Below are positions 1 through 64,000 of a stretch of 64,000 nt of DNA, piece after piece. The position numbers were made by a program, and so were the translations under genes. The stretch's first letter is position 1, and the number at the start of each line of letters is the position of its first letter. Source of the stretch: Lentisphaerota bacterium (GTDB lineage: Bacteria; Verrucomicrobiota; Lentisphaeria; Victivallales; Victivallaceae); NCBI GenBank assembly GCA_015061815.1, contig SUVW01000004.1, forward strand, positions 1 through 64,000, read 5' to 3'. The notes beneath the pieces are model-generated. The model saw only the letters and a program-made list of their open reading frames with translations, was not told the origin of the DNA and did no database searches.

Positions 1-69
1 TGACGATGCTGAAATATCTGCCAAAAATCCAATATCACCTCCGCACATCACAACCGTATCTTTTACCAT
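1..69 (-). CDS. possible 5' end of a gene leaving the left edge
   Basis: The minus strand is open from an ATG at 69 to the window edge for 23 codons, beginning MVKDTVVMCGGD. A competing reading is a TTG start at 32 (MDFWQIFQHR), which has a strong Shine-Dalgarno GGAGGTGA at 35-42 with ideal spacing. Both are too short to identify. A gene here would diverge from the antiporter at 215. The Shine-Dalgarno makes some start plausible, but the frame is undecided. Confidence 0.25.
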   Translation of the reverse strand, partial: MVKDTVVMCGGDIGFLADISASS

Positions 70-182
70 CCGTCTTTTTCAGCAAACTCTTTTTTACAGA
101 ACTTTTGTCAAAGATCAATCTCTGAAAGAGCCGGACCGGAACAAAAGAAGCTTTTTTCAATAACAGCAGCAGAAACATACTG

Positions 183-211
183 TTGCCAGACAAAATAAAA
201 GGATTTATAAT
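183..211 (+). promoter_or_regulatory. sigma70-type promoter of the antiporter
   Basis: TTGCCA at 183-188, a 17-bp spacer and a perfect TATAAT at 206-211. The -10 lies only 3 bp before the annotated ATG at 215, so a transcript from here would begin at or just after the start codon. That implies a leaderless message, a different start codon or a fortuitous match. Confidence 0.5.
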
Positions 212-214
212 ATT

Positions 215-2377
215 ATGTTGAATTTCAATCTTTCCATAGCCCAGCAAATTGCAGTTCTGGCTCTGCAGTTGGGCGTAATAATCTTTGCCGCCCGCTGGTG
301 CGGTGATTTGGCCAAAAAAGCCAAAATGCCCTCCGTTTTAGGAGAATTACTGGCCGGTATCATCATCGGCCCATGTCTTCTGGGAAAAATCCCGCTGCCG
401 TTTCACGGCATGGAACACGGACTTTTCGGATTTACCGATAAAGTGGTGATTTCCGGAGATAATATTATTGGAGAAGCGATCATCAGCAACATATCGTTTC
501 AATCTTATTACTCTTCTCTTTATGCGTTTGCCACAGTCGGTTCGATCATGCTGTTGTTTATTTCCGGCATGGAAACTGACTTACGGATGTTCATCCGCTA
601 CTCTCTGACCGGAACTCTGGTCGGTATCGGCGGAGTTATATTATCGTTTGCCTTCGGCATGGGAGTCGGCATATTCATCCTTGATCTGCCGGCAATGCAT
701 CCATGTTCTCTCTTTCTGGGGATACTCTGTACTGCCACCAGCGTGGGCATCACGGCCAGAATTCTTTCTGAACAGAAAAAAATTGATACTCCGGAAGGAG
801 TCACCACACTGGCAGCCGCTGTTATTGATGACGTACTTGGCATCATCTGTCTGGCAGTAGTCACCGGTATCGTTGCATCGACCGGCAAGGGAACCGACTG
901 GGGAAGCATCGGATGGCTGTCACTCAAATGTGTCGGATTTTATCTGGCCGCAAGTGCCATCGGGCTGCTGATCGCCGGACAAACGGCAAAATGGTTAAAA
1001 AAATACCAGACAGCAACGGTTTACGCCGCGCTGACCTTCGGACTTGCTCTGCTGGTTTCCGGATTATTTGAACAACAGGGATTGGCGATGATCATCGGAG
1101 CGTATGTAACCGGTTTGAGTTTATCCAAAACGGATATCGCCTTTGCCGTACAACGTGCCCTGCAGCCGCTTTACAACTTCCTGGTGCCGGTATTTTTTGT
1201 CATCATGGGTATGCTGGTGGATATAAGTGCGTTTCTGAAGCCGGAAGTACTGAAAATAGGTTTGCTCTATTCTCTGCTGGCGATCGTGGCCAAAGTTCTG
1301 GGCTGCGCCATTCCGGCTCTGTTTATGAACTTCAATACCATCGGAGCATTGCGCATCGGGTGCGGAATGATCCCGCGCGGCGAAGTTGCTTTGATCATTG
1401 CCGGTATCGGTATGACAACGTTGTATGACGGCGAACCGGTACTCAATGCCGATCTCTTTGGCGTGGCGATTATCATGACATTGGTAACCACGATGATTTC
1501 TCCCCCGATATTGAGCTGGATACTGAACTTCAAAGGCAAAGGTGTCCGCCGGGAGGAAAAAGATATGCAGGTGCTTCACACTCCATTCTCATTCAACTCT
1601 CCGATACTGACCGAATTCATCCTGCGTCACCTGATCGACAACCTGGCCAAAGAGGGTTACATGTTCTCGCAGCTGGATAAAGAAAGCGGTGTCATGCAGA
1701 TAAGGAAGGATAATCTTTCATTTGCACTGACGGTTTCCGGACAGAATATAACCTTTGAATCCAATCCGGATGAAGTACCATTTATCAAAACCCTGATGTT
1801 TGAAACGATCATCGCACTGCATCTGGAAATGGAAGATTTGAAAAAACTTGCACAACCGGAGGATTTGCGCCAGGATTTCTTTAAAGAAGATAACACTGCC
1901 GCTCCGGAAGCAGCCCACAATCACCGCAACAGCATTTTGAAAACGTTCAGGCGTGATGCGATCATAATGGAACTGCAAAGCAGCGACAAAGCAGGGATAT
2001 TCATGGAATTGATAAATCTTCTGGCTAAAAACGGGGCTGTTGCCGATATTCAGGAGTGCTTCGATGCAGTAATGGAACGGGAATCCATTGTTTCCACCTG
2101 CTTGCAGAACGGAATTGCCATGCCGCATTGCCGCAGTAAATCTGTGAACAGACCGGCACTGGCAATCGGTTTCAAGCACGAAGGCTGCTGTTTTGATTCC
2201 CTTGATGGCAAACCGACCAGAATATTTGTATTGTGTGTAAGTCCTACAGATTTCCGCAATCCGCATATTGAAGCATTGGCGACAGTAGGAACAATTCTCA
2301 ATTCTCCGGAAAATATCCGGGATTTGCTGAATTCGACCACGCCGGGTGAAGTATATCAGATTTTCCAGCGTCAATAA
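215..2377 (+). CDS. CPA2-type cation/proton antiporter with C-terminal PTS EIIA domain
   Basis: A 720-residue inner-membrane protein. Residues about 10-440 are strongly hydrophobic with the CPA2 Na+/H+ exchanger pattern (PSVLGELLAGIIIGP near the N-terminus, DDVLG in mid-membrane). A hydrophilic linker leads to a PTS EIIA type 2 (fructose/nitrogen) domain at about 579-720. It holds the phosphorylatable histidine in GIAMPHCRS (about His638). Known family role: exchange of Na+ or K+ for protons. Inferred: the EIIA domain lets PTS phosphorylation state gate ion exchange. The start is ATG at 215, with AAAGGA 12 bp upstream (long spacing). Glutamine synthetase follows on the same strand after about 70 bp, which may link nitrogen-type PTS signalling to nitrogen assimilation. 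Confidence 0.88.
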   Translation: MLNFNLSIAQQIAVLALQLGVIIFAARWCGDLAKKAKMPSVLGELLAGIIIGPCLLGKIPLPFHGMEHGLFGFTDKVVISGDNIIGEAIISNISFQSYYSSLYAFATVGSIMLLFISGMETDLRMFIRYSLTGTLVGIGGVILSFAFGMGVGIFILDLPAMHPCSLFLGILCTATSVGITARILSEQKKIDTPEGVTTLAAAVIDDVLGIICLAVVTGIVASTGKGTDWGSIGWLSLKCVGFYLAASAIGLLIAGQTAKWLKKYQTATVYAALTFGLALLVSGLFEQQGLAMIIGAYVTGLSLSKTDIAFAVQRALQPLYNFLVPVFFVIMGMLVDISAFLKPEVLKIGLLYSLLAIVAKVLGCAIPALFMNFNTIGALRIGCGMIPRGEVALIIAGIGMTTLYDGEPVLNADLFGVAIIMTLVTTMISPPILSWILNFKGKGVRREEKDMQVLHTPFSFNSPILTEFILRHLIDNLAKEGYMFSQLDKESGVMQIRKDNLSFALTVSGQNITFESNPDEVPFIKTLMFETIIALHLEMEDLKKLAQPEDLRQDFFKEDNTAAPEAAHNHRNSILKTFRRDAIIMELQSSDKAGIFMELINLLAKNGAVADIQECFDAVMERESIVSTCLQNGIAMPHCRSKSVNRPALAIGFKHEGCCFDSLDGKPTRIFVLCVSPTDFRNPHIEALATVGTILNSPENIRDLLNSTTPGEVYQIFQRQ

Positions 2378-2446
2378 CTTGCCGGACACAAAAAATAACA
2401 TTATATTATAGTGCAGCATACAGTTTTTCAGGAAAGGTCACAACAA

Positions 2447-4585
2447 ATGAGCAACTGCAACCGTACCGATGCGGTAAAAATTATCGCACTGCGCAGCGGC
2501 ACGCCTCCCATGCCGGGGACAGCCGTATCGATGGATGATTTCGGAGAAGATGTTTTCACCCCCGGAGTTATGCAGCAATATCTGCCTAAAGATGTGACCG
2601 ATGCCCTGCTGGAAACCATCCATTTCGGGCGGCCGCTGGATCCGGCTCTGGCCGGAGATGTTGCCCGGGCGATGAAAAGCTGGGCTCTGGAACGGGGAGC
2701 TACTCACTTCACTCACTGGTTTCAGCCGTTGAATGGCGGTACTGCAGAGAAGCATGATGCTTTCCTGGAATTGAGTGACGACGGCAAAGCTCTTATGGAA
2801 TTTTCCGGAAAAAATCTCATCGGGGGAGAAACGGATGCATCCAGTTTCCCCTCCGGAGGATTGCGCTGCACCTTTGAAGCGCGCGGCTATACCGCATGGG
2901 ACCCGACCAGTCCGGCTTTCATCAAACGGCACAGCAACGGAGCGACCCTTTGCATCCCGACTGCATTCTGCAGCTTTACCGGAGAAGCTCTGGATAAAAA
3001 AACGCCGCTGCTGCGTTCCATTCAGAGCTTGAACCGGTCGACGACCAGATTGATGAAGTGCTTCAAACTGCCGGAAGCCCGGGTCATGGTCACTCTCGGC
3101 GCAGAACAGGAGTACTTTCTCATCGATAAACTTTTCTATCTGCAGCGTCCGGATCTGATGCAGACCGGCAGAACTCTTTTCGGGGCTCCGCCGCCGAAGC
3201 ATCAGCAGATGGAAGATCACTACTTCGGTTCGATCAAACCACGTATACTGGCATTTATGACCGAAGTGGAAAAAGAGTTGTGGAAGCTCGGTATTCCGGC
3301 CAAAACCCGCCATAACGAAGCTGCTCCGGCCCAATTTGAGATCGCTCCGCGTTTCGAGGAACTGAATCTGGCCGTCGATCACAACATGTTGATCATGGAA
3401 GTATTGCGGGTGGTGGCAGACCGTCACGATCTGGTCTGTCTGATGCATGAAAAACCATTTTTCGGCGTCAACGGTTCGGGGAAACACTGCAACTGGTCAA
3501 TCGATTACGGCGATTTAAGTCTGCTCAAACCCGGCAGCGACCCCCATCGCAATGCGATTTTCCTTACCGCATTGTGTGCGGTCATCCGGGCGGTAGACCT
3601 GCACAGCGACATGCTGCGTGCCGTAACCGCCGGAGCCGGGAATGATCACCGGTTGGGAGCAAACGAAGCTCCTCCGGCAATCATATCTGTCTTCCTCGGC
3701 GACCAGTTGACCGAAGTTATTGAACAAATCGAAACCGGCAGTGTCACCGGTTCAAAATGCCGCCCCGGAGCGTTGAAGATCGGAGCCGACATGCTGCCGC
3801 CGCTGCCCAGAGATGCCACCGACCGCAATCGTACCAGTCCGTTTGCTTTCACCGGTAATAAATTTGAATTCCGCGCTCCGGGATCAGGTCAATCCTGTTC
3901 AGCAGTGAATATGGTTCTCAATACCATCGTTGCTGAATCTTTTGACTTTATTTCGGAACAGCTGGAAAAGCTCGGAGAAGCCGACTTCAATGACGGTTTG
4001 CAAAAGATCCTTCAGCAGATAATCCGCAAGCACAAACGGGTGATATTCAATGGTGACAACTACAGCAAAGGATGGGTGATCGAAGCTGAAAAGCGGGGTT
4101 TGCCCAATCTGCGCAGTACGCTTGAGGCCATTGAACCGCTGCGCACTCCGGCCAATCAGGAATTGATGATCAGATATGGTGTGCTTTCCAAATCAGAACT
4201 TGATTCCCGTTACGAAATTTCTCTGGAAGAGTATCTGCGGAAGCTGCGCATCGAAGCAGGAATCGCTCTGGAAATCGCCAGAAGCATGATAAATCCGGTG
4301 GCAGTCGATGAATTCAACCGGCTCTGTTCCACCTTGAATCAGGCCGTGCGTTCCGGTGCCGGACATGGCATAACTGCCCTGAAAAGCAGTGCCGACCGTT
4401 TGGGACTTTCATTGGATGAATTGAATGCGGCCAGTGATGAATTGAAAATTGCCATCTGCGGCGAACCGGCAGAAATCCTCGCCGCATTGGAAAGAGTCCG
4501 GCGCGCCGTTGATTCTCTGGAATATCAGGTGGATGATGCCCGCTGGCCGCTGCCGAAATACCGGGAAATGCTATTTATCTACTGA
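2447..4585 (+). CDS. glnN: type III glutamine synthetase
   Basis: A 712-residue cytoplasmic ATP-dependent enzyme forming glutamine from glutamate and ammonia. Its length fits the GSIII family (about 700-730) rather than GSI or GSII. Visible family blocks are HNEAAPAQFEIAP, GVNGSGKHCNWS, AGAGNDHRLGANEAPPAI and RTSPFAFTGNKFEFR, with a long C-terminal helical extension. The frame opens at a GTG at 2411, but the ATG at 2447 has GGAAAGG ending 9 bp before it and gives the natural start MSNCNRTD. No inverted repeat that looks like a terminator lies between this gene and the antiporter, so co-transcription is possible. The identification is firm; the start is inferred. Confidence 0.93.
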   Translation: MSNCNRTDAVKIIALRSGTPPMPGTAVSMDDFGEDVFTPGVMQQYLPKDVTDALLETIHFGRPLDPALAGDVARAMKSWALERGATHFTHWFQPLNGGTAEKHDAFLELSDDGKALMEFSGKNLIGGETDASSFPSGGLRCTFEARGYTAWDPTSPAFIKRHSNGATLCIPTAFCSFTGEALDKKTPLLRSIQSLNRSTTRLMKCFKLPEARVMVTLGAEQEYFLIDKLFYLQRPDLMQTGRTLFGAPPPKHQQMEDHYFGSIKPRILAFMTEVEKELWKLGIPAKTRHNEAAPAQFEIAPRFEELNLAVDHNMLIMEVLRVVADRHDLVCLMHEKPFFGVNGSGKHCNWSIDYGDLSLLKPGSDPHRNAIFLTALCAVIRAVDLHSDMLRAVTAGAGNDHRLGANEAPPAIISVFLGDQLTEVIEQIETGSVTGSKCRPGALKIGADMLPPLPRDATDRNRTSPFAFTGNKFEFRAPGSGQSCSAVNMVLNTIVAESFDFISEQLEKLGEADFNDGLQKILQQIIRKHKRVIFNGDNYSKGWVIEAEKRGLPNLRSTLEAIEPLRTPANQELMIRYGVLSKSELDSRYEISLEEYLRKLRIEAGIALEIARSMINPVAVDEFNRLCSTLNQAVRSGAGHGITALKSSADRLGLSLDELNAASDELKIAICGEPAEILAALERVRRAVDSLEYQVDDARWPLPKYREMLFIY

Positions 4586-4620
4586 TTTCTGTGATAATTT
4601 CCGCCCGGCAATTAACGGTT

Positions 4621-5577
4621 TTACTTCAAGGCCAGCATTTCACATGTCCGCCAGAAACGGATGATCGAACGGTAACCTTCCGTGCCGCATCCGGGCCAGG
4701 GGCCGGTTTCAAAATTGATCGTCCCGGAATATCCATTGCGGTGCATCGCGCGAATGACCGCAAAGAAATCGATCGTGCCAAATCCGGGAGCCAGGTGTTC
4801 ATCATCCGGAAATGAACGGAAATATTTACAGTTGCCATGATCGGTTTTCATTCCGTGATTGTCATGTATGTGCGTGGCTAGCAAATGATTTCCAAGCACA
4901 TCCAGATAACTTACCGGATCGGTCCCGCAACACCAGGCATGCCCGGTATCCAGACAAAAACCGATCCCTTCTGAATCGGCAGAATCAATCAACGACGGCA
5001 AACTTTCCAATCCGCCCAACGGTTCAAAGCGGTCAACATTTTCCAATGCGATCGCTGTGCGGCAGGATTTGGCGTATTCACCGGCTTCGTGCAGATTTTC
5101 CGCACAAAGATGCAAAAGAGAAGTAAAACCGATGCGGCCGGATTCTTTTTCAAAGACTTCGATCAATTCTTCTGCTGAAGAAAGTTTACCCAGTGCCCGT
5201 CCAGGATGAAACACCAGAACCGGACTTCCAAGTTTCACTGCCACATCCACCTGCCGTTTAAGGTTTTCTGTCACCTCACGCTGGGAATCTCCGCCCGGGG
5301 CAAAACATGCCGCAACCGTGTGATGCTGTGAGACCGGCATCCCCTCTGCACGTAAAATTTCACCTATCCGTCCAGCTTCTTTATCAAGATCAAAATCAGC
5401 CTTTTCCACCTCCGTATACCCGGAGAGCATAACCTCTTTCACTCCGGCTCTTTGCAGAGTTTCCAAATCTTTGCGCCATTCGGCATCCGGCACTCTGGTG
5501 ATCCTTTCCCCGTCCCATGCAAGTGTTGTCAGAGGAAAGGAAAAGCGCGAATGGGCGGCACGGTCTGTTTTTTTCAT
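4621..5577 (-). CDS. sugar phosphate isomerase/epimerase (AP endonuclease 2 family)
   Basis: A 318-residue TIM-barrel protein of the xylose isomerase-like family. Metal-site motifs are in order: ENVDR mid-protein, CLDTGHA, THIHDN with DEHLAPGFGTIDF, and a late FETGP. Members isomerise or epimerise sugars, inositols or keto-sugars; the substrate cannot be read here. The start at 5577 has AAGGTG about 7 bp upstream, while an upstream in-frame ATG at 5604 has no such site. The gene diverges from the LacI-type regulator and shares a promoter half-site with the distant glycan operon, so a role in that catabolic route is likely. It has no signal peptide and should be cytoplasmic. Confidence 0.85.
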   Translation of the reverse strand: MKKTDRAAHSRFSFPLTTLAWDGERITRVPDAEWRKDLETLQRAGVKEVMLSGYTEVEKADFDLDKEAGRIGEILRAEGMPVSQHHTVAACFAPGGDSQREVTENLKRQVDVAVKLGSPVLVFHPGRALGKLSSAEELIEVFEKESGRIGFTSLLHLCAENLHEAGEYAKSCRTAIALENVDRFEPLGGLESLPSLIDSADSEGIGFCLDTGHAWCCGTDPVSYLDVLGNHLLATHIHDNHGMKTDHGNCKYFRSFPDDEHLAPGFGTIDFFAVIRAMHRNGYSGTINFETGPWPGCGTEGYRSIIRFWRTCEMLALK

Positions 5578-5614
5578 ATCATTCACCTTGCTTCCGGACA
5601 ACATACAACTCTTC

Positions 5615-5647
5615 AGTTACTATATTACCCGGCGGCAATAAATGCAA
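5615..5647 (-). promoter_or_regulatory. isomerase promoter with operator half-site
   Basis: On the minus strand TTGCAT (5647-5642), 17 bp, TATAGT (5624-5619). The 9-mer ATAGTAACT (5623-5615) overlaps the -10. It is identical to one arm of the 20-bp palindrome at 17693-17712 next to the promoter of the glycan operon. Confidence 0.5.
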
Positions 5648-5685
5648 ACTGAGGTGGAAAAAAAGTGAAAAAATTTATACAACTA

Positions 5686-5715
5686 TTGGCATTTTTGCTC
5701 AACCGGTGCTATCTT
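5686..5715 (+). promoter_or_regulatory. candidate promoter of the LacI-type regulator
   Basis: TTGGCA (5686-5691), 18 bp, TATCTT (5710-5715), ending 95 bp before the regulator start. The spacer contains CAACCGGTGC. The match is moderate and inferred from consensus only. Confidence 0.35.
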
Positions 5716-5810
5716 TTATGATACCGCTTCCGGCAAAGGGGATTTACCGATATCATCCCGTTTTACCCCGGAACAATATCGTAAAGACAACAGATAATCA
5801 CGGAGAAAAA

Positions 5811-6854
5811 ATGAACATCAAAGAGGTTGCCAAACTTGCCGGAGTATCTGTTGCTTCCGTGTCCAGAGCTTTTCAAATTCCGCCATCTCCACTGATTTCC
5901 GTCCGTCAACGGGAAAGAATTTTGAAAATTTGCGAGGAACTGCACTACTATCCGGATATCAACTCCCGCCGGATGAATTGCAAACGCTCCAACTGCATAA
6001 CATTGCTTTCCCGGCATATCAGCTGCGAACAGACCATCGGTACCAGCATGCGGCACTTTGACCACAATTTTGCCTCCATCACAATGGGAATCCAGCGGGT
6101 TCTGGCAGATTGCGGCAAAAGTTTGCAGCTGATGCCGGTAACGGATGAATTTCTGCGGGAAAGACGCCATCTGACAATGGTCCGTTCCAAAATGACAGAC
6201 GGCATTCTTTTCTGGGGCGCCCTGCAAAATGAAACGTGTGTCATGGAATTGCTCAACGAGGATATCCCGATGCTTCTGCTCACGACTTCTGTATCCGGGG
6301 TCTCCTGTCCTCAAGTTACCGCTGACGAATATGAGGGCATGCGGCAAGTTGTCCGCTGTGTTCTGAAAAAAGGTCATCGCTGCATCGCCATTCTGCCGTC
6401 TCCGGAAGTTGGTTCTTCGGGAGAGAAACGCGCCAGAGCAGTCCGCGATGAACTTGATGCTGCCGGGGTAACTCCATGTTACATTGCACCGGAAGCAGGT
6501 TTTGACTACCAGTGCGGTTGGCGGATGGGGCGGAAAATTTTGCAGGAAGCTCCCGGAGTCACCTGTGTGATCGCTCCGAATGACATGGCTGCCTGGGGCT
6601 GTATCGCCGCCTTCCGGGAAAAAGGAGTCCGGGTACCGGAAGATATTTCCATCACCGGAGCGGACGGCATATTCACTCCGGATACCATGCGGCTGACCTC
6701 CTTTTATCTGCCATCTTATGAGATCGGCGAAACCGGTGCCGGACAGCTCGTGCAATGGATCGAATCCGGTATACAGCCGGAGTTGCCGGAAGTTCTGCCG
6801 ACTCCTTTGATCACCGGCAATTCCGTTTGCGATTTAAGAGATCACCAGCAGTGA
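5811..6854 (+). CDS. LacI-family transcriptional regulator
   Basis: A 347-residue protein. The N-terminal helix-turn-helix at about 1-50 begins MNIKEVAKLAGVSVASVSRAF, the classic LacI signature, followed by a periplasmic-binding-protein-like ligand domain to the C-terminus (CVIAPNDMAAWGCIAAFREKGVRVPEDISI is the usual late motif in two parts). The start at 5811 has GGAG 7 bp upstream; the frame extends further upstream without good start signals. It lies between the isomerase and the glycan operon and probably controls both. Its 3' end overlaps the convergent SGNH gene by 44 bp (6811-6854). Confidence 0.92.
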   Translation: MNIKEVAKLAGVSVASVSRAFQIPPSPLISVRQRERILKICEELHYYPDINSRRMNCKRSNCITLLSRHISCEQTIGTSMRHFDHNFASITMGIQRVLADCGKSLQLMPVTDEFLRERRHLTMVRSKMTDGILFWGALQNETCVMELLNEDIPMLLLTTSVSGVSCPQVTADEYEGMRQVVRCVLKKGHRCIAILPSPEVGSSGEKRARAVRDELDAAGVTPCYIAPEAGFDYQCGWRMGRKILQEAPGVTCVIAPNDMAAWGCIAAFREKGVRVPEDISITGADGIFTPDTMRLTSFYLPSYEIGETGAGQLVQWIESGIQPELPEVLPTPLITGNSVCDLRDHQQ

Positions 6855-7530
6855 TCAGGGAAATGACCGTTTCGGCATATCCTCTCATACCGGAATCATC
6901 AGGATGCCAGCGGACTTCCGGAAAGTCTCCGTACCCCCGGCACGCCGGATCTTCAGCCAGATGCCTCACACTGCCGAACGGAATATCTCTTGCCGCACAC
7001 TCTTCCCGGTAAATATCATCTATCCGCTCTGCCCATACCGGATACACGCCATTATCGACCGGACACCACAAACCCACCGCTGCGATCGCCGGACGGGATC
7101 TTATTGCCAGAAGTGGTTCCAGCAATTTTTCACAATAGTTTTTCCGGATGATTTCAGCGGTCTGTTCCGGTCCCTCATGCTCCCCGGTTTGCAAAATGAT
7201 CAGATCCGGTTCGGGAATCACATTTCCCAGGGTTTTCATGGGATCACTGCTGCCGTTTTCCAAAGCCAGCAGTTTGTTTACATTTCCGCGGCAAATCACT
7301 ACCGGGCGTGGGAAAAGCTGTGTTTCCACCCACTTCCCGGTCAAACTGACATAATCCCGTTCCCGGCAGGAAGCAGCCATACCGTATTCGCCATACCAGT
7401 GATAACGCTCACTGATCCCGTGACACGTAATGCTGTTGCCGATGAAAAGCAGTTTAAATGCTCCATCCGGCAATAACAGCGGGGCTCGTTCTTCCGGAGG
7501 GATAAATACCGGATCCTGCCATTTTTTCAT
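6811..7530 (-). CDS. SGNH/GDSL-type hydrolase
   Basis: A 239-residue protein with the nucleophile block FIGNSIT (Ser33) and a late WHPDDSGMRGYA block carrying the catalytic His. Both are typical of SGNH esterases acting on acyl groups of carbohydrates, among other substrates. The usual Asp before the His is replaced by Glu at -4. No signal peptide is evident, so the site of action is probably cytoplasmic. The start at 7530 has a strong AGGAGG 7 bp upstream and overlaps the stop of the glycosidase gene as ATGA. It is the last gene of the eight-gene operon. Deacylation of a glycan breakdown product is inferred from context. Confidence 0.75.
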   Translation of the reverse strand: MKKWQDPVFIPPEERAPLLLPDGAFKLLFIGNSITCHGISERYHWYGEYGMAASCRERDYVSLTGKWVETQLFPRPVVICRGNVNKLLALENGSSDPMKTLGNVIPEPDLIILQTGEHEGPEQTAEIIRKNYCEKLLEPLLAIRSRPAIAAVGLWCPVDNGVYPVWAERIDDIYREECAARDIPFGSVRHLAEDPACRGYGDFPEVRWHPDDSGMRGYAETVISLITAGDLLNRKRNCR

Positions 7531-8768
7531 GCAAACGCCTCCTCCATAAGCAGAAAAAGCAAATTCCAATTTAGAAATCCCGGTCCTGATATCGGAGTTC
7601 CATCTGACGGATCGTAATATTCATGCATGATACCATTACTCCGGAAATCCTTGTCGAGCAGCTGAACCGTATTTTTGGCAAGTTCAGCAGCTTCAGCAGT
7701 AAATCCGTAACGCTTCAATGCGATATAGGTCAGATAATTGGCGATTATCCAAACCGGCCCGAGCCAGTTGCTGGGGTTGCCCCGGGAAACTTTGTCTTCA
7801 TAAAAGCGATCCTCTGCTGCCGACATGGTCCGGATGCCGTAAGGTGTCCGGAATTCAGCCGGATCGGTCATCTTTGCAACGACTTCAGCCGCCTGCTCCG
7901 GAGAAGCGATCCCCGCCGCCAGCGGAAGTACTCCGCAAAAATTGCGTATCCTCAACGGCATCACCTGCCAGAAAGGGGTCAAATAAGTATTCAGCTCTTT
8001 GAAGTAACGGTGACTCCGGAGATTCTGACGGCATTGGACATCGCAGGAGTAATACCACTTATCCCGCCGATCCCAGCAGAAACGGTTCACCGCCTCTGCC
8101 AACCGGGATGATTCCTGCCGGAAATAATCCGCATCCTGACAGCACTGTAATTTTCCGGCAACCTCCGAAGCAGAATTCAACTCCATTACCATCAAAGAGT
8201 TCAGAAAAATATGCGCCGCAGAAAAATCCGGTCTTCCCCACACCGCCGGGTCATCATCGATCCCGATGGCGATATCATTTGCCCACACCAGCAGTGAACT
8301 TGCCTCGTGCCGGTATCTGCTGAAACGGCATTCACACGCCCGACGGATACCCTGCAGCAGATATTCAGCAGTATGTTTTTCCAAAGCACCGTTTTCCCAA
8401 AGCAGTTTCAGAAATTGTGCCTGCACCGGTTTTGCCATATTATTTCCCGGAGCGCCGAGGGAGTCAAACCAGTCGGCATCCTCTGCGGTCATCATTATCG
8501 GCAGACTGCCATCCGGATGCTGAACTGCAAAAAAATTCATCAATGCCCCGCAGGCATGAGTACAAACATCGTTAAAAAGTTTTTTTTCACCGCTTCTGCG
8601 GGCGATCTCAAATAGCGCAACGGCCCCCCAGTAACTGTCCCAGTCCCATAAACTTGCGGAATAAGGACCGCCGGGGTCAAGATAAGGATAAGCTAATTTG
8701 CCGCTTGCCGGACGGAACATCAACTTGCCCTTCAAGCAGGCAAAATCGATCAATGCATCATAACTCAT
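7527..8768 (-). CDS. GH63-like (alpha/alpha)6-barrel glycoside hydrolase
   Basis: A 413-residue protein with clan GH-G features: LWDWDSYWGA near the N-terminus, NDIAIGIDDDPAVWG where GH63 enzymes carry the general-acid Asp, LGPVWIIANYL, and HEYYDPSDG with a candidate base Glu near the C-terminus. Related enzymes are alpha-glucosidases or mannosylglycerate/glucosylglycerate hydrolases. The exact substrate is unknown, and only the catalytic barrel is present. No signal peptide is seen. The start at 8768 follows GGAGG with 5-bp spacing. It is spaced 13 bp from the upstream gene and overlaps the SGNH gene by 4 bp, which indicates translational coupling. Confidence 0.75.
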   Translation of the reverse strand: MSYDALIDFACLKGKLMFRPASGKLAYPYLDPGGPYSASLWDWDSYWGAVALFEIARRSGEKKLFNDVCTHACGALMNFFAVQHPDGSLPIMMTAEDADWFDSLGAPGNNMAKPVQAQFLKLLWENGALEKHTAEYLLQGIRRACECRFSRYRHEASSLLVWANDIAIGIDDDPAVWGRPDFSAAHIFLNSLMVMELNSASEVAGKLQCCQDADYFRQESSRLAEAVNRFCWDRRDKWYYSCDVQCRQNLRSHRYFKELNTYLTPFWQVMPLRIRNFCGVLPLAAGIASPEQAAEVVAKMTDPAEFRTPYGIRTMSAAEDRFYEDKVSRGNPSNWLGPVWIIANYLTYIALKRYGFTAEAAELAKNTVQLLDKDFRSNGIMHEYYDPSDGTPISGPGFLNWNLLFLLMEEAFA

Positions 8769-8781
8769 TTGCACCTCCATA

Positions 8782-10857
8782 TCACGACTTATATTCCAGA
8801 CGCAGGATCAGCGGAAATTTAAAATCAACTTTCTTCTGCATCGTCACCGTAAGTTTTTTCCCATCAATACCGGCATTCAACGCCGGTTCCGGCAGCCATT
8901 TCCCGTCAGCACCAAGTACCGATATCCGGGGCATCCCGTTGTCCCAGCTCATGCTGAACCGGCTCTCAAACCAATCATCAAGATTTAAATTAAATGCTCC
9001 GATAACAGTGTGCCCTGAACACTCCTTGCGAAATGCCAGCGCAAATGCGCCGTCACAGTCAAAAAGCAGCGGTGCTGTACCTCCGGCAAGCCAGTTGATA
9101 ACGCCATGCAGCTGTTCTCTGCGGAAAGGAGAAGCAAATGACGGACCGAAACAACTTTTATATTCCAGCGAATGCACCACGACTCTGCCGCCCAAGGAGT
9201 TGACAAATCCACTCATCGCCGGAGCAAAACGGCAGGTGTCAGGATCAACCCACGAGGATATTTCGATTGCCCCCGGCAGAGTTTCAAAAGATGAAAATCT
9301 GGCTGTACTGTTCAGAAAAGGCAGAGTCGCAGTAAGATAACATCCATCCCTGCCGCCAAACAGCACCGAATGAAATTCCTCTGCGGAAACGATCTTTCCA
9401 AACTCCCGGCGGCTCTCCGGGAACCGGATCTGCCTGATTCCGATCAACTCTCCGAAACCACGTTCAAAAAGAATTTTCGCCGCCATAGCATCCAGCAGAA
9501 TACCGCCGTGAAGCAATTCAAGTATCTCCTCATCCGTCAATGCTCCGGCAGTTTCACCGGACAGAGCCGAAACAGATGATTTTTCATAAGAAGTGGCGAT
9601 TCCGTGCGATTCCAATGCCTGCATCATTTCAAATCCGTCTTCCTCCAGATCCCGGTAGGCACAACCGCTTTCCAAACGTTTGCAAAAAGCTGCTCCGTCA
9701 CGGTGGATCAGCTGCACCCCCCGGTAACCGTCCGGTGATCCGATCACTTCAGTCAAAGCACTGAAAAACGGTTTTTTATCCCGCAGCATCGTCAGATAGT
9801 GAACTTCGTTTTGCATCGGCGTGCCGCAATGATCGAAAATATTGAGGGTCACCCCGGCAGAACCATAGGCAAAAGAGATGGCCAATTCCAGAAATGTAAA
9901 ATTCACGCTTTTGGAAAAACGGGTAAATGGGATATTTTCGCATTCCGTCTGTTCAACAGTTCCCGGCGGCAGCACCGAACGGGTCAGTTTGATCGAATCC
10001 TGGGAATAGTAAAATCCCCGCATGGAATCTTCAAAATAGTTCCCCATCGGCGGACGGCTGTAAAGTATTCCGCCGTCGGCCAGAGCTTCAGCAAGCGCAC
10101 TCCAATCCCGCCCCTCCAAAGCATGCATACGCGGCCCGGAAGACATCAACCCCAACGAAGTTCCCGGTGAAATATCATGCACACAACGGGCAAGGAAGTG
10201 CGCCGTATCGACCATTATTTCCCGCTGCATGGCAAGATATTCCCGGCGCAGAGGATCAACTTCTCCGGGATGAAGGATCGCTCTGACCAACTCCTCCCGG
10301 CTGACAGCCGTACCGGTCCTCTTTTGAAACATCGCCATGTGCAGCGGACAGAAACAGCCGAATTCGACCGGTTCGTGATTGAATGTACGTATATCATCCT
10401 CGACCCACATGATATGCGGTCCGGTAGCGGCATATATCCCCCAGAGTTTCTGCAGATATTCCCGCCATGCCGGAGAGATGAAACATGCACTGTGACGGCT
10501 TTCAGAGCCGTCTGCCCCAACCATGAATTGAAATCCCGGCATCCGGCAGCGATCATCTCTGCCGCGATCGGCATGCCCGGAAGTTATCCAGGGATTCAGC
10601 GAATATTTCACGCCCCGGCTTTCCAAAGCTTCTTTTACAAGAAAAAGTTTTTCCTGATAACGTTTTGCCCACTCCAACGATGGATGCCCGTGCGAAAACT
10701 CCTCGGTATCCAGTTTTACGATCACCTCATCGATCTCATATTCGCATACTGCATCAGCCAGTTCCCGGAGTCCATCGTCAAATTTCCATTCAGGCAGCGT
10801 GCGCCGCAAAGAATAATACGCCGGACGGAGAGACGTTTCTGTCAATATTTCACTCAT
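8782..10857 (-). CDS. TIM-barrel protein, possible glycoside hydrolase
   Basis: A 691-residue protein without a clear signal peptide. The first ~400 residues look like a beta/alpha barrel of clan GH-A type. Suggestive segments are DEVIVKLDTEEF, YSLNPWITSGH, HIMWVEDDIRTFNH (candidate acid/base) and a CFCPLH pair reminiscent of the cysteine cluster in GH42. The remainder resembles a class-I amidotransferase-like and beta-sandwich tail such as that of GH42 enzymes. No family assignment is certain. It overlaps the ADP-ribosylglycohydrolase gene by 4 bp and precedes the GH63-like gene. Function in breakdown of the same glycan is inferred from position only. Confidence 0.55.
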   Translation of the reverse strand: MSEILTETSLRPAYYSLRRTLPEWKFDDGLRELADAVCEYEIDEVIVKLDTEEFSHGHPSLEWAKRYQEKLFLVKEALESRGVKYSLNPWITSGHADRGRDDRCRMPGFQFMVGADGSESRHSACFISPAWREYLQKLWGIYAATGPHIMWVEDDIRTFNHEPVEFGCFCPLHMAMFQKRTGTAVSREELVRAILHPGEVDPLRREYLAMQREIMVDTAHFLARCVHDISPGTSLGLMSSGPRMHALEGRDWSALAEALADGGILYSRPPMGNYFEDSMRGFYYSQDSIKLTRSVLPPGTVEQTECENIPFTRFSKSVNFTFLELAISFAYGSAGVTLNIFDHCGTPMQNEVHYLTMLRDKKPFFSALTEVIGSPDGYRGVQLIHRDGAAFCKRLESGCAYRDLEEDGFEMMQALESHGIATSYEKSSVSALSGETAGALTDEEILELLHGGILLDAMAAKILFERGFGELIGIRQIRFPESRREFGKIVSAEEFHSVLFGGRDGCYLTATLPFLNSTARFSSFETLPGAIEISSWVDPDTCRFAPAMSGFVNSLGGRVVVHSLEYKSCFGPSFASPFRREQLHGVINWLAGGTAPLLFDCDGAFALAFRKECSGHTVIGAFNLNLDDWFESRFSMSWDNGMPRISVLGADGKWLPEPALNAGIDGKKLTVTMQKKVDFKFPLILRLEYKS

Positions 10858-12362
10858 ATATCAAACTTGAATCCATCCAGATGATCATTGAAAAGATTAC
10901 CGAACATCACACACGCACGTACCGGCGGCAGACAATAAAACAATTCCAGCCGGAAAACATGATGCTTGCCGTACTCGGTATGAAATCCGAAGCTGTGTCC
11001 ACCCTCTGCCCGGTGAAACGAGGGTATCATCTTCGCCCGGGAATGGTGATTCATGTACCGGTTCGCATTGATCCAGAGCTGTGAACCGACATCAGCGGTA
11101 ACCGACAGTTGGATCTCTTCCGGACGGATATCCCGGTTTTCCACAGCAAGACACGAGATCATTGTCAGATGGCACGCATCATGAGCATAAGCCGAAAGAT
11201 CCATGAAAAGTCCGTCAAATGAAACGACATTTTGCCGGAGATGAGCCGGACACTTGCCGGTGCGGATGATCTCTGCCTCGATCTTTTCGACCTCCTCCGG
11301 AACAGCATTTTCAAGCAGGAGCCACTTCTGGGCATCCAGCGAAGGGATCGGTTCAGACGGCACAAACGGAGTATATTCCGGATATGTACACTCCAGTTGC
11401 GGGAAAAGTTCATCATGCAATTTTTCTGTTTGCCGGATAAGTTCGGTAAAGGTCAGCGGAGTACCCGGTATTTTTGTCACATATTCCCCCAGGGAAAGTT
11501 TTTCATTTACCGCATATTTCCACTCATCCGGGATCACTGCCATACCTTTGGCGATCCCCAGAAATGCTCCGCATGATGCGCCGGTACAATCAGTATCCCG
11601 TCCGCAATTTACCGCCAGCAGGATAGTTTTTATAAAATCACCCCTGCCCCACAAGAGAGCATAGATAATAAAAACCAGATTCATCACGCAAGATGTAAAG
11701 TTGCTGTCACGCTGATAGTGCAGCATGATGTGCTCACGCACATCCGCTTCCGGGGCATCGGCATCATACAGTCTGAAAATATCCGCTGCGGCCCGGTGGA
11801 GTCTGGTATCAGCCGGGATCTTGTGCAGAGCAGTACGCAGAGCATTTTCCACATTGCCGTCAGTAAAAACAATACTTTCGGCAGCTGACATGAAAATTTC
11901 TCCGTAAACACCTTCGCCCCAATGGTCAACTTGAGCATCAAGCTGGGCAAAGTATCCGGCAGCATCCGGACGTCCGGGGAAGAGCATTGCCCAGATTTCC
12001 GAACGGATCGCAGCTCCCATGCCATCGGTAAAAAAGTTATCCTTCCAACCGCTTGCCGGCGGTTCGATCCCCCGGCGGAGATTACGCAAGGCGATACAAT
12101 ATTCATCACAGCCGTGCGGGATATATTTCCGCCAGAGTTCACCGAATGCGGCCGCATCCAGAGCCAAACCATGTTTTTTCAATCCGCAGAGCCAAACCAG
12201 CTGCAATTCAAGATCATCATTCGGCACTTCGTTGATATGCAGATCATCGCGGCTCATTTCCGGACTGAAAGGAACTCCTTCAAAAGGCATCCCGGCGACA
12301 CCTCCCAGACACTTGCCGAACCAACCGCCGCGCACCTTATCCAGATAAAAATCCTTATTCAT
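10854..12362 (-). CDS. ADP-ribosylglycohydrolase-family protein with C-terminal beta domain
   Basis: A 502-residue protein. The N-terminal ~310 residues are a DraG/ARH-type all-helical domain: GGWFGKCLGGVAGMPFEG, the metal ligands in PNDDLELQ (Asp49-Asp50), and the second metal motif GRDTDCTGASCGAFLGI. The last ~180 residues are beta-rich with SQLWINANRYM, a pattern seen in jelly-roll carbohydrate-binding modules. The family hydrolyses N- or O-glycosidic bonds to ADP-ribose. In a glycan operon the substrate may instead be another glycoside; this is inference. The start at 12362 follows GAGGAG with 6-bp spacing, in preference to an upstream ATG at 12389. Confidence 0.8.
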   Translation of the reverse strand: MNKDFYLDKVRGGWFGKCLGGVAGMPFEGVPFSPEMSRDDLHINEVPNDDLELQLVWLCGLKKHGLALDAAAFGELWRKYIPHGCDEYCIALRNLRRGIEPPASGWKDNFFTDGMGAAIRSEIWAMLFPGRPDAAGYFAQLDAQVDHWGEGVYGEIFMSAAESIVFTDGNVENALRTALHKIPADTRLHRAAADIFRLYDADAPEADVREHIMLHYQRDSNFTSCVMNLVFIIYALLWGRGDFIKTILLAVNCGRDTDCTGASCGAFLGIAKGMAVIPDEWKYAVNEKLSLGEYVTKIPGTPLTFTELIRQTEKLHDELFPQLECTYPEYTPFVPSEPIPSLDAQKWLLLENAVPEEVEKIEAEIIRTGKCPAHLRQNVVSFDGLFMDLSAYAHDACHLTMISCLAVENRDIRPEEIQLSVTADVGSQLWINANRYMNHHSRAKMIPSFHRAEGGHSFGFHTEYGKHHVFRLELFYCLPPVRACVMFGNLFNDHLDGFKFDI

Positions 12363-12378
12363 TAAAAACTCCTCTGCT

Positions 12379-13086
12379 TTATCGCTCACCGGTCAGCTGC
12401 ATTCCGAAAAATTCCGGGATACCGGCCGCATTACCGGTTTCCACCGTCCGCCCTTTCACACTGAAACTCCCTGCCCGGGAACGGCAGAGCAGAAAACTGC
12501 GTCCGATACCGCACTCTTGCGGCAGAAGGACATCTTCGACCGGATCATCCCCGATGCTGGCACAAGCTTCCGGCGGTGTTTCCACCATTGCCAAAGCCCG
12601 CTGCCACACCCCGGGTGCCCCTTTGCATCCCTGCAAAATATCGGTCCCCAATATTCCGGCAAACAGTCCCGGATCAAGCCCTGCCCGCAGTAACTTCAAT
12701 TCGCATCCATCAACCGGATTATTGCTGATGATATAAAGTTTCACTCCCAGCCCGGAAAAGAATTTTATCACCGACACCATATCCTGATGGACAAAGAGGT
12801 TATCCTGATGCCACTTTTCAAAGCGTGACATCGTGCGTTCTTCATCTGCGCCGAGGGAACGGATCAGCAAAGTGTAATTCCAAAATACATTTTCAGCGCA
12901 TTTGTTCCGGATCATTCCGGCAGCTTCATCGCGGCTGAACCCGGAATTCACCAGTTCATCCAGAAGTATCGGAAAAAGGAAATTTCCCTCAAAAAGTTTC
13001 TCCGGAGCCAATGCCCCCGGTAAATATCCGGTGATCGTGCCATCAATATCGATCAGCAGTGTCTGCGGTATTTGCGGATGATTCAT
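12379..13086 (-). CDS. HAD-superfamily hydrolase
   Basis: A 235-residue cytoplasmic protein with all four HAD motifs: IDIDGTIT (nucleophile Asp), IISNN, a Lys in GCKGAP, and GDDPVEDV (Mg-binding acids). These enzymes mostly dephosphorylate small metabolites. In this operon a sugar phosphatase is plausible, but substrate cannot be read. The start ATG at 13086 overlaps the stop of the LamG gene by 4 bp. The gap to the downstream ADP-ribosylglycohydrolase start is 16 bp and holds that gene's Shine-Dalgarno. Confidence 0.85.
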   Translation of the reverse strand: MNHPQIPQTLLIDIDGTITGYLPGALAPEKLFEGNFLFPILLDELVNSGFSRDEAAGMIRNKCAENVFWNYTLLIRSLGADEERTMSRFEKWHQDNLFVHQDMVSVIKFFSGLGVKLYIISNNPVDGCELKLLRAGLDPGLFAGILGTDILQGCKGAPGVWQRALAMVETPPEACASIGDDPVEDVLLPQECGIGRSFLLCRSRAGSFSVKGRTVETGNAAGIPEFFGMQLTGER

Positions 13087-13886
13087 TCAACCAATTTCTC
13101 CACCAGCTGATCGCCTTTGGCACTCAAATCTTCCAACGCCGGTTTCACAGCGCAACCACGCCCGGAGGCGTTGCCTTCAAAACCGGTGTAGAACAGTGTT
13201 GCAGCGGTAACCTCCAGACTCTTGCCGCTTTTACCGGCTTCATAACCGGCGGCGATCTCCTCCGGAGCAAGCGGAACGCTGCTGATGCGCAATTCATCGA
13301 TATCTCCGGCAAATCCGGGAGCTCCGGCTCCGGCAGTATTCCAACCGACAGCCACCGGACCGGATGAAGCAGTTGCCAGAGTCTGGTCAAACTTATCAAT
13401 AACAGATTTGCCGTTCACATAGAACTGAACCAATGATTCCCCTTTACCGATGTAACACCACACCAGTGCCACATGGGTCCACTCATTTGCCGGGAACTCC
13501 AAGCCCATACGTATGGAACAGTAGTGATTGAAACTTTTTGCATCTTTACGTTCACGGGAAAGGAAGTTGTATGCCTTGCTGTCATACCCCCAAAAGAACC
13601 ATGACGGATTGTTAGTACCGTTGCTTATGAGGAAATTCTGCTTGCCGGGAGCAGTTTTGGCAGCCGGACGGATCCACATTTCGATGGTTCCTCCGGCAGC
13701 ATTGAATACGCTTCCGTCATAAGAAAGCCGGCTTTTTTCAGTTAATTGCAAAGCCTGTCCGGCACGTCCATCCGGAACAAATTTCAATCCTGCCGAGTTT
13801 AGCGGAGCGATCGTGCGTTCACCGGCATGGACTATTGCCGTACATCCGATAATTGCCAACATTGAAAACAGACCATTGAATTTCAT
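13083..13886 (-). CDS. secreted LamG-domain (concanavalin A-like) protein
   Basis: A 267-residue protein with an N-terminal signal peptide (cleavage probably after VHA, about residue 22). A single LamG/jelly-roll domain covers most of the rest: GGTIEMWIRPAA, EWTHVALVW, VQFYVNGKSV and GFAGDIDELRIS are the standard strands. Such domains bind carbohydrates or proteins. It lacks catalytic motifs and is probably a surface or periplasmic glycan-binding component. It overlaps its neighbours on both sides by 4 bp (ATGA), which places it within the operon core. Confidence 0.8.
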   Translation of the reverse strand: MKFNGLFSMLAIIGCTAIVHAGERTIAPLNSAGLKFVPDGRAGQALQLTEKSRLSYDGSVFNAAGGTIEMWIRPAAKTAPGKQNFLISNGTNNPSWFFWGYDSKAYNFLSRERKDAKSFNHYCSIRMGLEFPANEWTHVALVWCYIGKGESLVQFYVNGKSVIDKFDQTLATASSGPVAVGWNTAGAGAPGFAGDIDELRISSVPLAPEEIAAGYEAGKSGKSLEVTAATLFYTGFEGNASGRGCAVKPALEDLSAKGDQLVEKLVE

Positions 13887-16528
13887 TTTTCTCCCTTTTT
13901 GCTGATTGTTTTACCGGTCAATGTAAAAGTTTGTATGATCTCGATGGATTCTCCATTTTTGAGCATGGTTTCGGCTCCGAGATATTCGACATTGAATACC
14001 TTATCGGCAGTTTTACAGAAGTAAACAGTTCCACCGTTACGGCTTTGCACCCGGTAACGCAGCAGCGGAGCATTGCCGCCGCCGATCAGACATTCGCCAT
14101 CAGGACAGGATATCTGCTGATCATGGAGCAAATTGACCGTACTTTTCTTTTCAAATCCGTTGTTTCTGCGAATAGTTACCGGCACCTCACCGGCACTGCC
14201 GATCCAGTTTATTGCCGGATGAGTGCGCAAAGCAGTTTTCTGATCCCCGCCGGAAATATTGGTCAGCCGGGAAACGATTTTAAGCACCGCCACGTTTTCT
14301 TCCGGCAGAGTGATGATCCGTTCCAGCCGGAAATCCCGGTTTTCAGCTTTGAGGACCAGCGAATCCCCTTTTTTCTCACTGCCGAATGCCCATTCCCATC
14401 CCGGTCCGGCAAAGCCTCTGCCGATATACTCCTCATAACCGCCGTAATTGAAGTAATTATCCCCGATCGAAGCGGATGATTCGGACGGTTCATTGAAAAA
14501 GTTATGACCGGAAAAAGCCGGGATCATCCGGATGATCCGACCGCCGAGTTCCGGAATAACTGCGATTTTCAACGCCTGATTGCTCAATTCCACCACCGGC
14601 ATGGTACGTTTGTGAGCGCGGAAAATTATCCTTTCCAAATTCTCTTTATTGCCGCCGCCATCCGCTGCATTGATCTTCATGCGCCGGATGTCATCTGCGG
14701 AAAGTTCTTTACCGGCAGGATTCATCACGTAAGAATCCTTCCCCCGCTTGATCCCCCAAGCCGAACCGGCATCAAACCCGAGCAGACTTTGAGTGCTGAC
14801 ATTCTGTTTGACAAACCGGAATGTATTCCACACGATATCAAGGCGTTCTTTTTCCAGAGAAGTCAACTTTTCAGCTGCGGCACTTTTCAGCAAAGCTTCC
14901 GCCCGGGCAAGAAGCTGCGGCGTAAAAACATTTACTGACGGTACCGCCAGATCACTGTACACAGTCGGATGCCAGTTGCTCTTTTCCACAGAATTTTCGA
15001 TCAGCGTATAGTAGTCGTAAACATATTTGCCGCCGGCACCGAACATGCGGTTGCAGAAATCACGCAGGAGTCCGTCAAAATTACGGTCGGTACTCCAGAT
15101 ATATTTCGCTGTAAGATAATATGCCGCCATGTTATGCTTCCAGTATTTCGTGGAACACTGGGTGTAATAGTTGTTTACTCCAATGGATTTAAGGTGCGGC
15201 AGAGTATTTTTGATCCGGAACAGTACCGGCAGCATTGCCGGATTTTCCCCGGAGGATGAAATATGATCGCCTAACAGAAAATATTCCCATACTCCCAGCT
15301 GCCGGGGGGCGGCATCCGCCCATTTTTTGAGCCGGATAAGTTCTTCGGAATTGTGACTGCACTTTTCAATACTGTGGGCATAGTCACCATGCAGACAGTA
15401 TTGCAACATGATATTCGGTTCAAGTTTGATATTGACCGGCCGGATATAGTTGGCATAAGCCGGTACGAGAATCAGCCGGTCCGGATATTTTTCCGCCACG
15501 ATCTTTGCCACCGCGTTGCCGAATGTGATCATTCTCCGGGTCATCGAACCGCGTCTGCCGCCCATGAAGTTGATGCCGCCCAATTTTTTGCATGACGGGC
15601 ATTCACACCATAAAATTGCGCCATCTCCCGGCCAGAGAGGCACGACCATCCCTTCCGGATGGGTGTCAAAATACCTGATGATAAAATCGGCGCATAATTT
15701 GATCACTCCGGGATCGGTGGTGCAAACATTGCCGCCGCCGTATCCGGGGCGTCCGGCAGTACCGATTTTGTGACGGACACCTTTGTAAAGCGCAAAATAT
15801 TCCGGATTAGTATCAAACAGAGAATTGGGAACCATTTGATTGAGGTTGTGCACATGAAACTGCCACTCCTGCTGTCCGCCGCGAATGCTCCAGATATTGC
15901 GCTTTTCCAAAGGCAGCAGACGATTGACGAAAACCATGCGGGCAGCCGGGATGAAATTCAACCGGTTTTTAGCTGCCCAATCGATGATTTCTGCAAAGTC
16001 CATCCCGTCAGTAGCACCGACATCAATGGAACGCTGATTGAAATCCGGCACAAACCGGCGTGTTCCCTCCTGAAAAACCAGCTTATCAGCCGTTGGGATG
16101 CACTCTCCCAGACGGCCGGGGAAAAACCAGCGGCACTGCAAATCTTCAAGCAGTTGGTAAACCCCGTACAACGTACCCCGGTCACTGTTTCCGGCGATAC
16201 GGATCGCATCCGCAGTTATCTCGATGACAAAAGCATCATGTTCCGCATGGGCAATGGCTTTATTGAAATCCTCTGTCAGATCTTCACCGCAAACTTTTCC
16301 GACAGAAATATTGAATTTACCGGAATCTGTTTTTGATGATATCACAACCGGAGTGCCGGTTATTTTTTCCAGATATTTTGCAAGTTCTCCAGCGGCGAAT
16401 TTCTCTGTCGCCGAGGGATTCTGCCCGCAGTTAACCGATATATTTTCCGGAGAAACCACCACCCCCCGGAGAATGAACATCAAACTGCCGAAGACAATGA
16501 CCGCAACTGTTTTACAAAATGTGCGCAT
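13883..16528 (-). CDS. secreted DUF4838-type glycan-active protein
   Basis: An 881-residue exported protein. A signal/anchor segment occupies about residues 1-25. An N-terminal domain like those preceding alpha-glucuronidases and hexosaminidases follows at about 30-150 (TEKFAAGELAKYLEKITG and GTLYGVYQLLED are typical). A DUF4838 barrel-like region spans about 180-480 (QRSIDVG, WPGDGAILWCECPSCKKLGG). The C-terminal ~230 residues are a mutarotase-like beta-sandwich (IPELGGRIIRM). The catalytic role of DUF4838 proteins is unproven. It starts 9 bp after the prepilin-like gene, has no obvious Shine-Dalgarno, and is the largest operon product. Inferred role: extracytoplasmic attack on the target polysaccharide. 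Confidence 0.8.
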   Translation of the reverse strand: MRTFCKTVAVIVFGSLMFILRGVVVSPENISVNCGQNPSATEKFAAGELAKYLEKITGTPVVISSKTDSGKFNISVGKVCGEDLTEDFNKAIAHAEHDAFVIEITADAIRIAGNSDRGTLYGVYQLLEDLQCRWFFPGRLGECIPTADKLVFQEGTRRFVPDFNQRSIDVGATDGMDFAEIIDWAAKNRLNFIPAARMVFVNRLLPLEKRNIWSIRGGQQEWQFHVHNLNQMVPNSLFDTNPEYFALYKGVRHKIGTAGRPGYGGGNVCTTDPGVIKLCADFIIRYFDTHPEGMVVPLWPGDGAILWCECPSCKKLGGINFMGGRRGSMTRRMITFGNAVAKIVAEKYPDRLILVPAYANYIRPVNIKLEPNIMLQYCLHGDYAHSIEKCSHNSEELIRLKKWADAAPRQLGVWEYFLLGDHISSSGENPAMLPVLFRIKNTLPHLKSIGVNNYYTQCSTKYWKHNMAAYYLTAKYIWSTDRNFDGLLRDFCNRMFGAGGKYVYDYYTLIENSVEKSNWHPTVYSDLAVPSVNVFTPQLLARAEALLKSAAAEKLTSLEKERLDIVWNTFRFVKQNVSTQSLLGFDAGSAWGIKRGKDSYVMNPAGKELSADDIRRMKINAADGGGNKENLERIIFRAHKRTMPVVELSNQALKIAVIPELGGRIIRMIPAFSGHNFFNEPSESSASIGDNYFNYGGYEEYIGRGFAGPGWEWAFGSEKKGDSLVLKAENRDFRLERIITLPEENVAVLKIVSRLTNISGGDQKTALRTHPAINWIGSAGEVPVTIRRNNGFEKKSTVNLLHDQQISCPDGECLIGGGNAPLLRYRVQSRNGGTVYFCKTADKVFNVEYLGAETMLKNGESIEIIQTFTLTGKTISKKGEK

Positions 16529-16537
16529 AAATGTAAC

Positions 16538-17272
16538 TCATTTTGTAATATTGATATAAGCATCGTCAGTTTCGTTGACCTTTTCCAGTGACCAGTGTTC
16601 AGTATGGCCGTCGCAGAAATTCTGTACGATACCGGCACTGTGGCGCATGGAAAGTCTGCCGTCAGTATTTCCCGCCCGGTGAACGATTCCCGGAGTATAC
16701 GGGTCAAGACTTCCCCAGTATGCCCCGCCCCGGCTTTCATTACCGCGAAATCCTTTCATTGCCCCGTCAGCATTGGAATCCGCCAGCCAAACTTTAGCTG
16801 AAGCATTTTTCAAACGCTTCAAACTGGATTGTGCCGAACTGAAAACCGCATAAGACGGCCCATAGTGACTGCGGGCGATGGAATCAATGTTTTCAGATGG
16901 ACAATGGGTCTCATTTATGGAATACGGAGTTTCAAATTCGGTAGTATTTTTCATTTTACCGGCAACATAATTATTGGTGACCAGCAGATAATACCATGTC
17001 CCGACAACATTGAATCCGCTGGTGCCTCCGTAAGTTTGTGACGGATACGGCAGAGTGTCGTTATTGTCATCGGCATAAGACATGGATGCCATGCCAAGCT
17101 GCTTGAGATTGTTGATACAACTGGCAGTGCGGCCGCGTTCTCTGGCACGGTTCAAAGCCGGCAGCAAAATCGCTGCCAATATCGCGATTATCGCAATGAC
17201 AACAAGAAGTTCGATAAGAGTGAAGCACGAGTGCTTCACTCCAGTTGACTGGAGTGACTGATACTTTTTCAT
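16538..17272 (-). CDS. type II/IV prepilin-like protein with H-x9-DG motif
   Basis: A 244-residue protein with the N-terminal methylation motif [24 protein letters not shown], Glu at +5 and a long hydrophobic helix at about 17-40. The residue before the Phe is Cys rather than the canonical Gly. The C-terminal globular part ends with an H-x9-DG motif (His then CDGH about 10 residues later). Paralogues of this type are abundant in planctomycetes and Lentisphaerota and often sit beside glycan genes. It probably forms a pseudopilus or surface scaffold. It is the first gene of the eight-gene operon, 440 bp downstream of the predicted promoter; AAAGGA precedes the ATG by 10 bp. Confidence 0.9.
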
Positions 17273-17373
17273 AATAATTGGTCCTTTCTGCGTTTGTTGT
17301 TATTGTCCCCATTATTTTGTGATGCGCTCACAATCATTCCCGTCACTCATGCCTTGAAACAAGGTTTTTTTAT

Positions 17374-17516
17374 GAAGTAATTGCAAAAGCAATTCAAAAA
17401 TCAGCATCAACGGGATTGACGCGGCAGTTTGAGTGTGGCTGTTGAATAAATAACCACCGGAAACACTCCGTGACAAGATCGCGATGCGGAATTTCAAAAA
17501 CTTTTGAAATCACCTC
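17374..17516 (+). repeat. MITE-like element, copy 1
   Basis: A 143-bp non-coding element with imperfect terminal inverted repeats (left GAAGTAATTGCAAAAG; right, reverse complemented, GAGGTGATTTCAAAAG). The flanks on both sides read TTTAT, consistent with a 5-bp target duplication. The core (about 17401-17493) matches copy 2 closely and contains a hairpin with arms GAGTGT (17431-17436) and ACACTC (17463-17468). It lies in the probable 5' leader of the glycan operon. Confidence 0.75.
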
Positions 17517-17692
17517 TTTATGCTATAAATTTTTCCTGTCGAAACTCCGGATACCGGTTCAGTCTGGGTTGTGCCACCGGAAGTTTGCATAAGCGCGATC
17601 CCCTCCGCCCCAAACCGATCATCCGCCCACTCATATCGTATCCCCCCGAAGTGAAGGCTACACCAAAAAATACAGAAAGCGTTGACAAATAG

Positions 17693-17712
17693 CATAGTAA
17701 CTAGTTACTATG
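17693..17712. promoter_or_regulatory. 20-bp perfect palindromic operator
   Basis: CATAGTAACTAGTTACTATG is a perfect 20-bp palindrome about 6 bp downstream of a minus-strand -10, so a bound protein would block the transcription start of the pilin-headed operon. The half-site ATAGTAACT recurs in the isomerase promoter at 5615-5623. The nearby LacI-type regulator is the obvious candidate ligand. The CTAG centre is not the usual LacI CpG, so another regulator is possible. Confidence 0.65.
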
Positions 17713-17718
17713 TTTAAT

Positions 17719-17746
17719 AGTATACATGTACTTTTTCAAAATGCAA
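17719..17746 (-). promoter_or_regulatory. promoter of the pilin-headed glycan operon
   Basis: On the minus strand TTGCAT (17746-17741), 16 bp, TATACT (17724-17719), immediately upstream of the palindromic operator. The transcript would have a leader of about 440 nt that includes the MITE-like element. Confidence 0.5.
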
Positions 17747-17982
17747 ATGAAAAAACAAAAAAATGGTAAAATATTTGAAATTTTTTTGCCAGTACAGATT
17801 ATGAGAAAAGTTGTTGTAGTATCATTCGTTGTGATGCATCCATCGGCATGATTAAACCGTTATCGCGTGGTCGACAAAGCATAATACTTGTGATATATTC
17901 TTGCGTTTACAATTATCGCAAGCAACGACTATTGAATGCAAATTTCACAAAATTTGAGACATTGCCAACTTAACTTATAACA

Positions 17983-18037
17983 CCGGAAACAAGCTTCCGG
18001 AGCAAAAAATGGCGTTATGATATCCCTGGCAGGATAT
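17983..18037 (-). terminator. weak hairpins after the fumarase operon
   Basis: Two inverted repeats follow the fumarase beta-subunit stop on the minus strand: ATATCC/GGATAT (18037-18020, 6-nt loop) and CCGGAA/TTCCGG (18000-17983). A T-run (TTTTTT) lies between them rather than directly after a stem, so intrinsic termination is uncertain. Confidence 0.3.
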
Positions 18038-18051
18038 TGTTATCCGGCCTG

Positions 18052-18576
18052 TCACAACAGCGAATTACCTTCGGCATCAATAGCGACGACCAGCGGCAGA
18101 CTGTCCAGTTCCAGTTTATAGATCGCTTCCGGCCCGAGATCATCGAAAGCAACCACTTCGGCTCTGGTTATCGAATTGGCGATCAAAGCTCCGGCCCCAC
18201 CGGTGGCCGCCAGATATACACAGCCATGCTCTTTCATGGCATCAATAACTTCCTGTGACCGGCCGCCTTTACCGATCATGGCACGCAGACCGCACTCTTT
18301 GATCAGAACCGGTGAGTAAGCATCCATCCGTCCGCTGGTAGTGGGCCCTGCCGAACCTATCGGCCGCCCCGGAGGTGCCGGACAGGGGCCGACAAAATAT
18401 ATTGCCTGCCCCGCCAGATCCACCGGCAAAGTTTCGCCCTTTTCCAACATCCCGCAAAGCCGTTTATGCGCGGCGTCCCGGCCGGTATAGACTGTTCCGG
18501 ACAGGATCAATTGATCTCCGGCGCGCAAAGAACGGATATCCTCTATTGTAAACGGAGTCCGCATGATCTTTTTCAT
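18052..18576 (-). CDS. class I fumarate hydratase, beta (C-terminal) subunit
   Basis: A 174-residue protein of the FumA/TtdB C-terminal swivelling domain. It includes VYTGRDAAHKRL, YFVGPCPAPPGRPIGSAGPTTSGRMD and GKGG, all typical of the [4Fe-4S] fumarase/tartrate dehydratase family. With the alpha subunit it interconverts fumarate and malate in the cytoplasm. L-tartrate dehydratase is an alternative specificity that cannot be excluded from sequence alone. The start at 18576 has GGAGGTGA 5 bp upstream and overlaps the alpha-subunit stop as ATGA. It is the last gene of the dGTPase-kinase-fumarase operon. Confidence 0.88.
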   Translation of the reverse strand: MKKIMRTPFTIEDIRSLRAGDQLILSGTVYTGRDAAHKRLCGMLEKGETLPVDLAGQAIYFVGPCPAPPGRPIGSAGPTTSGRMDAYSPVLIKECGLRAMIGKGGRSQEVIDAMKEHGCVYLAATGGAGALIANSITRAEVVAFDDLGPEAIYKLELDSLPLVVAIDAEGNSLL

Positions 18577-19418
18577 AATGTCACCTCCGCATGACGCGCA
18601 GCATGGCAATTCAAATTGACCGCCACCGGCAGACTGGCCAGATGGCAGGGATGGAATTCTATATGCACAGCCAGTGCGGTCACATCTCCGCCCAATCCCT
18701 GCGCACCAACACCGGAAGCATTTATTTTCTGCAATATTTCCGCTTCCAATTCCGCATATCGCGAATCATGTGACGGCCTGCCCACTTCCCGCAGCAAGGC
18801 TTTTTTGGCCATGAATGCCGCATGCTCCATCGTGCCGCCGATACCGACTCCGACGATGGTCGGCGGGCAGGGATTGCCTCCGGCGGACACGACCGAATCA
18901 ACCACAAAATCGACCACTCCGGCCCGGCCTTGCGATGGTTTGAGCATCTTCAGCATGCTCATATTTTCCGAACCGCCGCCTTTGGGGGCAAGAACGATAT
19001 GCAGCTGATCCCCGGGAACTTGTTCCAGATGGATGATCGCCGGAGTATTGTCAAAAGTATTTTTCCGGTCAAACAGCGGATCGCTGACGATTGATTTGCG
19101 CAGATAATACTTTTTGTATCCCTCTCGCACACCGGCATTTATCGCTTCAGAAAGCGTACCGCCATCAATGATCACCTCCCGGCCGATGGCAACAAAAAAC
19201 ACTGCGAACCCCGTATCCTGGCACAAAGGCAGACGCTCTTTCCCGGCGATTTCAGAATTAAGCAGATACTGTTCAAAAAAAACCTGCGCCAAAACATTCT
19301 TTTCCCGGCCGGCGGCAGACTTCAACGCCGCCAGCACATCCGGCGGCAAATCACATGCCGCCTGGCCGCAGAGACGGCAAACCGCCTCTTTTATACATTC
19401 AAAAGTGATAGTTCTCAT
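18573..19418 (-). CDS. class I fumarate hydratase, alpha (N-terminal) subunit
   Basis: A 281-residue protein carrying the iron-sulfur cluster part of two-subunit class I fumarases. LPLCQDTGFAVFF holds the first cluster cysteine. KGGGSENMSM and the GGNPCPPTIVGVGIGG region follow (second cysteine), with a third near the C-terminus in LNCHAARH. It pairs with the adjacent beta subunit. Oxygen-labile fumarases of this type suit an anaerobe. The gene overlaps both the kinase gene and the beta subunit by 4 bp. Confidence 0.9.
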   Translation of the reverse strand: MRTITFECIKEAVCRLCGQAACDLPPDVLAALKSAAGREKNVLAQVFFEQYLLNSEIAGKERLPLCQDTGFAVFFVAIGREVIIDGGTLSEAINAGVREGYKKYYLRKSIVSDPLFDRKNTFDNTPAIIHLEQVPGDQLHIVLAPKGGGSENMSMLKMLKPSQGRAGVVDFVVDSVVSAGGNPCPPTIVGVGIGGTMEHAAFMAKKALLREVGRPSHDSRYAELEAEILQKINASGVGAQGLGGDVTALAVHIEFHPCHLASLPVAVNLNCHAARHAEVTL

Positions 19419-20455
19419 TGAAAAAGTCCCAAACTGAAAGGAATAGATATCAAAGCCGTTGCGATAATAATGATCAGCAGTGCCGGCAGCAGCCAGGGGA
19501 ATTTATCAAACATCTGATGTTTTTTCTTCCCCACTGCCCATGAAGTATTCAACATATTCTTACTGGTGCCGCTCAACATCTCCCCGCCGATATCCGGCAT
19601 CTGTGCCGTTTTTTTCTGCTTGATCGCCATCAACTTCTGTTTTACGCTCTTCCAATCTGCCGGACGGTCAGCCGGATCTTTGGCCAGCATCGAATCGATC
19701 AATTTTGCCAGTTCCATATCCAGATCCGGATTCATGACGATCAGTTTTTCCGGGGTGATTTCCAAGTGTCCATGCAGTATCTCCTCGATGGTCCCGGTGA
19801 AAGGAGCTTTTCCGCAGGCCAATTCATAAAACATCACACCGAAACTGTAAATATCACTGCGCTGATCCGGAGTGGAAGTTTGCTGACTGATTATTTCCGG
19901 CGGCGCATAAAGCGGTGTGATCATAACCTCTTCCGGATCTCCGGATGCTCCGTTGCTGGAACGTGCCAATCCCAGATCTCCGATCTTCAACATCTGATCC
20001 CGCCGGGATACCATGATATTGCCCGGCTTGATATCTCCGTGAACCATACCGTGTTCACTCCAGGCGTAATCCATCGCAGAAGCCAACTGCAAAGATATAT
20101 TGATCAGGAAATCGGTCGAAATCTTTTCCGGAGTATTCAGCCGGATATCTTCGAGCGAATCCCCGTCCACATATTCCATCATAAAATATTTCAATCCGCC
20201 GTCATCCCCGGCATCCAGAGCCTGAATGATATTCGGATGTGAAAGTTTCGCCGCATTGGCCGCTTCAGCAAAAAGATTATCCAGAAAATACGGATCATCC
20301 TGCAATTCCGGAGCCATTATTTTGCATGCCACCTGGCGGTTGAGTTTCTGCTGCCTGGCCAGATAAACCACTCCATTGGAGCCTCTGCCCAATTCGCGGA
20401 TCAAATCACAACCGGCGACACTCCGGCCGGCAAATCCATTTTTGGTCATTGTCAC
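19415..20455 (-). CDS. membrane-anchored Ser/Thr protein kinase (PknB-like)
   Basis: A 346-residue protein with an N-terminal Hanks-type kinase domain: glycine loop GRGSNGVVY, ATP-binding Lys45 in VACKIM, C-helix Glu64, catalytic HGDIKPGN (Asp141), DLG in place of DFG (Asp160) and YAPPEI. The catalytic loop has Gly where most kinases have Arg (HRD), so activation-loop phosphorylation may not be needed. One transmembrane helix lies at about 320-343 with almost nothing beyond it, so no external sensor domain is present. It starts at a GTG (20455) overlapping the dGTPase stop, with GAAAGGA 8 bp upstream, and overlaps the fumarase alpha gene. Targets are unknown. Confidence 0.9.
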   Translation of the reverse strand: MTMTKNGFAGRSVAGCDLIRELGRGSNGVVYLARQQKLNRQVACKIMAPELQDDPYFLDNLFAEAANAAKLSHPNIIQALDAGDDGGLKYFMMEYVDGDSLEDIRLNTPEKISTDFLINISLQLASAMDYAWSEHGMVHGDIKPGNIMVSRRDQMLKIGDLGLARSSNGASGDPEEVMITPLYAPPEIISQQTSTPDQRSDIYSFGVMFYELACGKAPFTGTIEEILHGHLEITPEKLIVMNPDLDMELAKLIDSMLAKDPADRPADWKSVKQKLMAIKQKKTAQMPDIGGEMLSGTSKNMLNTSWAVGKKKHQMFDKFPWLLPALLIIIIATALISIPFSLGLFQ

Positions 20456-21774
20456 AATGAAATTCCTTTCAATTTCTGATATAATGAAACCGCGCTGCGG
20501 TCAGACATCCCGGAAATGTAATCCAGAATACCCAGCAAACGGCAATAGGCACTCCCGGGAGAATGATACAACATTTCCGGCAGCATGGCTGATATCCGGC
20601 GGCTGCGGTAAGAAGCCGGAGAGCCGCCGCACTTTTCCCGGTCCATTTCCGATACGCACGGCACAAATATATCCAGCATACCGGTAACCAATTCAAATCC
20701 GGCTCCGACGATCTCTGCAACCGACGGATGATTGTAGATGCCGGAAGTACTGCGCTTGCGTATCTGCTGCAGGATATCCTTTTGCCGGATAGTTTCTGTC
20801 AGCGGAGTTTTCCATGTACCGGCAAGCAATTCATCATGGTGCCGGATAAATTCATCAGCCGCCGACCGCACCAATACTCCGATGGCATGGGCGCGCAAAA
20901 ATTCGGCTTTGCGCCGGGGAGAACTTAAAGTCCTGACATAAGAAACGGCAGATTCCGAATCAATTATCGCCAGAAATGCATCTTCCAGCTCCTGATATCC
21001 GATCAAACCCTGGCGCAGAGCATCTTCAAAATCCACCGTCAGATAGGCGATATCGTCGGCCGCTTCCAAAAGGAAACTCAAGGGGTGACGCGCCCAGGAA
21101 CATCCATCGGCAGGAAGCAATCCGCAATACTCCGCCACTTCAGCGAAATATTCCTGTTCCTGCAGAAAAAATCCGCACTTTTTCAAACCGCTTTGAGCCG
21201 AACCGGGATACTTGGCAAAAGTTCCCAATGTGGCACAGGTCAACTGCATTCCTCCGGGACGATCCGGCATTTCCAGCCGGGACAATATCCGGAATCCCTG
21301 CGCATTGCCGTCATAATTGCGGAAATCATCCCGTTCAGCTTCACTCATCTCATCACAAATACTCCGGCCGACCGGAGAATTTTCGAACCAATACCGGATC
21401 GCCTCCTCTCCGGCATGTCCCAACGGCGGATTGCCGATATCATGAGCCAACGCCGCTGCAGCCACTGCCGCACCGATATCGCTGGGATGCCCTCCACCGG
21501 TATCCGCCTCGCGGCAGATGAATACTCCGGCGGCAGTCCCCAGACTGCGGGCAATGCTGCTGGTTTCCATACTGTGGGTCAAACGGGTATGGATATCAGT
21601 CGTCCCCGACAGCGGGAACACCTGGGTCTTATCCTGCAGACGACGGAAACTGCCGCTGAATACGATCCGGTCAAAATCCCGTTGGAAAGGGGATCTTTCC
21701 GGGGTGATTTTACCCGGAGTATCAGTCCCCAGCCGGTGGGGTGAAAGCAACTGTTTCCAATTCATTACTGCCAT
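20452..21774 (-). CDS. dgt: deoxyguanosinetriphosphate triphosphohydrolase (HD domain)
   Basis: A 440-residue protein of the dGTPase family, which cleaves dNTPs to nucleoside and triphosphate. The N-terminus has RSPFQRDFDRIVFSGSFRRLQDKTQVFPL, split here as RSPFQRDFDRI and FRRLQDKTQVF. The HD metal site is spread over RLTHSMETS and ALAHDIGNPPLGHAGEEAI. The start at 21774 (MAVMNWK) has GGAG 9 bp upstream, in preference to an earlier in-frame start. It is the first gene of an operon that runs through a Ser/Thr kinase into fumarase. A general role in dNTP pool control is known for the family. Confidence 0.9.
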   Translation of the reverse strand: MAVMNWKQLLSPHRLGTDTPGKITPERSPFQRDFDRIVFSGSFRRLQDKTQVFPLSGTTDIHTRLTHSMETSSIARSLGTAAGVFICREADTGGGHPSDIGAAVAAAALAHDIGNPPLGHAGEEAIRYWFENSPVGRSICDEMSEAERDDFRNYDGNAQGFRILSRLEMPDRPGGMQLTCATLGTFAKYPGSAQSGLKKCGFFLQEQEYFAEVAEYCGLLPADGCSWARHPLSFLLEAADDIAYLTVDFEDALRQGLIGYQELEDAFLAIIDSESAVSYVRTLSSPRRKAEFLRAHAIGVLVRSAADEFIRHHDELLAGTWKTPLTETIRQKDILQQIRKRSTSGIYNHPSVAEIVGAGFELVTGMLDIFVPCVSEMDREKCGGSPASYRSRRISAMLPEMLYHSPGSAYCRLLGILDYISGMSDRSAVSLYQKLKGISL

Positions 21775-21805
21775 AAAAATATTCTCCGTTCTTTCAGCAT
21801 AGATT

Positions 21806-21834
21806 AATATAACCACGTATCACAAAATTTACAA
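21806..21834 (-). promoter_or_regulatory. promoter of the dgt-kinase-fumarase operon
   Basis: On the minus strand TTGTAA (21834-21829), 17 bp, TATATT (21811-21806), giving a leader of about 25-30 nt before the dgt start. Confidence 0.6.
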
Positions 21835-21929
21835 GGGCAGGTTTACAAAAATTTATTATTGTCCCCGCTGCAAATACTGAAACTGCCGGGAAAGCAGGAA
21901 CTATTTGCCGGACATCTTGAAAAAAATGA

Positions 21930-21958
21930 TTGATTTTTACCGGATGGCGATTTATATT
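21930..21958 (+). promoter_or_regulatory. promoter of the esterase-MlaA fusion pair
   Basis: TTGATT (21930-21935), 17 bp, TATATT (21953-21958), about 50 bp before the esterase start codon. Confidence 0.55.
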
Positions 21959-22009
21959 AAATATCAAACCTGTTTCCGGGATATCGATACTTTTTTGAAA
22001 GGATGAAAA

Positions 22010-22966
22010 ATGAGCAAATCCCCCTGTGAAATACATTATCTTTCCGCCCTTGATCAGACCATGCAGCCGGCGATGTTCGCTCCGGCAGACGGTGATGCTC
22101 CGCGCCCGCTGATCGTGGCTCTGCACACCTGGAGTTACGATCACACCCAGGAAAGCACACCGTTTTTCATCCGTTGTGCTGAACGCAACTGGCACTGTAT
22201 TTTTCCGAAGTTCCGGGGACCGAACTGGCTGCCGGAAGCCTGCGGTTCAGATCTGGTGGTTTCAGATATCGTCAGTGCGGTGGATTATGTCAAAGCCAAT
22301 TATCCGGTGGATAATGACCGGATTTTTCTGGTCGGCGGTTCCGGCGGCGGTCACGCCTCTCTGCTTCTGGCCTCGCGCCATCCGGAAATCTGGACGGCCG
22401 TATCCTCCTGGTGCCCTATTTCCGATGTTGCCAAATGGCACAGCCAGTGCGCCGCGCTGACCACTGAAAACAGGGTTTATGCCGAACATATCCGGCAGGC
22501 TTGCGGCGGGAATCCGGATGTGGATAAAAAAGCTTTTGATGAGGCGGCAAAACGCTCTTCGATCACCTATCTCAAATCTTCTGCCGGGAAAACCATCGTG
22601 GATATCGGCACCGGCATCCATGACGGACACACCGGCAGCGTGCCGGTTTCCCATACGCTTGAAGCATTCAACGAATTGGCCGCCCCCGGCGATCAGATCA
22701 GCGCGGAAGATATTGACTTCATGGTAAAAAATGAGGCAGTACCCGAACACCTCAAATACACCGGCGAAGATCCGGCATACGGTGAGCGCAAAGTGCTTTT
22801 CCGGCGGGAATCCGGCATGGCCAGAGTCACAATATTTGAAGGCGGCCACGATATCCTTGCCGGACCGGCATTCGGCTTTTTCGAACAGCAGCTTCGCGGG
22901 AAAGAACCGGTCTGGAACAGCGGAGATTCCGCCGATTTCCGGTCCGGCAGTACTCTGGGCAGATGA
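22010..22966 (+). CDS. alpha/beta hydrolase (esterase/prolyl oligopeptidase-like)
   Basis: A 318-residue protein with the nucleophile elbow GGSGGGH (Ser111) and a late GGHDI holding the probable catalytic His280; LIVALHTWS supplies the oxyanion region. This arrangement is found in acetyl-xylan esterases and acyl-peptidase-like enzymes, so deacylation of a sugar or other ester is plausible. No signal peptide is seen. AAAGGATG precedes the ATG by about 6 bp. Its stop overlaps the start of the MlaA fusion gene (ATGA), so the two are translated together. Confidence 0.8.
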   Translation: MSKSPCEIHYLSALDQTMQPAMFAPADGDAPRPLIVALHTWSYDHTQESTPFFIRCAERNWHCIFPKFRGPNWLPEACGSDLVVSDIVSAVDYVKANYPVDNDRIFLVGGSGGGHASLLLASRHPEIWTAVSSWCPISDVAKWHSQCAALTTENRVYAEHIRQACGGNPDVDKKAFDEAAKRSSITYLKSSAGKTIVDIGTGIHDGHTGSVPVSHTLEAFNELAAPGDQISAEDIDFMVKNEAVPEHLKYTGEDPAYGERKVLFRRESGMARVTIFEGGHDILAGPAFGFFEQQLRGKEPVWNSGDSADFRSGSTLGR

Positions 22967-25041
22967 AGCGCACGGTTTTTCTGACAGCAGTTGTACTTCT
23001 CACGCTGATATTCAACGGCTGTCATCACCCTTATGACCGCTTCCCGGAAGAACATCCGGAAGCGTGGACACCCAGCGAGATCGAGTTGATGCTCGGCGGT
23101 GAGGACCCTCTTGAAGGTTTCAACCGTTCGATGTTCAGCTGCACCGACTTTGCGATGAACTACATCGCCGATCCGCTGGGCCGGGTCTACTGTTCCATAT
23201 TCCCCCGGCCTTTCATCACCCATTTTCACAATGTCTGTGTCAATCTGGAATATCCGGCCCGGGCGGTAAGTTCACTGCTGCAGGCCGAATGGCAGGCCGC
23301 CGGTACCGAAACTTTACGTTTCCTGATCAACTCGACGCTTGGTATCGCCGGTATTTTTGACGTGGCGCAATCGTGGTGGTATATTCCTCCGGCGCACGCG
23401 GATTTCGGTCAGGCCTTTGCCCGGTGGGGGATCGGCCCGGGACACACCTTGATCCTGCCGTTTGCGCCCTCTATGAACGGCCGGGATCATCTGGGGCTGC
23501 TCTTTGATACAGCTTTTGATATAAAAACTTACATCCCTTACGCCGGATACGCTACCTTCCTCAACCGGATGACCGTCGCTCACAACGGTTATGTATCAGT
23601 GGTGAACAGTGCCGTTGATCCCTATAAAAACTACCGGCAGATGATGCTGGTAAAGCGGGAACTGGAGTTGCGGATGTGGTTCTATAAAGAGGCGCAAAGA
23701 CAACTCAAAGAGTACCGGGAACAGGCTGAAGCCGCAGAAAAAGATACTCCGACACCGCCGGTTCCGGTATGGACACCGCCGGCACGCCCGGAATATTTGA
23801 AATACGGCCACTATTTTCCGCTGGAAAATTATTTTTCGCAGGGAAACAATACCGACACCATCCGGGTGATGCTTTTCGGAGTACAGCGTGACCGGGATTG
23901 GTGGTATATGCCGCTGTCGGTTTTCAACGGCGACTTTCTCCGGGACGGCTATATGCGTTCGGTGGAGCTGGTTCCCGGGCGGCCGGAACTGCGCTACGGC
24001 TTCTGGAAAGCTCCGGAAACAGAAGCTCCGCCCAATCCGGAAACAAAAGAGAAACTGGTCATCATGCTCTCCGGCATCGGCGGCACGTATATCAATTCCA
24101 CCATGCTCGGCATCGCAGAACAATTCCACAACCGGGGCTGCAAAATACTTACTCTTGACAGTACATTCAACTGGAATTTCATCATCGCCGACGGCGAATG
24201 CCGTCTGCCGGGATATCTGCCGGATGATGCGGCCCGGCTCCGCAAGGCGATTCAGGCAGTTCTGCAGGATTTGAAGGCCCGGGAATGGATAAATACTCCT
24301 GAAATCATCATCTGCGGTTACAGCATGGGCGGCATACAAACATTGAAACTGGCTGAATTGGAAGAACTTTCACCATTGATAGGCGCAAAGCGTTTCATCG
24401 CCGTCAATCCTCCGGTATCATTGGATCATGCAATGAAAAAGATCGACGCGATGGTTGCTTCTTCCGCAGGATGGAGCAAAAGTAAAATGCGGGAAAAACT
24501 GATAACTTCCGCCGGGTGGCTGCTGATAAAACTTGCACCGCACTATCTGCATACCGATGAAAACACCTCACTGGAAGATTACCGGAAATTTATGCTGCCG
24601 CTTGACCCGGAAAGTGCGGAAGTCATCGCGGGGATATATCTTAAAATGTCCATGCGGGAGATGCTTTTTGCCGCCCACCGGGAAACACCGCTGCCCGGAT
24701 TTCCGGAATACAAATGGGGAGATCGTACCGGACTTTATCAGGCACTGGACAAGGTGACATTTCAGGATTATGCCAAAAATCTGCTGACACCGCGTTATCC
24801 GGGGAAAACCACCGGAGAACTGCTGGCGGATTCTGATTTGAGGTCTTTGGAAAAGACCTTGCGCCACAATCCTGATATCCGGGTGTTTCACAATATCGAT
24901 GATTTTCTGGTCAATGATGAAGAGAAAATTTTCCTTGATGAAACGCTTAAAGAACGCATAGTCTGGTTCTCCAACGGCAGCCATCTGGGCAATCTCTACT
25001 ATCAGCAAATACTGGATAAGATCGTCAGTGCGGCCGAATAA
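22963..25041 (+). CDS. MlaA-family lipoprotein fused to an alpha/beta hydrolase
   Basis: A 692-residue lipoprotein with lipobox ending at Cys20 (LIFNGC). Residues about 45-260 form an MlaA/VacJ domain: DPLEGFNRSMF, the repeated ADPLGRVY-type turn, and ADFGQAFARWGIGPG. A Pro-rich linker (about 265-285) leads to a hydrolase domain at about 305-692. Its elbow is GYSMGG (Ser454), with candidate Asp646/647 (IDDF) and His674 (GSHLGN). MlaA normally removes misplaced phospholipid from the outer leaflet of the outer membrane. The fused domain suggests a lipase acting on the extracted lipid. The rest of the Mla system is not in this window. It overlaps the esterase gene by 4 bp. Confidence 0.85.
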   Translation: MKRTVFLTAVVLLTLIFNGCHHPYDRFPEEHPEAWTPSEIELMLGGEDPLEGFNRSMFSCTDFAMNYIADPLGRVYCSIFPRPFITHFHNVCVNLEYPARAVSSLLQAEWQAAGTETLRFLINSTLGIAGIFDVAQSWWYIPPAHADFGQAFARWGIGPGHTLILPFAPSMNGRDHLGLLFDTAFDIKTYIPYAGYATFLNRMTVAHNGYVSVVNSAVDPYKNYRQMMLVKRELELRMWFYKEAQRQLKEYREQAEAAEKDTPTPPVPVWTPPARPEYLKYGHYFPLENYFSQGNNTDTIRVMLFGVQRDRDWWYMPLSVFNGDFLRDGYMRSVELVPGRPELRYGFWKAPETEAPPNPETKEKLVIMLSGIGGTYINSTMLGIAEQFHNRGCKILTLDSTFNWNFIIADGECRLPGYLPDDAARLRKAIQAVLQDLKAREWINTPEIIICGYSMGGIQTLKLAELEELSPLIGAKRFIAVNPPVSLDHAMKKIDAMVASSAGWSKSKMREKLITSAGWLLIKLAPHYLHTDENTSLEDYRKFMLPLDPESAEVIAGIYLKMSMREMLFAAHRETPLPGFPEYKWGDRTGLYQALDKVTFQDYAKNLLTPRYPGKTTGELLADSDLRSLEKTLRHNPDIRVFHNIDDFLVNDEEKIFLDETLKERIVWFSNGSHLGNLYYQQILDKIVSAAE

Positions 25042-25086
25042 GAAACGGTAACATCAAACACAATTTTTGAAACTCTCCGGCAACAG

Positions 25087-25995
25087 TCAATTTGCCGGAA
25101 TATTCTGTCTTACGGTTTCCAGAAAATTGCAAACTACCGGAGAATTGTTGTTCTCCCGGCAACCGGCAAGCAGCGAACGCTCCATTTTTACCGGAAATTT
25201 ACGCAGAACCACCTCGTCCGGCAAGGGATTGTGCTTATGCATAAAAAGAAATCCCACCCCCATCCCGGCTGCTACAAACTGCAAAGTACCGCGAATCCCG
25301 ATCACCTCCTGCGAAACGACCGGCAGAGATTGACAATGCTCCATAAAAACTTCATCAAGAGCCCGGCGCAAATTCGGAGCTTCTTCCGGCGGCGGCAGAA
25401 TAAAATGGATATTTTTCAAATCCTTTATCTGCAACTGTGATATCTTCGCCAGACGGCTCTTGCGCGGGATCGCCAATGCCATATCCAACGTCAACAGATT
25501 TTTGACAGCAAAACCTTCCGGCAGCTGTACATTACTGCTGCCTGCAAATATTGCCACATCTGCCTTGCCATGCTTCAGACAATCAAAACGGTCGCGGCCA
25601 TGAGGCATATCCAGAATTTTCAATTTGATTTCCGGATAACGCAGGAGCATCCTTTGGCAGACTTTCCCGAAATCGATATAAGCATAAGCAACATTACTCA
25701 CCGCAACAGCCAGAGAACCGCGTTCACCCCGGGCACTTTTCAAAGCCTCCTGCCGGGCCGTGAAAATATCTGCCGGAATATTTTTTACATATTCATAATA
25801 AGTTCTGCCGGCGCATGTAAGTCTTATTTCCCACTTATCAGAACGGTCAAAAAGCTGCACGTCCAAATTTTTTTCCATCTTTTTTATTTCACAACTCAAA
25901 GTAGCTTGTGAAATCCCCAGCTGTGCCGCCGCCCGGGCAAAATGAAGAACTTCGGCCAAAACCAGAAAATTCTGAATTTGCTTTATCGTAATCAT
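25087..25995 (-). CDS. LysR-family transcriptional regulator
   Basis: A 302-residue protein with an N-terminal winged helix-turn-helix (about 1-60; QIQNFLVLAEVLHFARAAA, GISQATLSCEIKKME, LFDR) and a LysR effector domain after residue 90. The start at 25995 is chosen from homology and an AGG 6 bp upstream; the frame continues further upstream without the family pattern. It is convergent with the MlaA fusion gene. On its other side lies a MITE-like copy and then the glycosyltransferase, which it might regulate. Target and ligand are unknown. Confidence 0.9.
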   Translation of the reverse strand: MITIKQIQNFLVLAEVLHFARAAAQLGISQATLSCEIKKMEKNLDVQLFDRSDKWEIRLTCAGRTYYEYVKNIPADIFTARQEALKSARGERGSLAVAVSNVAYAYIDFGKVCQRMLLRYPEIKLKILDMPHGRDRFDCLKHGKADVAIFAGSSNVQLPEGFAVKNLLTLDMALAIPRKSRLAKISQLQIKDLKNIHFILPPPEEAPNLRRALDEVFMEHCQSLPVVSQEVIGIRGTLQFVAAGMGVGFLFMHKHNPLPDEVVLRKFPVKMERSLLAGCRENNNSPVVCNFLETVRQNIPAN

Positions 25996-26089
25996 AAGAA
26001 CCTGATTTGAAATTAAAGAAATTGATGAAAATAATCCCCGAAAAAGCAACACCTTTTCATAGAAACATATCAATCATTATGTCGCACTT

Positions 26090-26117
26090 AATATATTGTT
26101 ATTTTCTGCAAAGTCAA
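26090..26117 (-). promoter_or_regulatory. promoter of the LysR-type gene
   Basis: On the minus strand TTGACT (26117-26112), 16 bp, TATATT (26095-26090), about 90 bp before the LysR start. Confidence 0.5.
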
Positions 26118-26172
26118 GTATATTTATAAAATGTAATTGTAAAAAAGCTCAAAAATGTTATGTTGAAATAAA

Positions 26173-26338
26173 GAGGTAATTGCAAAAGTAATTCAATAAA
26201 GAAATTGAAAAATCAGCATCGATGAAATTGACGCGGCAGTTTGAGCGTGGCTGTTGAATAAATAACCGCCGGAAACGCTCTGCAACAAGATCGCGATGCG
26301 GAGTTTCAAGAATTTTTGAAGACTTTTGAAATTGCCTC
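26173..26338 (+). repeat. MITE-like element, copy 2
   Basis: A 166-bp element. The left end GAGGTAATTGCAAAAG and right end (reverse complemented GAGGCAATTTCAAAAG) are near-identical terminal inverted repeats. The core matches copy 1, with the hairpin arms GAGCGT (26243-26248) and ACGCTC (26275-26280). No clean target duplication is visible. It ends 37 bp before the predicted start of the glycosyltransferase gene. Confidence 0.78.
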
Positions 26339-26375
26339 AAAGAAAATAAAGTTGTATTCTGATACCGTTGAAATC

Positions 26376-27776
26376 ATGTCACCAGATAAAATTAATTGTT
26401 CCCCACGCACTGAAACACAATTTCCCGGATGGAAAAAATTATGCATCAGAGAATATATCCTCTGGTCACTTTTTGTAATTTTACTTATCTTTTCAACAGC
26501 AACAGTTGTATCTTCCGCTGAAATTCCATTCAGGCACATATTCAATCAATGGCAGTTGATGCTTTTTTTTCTGTCACTGTTTATTTCAGCGATTTATCTT
26601 GCTTTTCTCGGGGTATCCGCATCATTTTCACCGGCTTGGCCGGACGTTTACAGTGACAGTGATTTACCGGAAGTAACAGTTCTTGTCCCGGCATACAACG
26701 AGGGAGAACATGTCTTTTATACTCTGCGCAGCCTGCTCGACAGCAATTATCCTGCGGATAAACTTCACATTATTGCGGTCAATGACGGTTCACTGGACAA
26801 TACGCTGCATTATCTTCAAATGGCCGGTAAACTATCCGGACAGATCAGCGTAATCGACCTCAAAAAAAATATGGGGAAAAAACATGCTCTTTATCAGGGT
26901 ATGATGCGGGCATCCGGAGATATAATTATCACGGTTGACAGTGACTCAATTGTACATCATGATGCTTTGCGGAAAATAGTGCAGCCGTTTGCCGATCAGA
27001 GAACAGGAGCTGTTGCGGGAATGCTCTGCAGCAAGCCGGGAAAATATAATTTTCATGTCCGGATGATGGATGTCGCCCTGATATTCGGCTGCGCATTCCT
27101 CCGCAAGGCACAAAGTTCCTGCGGAAATGTATTCTGCACCCCGGGAGCATTAAGTGCATACCGTAAAAGTGCAGTACTGCCGATCGCTGACGAATGGTTG
27201 TCTCAAAAATTCATGAAACGACCTGCATCGATAGGAGAGGACCGGGCCATAGCCACACTGTTGCTGCGCAACGGATTTCACATTGTACATCAACCTGCAG
27301 CCCGGGCAGAAACCTGTTTGCCGGAAACTTATTCAGGCGTGTGCAAAATGCTGTTGCGTTGGACCAGAAGCGACATCCGGGAAAATCTGTTGATGTCTCC
27401 CTTTGTCATCAAACAGCTACGGGGACCAACAGTTAAATCATTCAATCTGTTCATCCACTGGCTTGCTTTATCAATCAATATGCTGCTGCCATTTATTTCA
27501 CTGCCGGCCGTCATTTGCGGATTATTCGTACATAACCACACCGGATATCAATTGGCGGCGATATATATTTCTTCGGCACTCTGGAGTATTGTACCGGCAT
27601 GGATATATTGGAGGGAAAAACGTTTTTTCCGACAAACCATCTGGGCATTTTTATTCGGATTTTATTCACTTTTCATGTTATCATGGATCACTGTTTACTC
27701 CGTATTCACTGTTCGTGACTCCCGTTGGCTGTCCAGAGAAATAAAATCGGGGAAAAAGCAAATTCCCAACCGATAA
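26376..27776 (+). CDS. family 2 glycosyltransferase, processive membrane type
   Basis: A 466-residue integral membrane protein of the chitin/hyaluronan synthase or NodC-like type. Two N-terminal helices at about 30-80 precede a GT-A domain: TVLVPAYNEGEH, VNDGS, VDSDS (metal-binding DxD, Asp188/190), GEDRA and the acceptor motif LLRWTRSD (a QxxRW variant). Three to four C-terminal helices follow. Known relatives polymerise a beta-linked sugar while exporting it. Here an exopolysaccharide is likely. The start is uncertain: ATG at 26376 has a weak Shine-Dalgarno, and the frame extends back into the MITE. Base composition is visibly more AT-rich than in neighbours, compatible with acquisition by transfer. 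Confidence 0.85.
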   Translation: MSPDKINCSPRTETQFPGWKKLCIREYILWSLFVILLIFSTATVVSSAEIPFRHIFNQWQLMLFFLSLFISAIYLAFLGVSASFSPAWPDVYSDSDLPEVTVLVPAYNEGEHVFYTLRSLLDSNYPADKLHIIAVNDGSLDNTLHYLQMAGKLSGQISVIDLKKNMGKKHALYQGMMRASGDIIITVDSDSIVHHDALRKIVQPFADQRTGAVAGMLCSKPGKYNFHVRMMDVALIFGCAFLRKAQSSCGNVFCTPGALSAYRKSAVLPIADEWLSQKFMKRPASIGEDRAIATLLLRNGFHIVHQPAARAETCLPETYSGVCKMLLRWTRSDIRENLLMSPFVIKQLRGPTVKSFNLFIHWLALSINMLLPFISLPAVICGLFVHNHTGYQLAAIYISSALWSIVPAWIYWREKRFFRQTIWAFLFGFYSLFMLSWITVYSVFTVRDSRWLSREIKSGKKQIPNR

Positions 27777-27780
27777 TCAA

Positions 27781-28719
27781 TCATTCATTATCCACTGACT
27801 TCATTATGGAAGATATATCCGTAAAATTACGCTTGGCGATACTCTCTGAATCATAATAAAAAAACTTTCCGGCCGGAGAACTTATACGGTAACGCCTGCG
27901 GAAACGGCGGGAAGCCAATTTCCAGCCGGCACACTCATCGACCGTAACATATCCGGGCAGAAAATCATTTTTTACCGAATCCAGCGAAGCGATCTTTTCC
28001 AATGCGGCCAGATCGATATAAGATTCTTTCACCTGCTGTTTGAAAACCGGAGAGAGCATCCGGATATATTTCCATGCAAGATGCGCCGAAGTTTCCCGGA
28101 AAAATTCCATATTTTTGCGGGATAAGATTTTTATATCAAACATCTTTATATCATGTTCCGGCACCGGCAGCCGGTATTGGCGAAAGTGTTTTTCCGGCTG
28201 CGGCAGACCGCAGAGGCCCAACGGCATCACCCTCTCTTTTGAATAAAACAGTTTGAGCATATTATCGTCGATACAAAAGATATTTATCACCGGCAGCCGG
28301 GAAACCTGACGGCAGTTCTGCAAATCAGTTTCCGTGATGGTCCCGGCGGTCCCCAGCAGAATTATCTGCCTGACCTGCTGCCGTTTTGCCGCGATTTGAG
28401 CGATGCAATCCAAAACGATCCGGCCGCCGAGCGAATGACCGATAAGGGTGACATCTCCGGTTTCTCCGGCCAGCAGTTTCCCGGAAAATTCCATCACATA
28501 CTTTCCGGCGGCCCGTTTTGCATTCCCCCAGAAACGGTTGCTGTCCCATTTGCATATATGGACAGTCTCTCCGGGGAAAAGTTCCGTCAGAGCCGCCTGA
28601 TGTTTGCGGTAATTTATCCATTGACTGTACCAGCCGGGAATAAAATATACTTCCGCCCGGAGATTTTGAATGCCGGTGAACAACAGCAGCCAGAAAAGAA
28701 CTGTTTTCATTTTCCTCAT
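27781..28719 (-). CDS. secreted alpha/beta hydrolase (lipase-like)
   Basis: A 312-residue protein with an N-terminal signal peptide (cleavage likely after LRA, about residue 22). YFIPGWYSQW is followed by the nucleophile elbow GHSLGGR and a hydrophobic ILLGTAGT strand. It resembles triacylglycerol lipase or PGAP1-like hydrolases, but the substrate is not determinable. The start at 28719 has GGAG 6 bp upstream; a second ATG at 28710 is possible. It lies 3 bp downstream of the SNF2 helicase stop on the same strand and is probably co-transcribed. The glycosyltransferase gene converges on it with a 4-bp gap. Confidence 0.78.
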   Translation of the reverse strand: MRKMKTVLFWLLLFTGIQNLRAEVYFIPGWYSQWINYRKHQAALTELFPGETVHICKWDSNRFWGNAKRAAGKYVMEFSGKLLAGETGDVTLIGHSLGGRIVLDCIAQIAAKRQQVRQIILLGTAGTITETDLQNCRQVSRLPVINIFCIDDNMLKLFYSKERVMPLGLCGLPQPEKHFRQYRLPVPEHDIKMFDIKILSRKNMEFFRETSAHLAWKYIRMLSPVFKQQVKESYIDLAALEKIASLDSVKNDFLPGYVTVDECAGWKLASRRFRRRYRISSPAGKFFYYDSESIAKRNFTDISSIMKSVDNE

Positions 28720-28722
28720 ATC

Positions 28723-31700
28723 CTACTCCATCAATGCACGCAATTCGGCAAGAGAAATTCCGCCGGAAGCCGCCGGATTTTCCACCAGAGAGTGAAAGAG
28801 TTCCCGTTTTTTCTGCTGCAGAAGCAGAACTTTTTCTTCCACAGAATTTCTCATCACCAGTTTTACCGTCGTTACCGGACGGGTCTGACCGATACGGTGC
28901 GTCCGGTCCGCCGCCTGCAATTCGACAGCCGGATTCCACCAGGGGTCGTAAATAATGACCGTATCAGCAGCAGTAAGATTCAACCCGGTTCCTCCGGCTT
29001 TCAGGCTCAACAGGAACAAGGGAACAGCCGGATCACGGTTGAAGCGATCTACTCTATCCTGCCGGTCACGGGTACTGCCATCCAGATATTCATAAGGTAT
29101 ACCAAGCTCTGCCAATTTGGGAGTCAACAGTTTGAGCATACTGGTGAACTGACTGAAAATCAAAACCTTGTGGCCGCTGTCGATGGTTTGCTGCAATATT
29201 TCAAAAAGCAATTCTGTTTTGGCTGACGGCATATTTTCCTGCCCGTAAAATTCCGGCAGCAGAGCCGGGTGACAACAGCATTGCCGCAAACGCAGAAGCA
29301 GAGCAAAAAGTTCTGCACTGCCGCCGTTTTCCAAAGCAGAATGGTTGTCGGCCAGAATTTTTGCGTAAAGTTTGCGCTGTTCTTCAGACATATCACAACA
29401 GATGATATTTTCATGTTTTTCCGGCAGGTCGGAAGCAACTTCCATTTTTGTTCTGCGCTTGATAAACGGAGCGATGCGCCCGGTAAATTCCTCCTGCAGT
29501 TCAACATCCGAAGCGATATTGCTGTACCGCCGCCGGAATGACGGCAACGAACCGAATAACCCCGGATGGAGAAAATCCATCACACTCCAGAGATCTTCCG
29601 GAGAGTTTTCCAATGGAGTACCGGTCAACACCACCCGGTGGGAAGCGTGAATATTTTTACAATTGCGGGCATTGGTGGAACCGGGATTTTTGATATGCTG
29701 CGCTTCATCAAGCACCAGAAACTCAAAATGATATTTTTTCAATGCATTCTGCGCCAGTTTCACCGCCGCATAAGAGAGTATCAAAAGGTCAAATCCTCCC
29801 TTTGTCAAAACCTCTTCCCTTTCGCCGCCGACCGGAGCTGCCACCCTGAATCCGGGCACGAACCGTGCCGCTTCTCTTGCCCAGTTGGTCAACAGAGAAG
29901 CCGGACAGACGATCAGCGAAGGCCGCCCGTTTCTGCTCATCCGGGAACTTAAAAGAGCCAACAGCTGCACCGTCTTGCCCAAACCCATTTCGTCAGCGAG
30001 CAGAGGATTAAAGCCGCGATCGGTGAGATACTGCATAAATCTCACACCCTCAAGCTGATAATTACGCAATTTACCTTTGAATGCAAAAGTTTCCGGCAGT
30101 TCAGTCAATCCGCTGCCGCTGTAAACAGCCTCCAGCAATTCCGGCGGCAATGCTCCGGGCACAGCCCCGGCAAGTTTGCAAAAATAGTGACAATTTCCGA
30201 AAGGTATTTCAAACCGGCAGCCGATCGTGTCGATATTACGGAGCAAAGTTCCGGCACTGCGCAGAAATTTAGCCAGTTCAGGAGATATTTTCCAAAACTT
30301 CTTACTGTGATACAGATAATTTTCCCGGGCGACAGCCAACTGCGTGACCGTTTCCCAGCTTACCGCCCGGCCGGATTCTCCAAGCCGGTAATCAATGATG
30401 TAAGCATCACTTGTCTTTCCGGCATAAGAGCAGATCAGAGGAAGATCTTTCAGACCGTTGCCGCCGTTGCTCAATGATGCCAGACCGGCACTCAATGACA
30501 TTTGCTCCGGGAAAGCCGCCGCGATCTCCGGCAAAGCCCGATCCAGAAATACTCCGGCCTGCTGAATATCGGAAAAGCGCAAAGCTCCGCTGCGATCATC
30601 AACTTCTGCACCGCAAAGAGCCAGAGTATTTTCAAAGTTCCTCTCCCAAGCGACATCCCGGCGGTAAAAATCCTTGCCGTCGATCCCGGTCCTCCCGGAA
30701 CGCGGCGCACTTGAAACCATCCCGTTCCCGGTGTGGTAAATATAGGAAAAATCCACTCTGAAACAGCCGTTTTCATCCTCCTGTCCATTCAAAAGTACCG
30801 CCGCTTTTCGCAGTGCCGGAAGCTCCGTCCGGGCAGAATGCACCGGCAGCGGAAACTCCGCCAGCTCCCGGATGTCCCGGGGCGGAAGCCGGAAAAAACT
30901 GCGGAGAAATCCGGCTTCACAATCTCCGCCGATAAAAAAGTATTCATCATCCTTGCCGACCCAGCTGCCGCCGCGCCCGGCGATCAATCTGGCTCCGGTC
31001 AACGGCATGACCGCCTGACCGATGCGGATGCCGGGAAAAAGTCTGCCGCCGGATTTGACCAGAACCGGCCAGGCCCGTTCCGGACGGACGATGATAAGAT
31101 TGCCGTTACGGAAAAACCGGGGGAATCCAGGCAGAACATGAAATAATTCAGCGGTCAATTCCGCACCGAGAGCAATATTGGAATTATCCGCCTCTCCGTT
31201 GAGCGCGAGGAAACGGATTATCTGCTGATCGTGCAATGAAAAATCTTCATACTTCAGCACGGCACTCAACGATTTTTCAAAATACAGCTGACGGAGATTG
31301 CTCAAATTGCCGGAGTATTCCCGGGAAGTGCCGTAAAGCCGGGCGGAAAGGAGTAATATTTTGTACTGATTGGGAGCATGCAGTTGATCTTCAACCACCG
31401 TCAAGCGCAATTCAGCACTTTTTTTCATACCCCGGCGGGAAAGTTCAGCAAAACTCTGCATCAGCAGACCTTTACTGTAAAGAGGCAAACTTTCCGGTTC
31501 CAAAGAGGCGAAACGGAATCTGCCGCCATACATGAGCATGGCTATCGCATGAGCGCACAAATGCTCTTTTTCCCCGCAGGAACAACTGGCTGCGGCATTT
31601 TCTCCGGTAGTCACAGCCACTTCGGCTTCCGGGAGAGAATTTTCGCGGAATATACCGCACAACCGCCCGTCACGATCCCGCCATGAACCGCGCAGCTGTT

Positions 31701-31779
31701 TGTGCTTGAGCAGAGCTTTCGCTTTTTTCAAGGTTTCAGTGCTGGATAAAGCGATAAGTTTTTCTTCAAAATTTGCCAT
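28723..31779 (-). CDS. SWIM zinc-finger SNF2-family helicase
   Basis: A 1018-residue protein. An N-terminal SWIM finger (CSCGEKEHLCAHA, about residues 66-78) precedes a long uncharacterised middle region and a C-terminal SNF2 motor. The motor has ADEMGLGKT (Walker A), LDEAQHIKNPGS (motif II), VLTGTPLENS, LIFSQFTSML and SLKAGGTGLNL with DRTHRIGQTRPV (motifs V-VI). Bacterial members of this type are RapA/HepA-like DNA-translocating ATPases thought to remodel protein-DNA complexes. A sigma70 promoter is visible upstream. The lipase-like gene follows at 3 bp. Confidence 0.92.
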   Translation of the reverse strand: MANFEEKLIALSSTETLKKAKALLKHKQLRGSWRDRDGRLCGIFRENSLPEAEVAVTTGENAAASCSCGEKEHLCAHAIAMLMYGGRFRFASLEPESLPLYSKGLLMQSFAELSRRGMKKSAELRLTVVEDQLHAPNQYKILLLSARLYGTSREYSGNLSNLRQLYFEKSLSAVLKYEDFSLHDQQIIRFLALNGEADNSNIALGAELTAELFHVLPGFPRFFRNGNLIIVRPERAWPVLVKSGGRLFPGIRIGQAVMPLTGARLIAGRGGSWVGKDDEYFFIGGDCEAGFLRSFFRLPPRDIRELAEFPLPVHSARTELPALRKAAVLLNGQEDENGCFRVDFSYIYHTGNGMVSSAPRSGRTGIDGKDFYRRDVAWERNFENTLALCGAEVDDRSGALRFSDIQQAGVFLDRALPEIAAAFPEQMSLSAGLASLSNGGNGLKDLPLICSYAGKTSDAYIIDYRLGESGRAVSWETVTQLAVARENYLYHSKKFWKISPELAKFLRSAGTLLRNIDTIGCRFEIPFGNCHYFCKLAGAVPGALPPELLEAVYSGSGLTELPETFAFKGKLRNYQLEGVRFMQYLTDRGFNPLLADEMGLGKTVQLLALLSSRMSRNGRPSLIVCPASLLTNWAREAARFVPGFRVAAPVGGEREEVLTKGGFDLLILSYAAVKLAQNALKKYHFEFLVLDEAQHIKNPGSTNARNCKNIHASHRVVLTGTPLENSPEDLWSVMDFLHPGLFGSLPSFRRRYSNIASDVELQEEFTGRIAPFIKRRTKMEVASDLPEKHENIICCDMSEEQRKLYAKILADNHSALENGGSAELFALLLRLRQCCCHPALLPEFYGQENMPSAKTELLFEILQQTIDSGHKVLIFSQFTSMLKLLTPKLAELGIPYEYLDGSTRDRQDRVDRFNRDPAVPLFLLSLKAGGTGLNLTAADTVIIYDPWWNPAVELQAADRTHRIGQTRPVTTVKLVMRNSVEEKVLLLQQKKRELFHSLVENPAASGGISLAELRALME

Positions 31780-31820
31780 TTTAAACCCGCAATGATCTGT
31801 TTCAAAACTTTCAAGAAGAC

Positions 31821-31850
31821 CTTATATTGCCGCTTTTAAAAGTTTTTCAA
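31821..31850 (-). promoter_or_regulatory. promoter of the SNF2 helicase gene
   Basis: On the minus strand TTGAAA (31850-31845), 18 bp, TATAAG (31826-31821), about 40 bp before the start codon. Confidence 0.45.
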
Positions 31851-31979
31851 CTGCATAATAACCAAAAATGATTTTCATTATAAAGATAATAACCTATTAA
31901 TTTAACTCTTTTTTACAAATTTTTCAATAGTAAGCGGATAAAAGTTGAAAAAAAAAGGTTGTGGATGTACATTAAGGGG

Positions 31980-32009
31980 TTGACAGAAATTGTCATTTAT
32001 CATTATCAA
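31980..32009 (+). promoter_or_regulatory. promoter with inverted repeat before the Aas-like gene
   Basis: TTGACA (31980-31985), 18 bp, TATCAA (32004-32009). The -35 is embedded in an inverted repeat TGACA-N5-TGTCA (31981-31995), a possible operator for a lipid-responsive repressor. Confidence 0.4.
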
Positions 32010-32037
32010 GCAATAATAATATAAGGGATTATAGTTT

Positions 32038-34335
32038 ATGAGTTGTTCAGGTGATTTTTGGAATTGCTTTATCAGTTGGCTTGCAGCCTGGTATCCGGCG
32101 GTGATCGGAGTTGTTGTATTTTTAATACTCTGTTCCCCGAAATTGACCTTGAAGATCGCCGCATGGATAGTCCGGCTGGTAATGTTCCGGCTGCGGGTGG
32201 TCGGCAAAGAGAATATGCCGTATTCCGGGCCGATCCTGCTGGTTTCCAACCATGTTTCCCTGATCGACTTACTGATGATCCAGGCGGTGGTCCGGCAGCG
32301 TGTCCGTTTTCTGGTGCGCACCGAGATCGTCAACTTCATTCCGACCCGTCTGATTTTCTGGTATCTGGGCGTACTGCGGGTCCCCAGTGCCCGTCATCCC
32401 AAAGCGATGAAGGCGTTTTTTTCGGATATCCAGGATCGTCTGCGTGCCGGGGAAACCATCTGCTTTTTCCCGGAAGGAGCCATTTCCGGCAGCGGCAATC
32501 TGATGCGCTTCCGTTCCGGAGTACAGTCGCTTATTCCTCCGGAGATCCAGGTGACCGTCATGCCGGTACGTCTGGGCATGGTTCACGGCCGTCTGACCGG
32601 CATCTACAAAAACCGTCTGCACTTCCGCAAACTCACCCGCTGGCCGGTCGATTTTTCGGTAGCCATCGGCCGCCCGGTCGATCCCAATCTGTCTGCCTTC
32701 CAGCTGCGGCAGAAAATTTCTGAACTCGGAGCAATTGCAGAAACTTCACCGCAGCCCGGTGAACGCCCCATCCATACCGCCTTTATCTACCATGCCAAGC
32801 GCCATCTTTTCGGTAAAATATTCTTTGATGCCACTACTGAAAAGTGGGTCGGCAACTTCAAAATGCTGCTGCTGTTGATAATGCTTTCCAAAGTCGTTCG
32901 CAAAATCGACAAAGGCACTTCCGGTTATACCGGTGTACTGCTCCCCAATACTCCCATCGCGGCCGGAGTGATGCTGGCGGTGATGAGTGCCGACCGGACT
33001 CCGGCGGTAATGAACTTCAGTGCCGGACAGGCGGTGGCTTCAGAATCCATGCGCCGTGCGGGAGTAAAAACGATCCTGACCAGCAGAAAATTCATTGAGA
33101 AACTCAAATGGGAAAAGACCGATGAGATGGTTCTGCTGGAAGATATCGTCCCGACCATCAGCAAAAGTCAGAAATTGCTGGCGATGCTCATGGTCCTCTT
33201 TCTGCCGACCCGCACACTGGTGCGGAATATCGCTCCTTTGAGCTGCTACAACATGTTCCAGCAGGCCGCGCTGCTCTTTTCCAGCGGTTCGACCGGAAAA
33301 CCCAAAGCGGTCATGCTCACCCAGCGCAATATCAACTGTGACATCCAGAGCTTCCTCCGGGTGGTCGACTGGTCGACAAATGACCGGGTAGCCGGCAACC
33401 TGCCGGTTTTTCACTCTTTCGGCTTTACCGTCTGCTTTGCTCTTCCGGCGATCAGCGGTACTCCGGTAACTTATGTCGCCAATCCGCTGGATGCTTCACT
33501 TATTGTAAAGACCTGCCGGGAATTCCGGGTATCCATTCTCTGCGCGACCCCGACATTCCTGCAGAAATATATGATGAAAGCCCATCCGGAAGACTTCAAA
33601 AGTCTGCGGCTCTGCGTCACCGGTGCCGAAAAGTTGCGTACCGAATTGGCTGAACGTTACCGCAACATGACCGGACGGGATATCGTTGAGGGCTTCGGCT
33701 GTACCGAATTGTCCCCGATCGTGACCATCAATTTGAATAACTCCATTTACACTCTGGGAACCAAGAGCGATCATCCCGGAAGTATCGGCTGTCCGCTGCC
33801 GGGTATCCATGCCCGCATCGTGGATATCGATACCGGCGTGGAACTGCCCCCCGGACAGGACGGCAGACTGCAGGTGCGCGCCGGAACTGTGATGAAAGGT
33901 TATCTCAATGAACCGGAACTCACTGCTCAAGTCATCCAGAACAACTACTACGATACCGGAGATATCGGCCACATGGATGAAGATGGTTACATCTACATCA
34001 CCGGGCGCGCCAGCCGGTTCAGCAAGATCGGCGGCGAAATGGTTCCGCATGAGGGCGTGGAAGATGCCATTACCAAGATCCTCCATTCGGAAAACCGTGA
34101 AATCGCCGTCGCCGGACGCAGTGACCGGCTCAAAGGTGAAAGACTGGTCATATTCTATACTACGGAAAATATGGATATTGCCGGCATCATCGCCGGTTTG
34201 CGGGAAGCCGGTCTGCCCAACATCTGGATACCCAAAGCCGATGATTTTATCAAAGTCGACCAGCTGCCGCTTCTCGGCAGCGGAAAACTTGACCTGCTGG
34301 GCCTGAAAAAAATGGTTCAGGCACTGGAAAAATAA
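32038..34335 (+). CDS. aas: bifunctional acyltransferase/acyl-ACP synthetase (Aas-like)
   Basis: A 765-residue membrane-associated protein. After a hydrophobic N-terminus, an acyltransferase domain at about 55-240 has NHVSLID (the HX4D catalytic box) and FPEGAISGSG. An AMP-binding acyl synthetase domain at about 290-765 has LLFSSGSTGKPKAVMLT, GFGCTELSPI and YDTGDIGHMDEDGYIYITGR. E. coli Aas reacylates lyso-phosphatidylethanolamine at the inner membrane, and length and domain order match. The start at 32038 has AAGGGA about 10 bp upstream. Phospholipid recycling would complement the MlaA-hydrolase fusion at 22963. RecQ follows after 53 bp. Confidence 0.88.
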   Translation: MSCSGDFWNCFISWLAAWYPAVIGVVVFLILCSPKLTLKIAAWIVRLVMFRLRVVGKENMPYSGPILLVSNHVSLIDLLMIQAVVRQRVRFLVRTEIVNFIPTRLIFWYLGVLRVPSARHPKAMKAFFSDIQDRLRAGETICFFPEGAISGSGNLMRFRSGVQSLIPPEIQVTVMPVRLGMVHGRLTGIYKNRLHFRKLTRWPVDFSVAIGRPVDPNLSAFQLRQKISELGAIAETSPQPGERPIHTAFIYHAKRHLFGKIFFDATTEKWVGNFKMLLLLIMLSKVVRKIDKGTSGYTGVLLPNTPIAAGVMLAVMSADRTPAVMNFSAGQAVASESMRRAGVKTILTSRKFIEKLKWEKTDEMVLLEDIVPTISKSQKLLAMLMVLFLPTRTLVRNIAPLSCYNMFQQAALLFSSGSTGKPKAVMLTQRNINCDIQSFLRVVDWSTNDRVAGNLPVFHSFGFTVCFALPAISGTPVTYVANPLDASLIVKTCREFRVSILCATPTFLQKYMMKAHPEDFKSLRLCVTGAEKLRTELAERYRNMTGRDIVEGFGCTELSPIVTINLNNSIYTLGTKSDHPGSIGCPLPGIHARIVDIDTGVELPPGQDGRLQVRAGTVMKGYLNEPELTAQVIQNNYYDTGDIGHMDEDGYIYITGRASRFSKIGGEMVPHEGVEDAITKILHSENREIAVAGRSDRLKGERLVIFYTTENMDIAGIIAGLREAGLPNIWIPKADDFIKVDQLPLLGSGKLDLLGLKKMVQALEK

Positions 34336-34388
34336 GTTGGCTCCGGTAAAAGTGCGCGGAAAATTTATTTGCCGGAAATGGCAGGTCT

Positions 34389-36398
34389 ATGGACAGACTG
34401 ACTGAAAATTTACAAAAATTCTTTAATTTTGAAGATTTTCTGGATAATCAGCGTCCGGTTATCGAAAAAATAATATCCGGCAATGATATTTGTATTGTCA
34501 TGCCGACCGGAGCAGGGAAATCACTCTGTTATCAGTTGCCGGCATTGATGATTGAAGGTTATACTCTGGTTGTTTCACCGCTGATTGCGTTGATGTATGA
34601 TCAGGTCAATTCTCTGCGCCGCCGGAAAATCGCAGCGGCATTTATTAACAGCACGGTAAGTTTCCATGAACAGCTGCAGATAACCGAAGCTGCCGGAAGA
34701 GGAGAAGTAAAACTGCTTTATGTCGCCCCGGAACGGCTGCAGAGCGATTTTTTCAACAACTTTATGCAGAAAAATCCCCCGGCGATGCTGGTTGTCGATG
34801 AAGCGCATTGTATCAGTGAATGGGGACATGATTTCCGTCCGAGTTACCGGAAGATCGGAGAAGTTGCCGCCCGTACCGGGATCAGACAGATTTGTGCGTT
34901 TACAGCGACCGCCACACCGGAAGTGTGCCATGATATCCGCAAACAGCTGCACCGCGACCGGATGGAACTGCTGGTAGCCGGATTCAGACGGCCGAATCTC
35001 TCATTCAAAGTCGTGGAGTGTGAAGGAAGCAAAGAAGCCAAACTAACCGTATTGAAACGTATTCTTTCCGAAAAAAAACAACCGACACTGATCTATGCCG
35101 CCACCCGTCAGGCGGTGGATGAGATATCCCGGTTGCCGGGAGTTACCGGCTATCACGCGGGCATGGACACCGCTGAACGCAATGCCGCCCAGGAGTATTT
35201 CATGCATGATCCGGCACCGGTACTGGCGGCGACCAACGCCTTTGGCATGGGGATCGACCGGCCGGATGTACGGCGGGTGATCCATTATCAGCTCTCCGGT
35301 TCTCTTGAAGCATACTATCAGGAAGCCGGCCGTGCCGGACGGGACGCAGAGAGCGCGGAGTGTATACTCTTATTCAGTTATTCAGACCGTTATATCCATA
35401 AGTTTCTGATCGAAATGAACAATCCGCCGCCGGAGATCATCCGGGCGGTCTACCGGGAACTCTACTTCCGCACGCAGGAAGATCCGCATTCCGGAGGACT
35501 TGAAGTTACTCCTTCCATGCTTAAAGATGATATTCCCGGAGCAAAAAATGACAGCCAGATATCAGCCGCCCTGGGGATTCTGGAAAAGCTCGGTTTCATC
35601 CGCCGTTCAGCCCGTCAAAGCGGCCTCGGCCGGCTGCGCTTTACCGGGGATCCTGCCGATTTGCATCTGATCCATCAGGAAGAGAGAAATCAGCGTTCCC
35701 GCTTCATCCACCGGGTTACCGGATATTTCGGCAAAAAAGCCGGAGAATTCCAAACTGCCGGTGTGGAAGAATTAGCCGGGATCGCCGGTTTGAATACCGA
35801 ACAGGTAAAACGGGTCATTGCCGCCCTCAATGGCGACTGTCTGGAGTGGGTCGCCGGTTTTTCCGGCAGGACCATTGAGTTGACCGATCCGGCACTCCCG
35901 ATGCCGGAACTGAATGATGCAGAGCTGTCTTTGCATCTGGATTATGAGTTGGCCCGACTGGATGAGATGGTCAATTATGCCCGCAGCAGCCGCTGCCGTC
36001 AGGTGGAGCTGATCGAATATTTCGGAGAAAAAAGCGAAGATTGGCAATGCGGATGCTGTGACCGCTGTGCCGGTTCAACTGAAATTCCCCGTCTACCGGG
36101 GATCAAAGCGGAAGATATCCGGATAGCTTTGAGGAGTGCCGATATTTTAAGCGGCCGTATCGGCATCGGCAAACTTGCCCTGATACTCTCCGGCAGCCGC
36201 AATGCTTCTATCGTTGCCGGGAACTGGCACCGCAACGGTTGTTTCGGCACTCTGCGGCATCTGAAAAACACGACCGTTGAAAAACTGCTCCGGCAGCTGG
36301 CCGATTCGGGGTATCTGGAAAAAATCAGCCGGGGCGGATATCCGTGTATCAGATTATCCGACTCCGGCCGCAGAAAATTACTGTCTGATGACTTTTAA
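34389..36398 (+). CDS. recQ: RecQ-family ATP-dependent DNA helicase
   Basis: A 669-residue 3'-5' DNA helicase. The motor has MPTGAGKSLCYQLPAL (motif I), VVDEAHCISEWGHDFRPSY (motif II), AFTATAT (III) and YYQEAGRAGRDAESAE (VI). The RQC region has a zinc site (CRQVELIEYFGE then CGCCDRC) and a winged helix to the C-terminus. No HRDC domain is apparent. It acts in recombination and repair of stalled forks. Its stop overlaps the convergent thiE stop by 4 bp (36395-36398). Confidence 0.93.
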   Translation: MDRLTENLQKFFNFEDFLDNQRPVIEKIISGNDICIVMPTGAGKSLCYQLPALMIEGYTLVVSPLIALMYDQVNSLRRRKIAAAFINSTVSFHEQLQITEAAGRGEVKLLYVAPERLQSDFFNNFMQKNPPAMLVVDEAHCISEWGHDFRPSYRKIGEVAARTGIRQICAFTATATPEVCHDIRKQLHRDRMELLVAGFRRPNLSFKVVECEGSKEAKLTVLKRILSEKKQPTLIYAATRQAVDEISRLPGVTGYHAGMDTAERNAAQEYFMHDPAPVLAATNAFGMGIDRPDVRRVIHYQLSGSLEAYYQEAGRAGRDAESAECILLFSYSDRYIHKFLIEMNNPPPEIIRAVYRELYFRTQEDPHSGGLEVTPSMLKDDIPGAKNDSQISAALGILEKLGFIRRSARQSGLGRLRFTGDPADLHLIHQEERNQRSRFIHRVTGYFGKKAGEFQTAGVEELAGIAGLNTEQVKRVIAALNGDCLEWVAGFSGRTIELTDPALPMPELNDAELSLHLDYELARLDEMVNYARSSRCRQVELIEYFGEKSEDWQCGCCDRCAGSTEIPRLPGIKAEDIRIALRSADILSGRIGIGKLALILSGSRNASIVAGNWHRNGCFGTLRHLKNTTVEKLLRQLADSGYLEKISRGGYPCIRLSDSGRRKLLSDDF

Positions 36399-37048
36399 TC
36401 AGCTGTAAAATCCTCCCGCCGCAATCGGCACAACTCCGGTTTGGCGATCACTTCAGTCACCATTGCAATATGTCCGGCTCCCATAGCAGTTAATTGCGGG
36501 ATATGATGTTCTTTGATACCGCCCATCACGGAAAACGGCACATTCACCAGGTTTTTCAACTCATTAAAAAGTTCTGTTCCCAAACTTCCGCAACTGACAC
36601 TTTTGGTTTGCGTGGGGAATATCGGGCCGATATTCAGATAACTGCACTGCTCCTTTTGGGCGGCAATAACCTCGGCGGCATTGTGAGTGGATGCACCGAT
36701 TATAAGCTCCGGAGCAATTTTTCTTGCCGTTGCAAGAGGCATATCCTCCTGCCCCAGATGCACCCCGTCAGCATTACAGGCCAATGCGATATCCAAACGG
36801 TCATCAATAAATAAAAGCATCCCGTAACGGCAGGTCAACCGGCGGCAGTCACACGCCAGTTGAAAAAGTTCACGGTCACTGCGGTGTTTTTCACGCAACT
36901 GAACAACTTTGGCCCCGTTTTCAGCCAGTGAACCGATTACTTCGACAACGGATCTGCCGCCGCAGAATTCTGAACTTACCACCGGATAGATGAAACTGCT
37001 TTCAAAAGCCTGCAATCTTTCCGCATGATCAGCAAAAGGAGTCTTCAT
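36395..37048 (-). CDS. thiE: thiamine-phosphate synthase
   Basis: A 217-residue TIM-barrel enzyme joining HMP-pyrophosphate and thiazole phosphate to thiamine phosphate. Key motifs are [38 protein letters not shown] and SVMGGI. The start ATG at 37048 overlaps the thi4 stop (ATGA), so it is expressed behind the TPP riboswitch as the second gene of a thi4-thiE operon. The last four bases overlap the end of recQ. Confidence 0.93.
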
Positions 37049-37833
37049 TTACCGACTCTTTCTGCGATAAGTCCGGCAACTTTGCGCCCGGAAAGCAGCA
37101 TGCCGCCGAAAACCGGTCCCATCCGGTAACCGCCCATGCAGTTATTTGCACTCATGCCGCAGGCAAAAAGTCCGGGGAAATATTCCCGGGTATTTTCCAC
37201 CGTTGAGGCTTCCCCGTTATCCACCCACATGGGTTTCTCGCCAAGTATCCCGCCGGTGGGAGTATCCAGAGTGATTTTGGCCTTATCGACAGCCAGACGG
37301 ATGATTTCACTGGGATGTCCGGTACCATCAAGAACACATTCGGAAATAACGGTCAGCGGATCGACATGCATTCCCAGGCGTTCCACCGGGGTCCAGTTGA
37401 TGACCAGACCATTGACCTTGCCCTCTTTGAATACGATATCCTCAACAGAAACGCTGTTGAATATCTTTGCCCCGGCCTGCAAAGCTCCGAAAATCAAACC
37501 GCTGGCCATTTCCACTGAATCCAGAGTATAATATCCCGGAGCATCAGCCAACGCTTCGTAACGGATGCTGAATTCATCCAGAATTTCCAGCGCACTCTGC
37601 TGAACCACCACTTCATTGAAAAGCATTCCGCCTCCCCATGTGCCGCCGCCGGGAGCAAGTTTTCTTTCAAAAATGGCGACTTTCACTCCGCGTTTGGCCA
37701 GATATCTGGCCGCGACCAGCGCACTGGGGCCGCCGCCGACGATAGCAACATCAAGTTTCAGACCGTCAAGCAATTTGCCGCTGAACTTGCGGACGATGGC
37801 CGATGAGATGAGATTTTCCGGTGTTGAAGACAT
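37045..37833 (-). CDS. thi4: thiazole synthase, archaeal-type Thi4
   Basis: A 262-residue NAD-binding protein: [19 protein letters not shown] (Rossmann), [11 protein letters not shown], and [24 protein letters not shown] at the C-terminus. In yeast THI4 a single cysteine donates its sulfur in a suicide reaction. Here the equivalent segment is GMHVDP with His at about residue 156, as in archaeal enzymes that use sulfide catalytically. Inferred: a sulfide-dependent, multiple-turnover enzyme suited to anoxic, sulfidic conditions. The start at 37833 has AAGGAGAG about 6 bp upstream; the frame extends into the riboswitch leader. It replaces the ThiG/ThiH route. Confidence 0.88.
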
Positions 37834-37953
37834 TTTCGCTCTCCTTTCCGGGACATTCAAGTCCCTTTTTGCGCATTGGCAGCGCGAAAACAACCGCCAC
37901 GCGCGTTTCCCGGGAATCCGTTACCACGCGCTGTTGTTTTTTCGGAAAGCGTC

Positions 37954-38044
37954 GTACCGTAATTCCTACGCCGGCATTACCCGGATCAGGTTCATGGGTT
38001 TATTCTCAGCCGCATCTCCGACAGATGCAGCACCCCAAACGTAC
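37954..38044 (-). promoter_or_regulatory. TPP riboswitch (THI element)
   Basis: The minus strand carries the conserved THI-box order: GGGGTGC, a stem GCATCT/AGATGC, GGCTGAGA, ACCC, GAACCTGATC, GGGTAATGCCGGCG and AGGAA. The 110-nt expression platform before thi4 includes CTTTCCG (about 37949-37943). It can pair with CGGAAAG of the thi4 Shine-Dalgarno (about 37851-37845), which suggests control of translation when TPP is bound. A hairpin GGGAC/GTCCC also sits directly before the Shine-Dalgarno. Confidence 0.93.
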
Positions 38045-38051
38045 TGTTGTA

Positions 38052-38080
38052 AATATAACCCCTGCTTACTTTTTTTGCAA
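38052..38080 (-). promoter_or_regulatory. promoter of the thi4-thiE operon
   Basis: On the minus strand TTGCAA (38080-38075), 17 bp, TATATT (38057-38052). It lies across the end of ribF, and its start point would be at the 5' edge of the TPP aptamer. Confidence 0.6.
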
Positions 38081-39010
38081 GCGGCAAAACCTGCCGGCAT
38101 CAACAATATCCTGAAAAATTTGCTTTTTCAGCTCTTCCGGAGAGGAAAATTTGCGCTCTTCGCGCAAAAAACGGCACAAAGACACCCGCAACGGATGCGA
38201 ATAGATTTCTCCGGAAAAATCCAGCAGATGCACCTCGATCCGGCGGGGGTCGCCGCCGAATGTCGGGGCAAATCCGATATTCAAAACCGCTTTATACTCC
38301 CTGCCGTCAACTTCAGCGATCCCGCAATAAACCCCATCGGGCACCAGAACTCCTGCTTCCAACTGCAAATTGGCCGTCGGAGCTGCCAGCTGTTTCCCGG
38401 CGATCTGATGTCCGGGCACCACGACACCGGCAAGTTCGGCATCTCTCCCGAGCATTGCCCTGGCGTATTCCAAACGCCCCTCTGCGACAGCGGTACGAAT
38501 AGCCGAAGAACTTACGGTAACACCATCTACCGTCAGCTCTTCCACTGCATCAAAACTCCACCGGTTCTTTTGACAAAACGCGGCCAATACCTCCCGGCTT
38601 CCCCGCCCCTGTCTGCCGAAACGCCACTGTTTTCCCACACAGATACCGCTTATGCGCAAACCGGATACATCACGCAATTTTTCCAGAAAATCCTCCGGCT
38701 CCCATCCGGCGACACTCCGGGTGAAATTGATGAAGCCGCACACATCTGCTCCGGCAGCTCCAAGCAGCTCCACCCGGCGGCTTCTGGTTATCAGCAATTC
38801 AGGAGCCTGATCCGGAGTAAGCAATTGGCGCGGGTGCGGATGAAAACTCAACGCCAGCACCTTTGCTCCGCTTGCCGCCGCCCGGGCAGATGCCTGACGG
38901 ATGATCAACTGATGCCCCAGATGAACACCGTCAAAAACACCGAGCGCAACAATAAAATTTTCTCCGTCCGGAATACTCCGTTTCCCGGCAAATTCAATAA
39001 AATTTTCCAT
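38066..39010 (-). CDS. ribF: bifunctional riboflavin kinase/FAD synthetase
   Basis: A 314-residue cytoplasmic enzyme making FMN and then FAD. The N-terminal nucleotidyltransferase domain has LGVFDGVHLGHQ and SFHPHPRQLL. The C-terminal riboflavin kinase domain has GRDAELAGVVVPGHQIAGKQLAAPTAN (as two pieces GVVVPGH and LAAPTANL) and EVHLLDF. The start at 39010 has AGGA 5 bp upstream; the open frame runs further back across the coaD gene on the other strand, which is not credible. It diverges from coaD. Confidence 0.93.
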   Translation of the reverse strand: MENFIEFAGKRSIPDGENFIVALGVFDGVHLGHQLIIRQASARAAASGAKVLALSFHPHPRQLLTPDQAPELLITRSRRVELLGAAGADVCGFINFTRSVAGWEPEDFLEKLRDVSGLRISGICVGKQWRFGRQGRGSREVLAAFCQKNRWSFDAVEELTVDGVTVSSSAIRTAVAEGRLEYARAMLGRDAELAGVVVPGHQIAGKQLAAPTANLQLEAGVLVPDGVYCGIAEVDGREYKAVLNIGFAPTFGGDPRRIEVHLLDFSGEIYSHPLRVSLCRFLREERKFSSPEELKKQIFQDIVDAGRFCRLQKK

Positions 39011-39047
39011 ATTTTCCTGTAAGTTGAAACTACTTTTGCGGAAAAAA

Positions 39048-39102
39048 TTGCAAATTCGCACTTCCCGCGTTATATTATACACCAGTATTGGGAAAAAGTC
39101 AA
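39048..39102. promoter_or_regulatory. bidirectional coaD/ribF promoter with shared -10
   Basis: Plus strand: TTGCAA (39048-39053), 17 bp, TATATT (39071-39076) for coaD. Minus strand: TTGACT (39102-39097), 17 bp, TATAAT (39079-39074) for ribF. The two -10 hexamers overlap by three bases, so polymerase can occupy only one orientation at a time. Confidence 0.65.
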
Positions 39103-39113
39103 AAGGTAATAGT

Positions 39114-39599
39114 ATGAAAACCGTATTGTATCCGGGGTCATTCGACCCGTTTACCAACGGCCACCTCGATTTGGTCGAGCGCGCCGGATTATTGTTTGAC
39201 CGGGTTATTGTCGCTGTTGCAGTGAATGCTGCCAAATCACCGATTTTTTCCATGCAGGAGCGTTGCGAACTTATCCGGCAGAGCTGTCGTGATCTTGAAC
39301 ATGTCGAAGTCGTAGCGATCGACGGCTTGCTGGTTGACTCACTGGAATATTACGGTGCAGATGCCATTTTACGCGGACTGCGGGCATTTTCCGACTTTGA
39401 ATATGAGTTGCAAATGGCCCTGCTCAACCGCAATCTCAAACGTAAATGCGAAACCATATTCATGATGCCGACTCTGAAAAATTCCTTCGTATCCTCAACT
39501 CTGGTCAAAGAGGTCGCCAGACTGGGAGGAAACTTTGAAGAGTATGTGCCGCCGCCGGTGGCACAGGCTTTGAAAAAAAAGTTGGATATCAATAAATGA
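39114..39599 (+). CDS. coaD: pantetheine-phosphate adenylyltransferase
   Basis: A 161-residue enzyme of coenzyme A synthesis that transfers AMP to 4'-phosphopantetheine. Motifs: PGSFDPFTNGHLDLVERA (nucleotidyltransferase HxGH variant), LRGLRAFSDFEYE and FVSSTLVKEVARLGGN. The start at 39114 follows AAGG by 8 bp. It overlaps the IclR-type gene by 4 bp. Together with panB at 42971 it gives two CoA-pathway genes within 5 kb. Confidence 0.94.
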   Translation: MKTVLYPGSFDPFTNGHLDLVERAGLLFDRVIVAVAVNAAKSPIFSMQERCELIRQSCRDLEHVEVVAIDGLLVDSLEYYGADAILRGLRAFSDFEYELQMALLNRNLKRKCETIFMMPTLKNSFVSSTLVKEVARLGGNFEEYVPPPVAQALKKKLDINK

Positions 39600-40312
39600 A
39601 AAGTTCTCTGTTAACCAAAGCCGGAGCTGTACTGGAAGCTATCTGTACAGTCGATCATCCGGTGGCGATCAAAGAGTTGGTTCAGATACTGGATATGCCC
39701 CTGCCGACAGTCAGCCGGCTCTGCTGCGACCTGGTGGAAATAGGTCTGCTGGAAAAGACCGATTACCATCACCTGATCCCCGGCATCACCTTGATGCGTT
39801 TCGGACACCGGGCCCAGAAACTCTCTCCATTGATCGCAACAGTGAAAACTCATGTGGATTCCTACTCGGAATCTTCCGGATTGAATGCCGCCATCTATGG
39901 TTTTGACCGGGGCAGTTTTTTTCACATCTACAGCTGTCACCGGAATAATCCGGTGCAGGATGCCCTGCGCTATACCGGAGCATTTCTGGTGATGCTTTCA
40001 TCCGCCGGTATCACTGCGGAAAAAGCCCAGGATATAGTGCTGAAAAAATATCCGGATATGCCGGTAACAGAAAGAGTGATATGTGACCGGGAGTTCCATG
40101 TTATCCGGCAGAATAAGATCCTGACCCGGGTCGCGCCCACCCGCAGATGGATGATAACCATGCCGTTTACTTACAACATGATCCCCTGTTCGCTCTCATT
40201 TTACGGGCAGGGGAAAGAAGACAGCAGTGTGGAAGCGGAACTTTTCAACATTTCCAAAGTTCTTTCCCGGATCAGAACTGCTCTTGACCGGATCGGTAAA
40301 GGAGAGGATTGA
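39596..40312 (+). CDS. IclR-like transcriptional regulator
   Basis: A 238-residue protein with an N-terminal winged helix (about 5-60; AIKELVQILDMPLPTVSRLCCDLVEIGLLE) and a C-terminal region sized like an IclR effector domain but with weak resemblance. It starts within the coaD stop codon (ATGA) and is followed after 6 bp by a TMTC-like membrane protein gene. Ligand and targets are unknown. The call rests mainly on the DNA-binding half. Confidence 0.7.
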   Translation: MKSSLLTKAGAVLEAICTVDHPVAIKELVQILDMPLPTVSRLCCDLVEIGLLEKTDYHHLIPGITLMRFGHRAQKLSPLIATVKTHVDSYSESSGLNAAIYGFDRGSFFHIYSCHRNNPVQDALRYTGAFLVMLSSAGITAEKAQDIVLKKYPDMPVTERVICDREFHVIRQNKILTRVAPTRRWMITMPFTYNMIPCSLSFYGQGKEDSSVEAELFNISKVLSRIRTALDRIGKGED

Positions 40313-40318
40313 TACAAA

Positions 40319-42127
40319 ATGGATAACTTTGTCGGGTTTCTCAAACGCCACGCCGATGCGACAGCGGCAACGGTTCTTTTTCTGGTGACTTTGCTCTTTT
40401 TTCTGCCGGGATTGACCTATGAGCCGATCCCGCTGGATAACACAGCTTACATCGGCAAAGAATATCTGCTCTATCCGACTTGGGAAAATATTATCTACCA
40501 TCTGAAAACTCCGGTACTCGGACTGCATTCACCGCTGGTGATGCACTCTCTGATGCTGGATTACTGGCTCTGGGGTCAGGAACTGCTGCAGCTCGGCGGC
40601 AGACTGCACAATATTATTCTGCACGGAATAAGTACCGTGATCTTCTATTTGCTTTTGCGCCGGCTTAAACTTGTCCGCTTCTCCCCGGAAAACCCGCTGC
40701 AGATATCCATTCCGGCGGCGATATTCGGGGCATTATGTTTCGCTCTGCATGCCCAGCGGGTCGAATCTGTGATCTGGATCGTGGAAAGGAAAGATGTTCA
40801 AACCGTCCTGTTGGGATTGTTGAGTACGGCTTGTTTCATCCGCAGTTACCGCAAAAACCGTCTGCCCATAGCCGGGACATTGCTGTTTTTGCTCTCTTTC
40901 GCGGCCAAACCGATGATAATAACTCTGCCCGGAGTACTGCTGCTGGGCATCTGGGTATCGACGGAAAAGTTTGATTGGAAAAAAGCGGTAAAAATGCTTT
41001 GGCTATATCTGGCTGCCGTGCTGCTTTACTTTGCATTCAACGCGCTGCAGTTGAGCCGTTTTGCATCAGACAGTGCCGGAGGATTCTTCTCGGCTGAAAG
41101 GTGGATGATCGTATTGATCAACTATGCCAACTACTTTTTCCGCACCCTGCTGCCGCTGGGCATCCGCCCGCTTTATCCGCTTTTCAAACGGGATTGGATA
41201 ACTTTTTCGATCACAGCGATATTCTGGATCATGGCCGTTGCGACACTGCTCCTTGCCTTTATCCGTTGGCGTTACCGCCGGATATTTGCCTCTTTTCTCA
41301 CGCCGCTGCTGCTGGCTTTTCTCGGGGTGGTACTTCCGGTAGCCGGATTCCAAAGCATCGGCAATGCAGAATTTGCCGACCGTTACAGCTACTATCCGTC
41401 GCTGTTTGTGTGGATCGGGCTCGCGGCGGCGTATGAATTTCTTGCGCCGCGCCGGACGATCTGGCAATTTATTTTCTGGGCCTACGCGACATTGATAACG
41501 GTGCAGGGCTTCTGTTATCTGCAAACCTGGCAAACCAAAGAATCATTCATTAATATTGCTCTTGGTGACGGCAAACACGCCCACACAGCGGTATTGCGTA
41601 TGGCAGCGTGGAACAGTTTTGAGCAAAAAGATTTTGATCTTGCCCGGGCCTTTGCCAATCAGGCTCTGCGCAATGCGACAGATTTAAGCCGGAGTGAGGA
41701 TGAGTTGTTTGCGCTGGCTCTGGAAGGAGCGATATTGTTGCGGCAGGGTGATCCGGCAGGGCTTGCCTTGCTGGATAAAGCCATGACCACTCCGGCATGG
41801 GGCAGATTTCAATACTCCTCCCGGGGTTTTTCCGAATCGGTAATGCTGCTTGCAGCTGATGCCCACTTGCGTCGCAAAAGTGATTTTGATACAAAATTTG
41901 CCGCACAGATCTTTCTGGTGCTTGGCGATTTATCCATGAACAGCGATCCGGCACGTGACTGCAATTATAAAGCGATTTCGGCACTGCTGCTTGAGGATTA
42001 TGCCCTGGCGGAAAAACTGACACTGCAAGCTCTGCAATATGCTCCGGAAGATAAAAATCTGCTCAACAATCTCCGGAGCATCCGGGAAAAACTTAAAACC
42101 CCTCCTGCAGAAGCAGCATCGATTTAA
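40319..42127 (+). CDS. TMTC-like multi-spanning membrane protein with TPR tail
   Basis: A 602-residue protein with roughly nine to eleven transmembrane helices over residues 15-410 and a soluble C-terminal ~190 residues of TPR-like helices (FDLARAFANQALRNA, YALAEKLTLQALQYAPEDKNLLNNL). The segment HAQRVESVIWIVERKDVQTVL and the later FADRYSYYPSL are hallmarks of the TMTC/GT-C family. Eukaryotic TMTCs are O-mannosyltransferases; bacterial members are mostly uncharacterised. Possible role: lipid-linked glycosyl transfer at the periplasmic face. Its 3' end overlaps the convergent lipoprotein gene by 35 bp. Confidence 0.75.
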   Translation: MDNFVGFLKRHADATAATVLFLVTLLFFLPGLTYEPIPLDNTAYIGKEYLLYPTWENIIYHLKTPVLGLHSPLVMHSLMLDYWLWGQELLQLGGRLHNIILHGISTVIFYLLLRRLKLVRFSPENPLQISIPAAIFGALCFALHAQRVESVIWIVERKDVQTVLLGLLSTACFIRSYRKNRLPIAGTLLFLLSFAAKPMIITLPGVLLLGIWVSTEKFDWKKAVKMLWLYLAAVLLYFAFNALQLSRFASDSAGGFFSAERWMIVLINYANYFFRTLLPLGIRPLYPLFKRDWITFSITAIFWIMAVATLLLAFIRWRYRRIFASFLTPLLLAFLGVVLPVAGFQSIGNAEFADRYSYYPSLFVWIGLAAAYEFLAPRRTIWQFIFWAYATLITVQGFCYLQTWQTKESFINIALGDGKHAHTAVLRMAAWNSFEQKDFDLARAFANQALRNATDLSRSEDELFALALEGAILLRQGDPAGLALLDKAMTTPAWGRFQYSSRGFSESVMLLAADAHLRRKSDFDTKFAAQIFLVLGDLSMNSDPARDCNYKAISALLLEDYALAEKLTLQALQYAPEDKNLLNNLRSIREKLKTPPAEAASI

Positions 42128-42974
42128 CAAACTGCCGGTCCCGCGCACTGCCGCCGGATGCGGGAAGCCGGGAAATATCCAACTGGTACAAAGCGTGCCA
42201 CTTCTGAAAACGCAACCGGTTTTCTGCGCTGGGATCATTGCGGTAAAGTTTTTCAGCTGCATTAAGTTGTTTACCGGAAATTTCTGAAGCGTAACGCGCA
42301 GTGATCAGCTCTATTTCCCGGATCAGTCCGGAACATTCAAAACCTTTGTCTGCAAGCTGCTGACGCCGGATTTCATCCGGCATCAGACAGATGACTCCGG
42401 CTATCTGCAGCGGTTCTGCCGGATCTTCTGTTACCGCTGCCGGAACTGTTTTGACCGGCCGGGGTTCCGGGAGGATGATTTTTCCGGCCTCAAGAGAAGA
42501 TATGCCGCCGCAAAGTTGTTCCAATTCCCGTTCAGCTTCACCGGCCCGCTTCAACTGTTCCGCAGTTTTCCATGCTATCGGATAAAAATACTGTTTTTCC
42601 GCCAGTAAAATTGCGACCCGGCTGCGCAACTGTCCGGCACAAAAATCCCGAACCATCCGTTCCGGATCGGCGGCGAACTGCACATTGCAGGCCAGCATGC
42701 ACTCCCAGAGCATTTCCCGGCAGAGTTCCGCCCCGCGCTCCGGTTCAGCTTCGCGGACGAAACGGGCCAGATCCGGCAGCCTGGCCCACTGGGAAGCACG
42801 CCCGATACGTCCGGCATATTCTGTCAACCGGGCATTAACTTCACCGGATAAATGCCGCTGCAATGTCCTTGTCTGCAGCAATTCCAAAGTCACTTCCGGA
42901 TTCGGAACAGCCCGCTGCGGATTCATACATCCGGCGATCACCGCACCCAGCAGAAGAGCAGCAGCTATTCTCAT
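42093..42974 (-). CDS. lipoprotein of unknown function
   Basis: A 293-residue protein with a lipoprotein signal (LLLGAVIAGC, lipid-modified Cys at residue 16). The mature part is mostly helical, charged and without recognised motifs; a Pro-rich stretch (ILPEPRPVKTVPAAV) divides it at about residue 175. The start ATG at 42974 overlaps the panB stop by 4 bp, so it is co-transcribed with panB, though no functional link is evident. Probably anchored to the periplasmic side of a membrane. Confidence 0.7.
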   Translation of the reverse strand: MRIAAALLLGAVIAGCMNPQRAVPNPEVTLELLQTRTLQRHLSGEVNARLTEYAGRIGRASQWARLPDLARFVREAEPERGAELCREMLWECMLACNVQFAADPERMVRDFCAGQLRSRVAILLAEKQYFYPIAWKTAEQLKRAGEAERELEQLCGGISSLEAGKIILPEPRPVKTVPAAVTEDPAEPLQIAGVICLMPDEIRRQQLADKGFECSGLIREIELITARYASEISGKQLNAAEKLYRNDPSAENRLRFQKWHALYQLDISRLPASGGSARDRQFVKSMLLLQEGF

Positions 42975-43771
42975 TGAAATGTATTCTCCGGCGCAGGGAA
43001 TTCGCCATTTCTGACCTCATCGGCATACTGCTTCAATGCCCGGGAGATCAACTCGCATCCTTCCATATAACGTTTGGCATGCTTCGGTTTGAATTCCTGC
43101 AGCCCCAGCAGATCAGTGATCACCTGCACCTGCCCGGAACAATATTTCCCCGAACCGATACCGATCGTCGGGATACGCAATTTTCCGGTAACCGCTTTGG
43201 CTAAAGCTTCCGGCACGCACTCCAGAACTATTGCGAATGCCCCGGCCTCCTGCAAAGCCAAAGCGTCACTCAACACCTGTTCCGCCCCGGCTTCATCCCG
43301 GCCGACAACTTTATAACCTCCGCACACCTGCACTCTCTGCGGCATCAAACCTATATGTCCCATCACCGGTATTCCGGCACCGGTCATCTTTCTTACCAGC
43401 GGAGCGAATTCAGCTCCGCCTTCCAGTTTAACCGCATCGGCGCCGGTTGTTTTCAAAGCCTCTCCGGCGTTGATCATCGCTGCTTCATCGCTTTGCTGAT
43501 AACTCATAAACGGCATATCAAAAACAACGAATGCTTCCGGAGCCCCCCTCCGCACCGCTGCCGTATGAGCGAGCATATCCGCCATTGTCACCGGCAGAGT
43601 ATTGGCATACCCCAGATGGGTCATGCCGACCGAATCGCCGACCAGCATAAAATCGATCCCGGCACTCATACACAATCCGGCCTGGATCGCATCATACGCA
43701 GTGGACATCACCAGCTTTTCATTTGCTTCCGCCCTTTTGGCCAGAGTGGATACGGTAACTTTCTTCATCAT
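42971..43771 (-). CDS. panB: 3-methyl-2-oxobutanoate hydroxymethyltransferase
   Basis: A 266-residue TIM-barrel enzyme for the first committed step of pantothenate synthesis (ketopantoate from alpha-ketoisovalerate and methylene-THF). Family blocks: MSTAYDA, LVGDSVGMTHLGYANTLPV, VKLEGGAEF, VMGHIGLMPQ and IPTIGIGSG. The start at 43771 has GAGG 7 bp upstream. The lipoprotein gene overlaps its end. Confidence 0.94.
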   Translation of the reverse strand: MMKKVTVSTLAKRAEANEKLVMSTAYDAIQAGLCMSAGIDFMLVGDSVGMTHLGYANTLPVTMADMLAHTAAVRRGAPEAFVVFDMPFMSYQQSDEAAMINAGEALKTTGADAVKLEGGAEFAPLVRKMTGAGIPVMGHIGLMPQRVQVCGGYKVVGRDEAGAEQVLSDALALQEAGAFAIVLECVPEALAKAVTGKLRIPTIGIGSGKYCSGQVQVITDLLGLQEFKPKHAKRYMEGCELISRALKQYADEVRNGEFPAPENTFQ

Positions 43772-43871
43772 TTTTCAACCTCACAAATCCTGCTTTTCAG
43801 TCACGCCATATAAAATAACCCTTAAGCAGAAGTTTTTCAATGATTTATCCATTTTTTTTACATTTTTGTGC

Positions 43872-43900
43872 TTGATTTCCCCCGGTGGACGGATTATTTT
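43872..43900 (+). promoter_or_regulatory. candidate promoter of the phosphofructokinase gene
   Basis: TTGATT (43872-43877), 17 bp, TATTTT (43895-43900). The leader contains a short inverted repeat GTCCC/GGGGAC near 43920-43936. Confidence 0.4.
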
Positions 43901-43981
43901 AAGCATCGGCAGTTTAAGTTTGTCCCGATCGGGGACAGCTGGAGATGAGATTCAAAATTACTCCCGGAAGGAGATAACAAA

Positions 43982-45274
43982 ATGGTACAAAAAAGTGATT
44001 TCAGGATTTCCACATTGGGCGAATGCACTATTCCCTCCCCGATCCCGGATATGACCTTTGTCGGCGATGATGAATGCATCAGTTACTGTAATAATGCCGG
44101 AGAATTGACCGGTATCGTCAATTCCGGTAAAGAGATCCCCGCTTTTGAAAAAGCCGGTCCGCGCAAGATGATCTATCACAATCCCGCCTGGTCGCGGGCC
44201 GCCATTCTTACCGCCGGCGGACTCTGCCCGGGGCTGAATGAAGTTATCAAATTTCTGACCATCTCTCTGACCCGGGATTACGGAGTGAATGATATTTACG
44301 GCATCCGTTACGGTTACCGGGGATTGAACCCGGCTTATAATCTGCCGCCGGTGCGGCTGACTCCGGATGTGGTGGATGACATCCATGACAAAGGCGGTTC
44401 CATTCTCGGTTCCAGCCGGGGCAGTGAAGATGTTTCGCTGATCGTCGATTCTCTCAAGCAGCTCGGAATCAATCTGCTGTTTTGCATCGGCGGTGACGGA
44501 ACCAGCCGCTGTGCCCACGATATCGCCACTGAAATAACCAAACGGCAGCTGCCGATAAGCGTGGTCGCCATTCCCAAAACGATCGATAATGACATCAGTT
44601 TTATCGACAAGACCTTCGGTTTCAGCACAGCGGTGCGGACTGCCGGAGAATTCGTCAGCGGTGCGCACAATGAAGCCCAGGGAGCTTACAACGGTCTGGC
44701 CCTGATCAAAGTCATGGGACGGGACAGCGGTTTTATCGCCGCTTACACTACCCTGGCCAATCCGTATATCAACTACTGCCTGATCCCGGAAGAACCATTC
44801 TCTCTTGACGGCAGTGACGGAACCAAAGCTCTGCTGCCCAGTCTGATGGAACGTATGAATAAAAAACACCATGCGGTGATAATTGTCGCAGAAGGTGCCG
44901 GACAGAATCTCTTTGCCAGTAAAGAACGCCAGAAAGATGCTTCAGGCAATATCCTCCACAAAGATATCGGAATTCTGCTTAAAGAGGAGATCAGCCGTTA
45001 CTTCAAGGAGAAAAAAGTTGAGTTGAATCTCAAATATTTTGATCTGGGTTACACCATCCGCAGTGTCCGGGCCGAGGGTGAAGATGCAGTTTTCTGCGCT
45101 TTGCTCGCCCAGAGTGCCGCCCATGCGGCAATGGCCGGAAAAACTGATGTCATGGTCGGTCACTGGGCCGGAGCATTCACTCATGTGCCGATCGCGCTGG
45201 CCACCAGAGAACGCAAAAAACTGGATTTGCACACTCCATTGTGGAACTGCGTACAGTCTCTTACCTGCTTCTGA
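43982..45274 (+). CDS. 6-phosphofructokinase (long-form, G104/K124 type)
   Basis: A 430-residue glycolytic enzyme of the group that includes trypanosomal, plant and spirochaete PFKs. Motifs: GGLCPGLNEVIK, YGIRYGYRGLNP, GGDGTSR, IPKTIDNDI, MGRDSGFIA and IVAEGAGQ. At the two positions that decide the phosphoryl donor it has Gly (GGDG), typical of ATP users, and Lys (PKTIDND), typical of PPi users. The same pair occurs in ATP-dependent trypanosomal PFK, so ATP is favoured. A strong GGAAGGAG precedes the ATG. It is monocistronic, ending in a clear terminator. Confidence 0.9.
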   Translation: MVQKSDFRISTLGECTIPSPIPDMTFVGDDECISYCNNAGELTGIVNSGKEIPAFEKAGPRKMIYHNPAWSRAAILTAGGLCPGLNEVIKFLTISLTRDYGVNDIYGIRYGYRGLNPAYNLPPVRLTPDVVDDIHDKGGSILGSSRGSEDVSLIVDSLKQLGINLLFCIGGDGTSRCAHDIATEITKRQLPISVVAIPKTIDNDISFIDKTFGFSTAVRTAGEFVSGAHNEAQGAYNGLALIKVMGRDSGFIAAYTTLANPYINYCLIPEEPFSLDGSDGTKALLPSLMERMNKKHHAVIIVAEGAGQNLFASKERQKDASGNILHKDIGILLKEEISRYFKEKKVELNLKYFDLGYTIRSVRAEGEDAVFCALLAQSAAHAAMAGKTDVMVGHWAGAFTHVPIALATRERKKLDLHTPLWNCVQSLTCF

Positions 45275-45290
45275 ATGGATATAAAAATGC

Positions 45291-45325
45291 AGGCTGCCGC
45301 ATATTTATTGCGGCAGCCTTTTTTT
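45291..45325. terminator. bidirectional rho-independent terminator
   Basis: A perfect 10-bp stem AGGCTGCCGC (45291-45300)/GCGGCAGCCT (45310-45319), 9-nt loop, then a T-run on the plus strand. On the minus strand the stem is followed by GCATTTTT. It serves both the phosphofructokinase and queC genes, which converge here. Confidence 0.92.
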
Positions 45326-45336
45326 GCGGTTTACGG

Positions 45337-46011
45337 TCAGGAGTGATAGACCGTCGGATCAGGAATACCGGCATCAATAAACCCCTGATGGCGCAGACGG
45401 CAACTGTCACATTGGCCGCAGCTGCGTCCTTCACTGTCCGGATCGTAACAGCTGGTGGTCAATGAATAATCCACACCCAGGGAACTGCCCAATTTGATTA
45501 TCGCCGCTTTGGAAAGATCCTGCAGCGGAGTATGTATCTGCCACTGCCACTGCTCATCTGCCGCACATGTTCCCAAATTTACCGTATCAGTAAATGACCG
45601 GATGAATGGCGCACGGCAATCCGGATAATTGGAATAATCCACGCTGTTCACGCCGATGAAAATATCATGAGCACCGATAACCTCTCCCCACGAGGCCGCA
45701 AGCGAGAGAAAAACCAGATTCCGCGCCGGGACATAGGTTACCGGAACACTTTTTCCGCCCCCGTCTTTCGGCACACTCAAAGCATCATCGGTCAAAGCCG
45801 AACCTCCCCATTGCCGCAAATCGATTTGAAATACCCGGTGTTCTTTCGCTCCCATCGCCCGGGACAATCTTTCAGAAGCAGTCAATTCATTGCGGTGACG
45901 CTGACCGTAATCAAAACTCATGGTAAAACATTCAAATCCATCGGCAATTGCCACTGCCAGACAGGTGGCAGAATCCAAACCGCCGCTTAAAAGTACTATC
46001 GCCTTTTTCAT
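45337..46011 (-). CDS. queC: 7-cyano-7-deazaguanine synthase
   Basis: A 224-residue ATP-dependent enzyme converting 7-carboxy-7-deazaguanine to preQ0 in queuosine synthesis. Motifs: [12 protein letters not shown] (PP-loop), [17 protein letters not shown] and the zinc site [17 protein letters not shown]. The ATG at 46011 has AAGGAG about 10 bp upstream and is preferred over an in-frame TTG at 46020 that abuts the Shine-Dalgarno. It is the last gene of a queD-queE-queC operon. No queF is present in the window. Confidence 0.94.
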
Positions 46012-46016
46012 ATTCT

Positions 46017-46667
46017 TCAAACTCCTTTCCGGTCACCCCAGATAAGTTTATGCATCTGCAGCTGCATACGCACCGGCAATTGACAATCCACCACCCACTG
46101 CGCCAATTCTTCAAACGCTACCCGTCCCCAAACCGGAGAGAATATCAGATTTTCCGTTTTTTTGCCAAGTTCATACTTCCTGATGATCCCAACCGCCCAG
46201 TCGAAATCATCTCTGCCGGAAATGACAAACTTCACCTCATCATGCTTTTGAAGCAGCGGATAGTTGTCAAAACAATTGCTTTCGCTCATTCCGGAACCGG
46301 GGGTTTTGCAGTCAACTATTTTGCGCACCGCCGGAGGCACTCCGGCAATACTCACCGAACCGTTGGTCTCCAGAAGCACCTCTTTGCCCGCATCAAGCAG
46401 AGCTTGCAACAGTGCCGGAGTTTCCGGATGGATAAGCGGTTCACCGCCGGTAACTTCCACCAGAGCCACCCCGGATTTTTCAACTTCTTTTACCAGAAGA
46501 TCCACGCTGCGCAGCTCGCCGCCTTCCCAGGCATAAACCGTATCGCAATAATTACAGCGCAAATTGCACCCGGCCAGACGGATAAAAAAACATTTCCGCC
46601 CGGCATGAGTGGATTCACCTTGAATACTGGCAAAAGTTTCAACTACCGGCAGCATGACACAAATCAC
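46017..46667 (-). CDS. queE: 7-carboxy-7-deazaguanine synthase (radical SAM)
   Basis: A 216-residue radical SAM enzyme that contracts 6-carboxytetrahydropterin to 7-carboxy-7-deazaguanine. The cluster motif is [11 protein letters not shown] (CxxxCxxC), preceded by [13 protein letters not shown] and followed by EVTGGEPL. It starts with GTG at 46667 overlapping the queD stop (GTGA); an ATG at 46655 is an alternative, and neither has a strong Shine-Dalgarno, consistent with translational coupling. Confidence 0.94.
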
Positions 46668-47035
46668 TCACTGTAAGTCAGTCTTGAGGAAGATGACTCG
46701 CCGATGCGCACCCGGGATACCCGCACATTGCCGTCATTGAGCAATTCCCCCATTTTGCAGAAAATCGTCCTGGCCAGCACCTCACTGGTGGGATTGAGTT
46801 CCTGAAATTCCGGCAAATCCGACAAATTACGGTGATCGTAAGGCGAAATGACCTCATCCAATGCCGCTTTAAGTTTCTTGAAGTCCAGCGCGATACCGAT
46901 CTCATTGAGTGTTTCCGCCTCAACTGTGACCGTCACTTCATAGTTGTGTCCATGCAGATTACGGCAATCACCATCATAACCTTTAAGCTGATGTGCGGCT
47001 GAAAAACTCCGGTCGATCTCAATTTCAAACATCAT
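46664..47035 (-). CDS. queD: 6-carboxytetrahydropterin synthase
   Basis: A 123-residue enzyme of the PTPS family that turns dihydroneopterin triphosphate into 6-carboxytetrahydropterin, the first dedicated queuosine step. The zinc ligands are in SFSAAHQL and CRNLHGHNYEV, which also holds the catalytic Cys. The start at 47035 has GAGGTGA 5 bp upstream. It is the first gene of the operon, 146 bp below serC. No preQ1 riboswitch could be recognised in that gap. Confidence 0.93.
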   Translation of the reverse strand: MMFEIEIDRSFSAAHQLKGYDGDCRNLHGHNYEVTVTVEAETLNEIGIALDFKKLKAALDEVISPYDHRNLSDLPEFQELNPTSEVLARTIFCKMGELLNDGNVRVSRVRIGESSSSRLTYSE

Positions 47036-47081
47036 GTCACCTCTTATTGTTTTTCCGGAACAAGCATTTTCCTGTTTAACA

Positions 47082-47118
47082 ACGAAACAGTTTTCCCGTA
47101 AAAAGAAAACTGTTTCGT
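47082..47118. terminator. strong hairpin between serC and queD
   Basis: A perfect 14-bp inverted repeat ACGAAACAGTTTTC (47082-47095)/GAAAACTGTTTCGT (47105-47118) with a 9-nt loop. On the minus strand it is followed by TGTTAAAC rather than a T-run. It could end the serC transcript, act as a processing site or fold in the queD leader. Confidence 0.5.
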
Positions 47119-47181
47119 AACTTTTTGTCTGCGGCCGAATTCATATCCGTCAGACAATTTTTAATAACACGCCGCGCTGAT

Positions 47182-48264
47182 TCAGCGATTGGCGCATTCA
47201 AACTTCTTCATGAAGTCGATCAAAGCCTGCACTCCCTCGACCGGCATCGCGTTGTAGATGCTGGCACGGCAGCCGCCGACCAGACGATGACCTTTGAGCT
47301 GGGTCAAACCGTTCGCAGTCGCTTCAGAAACGAATTTGGCATCCAATTCATCGCTCGGAGTACGGAAGACCACATTCATTCTGGAACGGTCAGCTTTGGC
47401 TACCGGACTGGCATAGAAACTGCTCTCATCAAGGAAATCATAGAGCATTTTGGCCTTGGCATCGTTGTGTTTTTCCATCGCAGCGATACCGCCATTCTCT
47501 TTGAGCCAATCAGTGATCAGCGCAAGAATGTAGATGGCAAAGGTCGGCGGAGTGTTGAACATGCTGCCATCATTGATGTAAGTGGAATAACGGAGCATGG
47601 TCGGCACTTTGCTCTCATCAGTGCGGGCGGCCAGATCTTTACGGATGATGACCAATGCCACACCGGCCGGACCGATATTTTTCTGCGCACCGGCATAGAC
47701 CATGCCGAAGTTATTGATATCAAACATGCGGGACATGATGTCGCTGGACATATCAGCGATCAGCGGCACACCGGCCGGAGCAGTCGGCAGATTGATATAT
47801 TGCGTACCGGCGATGGTATTGTTGCTGGTAATGTGCATATATGCCGCACCCGGAGTCATTTTCCATTCGGAAACAGCCGGGATGTGATCATATTTGTTAT
47901 CACGGGAAGAAGCGACGATATTCACATTGCCGAACATTTTGGCCTCTTTGGCCGCCTTGTTGCTCCAGACACCGGTATCAACGTAATCAGCAGTACCGCC
48001 ATTGAGCAAATTCATGGCCAGCATCGCGAACTGCATACTCGCACCGCCCTGAACGAAAAGAACTGCATAATCGTCGGAAATATTCAGCAGCTCCCGGACA
48101 TTGGCTTCCGCCCGGTCGATCACCGGCTGAAAGAATTTACCGCGATGGGAGAGCTCAAGAATACCGCTGCCGCTACCCTGAAAGTCAATAAATTCAGCTT
48201 GCGCTTTACGCATTACGGCTTCCGGAAGCATTGCCGGACCGGCAGAGAAGTTGTAAATTTTCAT
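47182..48264 (-). CDS. serC: phosphoserine aminotransferase
   Basis: A 360-residue PLP enzyme of serine (and pyridoxal phosphate) synthesis. It begins MKIYNFSAGPAMLPEAVM and has ELSHRGKFF, LFVQGGASMQFAM, YVDTGVWSNKA, the PLP-lysine segment YAGAQKNIGPAG and a C-terminal GGCRASIYNAM. The start at 48264 has AAGG 7 bp upstream and lies about 62 nt below a good promoter. It appears monocistronic. Confidence 0.95.
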   Translation of the reverse strand: MKIYNFSAGPAMLPEAVMRKAQAEFIDFQGSGSGILELSHRGKFFQPVIDRAEANVRELLNISDDYAVLFVQGGASMQFAMLAMNLLNGGTADYVDTGVWSNKAAKEAKMFGNVNIVASSRDNKYDHIPAVSEWKMTPGAAYMHITSNNTIAGTQYINLPTAPAGVPLIADMSSDIMSRMFDINNFGMVYAGAQKNIGPAGVALVIIRKDLAARTDESKVPTMLRYSTYINDGSMFNTPPTFAIYILALITDWLKENGGIAAMEKHNDAKAKMLYDFLDESSFYASPVAKADRSRMNVVFRTPSDELDAKFVSEATANGLTQLKGHRLVGGCRASIYNAMPVEGVQALIDFMKKFECANR

Positions 48265-48332
48265 CCTTTTTTACCTTCTGACTTGTGCCGGAACCATATC
48301 CGGCATCTGGTTATGGTGTTTGATGTTTTATT

Positions 48333-48360
48333 AATATACACCAAAAATATTGTTTTACAA
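48333..48360 (-). promoter_or_regulatory. promoter of serC
   Basis: On the minus strand TTGTAA (48360-48355), 16 bp, TATATT (48338-48333). The leader holds a hairpin GCCGGA/TCCGGC (48287-48304) overlapping an alternative AACCA/TGGTT pairing. Confidence 0.6.
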
Positions 48361-48398
48361 GAGTGTTTAGCTTGTCCCGATAAAATTTTTATTCTGAA

Positions 48399-48452
48399 GA
48401 GTCAATTTCAAAAGTAATTCAAAAATTTTTGAATTACTTTTGCAATTACCTC
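48399..48452. repeat. MITE-like element, copy 3 (core deleted)
   Basis: A 54-bp palindrome made of two 27-nt arms with 24 matches, equal to the two terminal repeats of the element joined directly. Arms begin GAGTCAATTTCAAAAG and, on the other strand, GAGGTAATTGCAAAAG. Flanks read TGAA on both sides, consistent with a target duplication. It lies between serC and the LacZ-C-like gene. Confidence 0.7.
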
Positions 48453-48468
48453 TGAAGCTGTTGTTTTT

Positions 48469-49596
48469 TTACTGGCCATAACTGAAAAAGAGAGTCATCC
48501 GGTAAACTCCGGCTTTCACTGCCGCTTCTTCTCCGATCCGGCAGTCGATGTAAAGATATATCTCTGATTCTGCTGCCGGCAACCCCTTCCCGGCGGCAAC
48601 CGCTTCAGAAATGGCGGTCTCATTGAAGCGTGCAGCGGCAAAAGCGAAATTTCTGCCGGTGGAAAATATTTTCAGACAATCATTTTTCTCCCGGTCGGAA
48701 AAGGTGACAAACTTCACCTGACGGTAACATCCGCCATCGAAGTATTGCCGGGATATCTCATCGGCATTGGTTGTATACCTGGACTTCACCGCCCCCGGGT
48801 ACGGAGAATTCACCGGCGGCACACCGAAACAGGAGATATCCTGCATATTACCGGGCAGACGCATCATCACCCCCAGACGGGGAAGACCGGAAAAGGATTC
48901 CGGCACAACAAATTCAGCGTCATACCGCAAAGTGCCATCATTCAGCGGAGTAAATTTTTGCGTGAACTCCAATTCATCAAGTTCCATTTTTGACGGCAGA
49001 ACCAATGCATGCGACTCCACGCTCTTTCCATCGGAAACAAACCGGTCCGGTGAAATCCGCAACCGGTCAAGCTTCAATTCGCGCAAGCTTTCCGGCACCT
49101 TCCCGGCCCGGAAAAGTGACAACCGGGGGCCGCAGGTCAGTAATTTTTCACCGTTGTAACGCAAATCACGCATGCCGTTGGCGTCGATTTCCGCAGACAG
49201 TTTGCCGCCGGATATGATAGCCCGGGATAAATCAAAACGCAAGCCGGTAAAAAATTCCCCCTTTTTTTCCGGCGGTGGCAAATACGCCGGGACCGGCATG
49301 GGAAAGGCCGCAACGACCGGCAACGAATCTTTTTCGGACAGTTCCACGATCAACCACGCTTCCGCTCCGGAAACAGCATCCGGCACTTCCACTGACAGCA
49401 AAATTTCCCGTCCCTCCCCCGCATCCACATCACGGAGCATAAATTGACCGAATGAGTGACGGACACCATCGATCTCCAGACGCCATTTCCCGGAAACCTG
49501 CTGCCGTTTCTGAACAGATACGACCCTTATTCTGCCGGTAAATCCGTCAATCAATTCAATTTTGAACAATGATTGTCCATCACGATGATCCATCAT
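48469..49596 (-). CDS. orphan LacZ C-terminal-like (domains 4-5) protein
   Basis: A 375-residue protein that resembles the C-terminal part of GH2 beta-galactosidase without the catalytic barrel. [10 protein letters not shown] corresponds to the start of the small-chain domain. [21 protein letters not shown] matches the conserved PRLGxxxxLP...xxWFG segment (shown here in part: [11 protein letters not shown]). [11 protein letters not shown] resembles the end of the fold. No signal peptide and no acid/base motifs are seen. A mutarotase-like sugar-binding fold is expected, so binding or epimerase activity is possible. The start at 49596 overlaps the ispF stop (ATGA), an odd partnership. Confidence 0.6.
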
Positions 49597-50075
49597 CTGC
49601 CTCCCAAAAGCACCACTGCACTGGCGGCTATCCCTTCACCCCGCCCGGTGAATCCCAACTTTTCTGTGGTCGTGAATTTTACTGAAACCTGCGAAATATC
49701 CCATTGCCCCGCTTCCGCGATCCGCCGGCGCATCTCATCCCGGTAAGCCGCCAGCTTCGGCTGCTGCGCAATGATCGTCAAATCACAATTCAATAACCGG
49801 TAACCGGAAAATTCCGGCAGATGCAGCACCTTTTTCAGCAGTTCAATACTGTCAGCTCCGGAGTATTCCGGATCTCTGTCCGGGAAATGCATCCCGATAT
49901 CCCCCAGGGCCAAAGCACCGAGCAGAGCATCCATCAGTGCGTGGACCGCCACATCAGCATCGCTGTGTCCCAGTAATCCATGCGTATGAGGTATTTCCAC
50001 ACCGCAGAGGATCAATTTGCGGTTTTCCGCGAATTTATGGACATCAAATCCCTGACCTGTCCGCAGATTATTCAT
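49593..50075 (-). CDS. ispF: 2-C-methyl-D-erythritol 2,4-cyclodiphosphate synthase
   Basis: A 160-residue enzyme of the MEP isoprenoid pathway. Zinc ligands are in GQGFDVHKF and [23 protein letters not shown] and the late [18 protein letters not shown] are conserved. The start at 50075 has GGGGAGAG about 7 bp upstream. It is followed with 4-bp overlap by the LacZ-C-like gene and preceded at 102 bp by a 31-codon gene that may be the first of the operon. Confidence 0.94.
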
Positions 50076-50177
50076 ATATTTCTCTCCCCTGAAAAAACTC
50101 AAGCCGGAAACTGACCTCTCCCGGAATACATCGCTGCATCCGGAGAACTCCGCTCCCGGCTGTCAAAGATCAAAAAA

Positions 50178-50273
50178 TTATTTTTTGATCAGGGCTTTGA
50201 TCTGTTCACGCTTGCGGGCGAGATAAGCTTTGCGCCGGTTGCGTTTTTCGATCTTGTTGTGCTGCTGTCCCAT
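50178..50273 (-). CDS. 31-aa highly basic peptide
   Basis: A short gene encoding MGQQHNKIEKRNRRKA and a further 15 residues ending IKALIKK; about 13 of 31 residues are Lys or Arg. Its ATG has GAGG 7 bp upstream and a near-ideal promoter (50326-50354) about 50 bp further up, which supports real expression. The stop codon TAA forms the loop of a perfect inverted repeat GATCAAAAAA/TTTTTTGATC. Similar tiny basic proteins seem, from memory, to recur in PVC bacteria, where a ribosome- or RNA-associated role would fit. This is not established. Confidence 0.7.
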   Translation of the reverse strand: MGQQHNKIEKRNRRKAYLARKREQIKALIKK

Positions 50274-50325
50274 TTTTATCCTCATTGGTTAAAATTAATT
50301 GCAACAAATCACTTTGTCATCCATT

Positions 50326-50354
50326 AATATAGCCGCAATTTACTGAAAATTCAA
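50326..50354 (-). promoter_or_regulatory. promoter of the 31-aa peptide gene
   Basis: On the minus strand TTGAAT (50354-50349), 17 bp, TATATT (50331-50326). Confidence 0.65.
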
Positions 50355-50405
50355 ATCGCCGCCGGATATTAGATGCATTTTTTTCAAAAACCGCCGCTGT
50401 TTTCC

Positions 50406-50434
50406 TTGATGAAAAGGGTAAATGGGTGTAAATT
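50406..50434 (+). promoter_or_regulatory. candidate promoter of the transglutaminase-pyrKD operon
   Basis: TTGATG (50406-50411), 17 bp, TAAATT (50429-50434), 40 bp before the start codon at 50474. Confidence 0.4.
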
Positions 50435-50473
50435 ATCCTCTGAACATGTTTATGATTTCAGGGATATACAATT

Positions 50474-53400
50474 ATGAAAATTTTCACCGGTTTATTGACC
50501 GTCATATCTGTTTTTCTACTCACGGCCGCCCCGGTTCAGGAAGCCGCATTGATCCTGCTTGACAGCCGGGAAACGGTGACTGTAAATCCCGACGGCACTT
50601 CGCATACGGAAGACCGGTCAGTCTACCGGATATTGAACCATGACGGTCTGGAAAAAATGCGGCATCTGCCATTGCACTTCAACTCCGATTACGGAACGCT
50701 GCAGGTTTCAGAATTGACTGTTATCAAACCCGACGGCCGGCGCATAGCCATCGATCCGGTCAAAAATTCCGCCATTTCCACCGAAAGCAGCCAGATGGAT
50801 TCCGAAATCTTTGATCCGGCGCAAAAAGTTCTTCTTGTCACCGTTCCGGGAGTGGAGATCGGCGACACTCTGGAAATTGCCACTCTGGAAAAACAAACCA
50901 AAGCCCGCTTCCCCGGAGAATTCAGCGATATCGCTGTCCTGCAGGCCGATTTCCCCATAAAAAATTATGAATACGTGATCGATATGCCTGCAGACAAGCC
51001 GCTGTACTTCTGCATAAAAGATGAAGTTTCCGGCACACTCTCTTTTTCGGAGAAAAAAGAAAATGGACGTATCATTTACCACTGGATCGTCCGGAATGTA
51101 CCGCAAGTCACCCCTGAAAGAGCCATGCCGGTGATGTACAGCTGCATCCAGAGAGTTCTGGTTTCTACGGTCAAATCGTGGGAAGAGATCTCCCGCTGGT
51201 ACTATCAGTTGTGTGCGCCGCATCTGGCAAAAACCAGCGGACAAATGAAAGAAAAAACCGCTGAATTGACTGCCGGAAACAAGAGCGATATGGAGAAAAT
51301 CAATGCTCTCTTTCAGTTTGTTTCCCAGAATATCCGTTATACCGGTGTGACCGATGAAAATACTGCTCCGGGGTATGAACCGCATGATGTGGATAAGACA
51401 TTCAGCCGGAAACACGGCGTCTGCCGGGACAAAGCCGCCTTGCTGACCGCCATGCTCAATCTGGCCGGATTCAAGGCCTGGCCCGTCCTTTTCATGTCCG
51501 GGGCCCCGAAAGACCGGGAGATCGCCAACATTTATTTCAATCACGCCATCGTCGCGGTGGAACAAAGTGACGGTCACTACCTTTTGATGGACCCGACTTT
51601 TGAAACTACAACGGAACTTTTCCCCGGCTATCTGGCCGGTGATCCTTACCTGGTGGCCAAACCGCAGGGCGAAACGCTCCGCACCGCCCCTCCGGTCAAA
51701 GCAGAAAGCAATATGCTGGAAATAAATACCGCAGTGAACCGTGTTCAATCCCGTATGGAGATAAAATTTTCCGGAATATATGACAATATGTACCGGAGCG
51801 CACTTTCACATTGGAAACCTGAAGATATCCAATCCTTCTTTGCTTCGGTCATCAGCAGGATCATGCCGGGAGCAGAGCTGAAAAATGTAAAAATTTCTCC
51901 GGAAAATGTGCGGGATATGCGTATCCCTCTTGCCGCAGTCGTGGATTTCACTCCTCCGGAAAGTGCTTTTACCGTCGCCGCGCACCGCCGGGTACTTCAT
52001 CTCCCCCGGGCGGGGATAATACTGGGAAATATTGATTCGCTCTTTTCAGCCACCGCTTTGCAGAGCCGCCGGTTCCCGCTGCGGGTCATGCCCCGGGCGG
52101 TCAGGGAAAAGATCGTCATGGAAGTTTCGCCGCAGGCGGAATATGAACTGCCGGAAAATATCACGATAAACGAAAAAGGTCTGTTCCGGCTGAAAAGCGT
52201 AAATTCTCTGAAAAATGATAAACTTACCGGAGAATTTTTCATTGCTCTGGATACCATGCTGGTTGCTCCGCAGGATTATCAGAAGTTCCGCGATTCAGCC
52301 GCTGCAGCGCGGCTTGCGGGGGAAAGTTTGCCGGTCGCCGGGAAATCCGGAGCGTATACCGTCACCGGGGCAAATGCCGAATTTGTCAAAGAACAGCAGC
52401 ACTTCAACATAATTGATGGATATAACTGGGATCATTCGGCAAAATCCGTCATCCGGATATTGAATTACGCCGGAAAAAAGAGTTATTCCAATATCATTAT
52501 ACCATTTATCGAAAAGCCGGAAATCAGCGGGAGCGTTACCGACAGTCAGGGGAAAAAATATCACATTTCCGCCAAAGACATTCAGTACATGGATGATAAG
52601 AACACCGCTTCAGCTCCCCGTTATATCCGGCGCCGTCAGGCAGTGGTCACCCTTCCCGGGGTGGATACCGGTTCTGTTATCGAGCTTAATACTCTGTGCC
52701 GTTTCCGGGACCGCCGGTTTTTTTTCACAGAACTCAATACCCGGGAAGATCATCCGGTAAAATACCGGGAATGGATAATTGAACATCCGGCAAAAATGCC
52801 GCTGAAAATTTCCGCTGTCCCGGAAAAAATCCGGGATTCTGCCACTTTCGGCGGCAAACGCATCATCCGCCGCTACTCCACAGAAAACATGCCGGCTCTG
52901 CCGGATGAACCGGGACAGCCTCCGGTTTCCTGCTGGGTCCCCACTCTGTTTATCAGCGGCGGTGACAACGGGAAACTGCTGGATTTTTATATCCGCTCGG
53001 CACAGAAACAGGTCGATGCAGCTTCTCCGGAAATCGCCGGATTGGCCAAAAAGATCACCGCCGGCAAAGATTCGCTTGCTGATATTGTCCATGCAGTGGA
53101 AAAATATGTTTACCGGCATATCCGCAAAGTCGATCTGCCGCTTCATGCCATGAGGCCGTCAGAATTTTCCCTGCCGCAAGTCACCCTGCACGATGGTTAC
53201 GGCAACAGTGCCGACCGGGCGATCTTAATGGCGGCAATGCTGAAATCTCTGGGTATTGAATATAAATTCATCCCGGTCGCCGATGAAGCTTTTACAGTTG
53301 AAAAAGCGGATATCCTGCGCGAATTCCCCCGGGATATCTATTCGGAATTGCTCCTGATGATCCGCACCAAAGAAGACCGGACTATCTATCTCAATGATTC

Positions 53401-54112
53401 CGGTCTGCATGCCCCGGCCGGCACACTGCGCCACCAGGAACATATATCTCTGCGAAACGGAAATATCAAAATGATCTCATCAGGAGACAAAAATGCCAAA
53501 ACGCTGCGTATTGCCATTGACCTCAAAGCCGACCTTTCAGCCGAAGTGATTTTGAAATATACTCCGCGCGGCACCCACCTCGAAAAACTCCGGGAACGAT
53601 TTGCCGGATTCACTCCGGCAACTGAACGGCAATTTTTTGAAAAGTACGCTTCCGGCATCGCTCCGCAGGCAAAAATCACCGGAAGCAAGTTTGCTTCAGA
53701 TACCATGACTCTGAAACTTGCGATCCCCGATTTTGCCAGACGCAGCGGTAAATCCGTCTATATGCCTCTGCCGGCTTTTCAATTGCTGAACCGGACATTC
53801 ACCGTCCCCGGCAAAAAACGGGAAACGCCCTGGTTCGATCCGGAAAGTCTGCAACTTGATCTGGATTACGAAATATCTGTTCCGGAAAATTTCCGTATCA
53901 TCAAACCGGAAACGCTCTTTCTTATCATCGAAAGGTCTTTCTTTTCTCTTGATTATTTATATTTACAACAGGGCAAACGCAAACATATTATCAGTTTCCA
54001 GCTGGTCAAAACTCCCGGGAGTTTTTCTCCGGAAGCATTTGACTATTTGCGGCAGCTCAAAAACAAACTCAACGATTTTTCCACCGGACACATATTATTC
54101 ACAACGGAGTAA
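50474..54112 (+). CDS. tandem DUF3857/transglutaminase-like exported protein
   Basis: A 1212-residue protein with a signal peptide (about residues 1-20). Two similar halves each have a DUF3857 beta domain followed by a transglutaminase-like fold. The first half keeps a full papain-like triad: Cys317 in GVCRDKAALL, His357 in YFNHAIVAVE and Asp373 in LLMDPTFE. In the second half the matching segment reads GNSADRAILMAAML, with Ser912 in place of the Cys, so it is probably inactive. Family members are periplasmic and poorly characterised, perhaps peptidases or cross-linkers of the envelope. AGGGAT precedes the ATG. It heads a run with an MBL hydrolase, pyrK and pyrD (gaps 3-7 bp). Confidence 0.85.
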   Translation: MKIFTGLLTVISVFLLTAAPVQEAALILLDSRETVTVNPDGTSHTEDRSVYRILNHDGLEKMRHLPLHFNSDYGTLQVSELTVIKPDGRRIAIDPVKNSAISTESSQMDSEIFDPAQKVLLVTVPGVEIGDTLEIATLEKQTKARFPGEFSDIAVLQADFPIKNYEYVIDMPADKPLYFCIKDEVSGTLSFSEKKENGRIIYHWIVRNVPQVTPERAMPVMYSCIQRVLVSTVKSWEEISRWYYQLCAPHLAKTSGQMKEKTAELTAGNKSDMEKINALFQFVSQNIRYTGVTDENTAPGYEPHDVDKTFSRKHGVCRDKAALLTAMLNLAGFKAWPVLFMSGAPKDREIANIYFNHAIVAVEQSDGHYLLMDPTFETTTELFPGYLAGDPYLVAKPQGETLRTAPPVKAESNMLEINTAVNRVQSRMEIKFSGIYDNMYRSALSHWKPEDIQSFFASVISRIMPGAELKNVKISPENVRDMRIPLAAVVDFTPPESAFTVAAHRRVLHLPRAGIILGNIDSLFSATALQSRRFPLRVMPRAVREKIVMEVSPQAEYELPENITINEKGLFRLKSVNSLKNDKLTGEFFIALDTMLVAPQDYQKFRDSAAAARLAGESLPVAGKSGAYTVTGANAEFVKEQQHFNIIDGYNWDHSAKSVIRILNYAGKKSYSNIIIPFIEKPEISGSVTDSQGKKYHISAKDIQYMDDKNTASAPRYIRRRQAVVTLPGVDTGSVIELNTLCRFRDRRFFFTELNTREDHPVKYREWIIEHPAKMPLKISAVPEKIRDSATFGGKRIIRRYSTENMPALPDEPGQPPVSCWVPTLFISGGDNGKLLDFYIRSAQKQVDAASPEIAGLAKKITAGKDSLADIVHAVEKYVYRHIRKVDLPLHAMRPSEFSLPQVTLHDGYGNSADRAILMAAMLKSLGIEYKFIPVADEAFTVEKADILREFPRDIYSELLLMIRTKEDRTIYLNDSGLHAPAGTLRHQEHISLRNGNIKMISSGDKNAKTLRIAIDLKADLSAEVILKYTPRGTHLEKLRERFAGFTPATERQFFEKYASGIAPQAKITGSKFASDTMTLKLAIPDFARRSGKSVYMPLPAFQLLNRTFTVPGKKRETPWFDPESLQLDLDYEISVPENFRIIKPETLFLIIERSFFSLDYLYLQQGKRKHIISFQLVKTPGSFSPEAFDYLRQLKNKLNDFSTGHILFTTE

Positions 54113-54117
54113 AATTT

Positions 54118-54729
54118 ATGACTGTCAAAACATTGCCTCTCGGAGCATTTGCCACTAACTGTTATCTGGTATTCATGCCGGAAACCGGAGAGCTTTTCAT
54201 TATCGACCCTGCTGCGGAAGCCGGGAAAATAATCGCGGAAGCCGGGAATTTTTCATTCAAAAAAGCACGGATACTGCTGACACATGCCCACATTGATCAC
54301 ATTTCAGCGGCCGGAGAAGTGGCACGGGCATTGAATATCAGCAAAGTTGAACTTGCTCCCGGTGATCACAGTATGTATATGAGCGAAGCCAACAGCATTC
54401 CTCCATACTTCCCCCCGGTCAAAGATCTGCCGCCGGTTTCAGACTTTGATCAGGTGACTGATTGTACTATTATCGCACTGCCCGGACATACTGCCGGAGG
54501 CAGCGGCTTTCTCTTTGATGACGGCAAAGAAAAGATTCTCATTTCCGGCGATACCCTCTTCTGCGGTTCGATCGGCCGCACCGATCTGCCTGGCGGAGAT
54601 TACGCAACTTTGATGAACTCCATTGCTGCCAATCTGCTGTCCCTGCCGGATGATATTACCGTTTGCCCCGGTCACGGCGGACAAACGACCATCGGCTTTG
54701 AAAAGAAACATAATCCATACTTAAATTGA
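54118..54729 (+). CDS. MBL-fold metallohydrolase (glyoxalase II-like)
   Basis: A 203-residue protein with the zinc motif THAHIDH, then GHTAGGSGFL, ISGDTLFCGSIGRTDLPGGD and CPGHGG, the arrangement of single-domain glyoxalase II-type hydrolases. The substrate may be a thioester such as S-lactoylglutathione or another thiol adduct; it lacks the C-terminal domain of classical GloB. CGGAG lies 9 bp before the ATG, within the end of the preceding gene, and pyrK starts 7 bp after its stop. Confidence 0.88.
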   Translation: MTVKTLPLGAFATNCYLVFMPETGELFIIDPAAEAGKIIAEAGNFSFKKARILLTHAHIDHISAAGEVARALNISKVELAPGDHSMYMSEANSIPPYFPPVKDLPPVSDFDQVTDCTIIALPGHTAGGSGFLFDDGKEKILISGDTLFCGSIGRTDLPGGDYATLMNSIAANLLSLPDDITVCPGHGGQTTIGFEKKHNPYLN

Positions 54730-54736
54730 GGTAAAT

Positions 54737-55516
54737 ATGGCAATTTGTAAAATCATCAGCAACTCCCGTATGCATGGAGATTATTTCCGGGCAGTATTTG
54801 ATGCCCCGGAAATCGCTCCGGCAAGCAACCCCGGACAATTTGTCCACATCCGGATCGACAACCGTCTGGATAACATGCTGCGCCGCCCATTCAGCATCCA
54901 CAATGCTGAAAACGGATGCCTGACCATCGTTTACAAGGTCGTCGGCAAAGGTACTCAAGCTCTGTCAGAACTGCCGCAAGGCACTCCATGCGACATTCTC
55001 GGTCCTTGCGGAAAAGGCTTTTCCCGTCCGGATGATGATGTCATTCCGGTGGCAGTTTGCGGCGGTTACGGTGCGGCCGCCACCTTTATGCTGACCCGGC
55101 AGAGCAAAAACGGCGGCATCCTGCTTCTCGGTGCGCGCAGCGAGAAGGATCTTTTGCTGACTCAAGAGTACTCCCGGGCCGGATTTCAGGTAAAAATCGC
55201 GACCGATGACGGTTCTGCCGGAATCAAAGGCCGGGTCACCGATATGTTCCCGGAACTTCTGGAGGAGTATAAAGGGAAAAAGCTTTTCTTCTACGGCTGC
55301 GGTCCGCATCCGATGCTTATGGCATTGGCCAAACTTATGCGGGAAAACGGTTTGGATGGCGAATTGAGCGTCGATCACATCATGTGCTGCGGTGTCGGAG
55401 CATGCTTCGGATGCGTAGTAAAGGTCAACGACCACGCCCATCCGGGAGAATGGATGTATGCCCGCAGCTGCGCGGACGGCCCGGTTTTCAAACTTGCAGA
55501 TATTTATACGGAGTAA
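54737..55516 (+). CDS. pyrK: dihydroorotate dehydrogenase, electron-transfer subunit
   Basis: A 259-residue FAD and [2Fe-2S] protein that passes electrons from PyrD to NAD+. The N-terminal ferredoxin-reductase-like fold has RRPFSIHNAE (FAD) and VAVCGGYGAAA (NAD). The C-terminal cluster cysteines are in MCCGVGACFGCVVK and YARSCADGPVF. It sits directly before pyrD (3-bp gap), forming the class 1B enzyme. Confidence 0.94.
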   Translation: MAICKIISNSRMHGDYFRAVFDAPEIAPASNPGQFVHIRIDNRLDNMLRRPFSIHNAENGCLTIVYKVVGKGTQALSELPQGTPCDILGPCGKGFSRPDDDVIPVAVCGGYGAAATFMLTRQSKNGGILLLGARSEKDLLLTQEYSRAGFQVKIATDDGSAGIKGRVTDMFPELLEEYKGKKLFFYGCGPHPMLMALAKLMRENGLDGELSVDHIMCCGVGACFGCVVKVNDHAHPGEWMYARSCADGPVFKLADIYTE

Positions 55517-55519
55517 ATC

Positions 55520-56443
55520 ATGGCAGATCTCAAAGTTGATTTTGGTAAATTCCAGTTGAAAAATCCGGTAATGACCGCCTCCGGCACCTTCGGATACGGC
55601 TTGGAATATTCGCAATTTTACGACATCTCCCGCCTCGGCGCGATCGTTGTCAAAGGCATCCGCAGTGTTCCTTCTGACGGCAACCCCACCCCCCGTGTGG
55701 CAGAAGTTACCGGCGGCATGCTCAATGCCATCGGCCTGCAGGGACCGGGAGTGGAAAAATTCCTCAACGATGAACACTATCTGCCGGGGGTGAAAAAAAC
55801 CGGTGCAACCGTGATCGTCAATATCTGGGGCAAAACCGCCGAAGAGTATGCCGAAGTCGCTGCCCGGCTCGAAGCTGAAGCCCAAGCCGATATCACCGCT
55901 TTGGAAATCAACATCTCCTGCCCCAATGTCAAAGCCGGCGGTGCCGCATTCGGAACTGATCCGAAACTTGCCGAACAGGTGATATCCGCAGTTCGCAGCG
56001 CAACCACTCTGCCGCTTATCACCAAGTTGAGCCCCAATGTCACCAGTATCGCCGAATTTGCCCGCATTGCCGAAGCTTGCGGCAGTGATGCAGTTTCATT
56101 GATCAACACCATTTCGGCTATGTCGATCGATATCGAAACCCGGCGGACGAAATTAGCCAACCGCACCGGCGGACTTTCCGGACCGGCAGTCAAACCGGTG
56201 GCCGTGCGGATGGTGAACGAGGTATACCGCGCAGTCAAACTTCCCATCATCGGCATGGGTGGCATCTGCAACGGTGCGGATGCAGTGGAATTTATGATTG
56301 CCGGTGCAACTGCTGTAGCAGTAGGCACGGCCAACTTTGTTGATCCGTTTGCCCCGCTGCAGGTGATCGACTTCATCAATGAATACTGTGACCGGCACGG
56401 AATAAAATCAGTTGCAGAATTGACCGGTTCACTGCTCAACTGA
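55520..56443 (+). CDS. pyrD: dihydroorotate dehydrogenase, class 1B catalytic subunit
   Basis: A 307-residue FMN enzyme oxidising dihydroorotate to orotate in pyrimidine synthesis. Motifs: NPVMTASGTFGYG, NAIGLQGPG, EINISCPNVKAGG (catalytic Cys), SLINTISAMSID and GMGGICNGADAVEF. GGAG lies 6 bp before the ATG. The NAD-linked 1B form fits anaerobic growth. A bidirectional terminator follows. Confidence 0.95.
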   Translation: MADLKVDFGKFQLKNPVMTASGTFGYGLEYSQFYDISRLGAIVVKGIRSVPSDGNPTPRVAEVTGGMLNAIGLQGPGVEKFLNDEHYLPGVKKTGATVIVNIWGKTAEEYAEVAARLEAEAQADITALEINISCPNVKAGGAAFGTDPKLAEQVISAVRSATTLPLITKLSPNVTSIAEFARIAEACGSDAVSLINTISAMSIDIETRRTKLANRTGGLSGPAVKPVAVRMVNEVYRAVKLPIIGMGGICNGADAVEFMIAGATAVAVGTANFVDPFAPLQVIDFINEYCDRHGIKSVAELTGSLLN

Positions 56444-56459
56444 CCGGAACAAAAAATCC

Positions 56460-56508
56460 GGGGCGGTGCAAACCTTAAAATAAGGTACGCAACGCCCCTT
56501 TTATTTTT
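56460..56508. terminator. bidirectional rho-independent terminator
   Basis: Outer stem GGGGCG (56460-56465)/CGCCCC (56493-56498) with an inner stem ACCTTA/TAAGGT, followed by TTTTATTTTT on the plus strand and GGATTTTTTG on the minus strand. It ends pyrD and probably the opposing envelope cluster. Confidence 0.88.
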
Positions 56509-56643
56509 CAGCAGCAAAACAAGTTGCAGCGACAGAAAATCCTGGATCACCAAAAGTTTGGGGAATATTACCCTTCAAAAAGGCATCTTATCCGCGAAAT
56601 AACTTTGCAGCACCGCCATTTTCCGTTTCCGCCATATTGATAT

Positions 56644-56802
56644 TCAGCGGAAAACCCCTTCACCATAAGGATTCATCTCCCATGAAGCCGGAGTATTCTG
56701 CGGTATCGGACTGATTCCCTCTCTCTCGATTTGAGTACAGCCTGTCAACAAAAATACCGCTGCCACACTGACAGCGGTAAGAAGCAATATCTGTCTGCTC
56801 AT
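56644..56802 (-). CDS. 52-aa lipoprotein with IPxNxPxSWE motif
   Basis: Encodes a lipoprotein signal with lipobox LLTGC (Cys21) and a short mature part containing SPIPQNTPASWEMNPYGEG. A motif of the form Px(N/R)xPxSWE is remembered from small lipoproteins of Verrucomicrobia-type bacteria, but its role is unknown. The start overlaps the stop of the 42-aa membrane peptide gene (ATGA), placing it as third gene of an operon with the coiled-coil membrane protein. Confidence 0.72.
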   Translation of the reverse strand: MSRQILLLTAVSVAAVFLLTGCTQIEREGISPIPQNTPASWEMNPYGEGVFR

Positions 56803-56927
56803 TTAAGCCCCAACAGGGTATGAAAAAGACTGTACTCATTCATTTCCAACACCTGCAGCGCGACTGCCGCCGCTGACAACAACAGTGTCAGAATGATCAT
56901 GATGGTGAAAAATTTTGATTTCAACAT
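56799..56927 (-). CDS. 42-aa single-pass membrane peptide
   Basis: Encodes MLKSKFFTIMIILTLLLSAA and a further 22 residues (EMNEYSLFHTLLG near the end). One hydrophobic helix at about 6-25 suggests an inner-membrane anchor. GGAG lies about 8 bp before the ATG at 56927. It starts 15 bp after the coiled-coil gene and overlaps the 52-aa lipoprotein gene by 4 bp. Coupling on both sides supports it being real. Confidence 0.65.
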   Translation of the reverse strand: MLKSKFFTIMIILTLLLSAAAVALQVLEMNEYSLFHTLLGLK

Positions 56928-56942
56928 GCGTCAATCTCCGGC

Positions 56943-58364
56943 TTACTTTTTGAATGTGACTTTATCGCCGACCTTTATCATACCGGCCTTACCGGTCGGG
57001 ATATTGGCAGTGGATTCAGTTTTATCAACATTATTCAGTGTCACTGCAGCGATAAATTCACCGTCGCGGGTGATGTTGAAATTCAAACCGCTTTCCAGAT
57101 CCGGATTGATCAGCAATGTCTTGTTCCCGATCGTCTGGGTAACAGTGGTTTCCGTACCGAAATCGATCACGATGTAACCGTAATCCGGAGATACTTTGGA
57201 AACTGTCCCGACGACAACACTGCGGGCATTATTCGAACCGCGCACCCAAGCCTGCGGATCAGCATCGCTGTCTTTCAGAGCAAGAATGGTTTTATAGTCA
57301 CCGATAACTCCGTTGAGCCGTTTGATCTCTTTGTCACGGTTGGCAACAGTGGTCTGCAAATTGCCGATATTGCGGTGAGCTGAACTCAACTGCCCCTGCA
57401 GTGCGGGAATTTTGGCCAATTCACTGTTATTGGTGCTGACGATCTTGCCCGGATCGGAATAACCTCTGGAAAGATCATCTTTGAATCCGGCAACTTTCAA
57501 CCGGGCGGCAATGGAACTCAAAGCTCCGGCATATTTGATACGGGCATTTTTATGAGCATTCACCGCATCTTCCAGCGGACGGATGCCGTTGCGGGCATTG
57601 CTGTAAATGGCATTGCGGTCGACCTTTTTACCGGCGATCCGGTCGATCTGGTCAACAATTGCCGAACGGGAAGAATAAAGTGCGCTGACCGCACTGCTGA
57701 TCTTGTTGATCCGGGCGCGGTAGGTGGAAAGGTTGGCAAAGTCTGCTTTAGTACCGGTCCCGGCACCGATGACACTGCCGATACGGGCAAACGTATCTGC
57801 CATCTGATCACGCTGCTGGGTGACATTGCGCAACTCCGCTTCGCGGCGGCGCAAGGTGTCGCGGGTCTCAACGAACAACCGGACAAAATCTTTATTCAAA
57901 GCGGTGAATTTGCCGACTTTCTGACCGAATTCCTCCTCATTGAAAGTTTTATTATCCAGTGCCAGATCAGCTTCAGCCAAACCATCGGCAGCCCCCTTGC
58001 GGAATACTCCCTCGATATTCCGGGCACTTTCGCTGATAGATTTGCTCATGGCCGCCCACCCGGCAAGAGCATTTTCATACTGTTTGACAAACTCCGCACT
58101 CTGTTGGGTCAGATTTTTCAGCTGATTATCCATACCGCTTTTGGAATAGGTTTTATGCGAAAGCTTCTGGGCGGTCAATTCGGGAGCAAATTTATTGTCA
58201 CTTTGTGTATCAATGGTCTGGGCACTGGTATGAATGGCATTGCTCATCTGCATCCACCCATCTACGAACTGCACCCGCTTTTCGTAGAGGAAATAGGAAA
58301 ACACAGCACTTACCAATGCAAGTATCAAAACGATGACACAAGTGATGATGTTAAAAGTTTTCAT
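56943..58364 (-). CDS. membrane-anchored coiled-coil protein of unknown function
   Basis: A 473-residue protein with one N-terminal transmembrane helix (about 5-27), a long helical, coiled-coil-rich body (about 60-370, with several Gln/Lys/Glu heptad-like runs such as NVTQQRDQMADTFARIG) and a small beta-rich C-terminal domain (about 385-473: SVVVGTVSKVSPDYGYIVIDFG, GLNFNITRDGEF). That topology puts the body in the periplasm. No enzyme motif is visible. The ATG at 58364 (MKTFNII) follows AAGGTG by 9 bp. It is the first gene of a cluster with two tiny membrane proteins and may form an envelope-spanning structure. Confidence 0.8.
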   Translation of the reverse strand: MKTFNIITCVIVLILALVSAVFSYFLYEKRVQFVDGWMQMSNAIHTSAQTIDTQSDNKFAPELTAQKLSHKTYSKSGMDNQLKNLTQQSAEFVKQYENALAGWAAMSKSISESARNIEGVFRKGAADGLAEADLALDNKTFNEEEFGQKVGKFTALNKDFVRLFVETRDTLRRREAELRNVTQQRDQMADTFARIGSVIGAGTGTKADFANLSTYRARINKISSAVSALYSSRSAIVDQIDRIAGKKVDRNAIYSNARNGIRPLEDAVNAHKNARIKYAGALSSIAARLKVAGFKDDLSRGYSDPGKIVSTNNSELAKIPALQGQLSSAHRNIGNLQTTVANRDKEIKRLNGVIGDYKTILALKDSDADPQAWVRGSNNARSVVVGTVSKVSPDYGYIVIDFGTETTVTQTIGNKTLLINPDLESGLNFNITRDGEFIAAVTLNNVDKTESTANIPTGKAGMIKVGDKVTFKK

Positions 58365-58515
58365 TGTCGGCACACCTTCAAATTTTAATTATACATACAA
58401 TAAAATATTACAAAACAAAATGCACTTTATAGAACTTAACACGTAAATGACAGTTTTCAAATCCAGAATACGATTTTTTTGCAAAAAAACGCTATTTTTT
58501 TCAGAAAAACCGTTT

Positions 58516-58782
58516 TTACAATACAAAACGCACACCTTCGGCCCGGGAAAAGAGCTTGGCCAACTCTCTGGCCTGTTCCAGAGAAACAACCTCTCCGGCG
58601 ACCCGCAAAGCCGTATATTTGCCGCCTCCGGAACTTTCACCGTCAGTAATTTCCAAAGCCACATTTTCCTGTTCACCGATACCGGCAACAGCGGCGCGGC
58701 TTCTGGCGGTCAAACTGCCGTCAGTTATCACTCTGAACTCCCAGCGGCAGGGAAATTTGATTTTTTCAGAATTGTTTTTCAT
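58516..58782 (-). CDS. DUF493/YbeD-like small protein
   Basis: An 88-residue protein with the ferredoxin-like pattern of the DUF493 family: FPCRWEFRVITDGS near the start, KYTALRVAGEVVSLEQARELAKLFS and a C-terminal VRFVL. E. coli YbeD lies beside lipB, and its function is not settled. Here it overlaps the end of the cysteine desulfurase gene by 17 bp. The start at 58782 follows GGAGG by about 9 bp. Confidence 0.72.
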   Translation of the reverse strand: MKNNSEKIKFPCRWEFRVITDGSLTARSRAAVAGIGEQENVALEITDGESSGGGKYTALRVAGEVVSLEQARELAKLFSRAEGVRFVL

Positions 58783-59971
58783 TCCTGTGTTCCTCCCAAT
58801 ACGGAGATATCTCCCGGAGCCGGGCAATGATCGGCGGCAGTTTTTCAGCAACAAAATCCAACTCCTCCGGAGTGTTGTAACGGGATAAACTGAAACGGAC
58901 CGTACCGTGAGCTGAACTGTACGGCACTCCCATCGCCCGCAGAACATGGGATGGTTCCAAGCTGCCGGTGGTACAGGCCGAACCGCTGCTGGCGCAGATA
59001 CCCAGAACATCCAGAAGCATCAAAATACTCTCGCCCTCAATACTTTCAAAACTCACCGAACTTGTTCCCGGCAAACGATCTTCGCCCAAGCCGTTGATTT
59101 CGATTCGCGGTATGGATGCCAGCAGTTTTGCTTCAAAACCATCGCGCATATTTTTCAGAACACGATACTCTTCATCAAGATTGGCTGCCGCCATTTCACA
59201 AGCTTTGCCAAGACCGATGATCGAAGCTGTATTTTCAGTTCCGCCCCGGCGGTTTCTTTCCTGATGTCCACCGCAGATCAACGGAGTAAAAATGATCCCC
59301 CGGCGGACGTATAATGCCCCGATCCCTTTGGGAGCGTGAAGTTTATGCCCGGAAACAGAAAGAAAATCTATTCCGGCAGCTTCCACATCGATTTTCACTT
59401 TCCCGGCCGCCTGAACTGCATCGGTATGAAAATATGCCCCTTTTGAGTGAGCGATGGCTGCGATCTCTGCCACCGGAAAGATGATCCCGGTCTCATTGTT
59501 CCCCCACATGGCTGAAACGATTGCGGTATTTTCATCCACTGCGTTTTTCAATGCTGCCATATCCAGCTGTCCACGCCGGTCAACCCCGATCAATTCGATG
59601 GTGAAACCTTTGCGGCTCAACTCCTCGCAATAGTGAAGCACCGCCGGATGTTCAACAGCAGTCGTAACCACCTTTTTTCTCTCCGGCACAGCATTCAAGG
59701 CCGCATTTATCGCCGCATTGTCACTCTCGGTTCCGCAGCTGGTAAAAATTATTTCAGTGGCACACCCCTCTTTGTCACGGAATTTGGCTCCGAGCAATCC
59801 GGCAACCTGACAACGGGCTGTTTCAATATCTGCTGCGATACTGCCGCCGAAACGGTGGATACTGGACGGATTGCCGTATCTTTCGCAAAAGTACGGCTGC
59901 ATGGCGGCAAAAACCTCCGGAGCTACCGCAGTGGTGGCGTTGTTATCAAGATATATTATCTGTCTTTCCAT
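58766..59971 (-). CDS. cysteine desulfurase (NifS/IscS family)
   Basis: A 401-residue PLP enzyme that takes sulfur from cysteine for Fe-S clusters and thiolation. It has YLDNNATTAV, TAVEHPAVL, FHTDAVQAAGK, the PLP lysine in SVSGHKLHAPKG and the active cysteine loop CASSGSACTTG. The short loop around the Cys resembles NifS-like group I enzymes. ATG at 59971 is chosen over a TTG at 59980; both have weak ribosome-binding sites. A second, divergent member lies at 62797. Confidence 0.92.
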   Translation of the reverse strand: MERQIIYLDNNATTAVAPEVFAAMQPYFCERYGNPSSIHRFGGSIAADIETARCQVAGLLGAKFRDKEGCATEIIFTSCGTESDNAAINAALNAVPERKKVVTTAVEHPAVLHYCEELSRKGFTIELIGVDRRGQLDMAALKNAVDENTAIVSAMWGNNETGIIFPVAEIAAIAHSKGAYFHTDAVQAAGKVKIDVEAAGIDFLSVSGHKLHAPKGIGALYVRRGIIFTPLICGGHQERNRRGGTENTASIIGLGKACEMAAANLDEEYRVLKNMRDGFEAKLLASIPRIEINGLGEDRLPGTSSVSFESIEGESILMLLDVLGICASSGSACTTGSLEPSHVLRAMGVPYSSAHGTVRFSLSRYNTPEELDFVAEKLPPIIARLREISPYWEEHRNEKQF

Positions 59972-59984
59972 AATATTCAACCGC

Positions 59985-61301
59985 TTAAAGATTTTTCAAT
60001 GCTGCTTCAATAATTGCTTCTGCAGCCTCCGGAGCGACCGTATCAACTCCCGGCTGAACTTCATATCCACCGCGCGGGAAACACTCTTTCATCGGCACAT
60101 AACCGGATTGGGACTGGGAAAGTGTGACTATAAAAGTATTTTCAAAGGGGGACTCTTTGCGGATCGCTTCGGCGACACCGTTGAATGGTTCTCCTGGCAG
60201 AGAAACCAGAGCCAGTTTTTTACCGAATTCGATCGTGGTCAACCGGCAATCATGCGAAGGCTTGCTCTTTGCCCGGCAATCCAATGTCCGCTGGGCGAAA
60301 TACCGCAGCGCGGCAGGAACTTTGTTGGCCAAATCCTGACTTTCAAAATCACCCTCTTTGGGAATATCCGGGACAGTTGCCAGGGTATGTTCCGCTTCCG
60401 CGACCTCCGCATCGGTCAACTTCCGGTGCGGGATGGTCACCACTGAATTTTTAACAGTCATCTCATCGGTATCCAACTTGGTCAATTTATCCAATCGCGC
60501 CAGCACGATGGCGGCATATCCCCGGCCGATGCGTACCGCTTCATCATAATTGGTCTGATTGACCTTCTGCCGGAAATCGAAGTGATTGATATTGCCGGAA
60601 GCATCATCCAGCACCAGAACCGGCATGCCGGCTTTCAATTCGTGCTGGATCTCCTGAACAAAACGGCCGTACCAGTCAGCGGAAACCAGATTTCCACCGA
60701 TAGTATCACCGTGATTGGCGATATTGCAGAGCAGTGCGGCAGTTTTACCATTCTGAATGATACGGATAATGCCGATGGTACGGTCGAAATCGCTCTCCGG
60801 CTTGTCGATATCCGGATTACCCCAGCCGGGATTGGTCACGATATCGCCGCTTTTCATCCAGTAACGGCGGACAAAACCATAGGGGTTATTGTAAACTGAA
60901 CCGTACTCTATTTCTCCCGGCTGCAGATTCATAACTGCCCGTTCCAAAGCGCGAAGTGCCGCATCGATCATCCGGTCGAGAGCAAATTTTGCCAACTCAT
61001 CCAAGCCGCTGCGGAACTCCGGACCGGTGTGGGTGTGAGTGGCACAAATGATGGTGTTGTTGAAAAACTCTTCTCCGAACTTCTCCACCATACGCTCTTT
61101 CAGCGGTTCAAGGATAACGTTGCAGATGCTTATAAGATCGAAACTCAACACCGCGCTGCGGCATTTACCATTATCAAAAACCACCGTTTTGACATACAAA
61201 TCATCATACATGCCCACATTGGGGCGTTTATTCATATATCCGGCAAGACCGACACCGACCGGCGGCGTGATTATTTCTTGAGCATAACCGATATTCAACA
61301 T
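59985..61301 (-). CDS. neutral/alkaline ceramidase-like hydrolase (N-terminal domain only)
   Basis: A 438-residue protein resembling the N-terminal zinc-hydrolase domain of neutral ceramidases: GYAQEIITPPVGVGLAGYM, ATHTHTGPE (zinc His residues), CNIANHGDT and LVSLPGEPFN. The C-terminal Ig-like domain of true ceramidases is absent, and no signal peptide is visible, so ceramide is unlikely as the natural substrate. AAGGGA precedes the ATG by 6 bp. It lies between the MFS transporter and the cysteine desulfurase on the same strand. Uptake and hydrolysis of an amide or glycoside imported by the MFS protein is a reasonable guess. Confidence 0.78.
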   Translation of the reverse strand: MLNIGYAQEIITPPVGVGLAGYMNKRPNVGMYDDLYVKTVVFDNGKCRSAVLSFDLISICNVILEPLKERMVEKFGEEFFNNTIICATHTHTGPEFRSGLDELAKFALDRMIDAALRALERAVMNLQPGEIEYGSVYNNPYGFVRRYWMKSGDIVTNPGWGNPDIDKPESDFDRTIGIIRIIQNGKTAALLCNIANHGDTIGGNLVSADWYGRFVQEIQHELKAGMPVLVLDDASGNINHFDFRQKVNQTNYDEAVRIGRGYAAIVLARLDKLTKLDTDEMTVKNSVVTIPHRKLTDAEVAEAEHTLATVPDIPKEGDFESQDLANKVPAALRYFAQRTLDCRAKSKPSHDCRLTTIEFGKKLALVSLPGEPFNGVAEAIRKESPFENTFIVTLSQSQSGYVPMKECFPRGGYEVQPGVDTVAPEAAEAIIEAALKNL

Positions 61302-61325
61302 GCTTTTTCCCTTTGAATTATGATT

Positions 61326-62600
61326 TTATTTATATTTTTTCACGTAATGACCTCTGGTTTCCGGCAGCTTCCACGAAGCGGCAAAAGCAGTAAGAGCAAT
61401 TGCCGCCAGAACGACAAAAAGCGTCAGATATGCACCGGAAGAATATGTCACCACTCCCTCGGCATTGGTCGAGTGGTCAAAACAATTCAACAGTATTCCG
61501 ATCAATTGGGAAACGATCCCCACCGAGAGATAACCGAACATATTGGATACCGCTGAAGATTGGGCTATAATGCTTTTGGCATTGTATTCCTGCATGATCA
61601 TAGTGAATATCGGCGGCATCCCGGCAGCAGCGGCAAAAAGGCAGAAAAGTACAGCAAAAGCCGGATAATGCCAGTGAAAATAGATCGCAGGGATCATCAT
61701 CAGACTGCTGAATGTACACACCCCGACAGAAATTATCGCCAGAGGCCGGCGGCGGTTACCGGTCAAACGGGTCAGAAAGCTGGCCCCGAGCATTACACTC
61801 ATGCAGACCAGGGTAAGCGCAAAAATCACTCCCGCCGCACCGTTGCTGCTCATCCCGGCAAAATCCTGAAGAAATTTTTTGCCGAATACAGTCTGGATCA
61901 CCAGATAAATGCAGAAGACCGTTGCGTTGCAGAATATTATCAGCCAGCTCAAAGGATTTTTAAGGATCAGAGCAAAAGGTTTGAGCGAAAACGGAGTTTC
62001 GGGTATCGGCGGCAATTGGGCCTTGCGGACATTCAACGCCATAAGCAGATAAATGAACGTGGCAATGACCGCTGCAGCCAACAGGATATGCCGCCAGTTG
62101 AATACCCCGCAGAGAGCCGCAAAAGGAAGCGACCCCATCAATCCTCCGGCGTAACCGCAGGTATAGGCGATCCCGAACATGACCGCATAATTCTTTCTGC
62201 CGAATATACGGTCAGCTTCCCGCACCAGACTCAAATACATCGTACTGGCTCCGATGCCGGTCAGTGCACGGGCCAGATAAAGCAGACTGATACTGCTGCA
62301 CAGAGGGAAAAGATATATACCCAGCAGAAAAATAACGCCGCCGCAAAGCACCACCCGGGTACCGCAGAAGCGGTCGATAAGTGAGCCGGAAACCAGCTGG
62401 CAGACCGCATACGGATAAACGAAAGCAGAAGCCAGATTGGCCATCTGCAGTGCATCCAGCTGCAATTCACCGCTCAAAGTGTCGTAGATCGTCCCCGGCA
62501 GAGCGGTACGCTGAAAATAAGAGGCGGCATAAATCAGTACCAGCGGAACAAATATCCACAACCCCTGTCTTTTCTGATAAATTTCCTGCCAGATACCCAT
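61326..62600 (-). CDS. MFS transporter
   Basis: A 424-residue inner-membrane protein with about 12 transmembrane helices. The loop 2-3 motif appears as GSLIDRFCGTRVVL; ARALTGIGAS and GYAGGLMGSLP fit the hexuronate/glycerol-3-phosphate-type MFS. The substrate is unknown. AAAGGTG lies 7 bp before the ATG. It has its own promoter and probably leads an operon with the ceramidase-like gene 24 bp downstream. Confidence 0.88.
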   Translation of the reverse strand: MGIWQEIYQKRQGLWIFVPLVLIYAASYFQRTALPGTIYDTLSGELQLDALQMANLASAFVYPYAVCQLVSGSLIDRFCGTRVVLCGGVIFLLGIYLFPLCSSISLLYLARALTGIGASTMYLSLVREADRIFGRKNYAVMFGIAYTCGYAGGLMGSLPFAALCGVFNWRHILLAAAVIATFIYLLMALNVRKAQLPPIPETPFSLKPFALILKNPLSWLIIFCNATVFCIYLVIQTVFGKKFLQDFAGMSSNGAAGVIFALTLVCMSVMLGASFLTRLTGNRRRPLAIISVGVCTFSSLMMIPAIYFHWHYPAFAVLFCLFAAAAGMPPIFTMIMQEYNAKSIIAQSSAVSNMFGYLSVGIVSQLIGILLNCFDHSTNAEGVVTYSSGAYLTLFVVLAAIALTAFAASWKLPETRGHYVKKYK

Positions 62601-62640
62601 TAATCAACACCTTTGAACAAATTTGCGATCACTTCCTGTT

Positions 62641-62669
62641 AATATAGCATTCCCGGGGCAGTTTTTCAA
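62641..62669 (-). promoter_or_regulatory. promoter of the MFS transporter operon
   Basis: On the minus strand TTGAAA (62669-62664), 17 bp, TATATT (62646-62641), about 40 bp before the start codon. Confidence 0.65.
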
Positions 62670-62677
62670 TAGAAGAG

Positions 62678-62706
62678 TTGACAAATCATCATGTTTGTGA
62701 TATATT
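62678..62706 (+). promoter_or_regulatory. promoter of the second NifS-like gene
   Basis: TTGACA (62678-62683), 17 bp, TATATT (62701-62706). This is the best consensus match in the window and diverges from the MFS promoter with 8 bp between the two -35 boxes. Confidence 0.75.
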
Positions 62707-62796
62707 TCTGCACACAGCACTTCAGCTGTACAAGCTTTAAAAAAAACGGTGAAGACCACCAATCTTTTCCGGGGATATTTTCAGGAAAATGCGACT

Positions 62797-63885
62797 ATGA
62801 CACGAACAGTATATTTTGATCATGCGGCATCCTCGGTGCCATCGGATAAGATCCTGCAGGATCTCTCCTCGCTTTTGAAGCACTATTATGCCAATTCAGA
62901 GGCCGTTCATCAGATGGCTTACCGTTCCCGTGAAGCGTTGAAAAAAGCCGGTCAACGGCTGTCACTGGCCCTTTCCGGCCGGGATGATCACCCGGTGATC
63001 TGGGGAGAATCAGCGACCGGACTTTTCCGGGTGATCTCTTCATTCCCCGGTTTTGAAACCAGCTGTACCACCGCGCTGGAACATCCTGCCCTGCTGGCCA
63101 ATCTGCAAAATCACACCTCCGCCGACATCGCCGGGGCAGCTTTCCCCGGCCGTTTCCGCCTTGAAGCGTTCCGGGGAAAAACTTATGATCTGTCCTGCTG
63201 TCACCAGGTGCAGAGCGAACTCGGGTCAATGCCGGATACCGGAGAATTTTTCTCATCCATCACGCCGCGCTGCCGGATGCTTGATGCGGTTCAGGCCGCC
63301 GGCAAAATGCCGCTGGATAAAAACGCGGATATCTGGATCATTTCCGGAGTCAAATTCGGTGCCCCCGGCGGGGCGGCGATGCTGTTGGCTCCTGACGGCA
63401 GATTTACAGATAAGCTGCTGGCCCATGCCCACTGGTGCCGCAATCAGAATTATTCGGTATCGCGGGTCAATGTTCCGATGATGCTGACCATGACCGGTGC
63501 CTTGGAAAATGCCGTTGATATGATGTCGGAAAACCGCAAAAAGATCATTCAACTGAATTCTGCCATCCGCGACGGGGTCAGAAAATTCGGGATCGAACCG
63601 ACACTGCCGGAAAATGTTCCGGTTTCTCCATATATACTGAATCTGCTGCTGCCGGACCAGGAATCAGCGATCATTGTCCGGGCACTGGGGGAGATGGGAA
63701 TATTCACCGCGTCCGGCAGTGCCTGCAGTGCAGAAAGCGGACACCCGTCACCGGCATTGACCGCAATGGGATTCAAGCCGCAAAAGGCGTATCGGGCCCT
63801 CCGGTTGAGCTTCGGAGCTTCCAATGAACCGGAGGAAGCCGGAATTTTTCTTAAAGGATTGGAAAATGTGTTGAAAAATTACTGA
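62797..63885 (+). CDS. divergent cysteine desulfurase-like aminotransferase (class V)
   Basis: A 362-residue PLP-fold protein of the NifS family: YFDHAASSVP, TALEHPALL, RMLDAVQAAGK and the Cys loop ASGSACSAESG are present. The PLP lysine lies in ISGVKFGAPGG, where the usual His of SxHK is Val. At several places it is shorter than the first desulfurase. It may be a specialised desulfurase or another PLP lyase. The ATG at 62797 has AGGA 10 bp upstream; the frame opens at a GTG at 62749. It is preceded by a near-perfect promoter and followed by no same-strand gene in the window. Confidence 0.82.
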   Translation: MTRTVYFDHAASSVPSDKILQDLSSLLKHYYANSEAVHQMAYRSREALKKAGQRLSLALSGRDDHPVIWGESATGLFRVISSFPGFETSCTTALEHPALLANLQNHTSADIAGAAFPGRFRLEAFRGKTYDLSCCHQVQSELGSMPDTGEFFSSITPRCRMLDAVQAAGKMPLDKNADIWIISGVKFGAPGGAAMLLAPDGRFTDKLLAHAHWCRNQNYSVSRVNVPMMLTMTGALENAVDMMSENRKKIIQLNSAIRDGVRKFGIEPTLPENVPVSPYILNLLLPDQESAIIVRALGEMGIFTASGSACSAESGHPSPALTAMGFKPQKAYRALRLSFGASNEPEEAGIFLKGLENVLKNY

Positions 63886-63931
63886 AAAGGCAGTATTTTA
63901 ATATCAGAAGATAATGAAAGATTTTTAAAAC

Positions 63932-64000
63932 TCACCGTTCCGGCTTCATCAACGCTGATTTTTCGATCTCTTTCTGAATAGCTTTTACAATTATTTCATC
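63932..64000 (-). CDS. possible 3' end of a gene entering from the right edge
   Basis: On the minus strand the last 22 codons of an open frame run from the window edge to TGA at 63934-63932, ending EIEKSALMKPER. It is too short to identify. It would converge on the NifS-like gene with a gap of about 46 bp, and composition is consistent with coding sequence. Confidence 0.35.
   Translation of the reverse strand, partial: DEIIVKAIQKEIEKSALMKPER

What the first reader, a model, noticed from the sequence alone, without database searches (positions are those of the whole stretch)
22963..25041. MlaA lipoprotein fused to a serine hydrolase
The N-terminal half is a recognisable MlaA domain with a lipobox. 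The C-terminal half has GYSMGG (Ser454), Asp646/647 and His674 in the order of an alpha/beta-hydrolase triad. MlaA normally only extracts phospholipid and passes it on. A fused lipase would degrade the lipid at the outer membrane, combining the MlaA and PldA functions. An Aas-like reacylation enzyme lies 7 kb away and could recycle the lyso product.
Basis: partly seen in the sequence, partly recalled or inferred. Interest (0 to 1): 0.72.

Follow-up and report, generated by a model that had tools for sequence, protein, structure and literature searches.

The report
MlaA lipoprotein fused to MlaY-like lipase
A probable gut bacterium carries, in one protein, the part that pulls misplaced phospholipids out of the outer membrane and a part that probably cuts them up; many related bacteria do the same, apparently in place of the usual return-transport system.

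Summary
The ORF is real: 692 aa, an MlaA domain (PF04333, E 4e-43) followed by an alpha/beta-hydrolase domain with Ser454-Asp647-His674. So this is MlaZ and MlaY in one polypeptide. It is no one-off. Of 387 Verrucomicrobiota genomes, 153 have MlaA: 45 also have MlaC (1 of them MlaY too); 108 lack MlaC, and 105 of these have MlaY (94 fused, 10 as adjacent genes, 1 cut by a contig end). Of 84 hydrolase rows all but the 2 cut by contig ends keep the triad. The window's genome has LpxC but no detectable MlaC, MCE domain, MlaE or PldA. Best reading: phospholipid is taken from the outer leaflet and hydrolysed on the spot, replacing MlaC-dependent return. The lipase activity is inferred. The Aas link is not specific: Aas-like proteins are in 31 of 32 genomes tested, and not near MlaY in the other MlaY genomes compared. 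New variant of a known kind.

The parts
22963..25041 (+). fused mlaZ-mlaY gene (MlaA-family domain + MlaY-family hydrolase), 692 aa
   Evidence: same fusion in 94 of 387 genomes
22963..23022 (+). signal peptide ending in the probable lipobox FNG-Cys20
   Evidence: Cys20 invariant in 5 of 5 nearest sequences; lipoprotein status inferred
23101..23661 (+). MlaA domain (residues 47-233)
   Evidence: PF04333 E 4e-43; PDB MlaA chains E 4e-14 to 6e-13
23734..23817 (+). Pro-rich linker (about residues 258-285), varying in length among relatives
   Evidence: alignment
23986..25038 (+). MlaY-like alpha/beta-hydrolase domain (about residues 342-692)
24322..24324 (+). nucleophile Ser454 in G-Y-S-M-G
   Evidence: 83 of 84 rows, the miss cut by a contig end; equals MlaY Ser187
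24901..24903 (+). catalytic acid Asp647
   Evidence: 82 of 84 rows, 2 cut by contig ends; equals MlaY Asp388
24982..24984 (+). catalytic His674 in G-S-H-L-G
   Evidence: 82 of 84 rows, 2 cut by contig ends; equals MlaY His415
22010..22966 (+). upstream esterase-like gene whose stop overlaps the fusion's ATG (4 bases shared); likely same transcript, not a conserved part of the system
   Evidence: found upstream in some close congeners only; not an MlaY homologue

Best explanation
The protein is MlaZ and MlaY joined in one outer-membrane-associated polypeptide. The MlaA domain takes glycerophospholipid that has strayed into the outer leaflet and delivers it through its channel to the periplasmic face, where, instead of MlaC, the tethered Ser-Asp-His hydrolase cuts the acyl ester(s). 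The products are then reused by general lipid metabolism. In the genomes that carry it, it stands in for MlaC-dependent retrograde transport; in the window's own subclade no other known remover was found. Shown here: the domain fusion, MlaY homology, the conserved triad, the distribution against MlaC. Inferred: substrate, direction, membrane location and products.
For: MlaA domain. Hydrolase homologous to MlaY: profile 236 bits, E 3.4e-69 at a nominal database of 100,000, while two unrelated alpha/beta-hydrolases of the same window gave no hit. The triad aligns with the reported MlaY residues Ser187, Asp388, His415. Kept in all untruncated rows of 84. Genome counts: 45 genomes with MlaA and MlaC, MlaY in 1; 108 with MlaA but no MlaC, MlaY in 105. 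By family of MlaA genomes: 21 with MlaC, 13 with MlaY, 2 with both, 1 with neither. The hydrolase was not found in the 24 MlaA-lacking genomes given, apart from one weak general hit (G058, 18 bits). In E. coli MlaC docks on the C-terminal helices of MlaA (PMC10719372, passages), the end from which the hydrolase is hung here. LpxC is present, so lipid A is likely made and there is an asymmetry to keep.
Against: No activity data for this protein; MlaY's activity is known to me from passages in other papers and the recalled abstract of Guest et al. 2023, which is not held. The hydrolase model is of middling confidence (mean pLDDT 64.4); the stretch with His674 (model residues 363-369) is under 50, and triad distances could not be measured; the full-length model failed (44.7). 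No close solved relative was found (best profile E 0.0027). LolA was not detected in this genome, so lipoprotein sorting is unproven. Genomes are related, so the Fisher value overstates independence; on the MlaA tree the MlaY/MlaC label needs only 2 changes. Three MlaC-less MlaA genomes show no MlaY, and most MlaY genomes do keep an MCE protein.
Confidence: 0.8

Rival explanations
1. The hydrolase is an acyltransferase: it takes an acyl chain from the extracted phospholipid and moves it to lipid A, a lipoprotein or another acceptor, as PagP does with another fold.
For: Alpha/beta-hydrolase triads also serve acyl transfer (general knowledge); a large helical insertion (model residues about 178-326) could hold an acceptor.
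Against: The nearest characterised relative, MlaY, is described as a lipase (passages).
Confidence: 0.1
2. It is a nutrient system: it captures and digests lipids from outside (rumen or gut phospholipid or galactolipid) rather than keeping the outer membrane asymmetric.
For: The nearest named record is a MAG titled Yak_Colon; an esterase gene overlaps it upstream.
Against: The anticorrelation with MlaC points to a task shared with canonical Mla; the esterase is found beside it only in some close congeners.
Confidence: 0.07
3. The hydrolase domain is a catalytically dead scaffold or regulator.
For: None found.
Against: Ser, Asp and His kept in every untruncated row of 84.
Confidence: 0.02
4. 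The fusion is an assembly or frameshift artefact.
For: The window lies in a draft assembly of 44 contigs.
Against: Both domains in one open frame in 94 genomes and in 4 named MAG records, two of which are the same genes as in G141 and G094.
Confidence: 0.01

Closest known systems
MlaYZ of Pseudomonas aeruginosa (PA3238/PA3239; Guest et al. 2023, recalled)
   Same: MlaA-family protein plus homologous alpha/beta-hydrolase, same triad residues; proposed to extract and degrade misplaced phospholipid (passages)
   Different: two genes, hydrolase gene first, beside a canonical MlaA/MlaC system in P. aeruginosa; here one polypeptide, MlaA domain first, and no MlaC found in the genome
Canonical Mla system (MlaA-MlaC-MlaBDEF)
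   Same: MlaA domain
   Different: no MlaC, MCE or MlaE found in this genome
PldA (outer membrane phospholipase A)
   Same: same proposed task, removal of outer-leaflet phospholipid by hydrolysis
   Different: PldA is an unrelated beta-barrel enzyme (recalled); PF02253 in 0 of 32 genomes
MlaEFD with long MlaD of Veillonella and many diderms (PMC10665443, passages)
   Same: another way to do without MlaC
   Different: a transenvelope bridge without MlaA; here MlaA is kept and joined to an enzyme

Membership tests
MlaYZ | MlaA-family extractor | tested here: met
   PF04333 E 4e-43; blastp to MlaZ of L125 E 5e-13
MlaYZ | hydrolase homologous to MlaY over the whole domain | tested here: met
   profile 236 bits, MlaY residues 86-432
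MlaYZ | triad at MlaY Ser187, Asp388, His415 | tested here: met
MlaYZ | two separate adjacent genes (organisation, not function) | tested here: not met
   one ORF in the window; adjacent genes in 10 relatives
MlaYZ | degrades phospholipid at the outer membrane | not testable with these tools
   no biochemistry here
canonical Mla | MlaC carrier | tested here: not met
   PF05494: 47 of 387 genomes, none of them G000 or of its genus, family or order
canonical Mla | MlaD (MCE) and MlaE | tested here: not met
   no match in G000; MCE is present in 94 of the 105 MlaC-less MlaY genomes
PldA | PF02253 beta-barrel | tested here: not met
   P0001 has no PF02253 match; 0 of 32 genomes
alpha/beta-hydrolase fold | strand order, nucleophile elbow, acid and His after later strands | tested here: met
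outer membrane lipoprotein | lipobox Cys and Lol sorting | tested here: inconclusive
   Cys20 present; LolA PF03548 not found in G000, found in 4 of 20 genomes

The most novel reading that the evidence does not exclude
Across Lentisphaeria the on-site degradation of stray phospholipid by a tethered MlaZ-MlaY enzyme is the standard way to keep the outer membrane asymmetric, replacing retrograde transport by MlaC; in the window's subclade, which has LpxC but no detectable MlaC, MCE, MlaE, PldA or TamB, it is the only such system, so lipid leaves the outer leaflet only by being destroyed.
Probability: 0.45. Interest if true: 0.68.

Novelty: new variant of a known kind. Interest (0 to 1): 0.55.

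Why it matters
MlaA without MlaC has looked like an incomplete system. The near-exclusive split between MlaA+MlaC and MlaA+MlaY genomes in one phylum suggests that MlaA is a general extractor with exchangeable outlets, return or destruction. The fusion is also independent 'Rosetta stone' support for MlaZ handing lipid straight to MlaY, and gives one polypeptide in which the hand-over could be studied, with a clean test (S454A) of whether degradation alone can hold outer membrane asymmetry.

Tried and rejected
Full-length structure prediction with the 5 sequences allowed gave mean pLDDT 44.7 and was not used; the hydrolase half alone gave 64.4 and was used for topology only. Foldseek's superpositions had large rmsd; VIA-align was used instead. 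A profile search of solved chains found no close relative (best E 0.0027), and Pfam places the 30 aligned members only in general hydrolase models (best E 6e-6). I tested whether MlaC-linked MlaAs here carry the acidic MlaC-recruiting tail of E. coli MlaA while MlaY-linked ones lack it: uninformative, since most MlaC-linked ones also end without it. The Aas neighbour as a dedicated recycler: rejected as non-specific. Phage or viral origin: no relative in viral contigs (patterns of one protein) or phages. Conserved neighbours: of 19 flanking proteins scanned in 7 loci no family recurred except RND-type transporters in two (L123, L104). Paper searches for a printed MlaA-lipase fusion: 20 of 362 papers listed; 14 of 14; 15 of 170; 20 of 553; 8 of 8; 3 of 3; 12 of 18; 1 of 1; 6 of 6; no title or abstract start that I saw reports one. 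I looked at passages of PMC10665443, PMC11977310, PMC11756786, PMC11131202, PMC10925693, PMC12569750, PMC10719372 and PMC10474453 only. Guest et al. 2023 is not held and may mention fused homologues.

Full report
What is there. The ORF at 22963-25041 (+) encodes 692 aa. Residues 47-233 are an MlaA domain (PF04333, E 4e-43; solved MlaA chains match at E 4e-14 to 6e-13); the NCBIfam equivalog for MlaA matches far below its cut-off (63.9 of 375 bits). Pfam's general hydrolase models match the second half only weakly (E 0.0011, below cut-off). The ATG shares four bases with the end of an esterase-like gene.

It is a family. The named relatives found are MAGs of Lentisphaeria (4 loci, best-segment identity 59-81%). 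In a sample of 387 Verrucomicrobiota genomes P0001 matches 153, the same number that PF04333 finds. I fetched stretches around part of these and found the two domains in one open frame in most, and in two adjacent genes, mlaA first, in ten (L036-L045). Among 84 hydrolase rows (three duplicate loci left out; one duplicate, L022/L089, left in) Ser454 is kept in 83, Asp647 in 82 and His674 in 82; the misses are the two rows cut by contig ends, L046 and L070.

What the hydrolase is. P. aeruginosa has a two-gene system, MlaZ (an MlaA homologue) and MlaY (a lipase), proposed to take misplaced glycerophospholipid from the outer leaflet and degrade it. I know the original paper (Guest et al. 2023) from recall; it is not held. 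I saw passages on it in PMC11977310, PMC11131202, PMC10925693, PMC12569750 and PMC10474453. A plasmid record (L125) carries the pair amid genes in the order symporter, DUF485, betaine-binding protein, DUF2061, hydrolase, VacJ, pirin, patatin, lauroyl acyltransferase; that this is the PA3234-PA3242 order is recalled. Its 453-aa hydrolase has Ser187, Asp388 and His415 in the expected motifs, exactly the residues quoted for MlaY. A profile built from the Verrucomicrobiota hydrolases finds this MlaY with 236 bits and the Fusobacterium and Skermanella homologues with 191-226 bits; the two other alpha/beta-hydrolases of the window that I tested give nothing. In all 6 plasmid-collection records with an MlaY homologue an MlaA match lies beside it (for two of the P. 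aeruginosa records alone). In the 30-row alignment the Fusobacterium row has Glu in the column of the catalytic Asp, next to an Asp.

Distribution against MlaC. Tallied: of 153 genomes with MlaA, 45 have MlaC and 108 do not. MlaY is in 1 of the 45 (G172, which has a canonical mlaA-mlaC locus and a separate fusion) and in 105 of the 108 (94 fused, 10 split, 1 cut, G361). Two further MlaC hits (G155, and G360 below cut-off) are in genomes without MlaA. The three exceptions: G308, whose MlaA groups with MlaC-linked ones; G268, whose MlaA runs into a contig end and groups with fused relatives; and G271, whose MlaA is directly followed by an MMPL/RND transporter gene. By family of the MlaA genomes, 21 have MlaC, 13 MlaY, 2 both, 1 neither. 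Fisher's p is 1e-33, but the genomes are related, so the family counts are the fairer figure. For genomes not fetched as loci, fusion was read from one match over most of the query, or two matches in frames of one length, and from the open-frame lengths. The hydrolase profile gave no strong hit in the 24 MlaA-lacking genomes given to it or in the other 44 MlaC genomes; five weak hits of 18-23 bits (G039, G190, G098, G058, G004) look general. That call held 76 of the 387 genomes, so orphan MlaYs elsewhere are not excluded by it, though P0001 itself matched no genome without MlaA.

The window's genome. LpxC is present, but no MlaC, MCE domain, MlaE, PldA or TamB was found at 94% completeness. 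The lack of MCE and MlaE is shared by the congeners G031, G094, G141, G161, G197 and G255, so it is not a gap in one assembly; in all, 11 of the 105 MlaY genomes lack an MCE hit and 94 have one or more. So for most of the family the claim is only that MlaC is replaced. Pfam models can miss diverged proteins: TamB was absent in 20 of 20 and LolA in 16 of 20 genomes, so these absences are weaker evidence.

Evolution. On the hydrolase tree (86 rows) the Verrucomicrobiota rows form one side of a branch (100) against the proteobacterial and fusobacterial MlaYs; fused and split need two changes, so either two fusions or one fusion and one fission. The MlaA tree (106 rows, near copies left out, root uncertain) keeps two fused groups apart from each other and from MlaC-linked MlaAs: one of the window's order, one of families f10, f11, f14, f19 and f22.

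Mechanism. In E. coli MlaC docks at the C-terminal helices of MlaA (PMC10719372, passages). Here the hydrolase is hung on just that end by a Pro-rich linker. The simplest reading is that the enzyme takes the place of MlaC and hydrolyses what MlaA delivers. In P. aeruginosa the membrane anchor appears to be on MlaY; in the fusion one N-terminal lipobox could serve both halves. Recycling can be done by general Aas-like enzymes, present in 31 of 32 genomes with or without MlaY; in the 25 other MlaY genomes with a match the best one is on another contig or over 60 kb away. The short distance in the window is shared by L002 but by no other locus read, though several of those stretches end short of that distance.

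Novelty. PMC10665443 (passages) surveyed Mla parts in 1083 genomes and treats MlaABC as mostly proteobacterial; the words 'fused' and 'hydrolase' do not occur in its main text. Searches listed in Tried and rejected showed no report of the fusion. I rate it a new variant of MlaYZ, with the phylum-wide exchange of MlaC for MlaY as the more interesting part.

Noticed in passing
L104:5138-8360 (G271): A standalone MlaA gene is directly followed by an 828-aa open frame with an MMPL/RND transporter; MlaC and MlaY were not found in this genome, so it may be a third kind of MlaA outlet.
   Followed up: partly
L123, L124 (Skermanella plasmids): The mlaY-mlaZ pair lies in a row with an RND permease, a small unknown protein and a TamB-domain protein.
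   Followed up: partly
G022, G034, G064, G089, G373: In five congeners neither MlaA nor MlaY was found; four keep MlaE and MCE, in G373 these were not found either.
   Followed up: partly
L075 (G332, family f39): A fused copy in a distant family groups with sequences of the window's order on both trees: horizontal transfer or a contaminating contig.
   Followed up: no
L048/L049 (G114), L050/L051 (G226), L055 (G266): Some genomes hold two diverged fused copies.
   Followed up: no
20 genomes: TamB was found in 0 of 20 and LolA in 4 of 20 genomes of this group by Pfam models; either diverged proteins or an unusual envelope.
   Followed up: no
window 27781-28719 (-): Another alpha/beta-hydrolase (DUF726-like, GHSLGG motif, by eye with a signal peptide) downstream; no hit by the MlaY-family profile.
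   Followed up: partly
window 32038-34335 (+): Aas-like protein with acyltransferase and AMP-binding domains; a paralogue in a longer open frame (1183 aa) lies elsewhere in the genome (G000:C13).
   Followed up: partly
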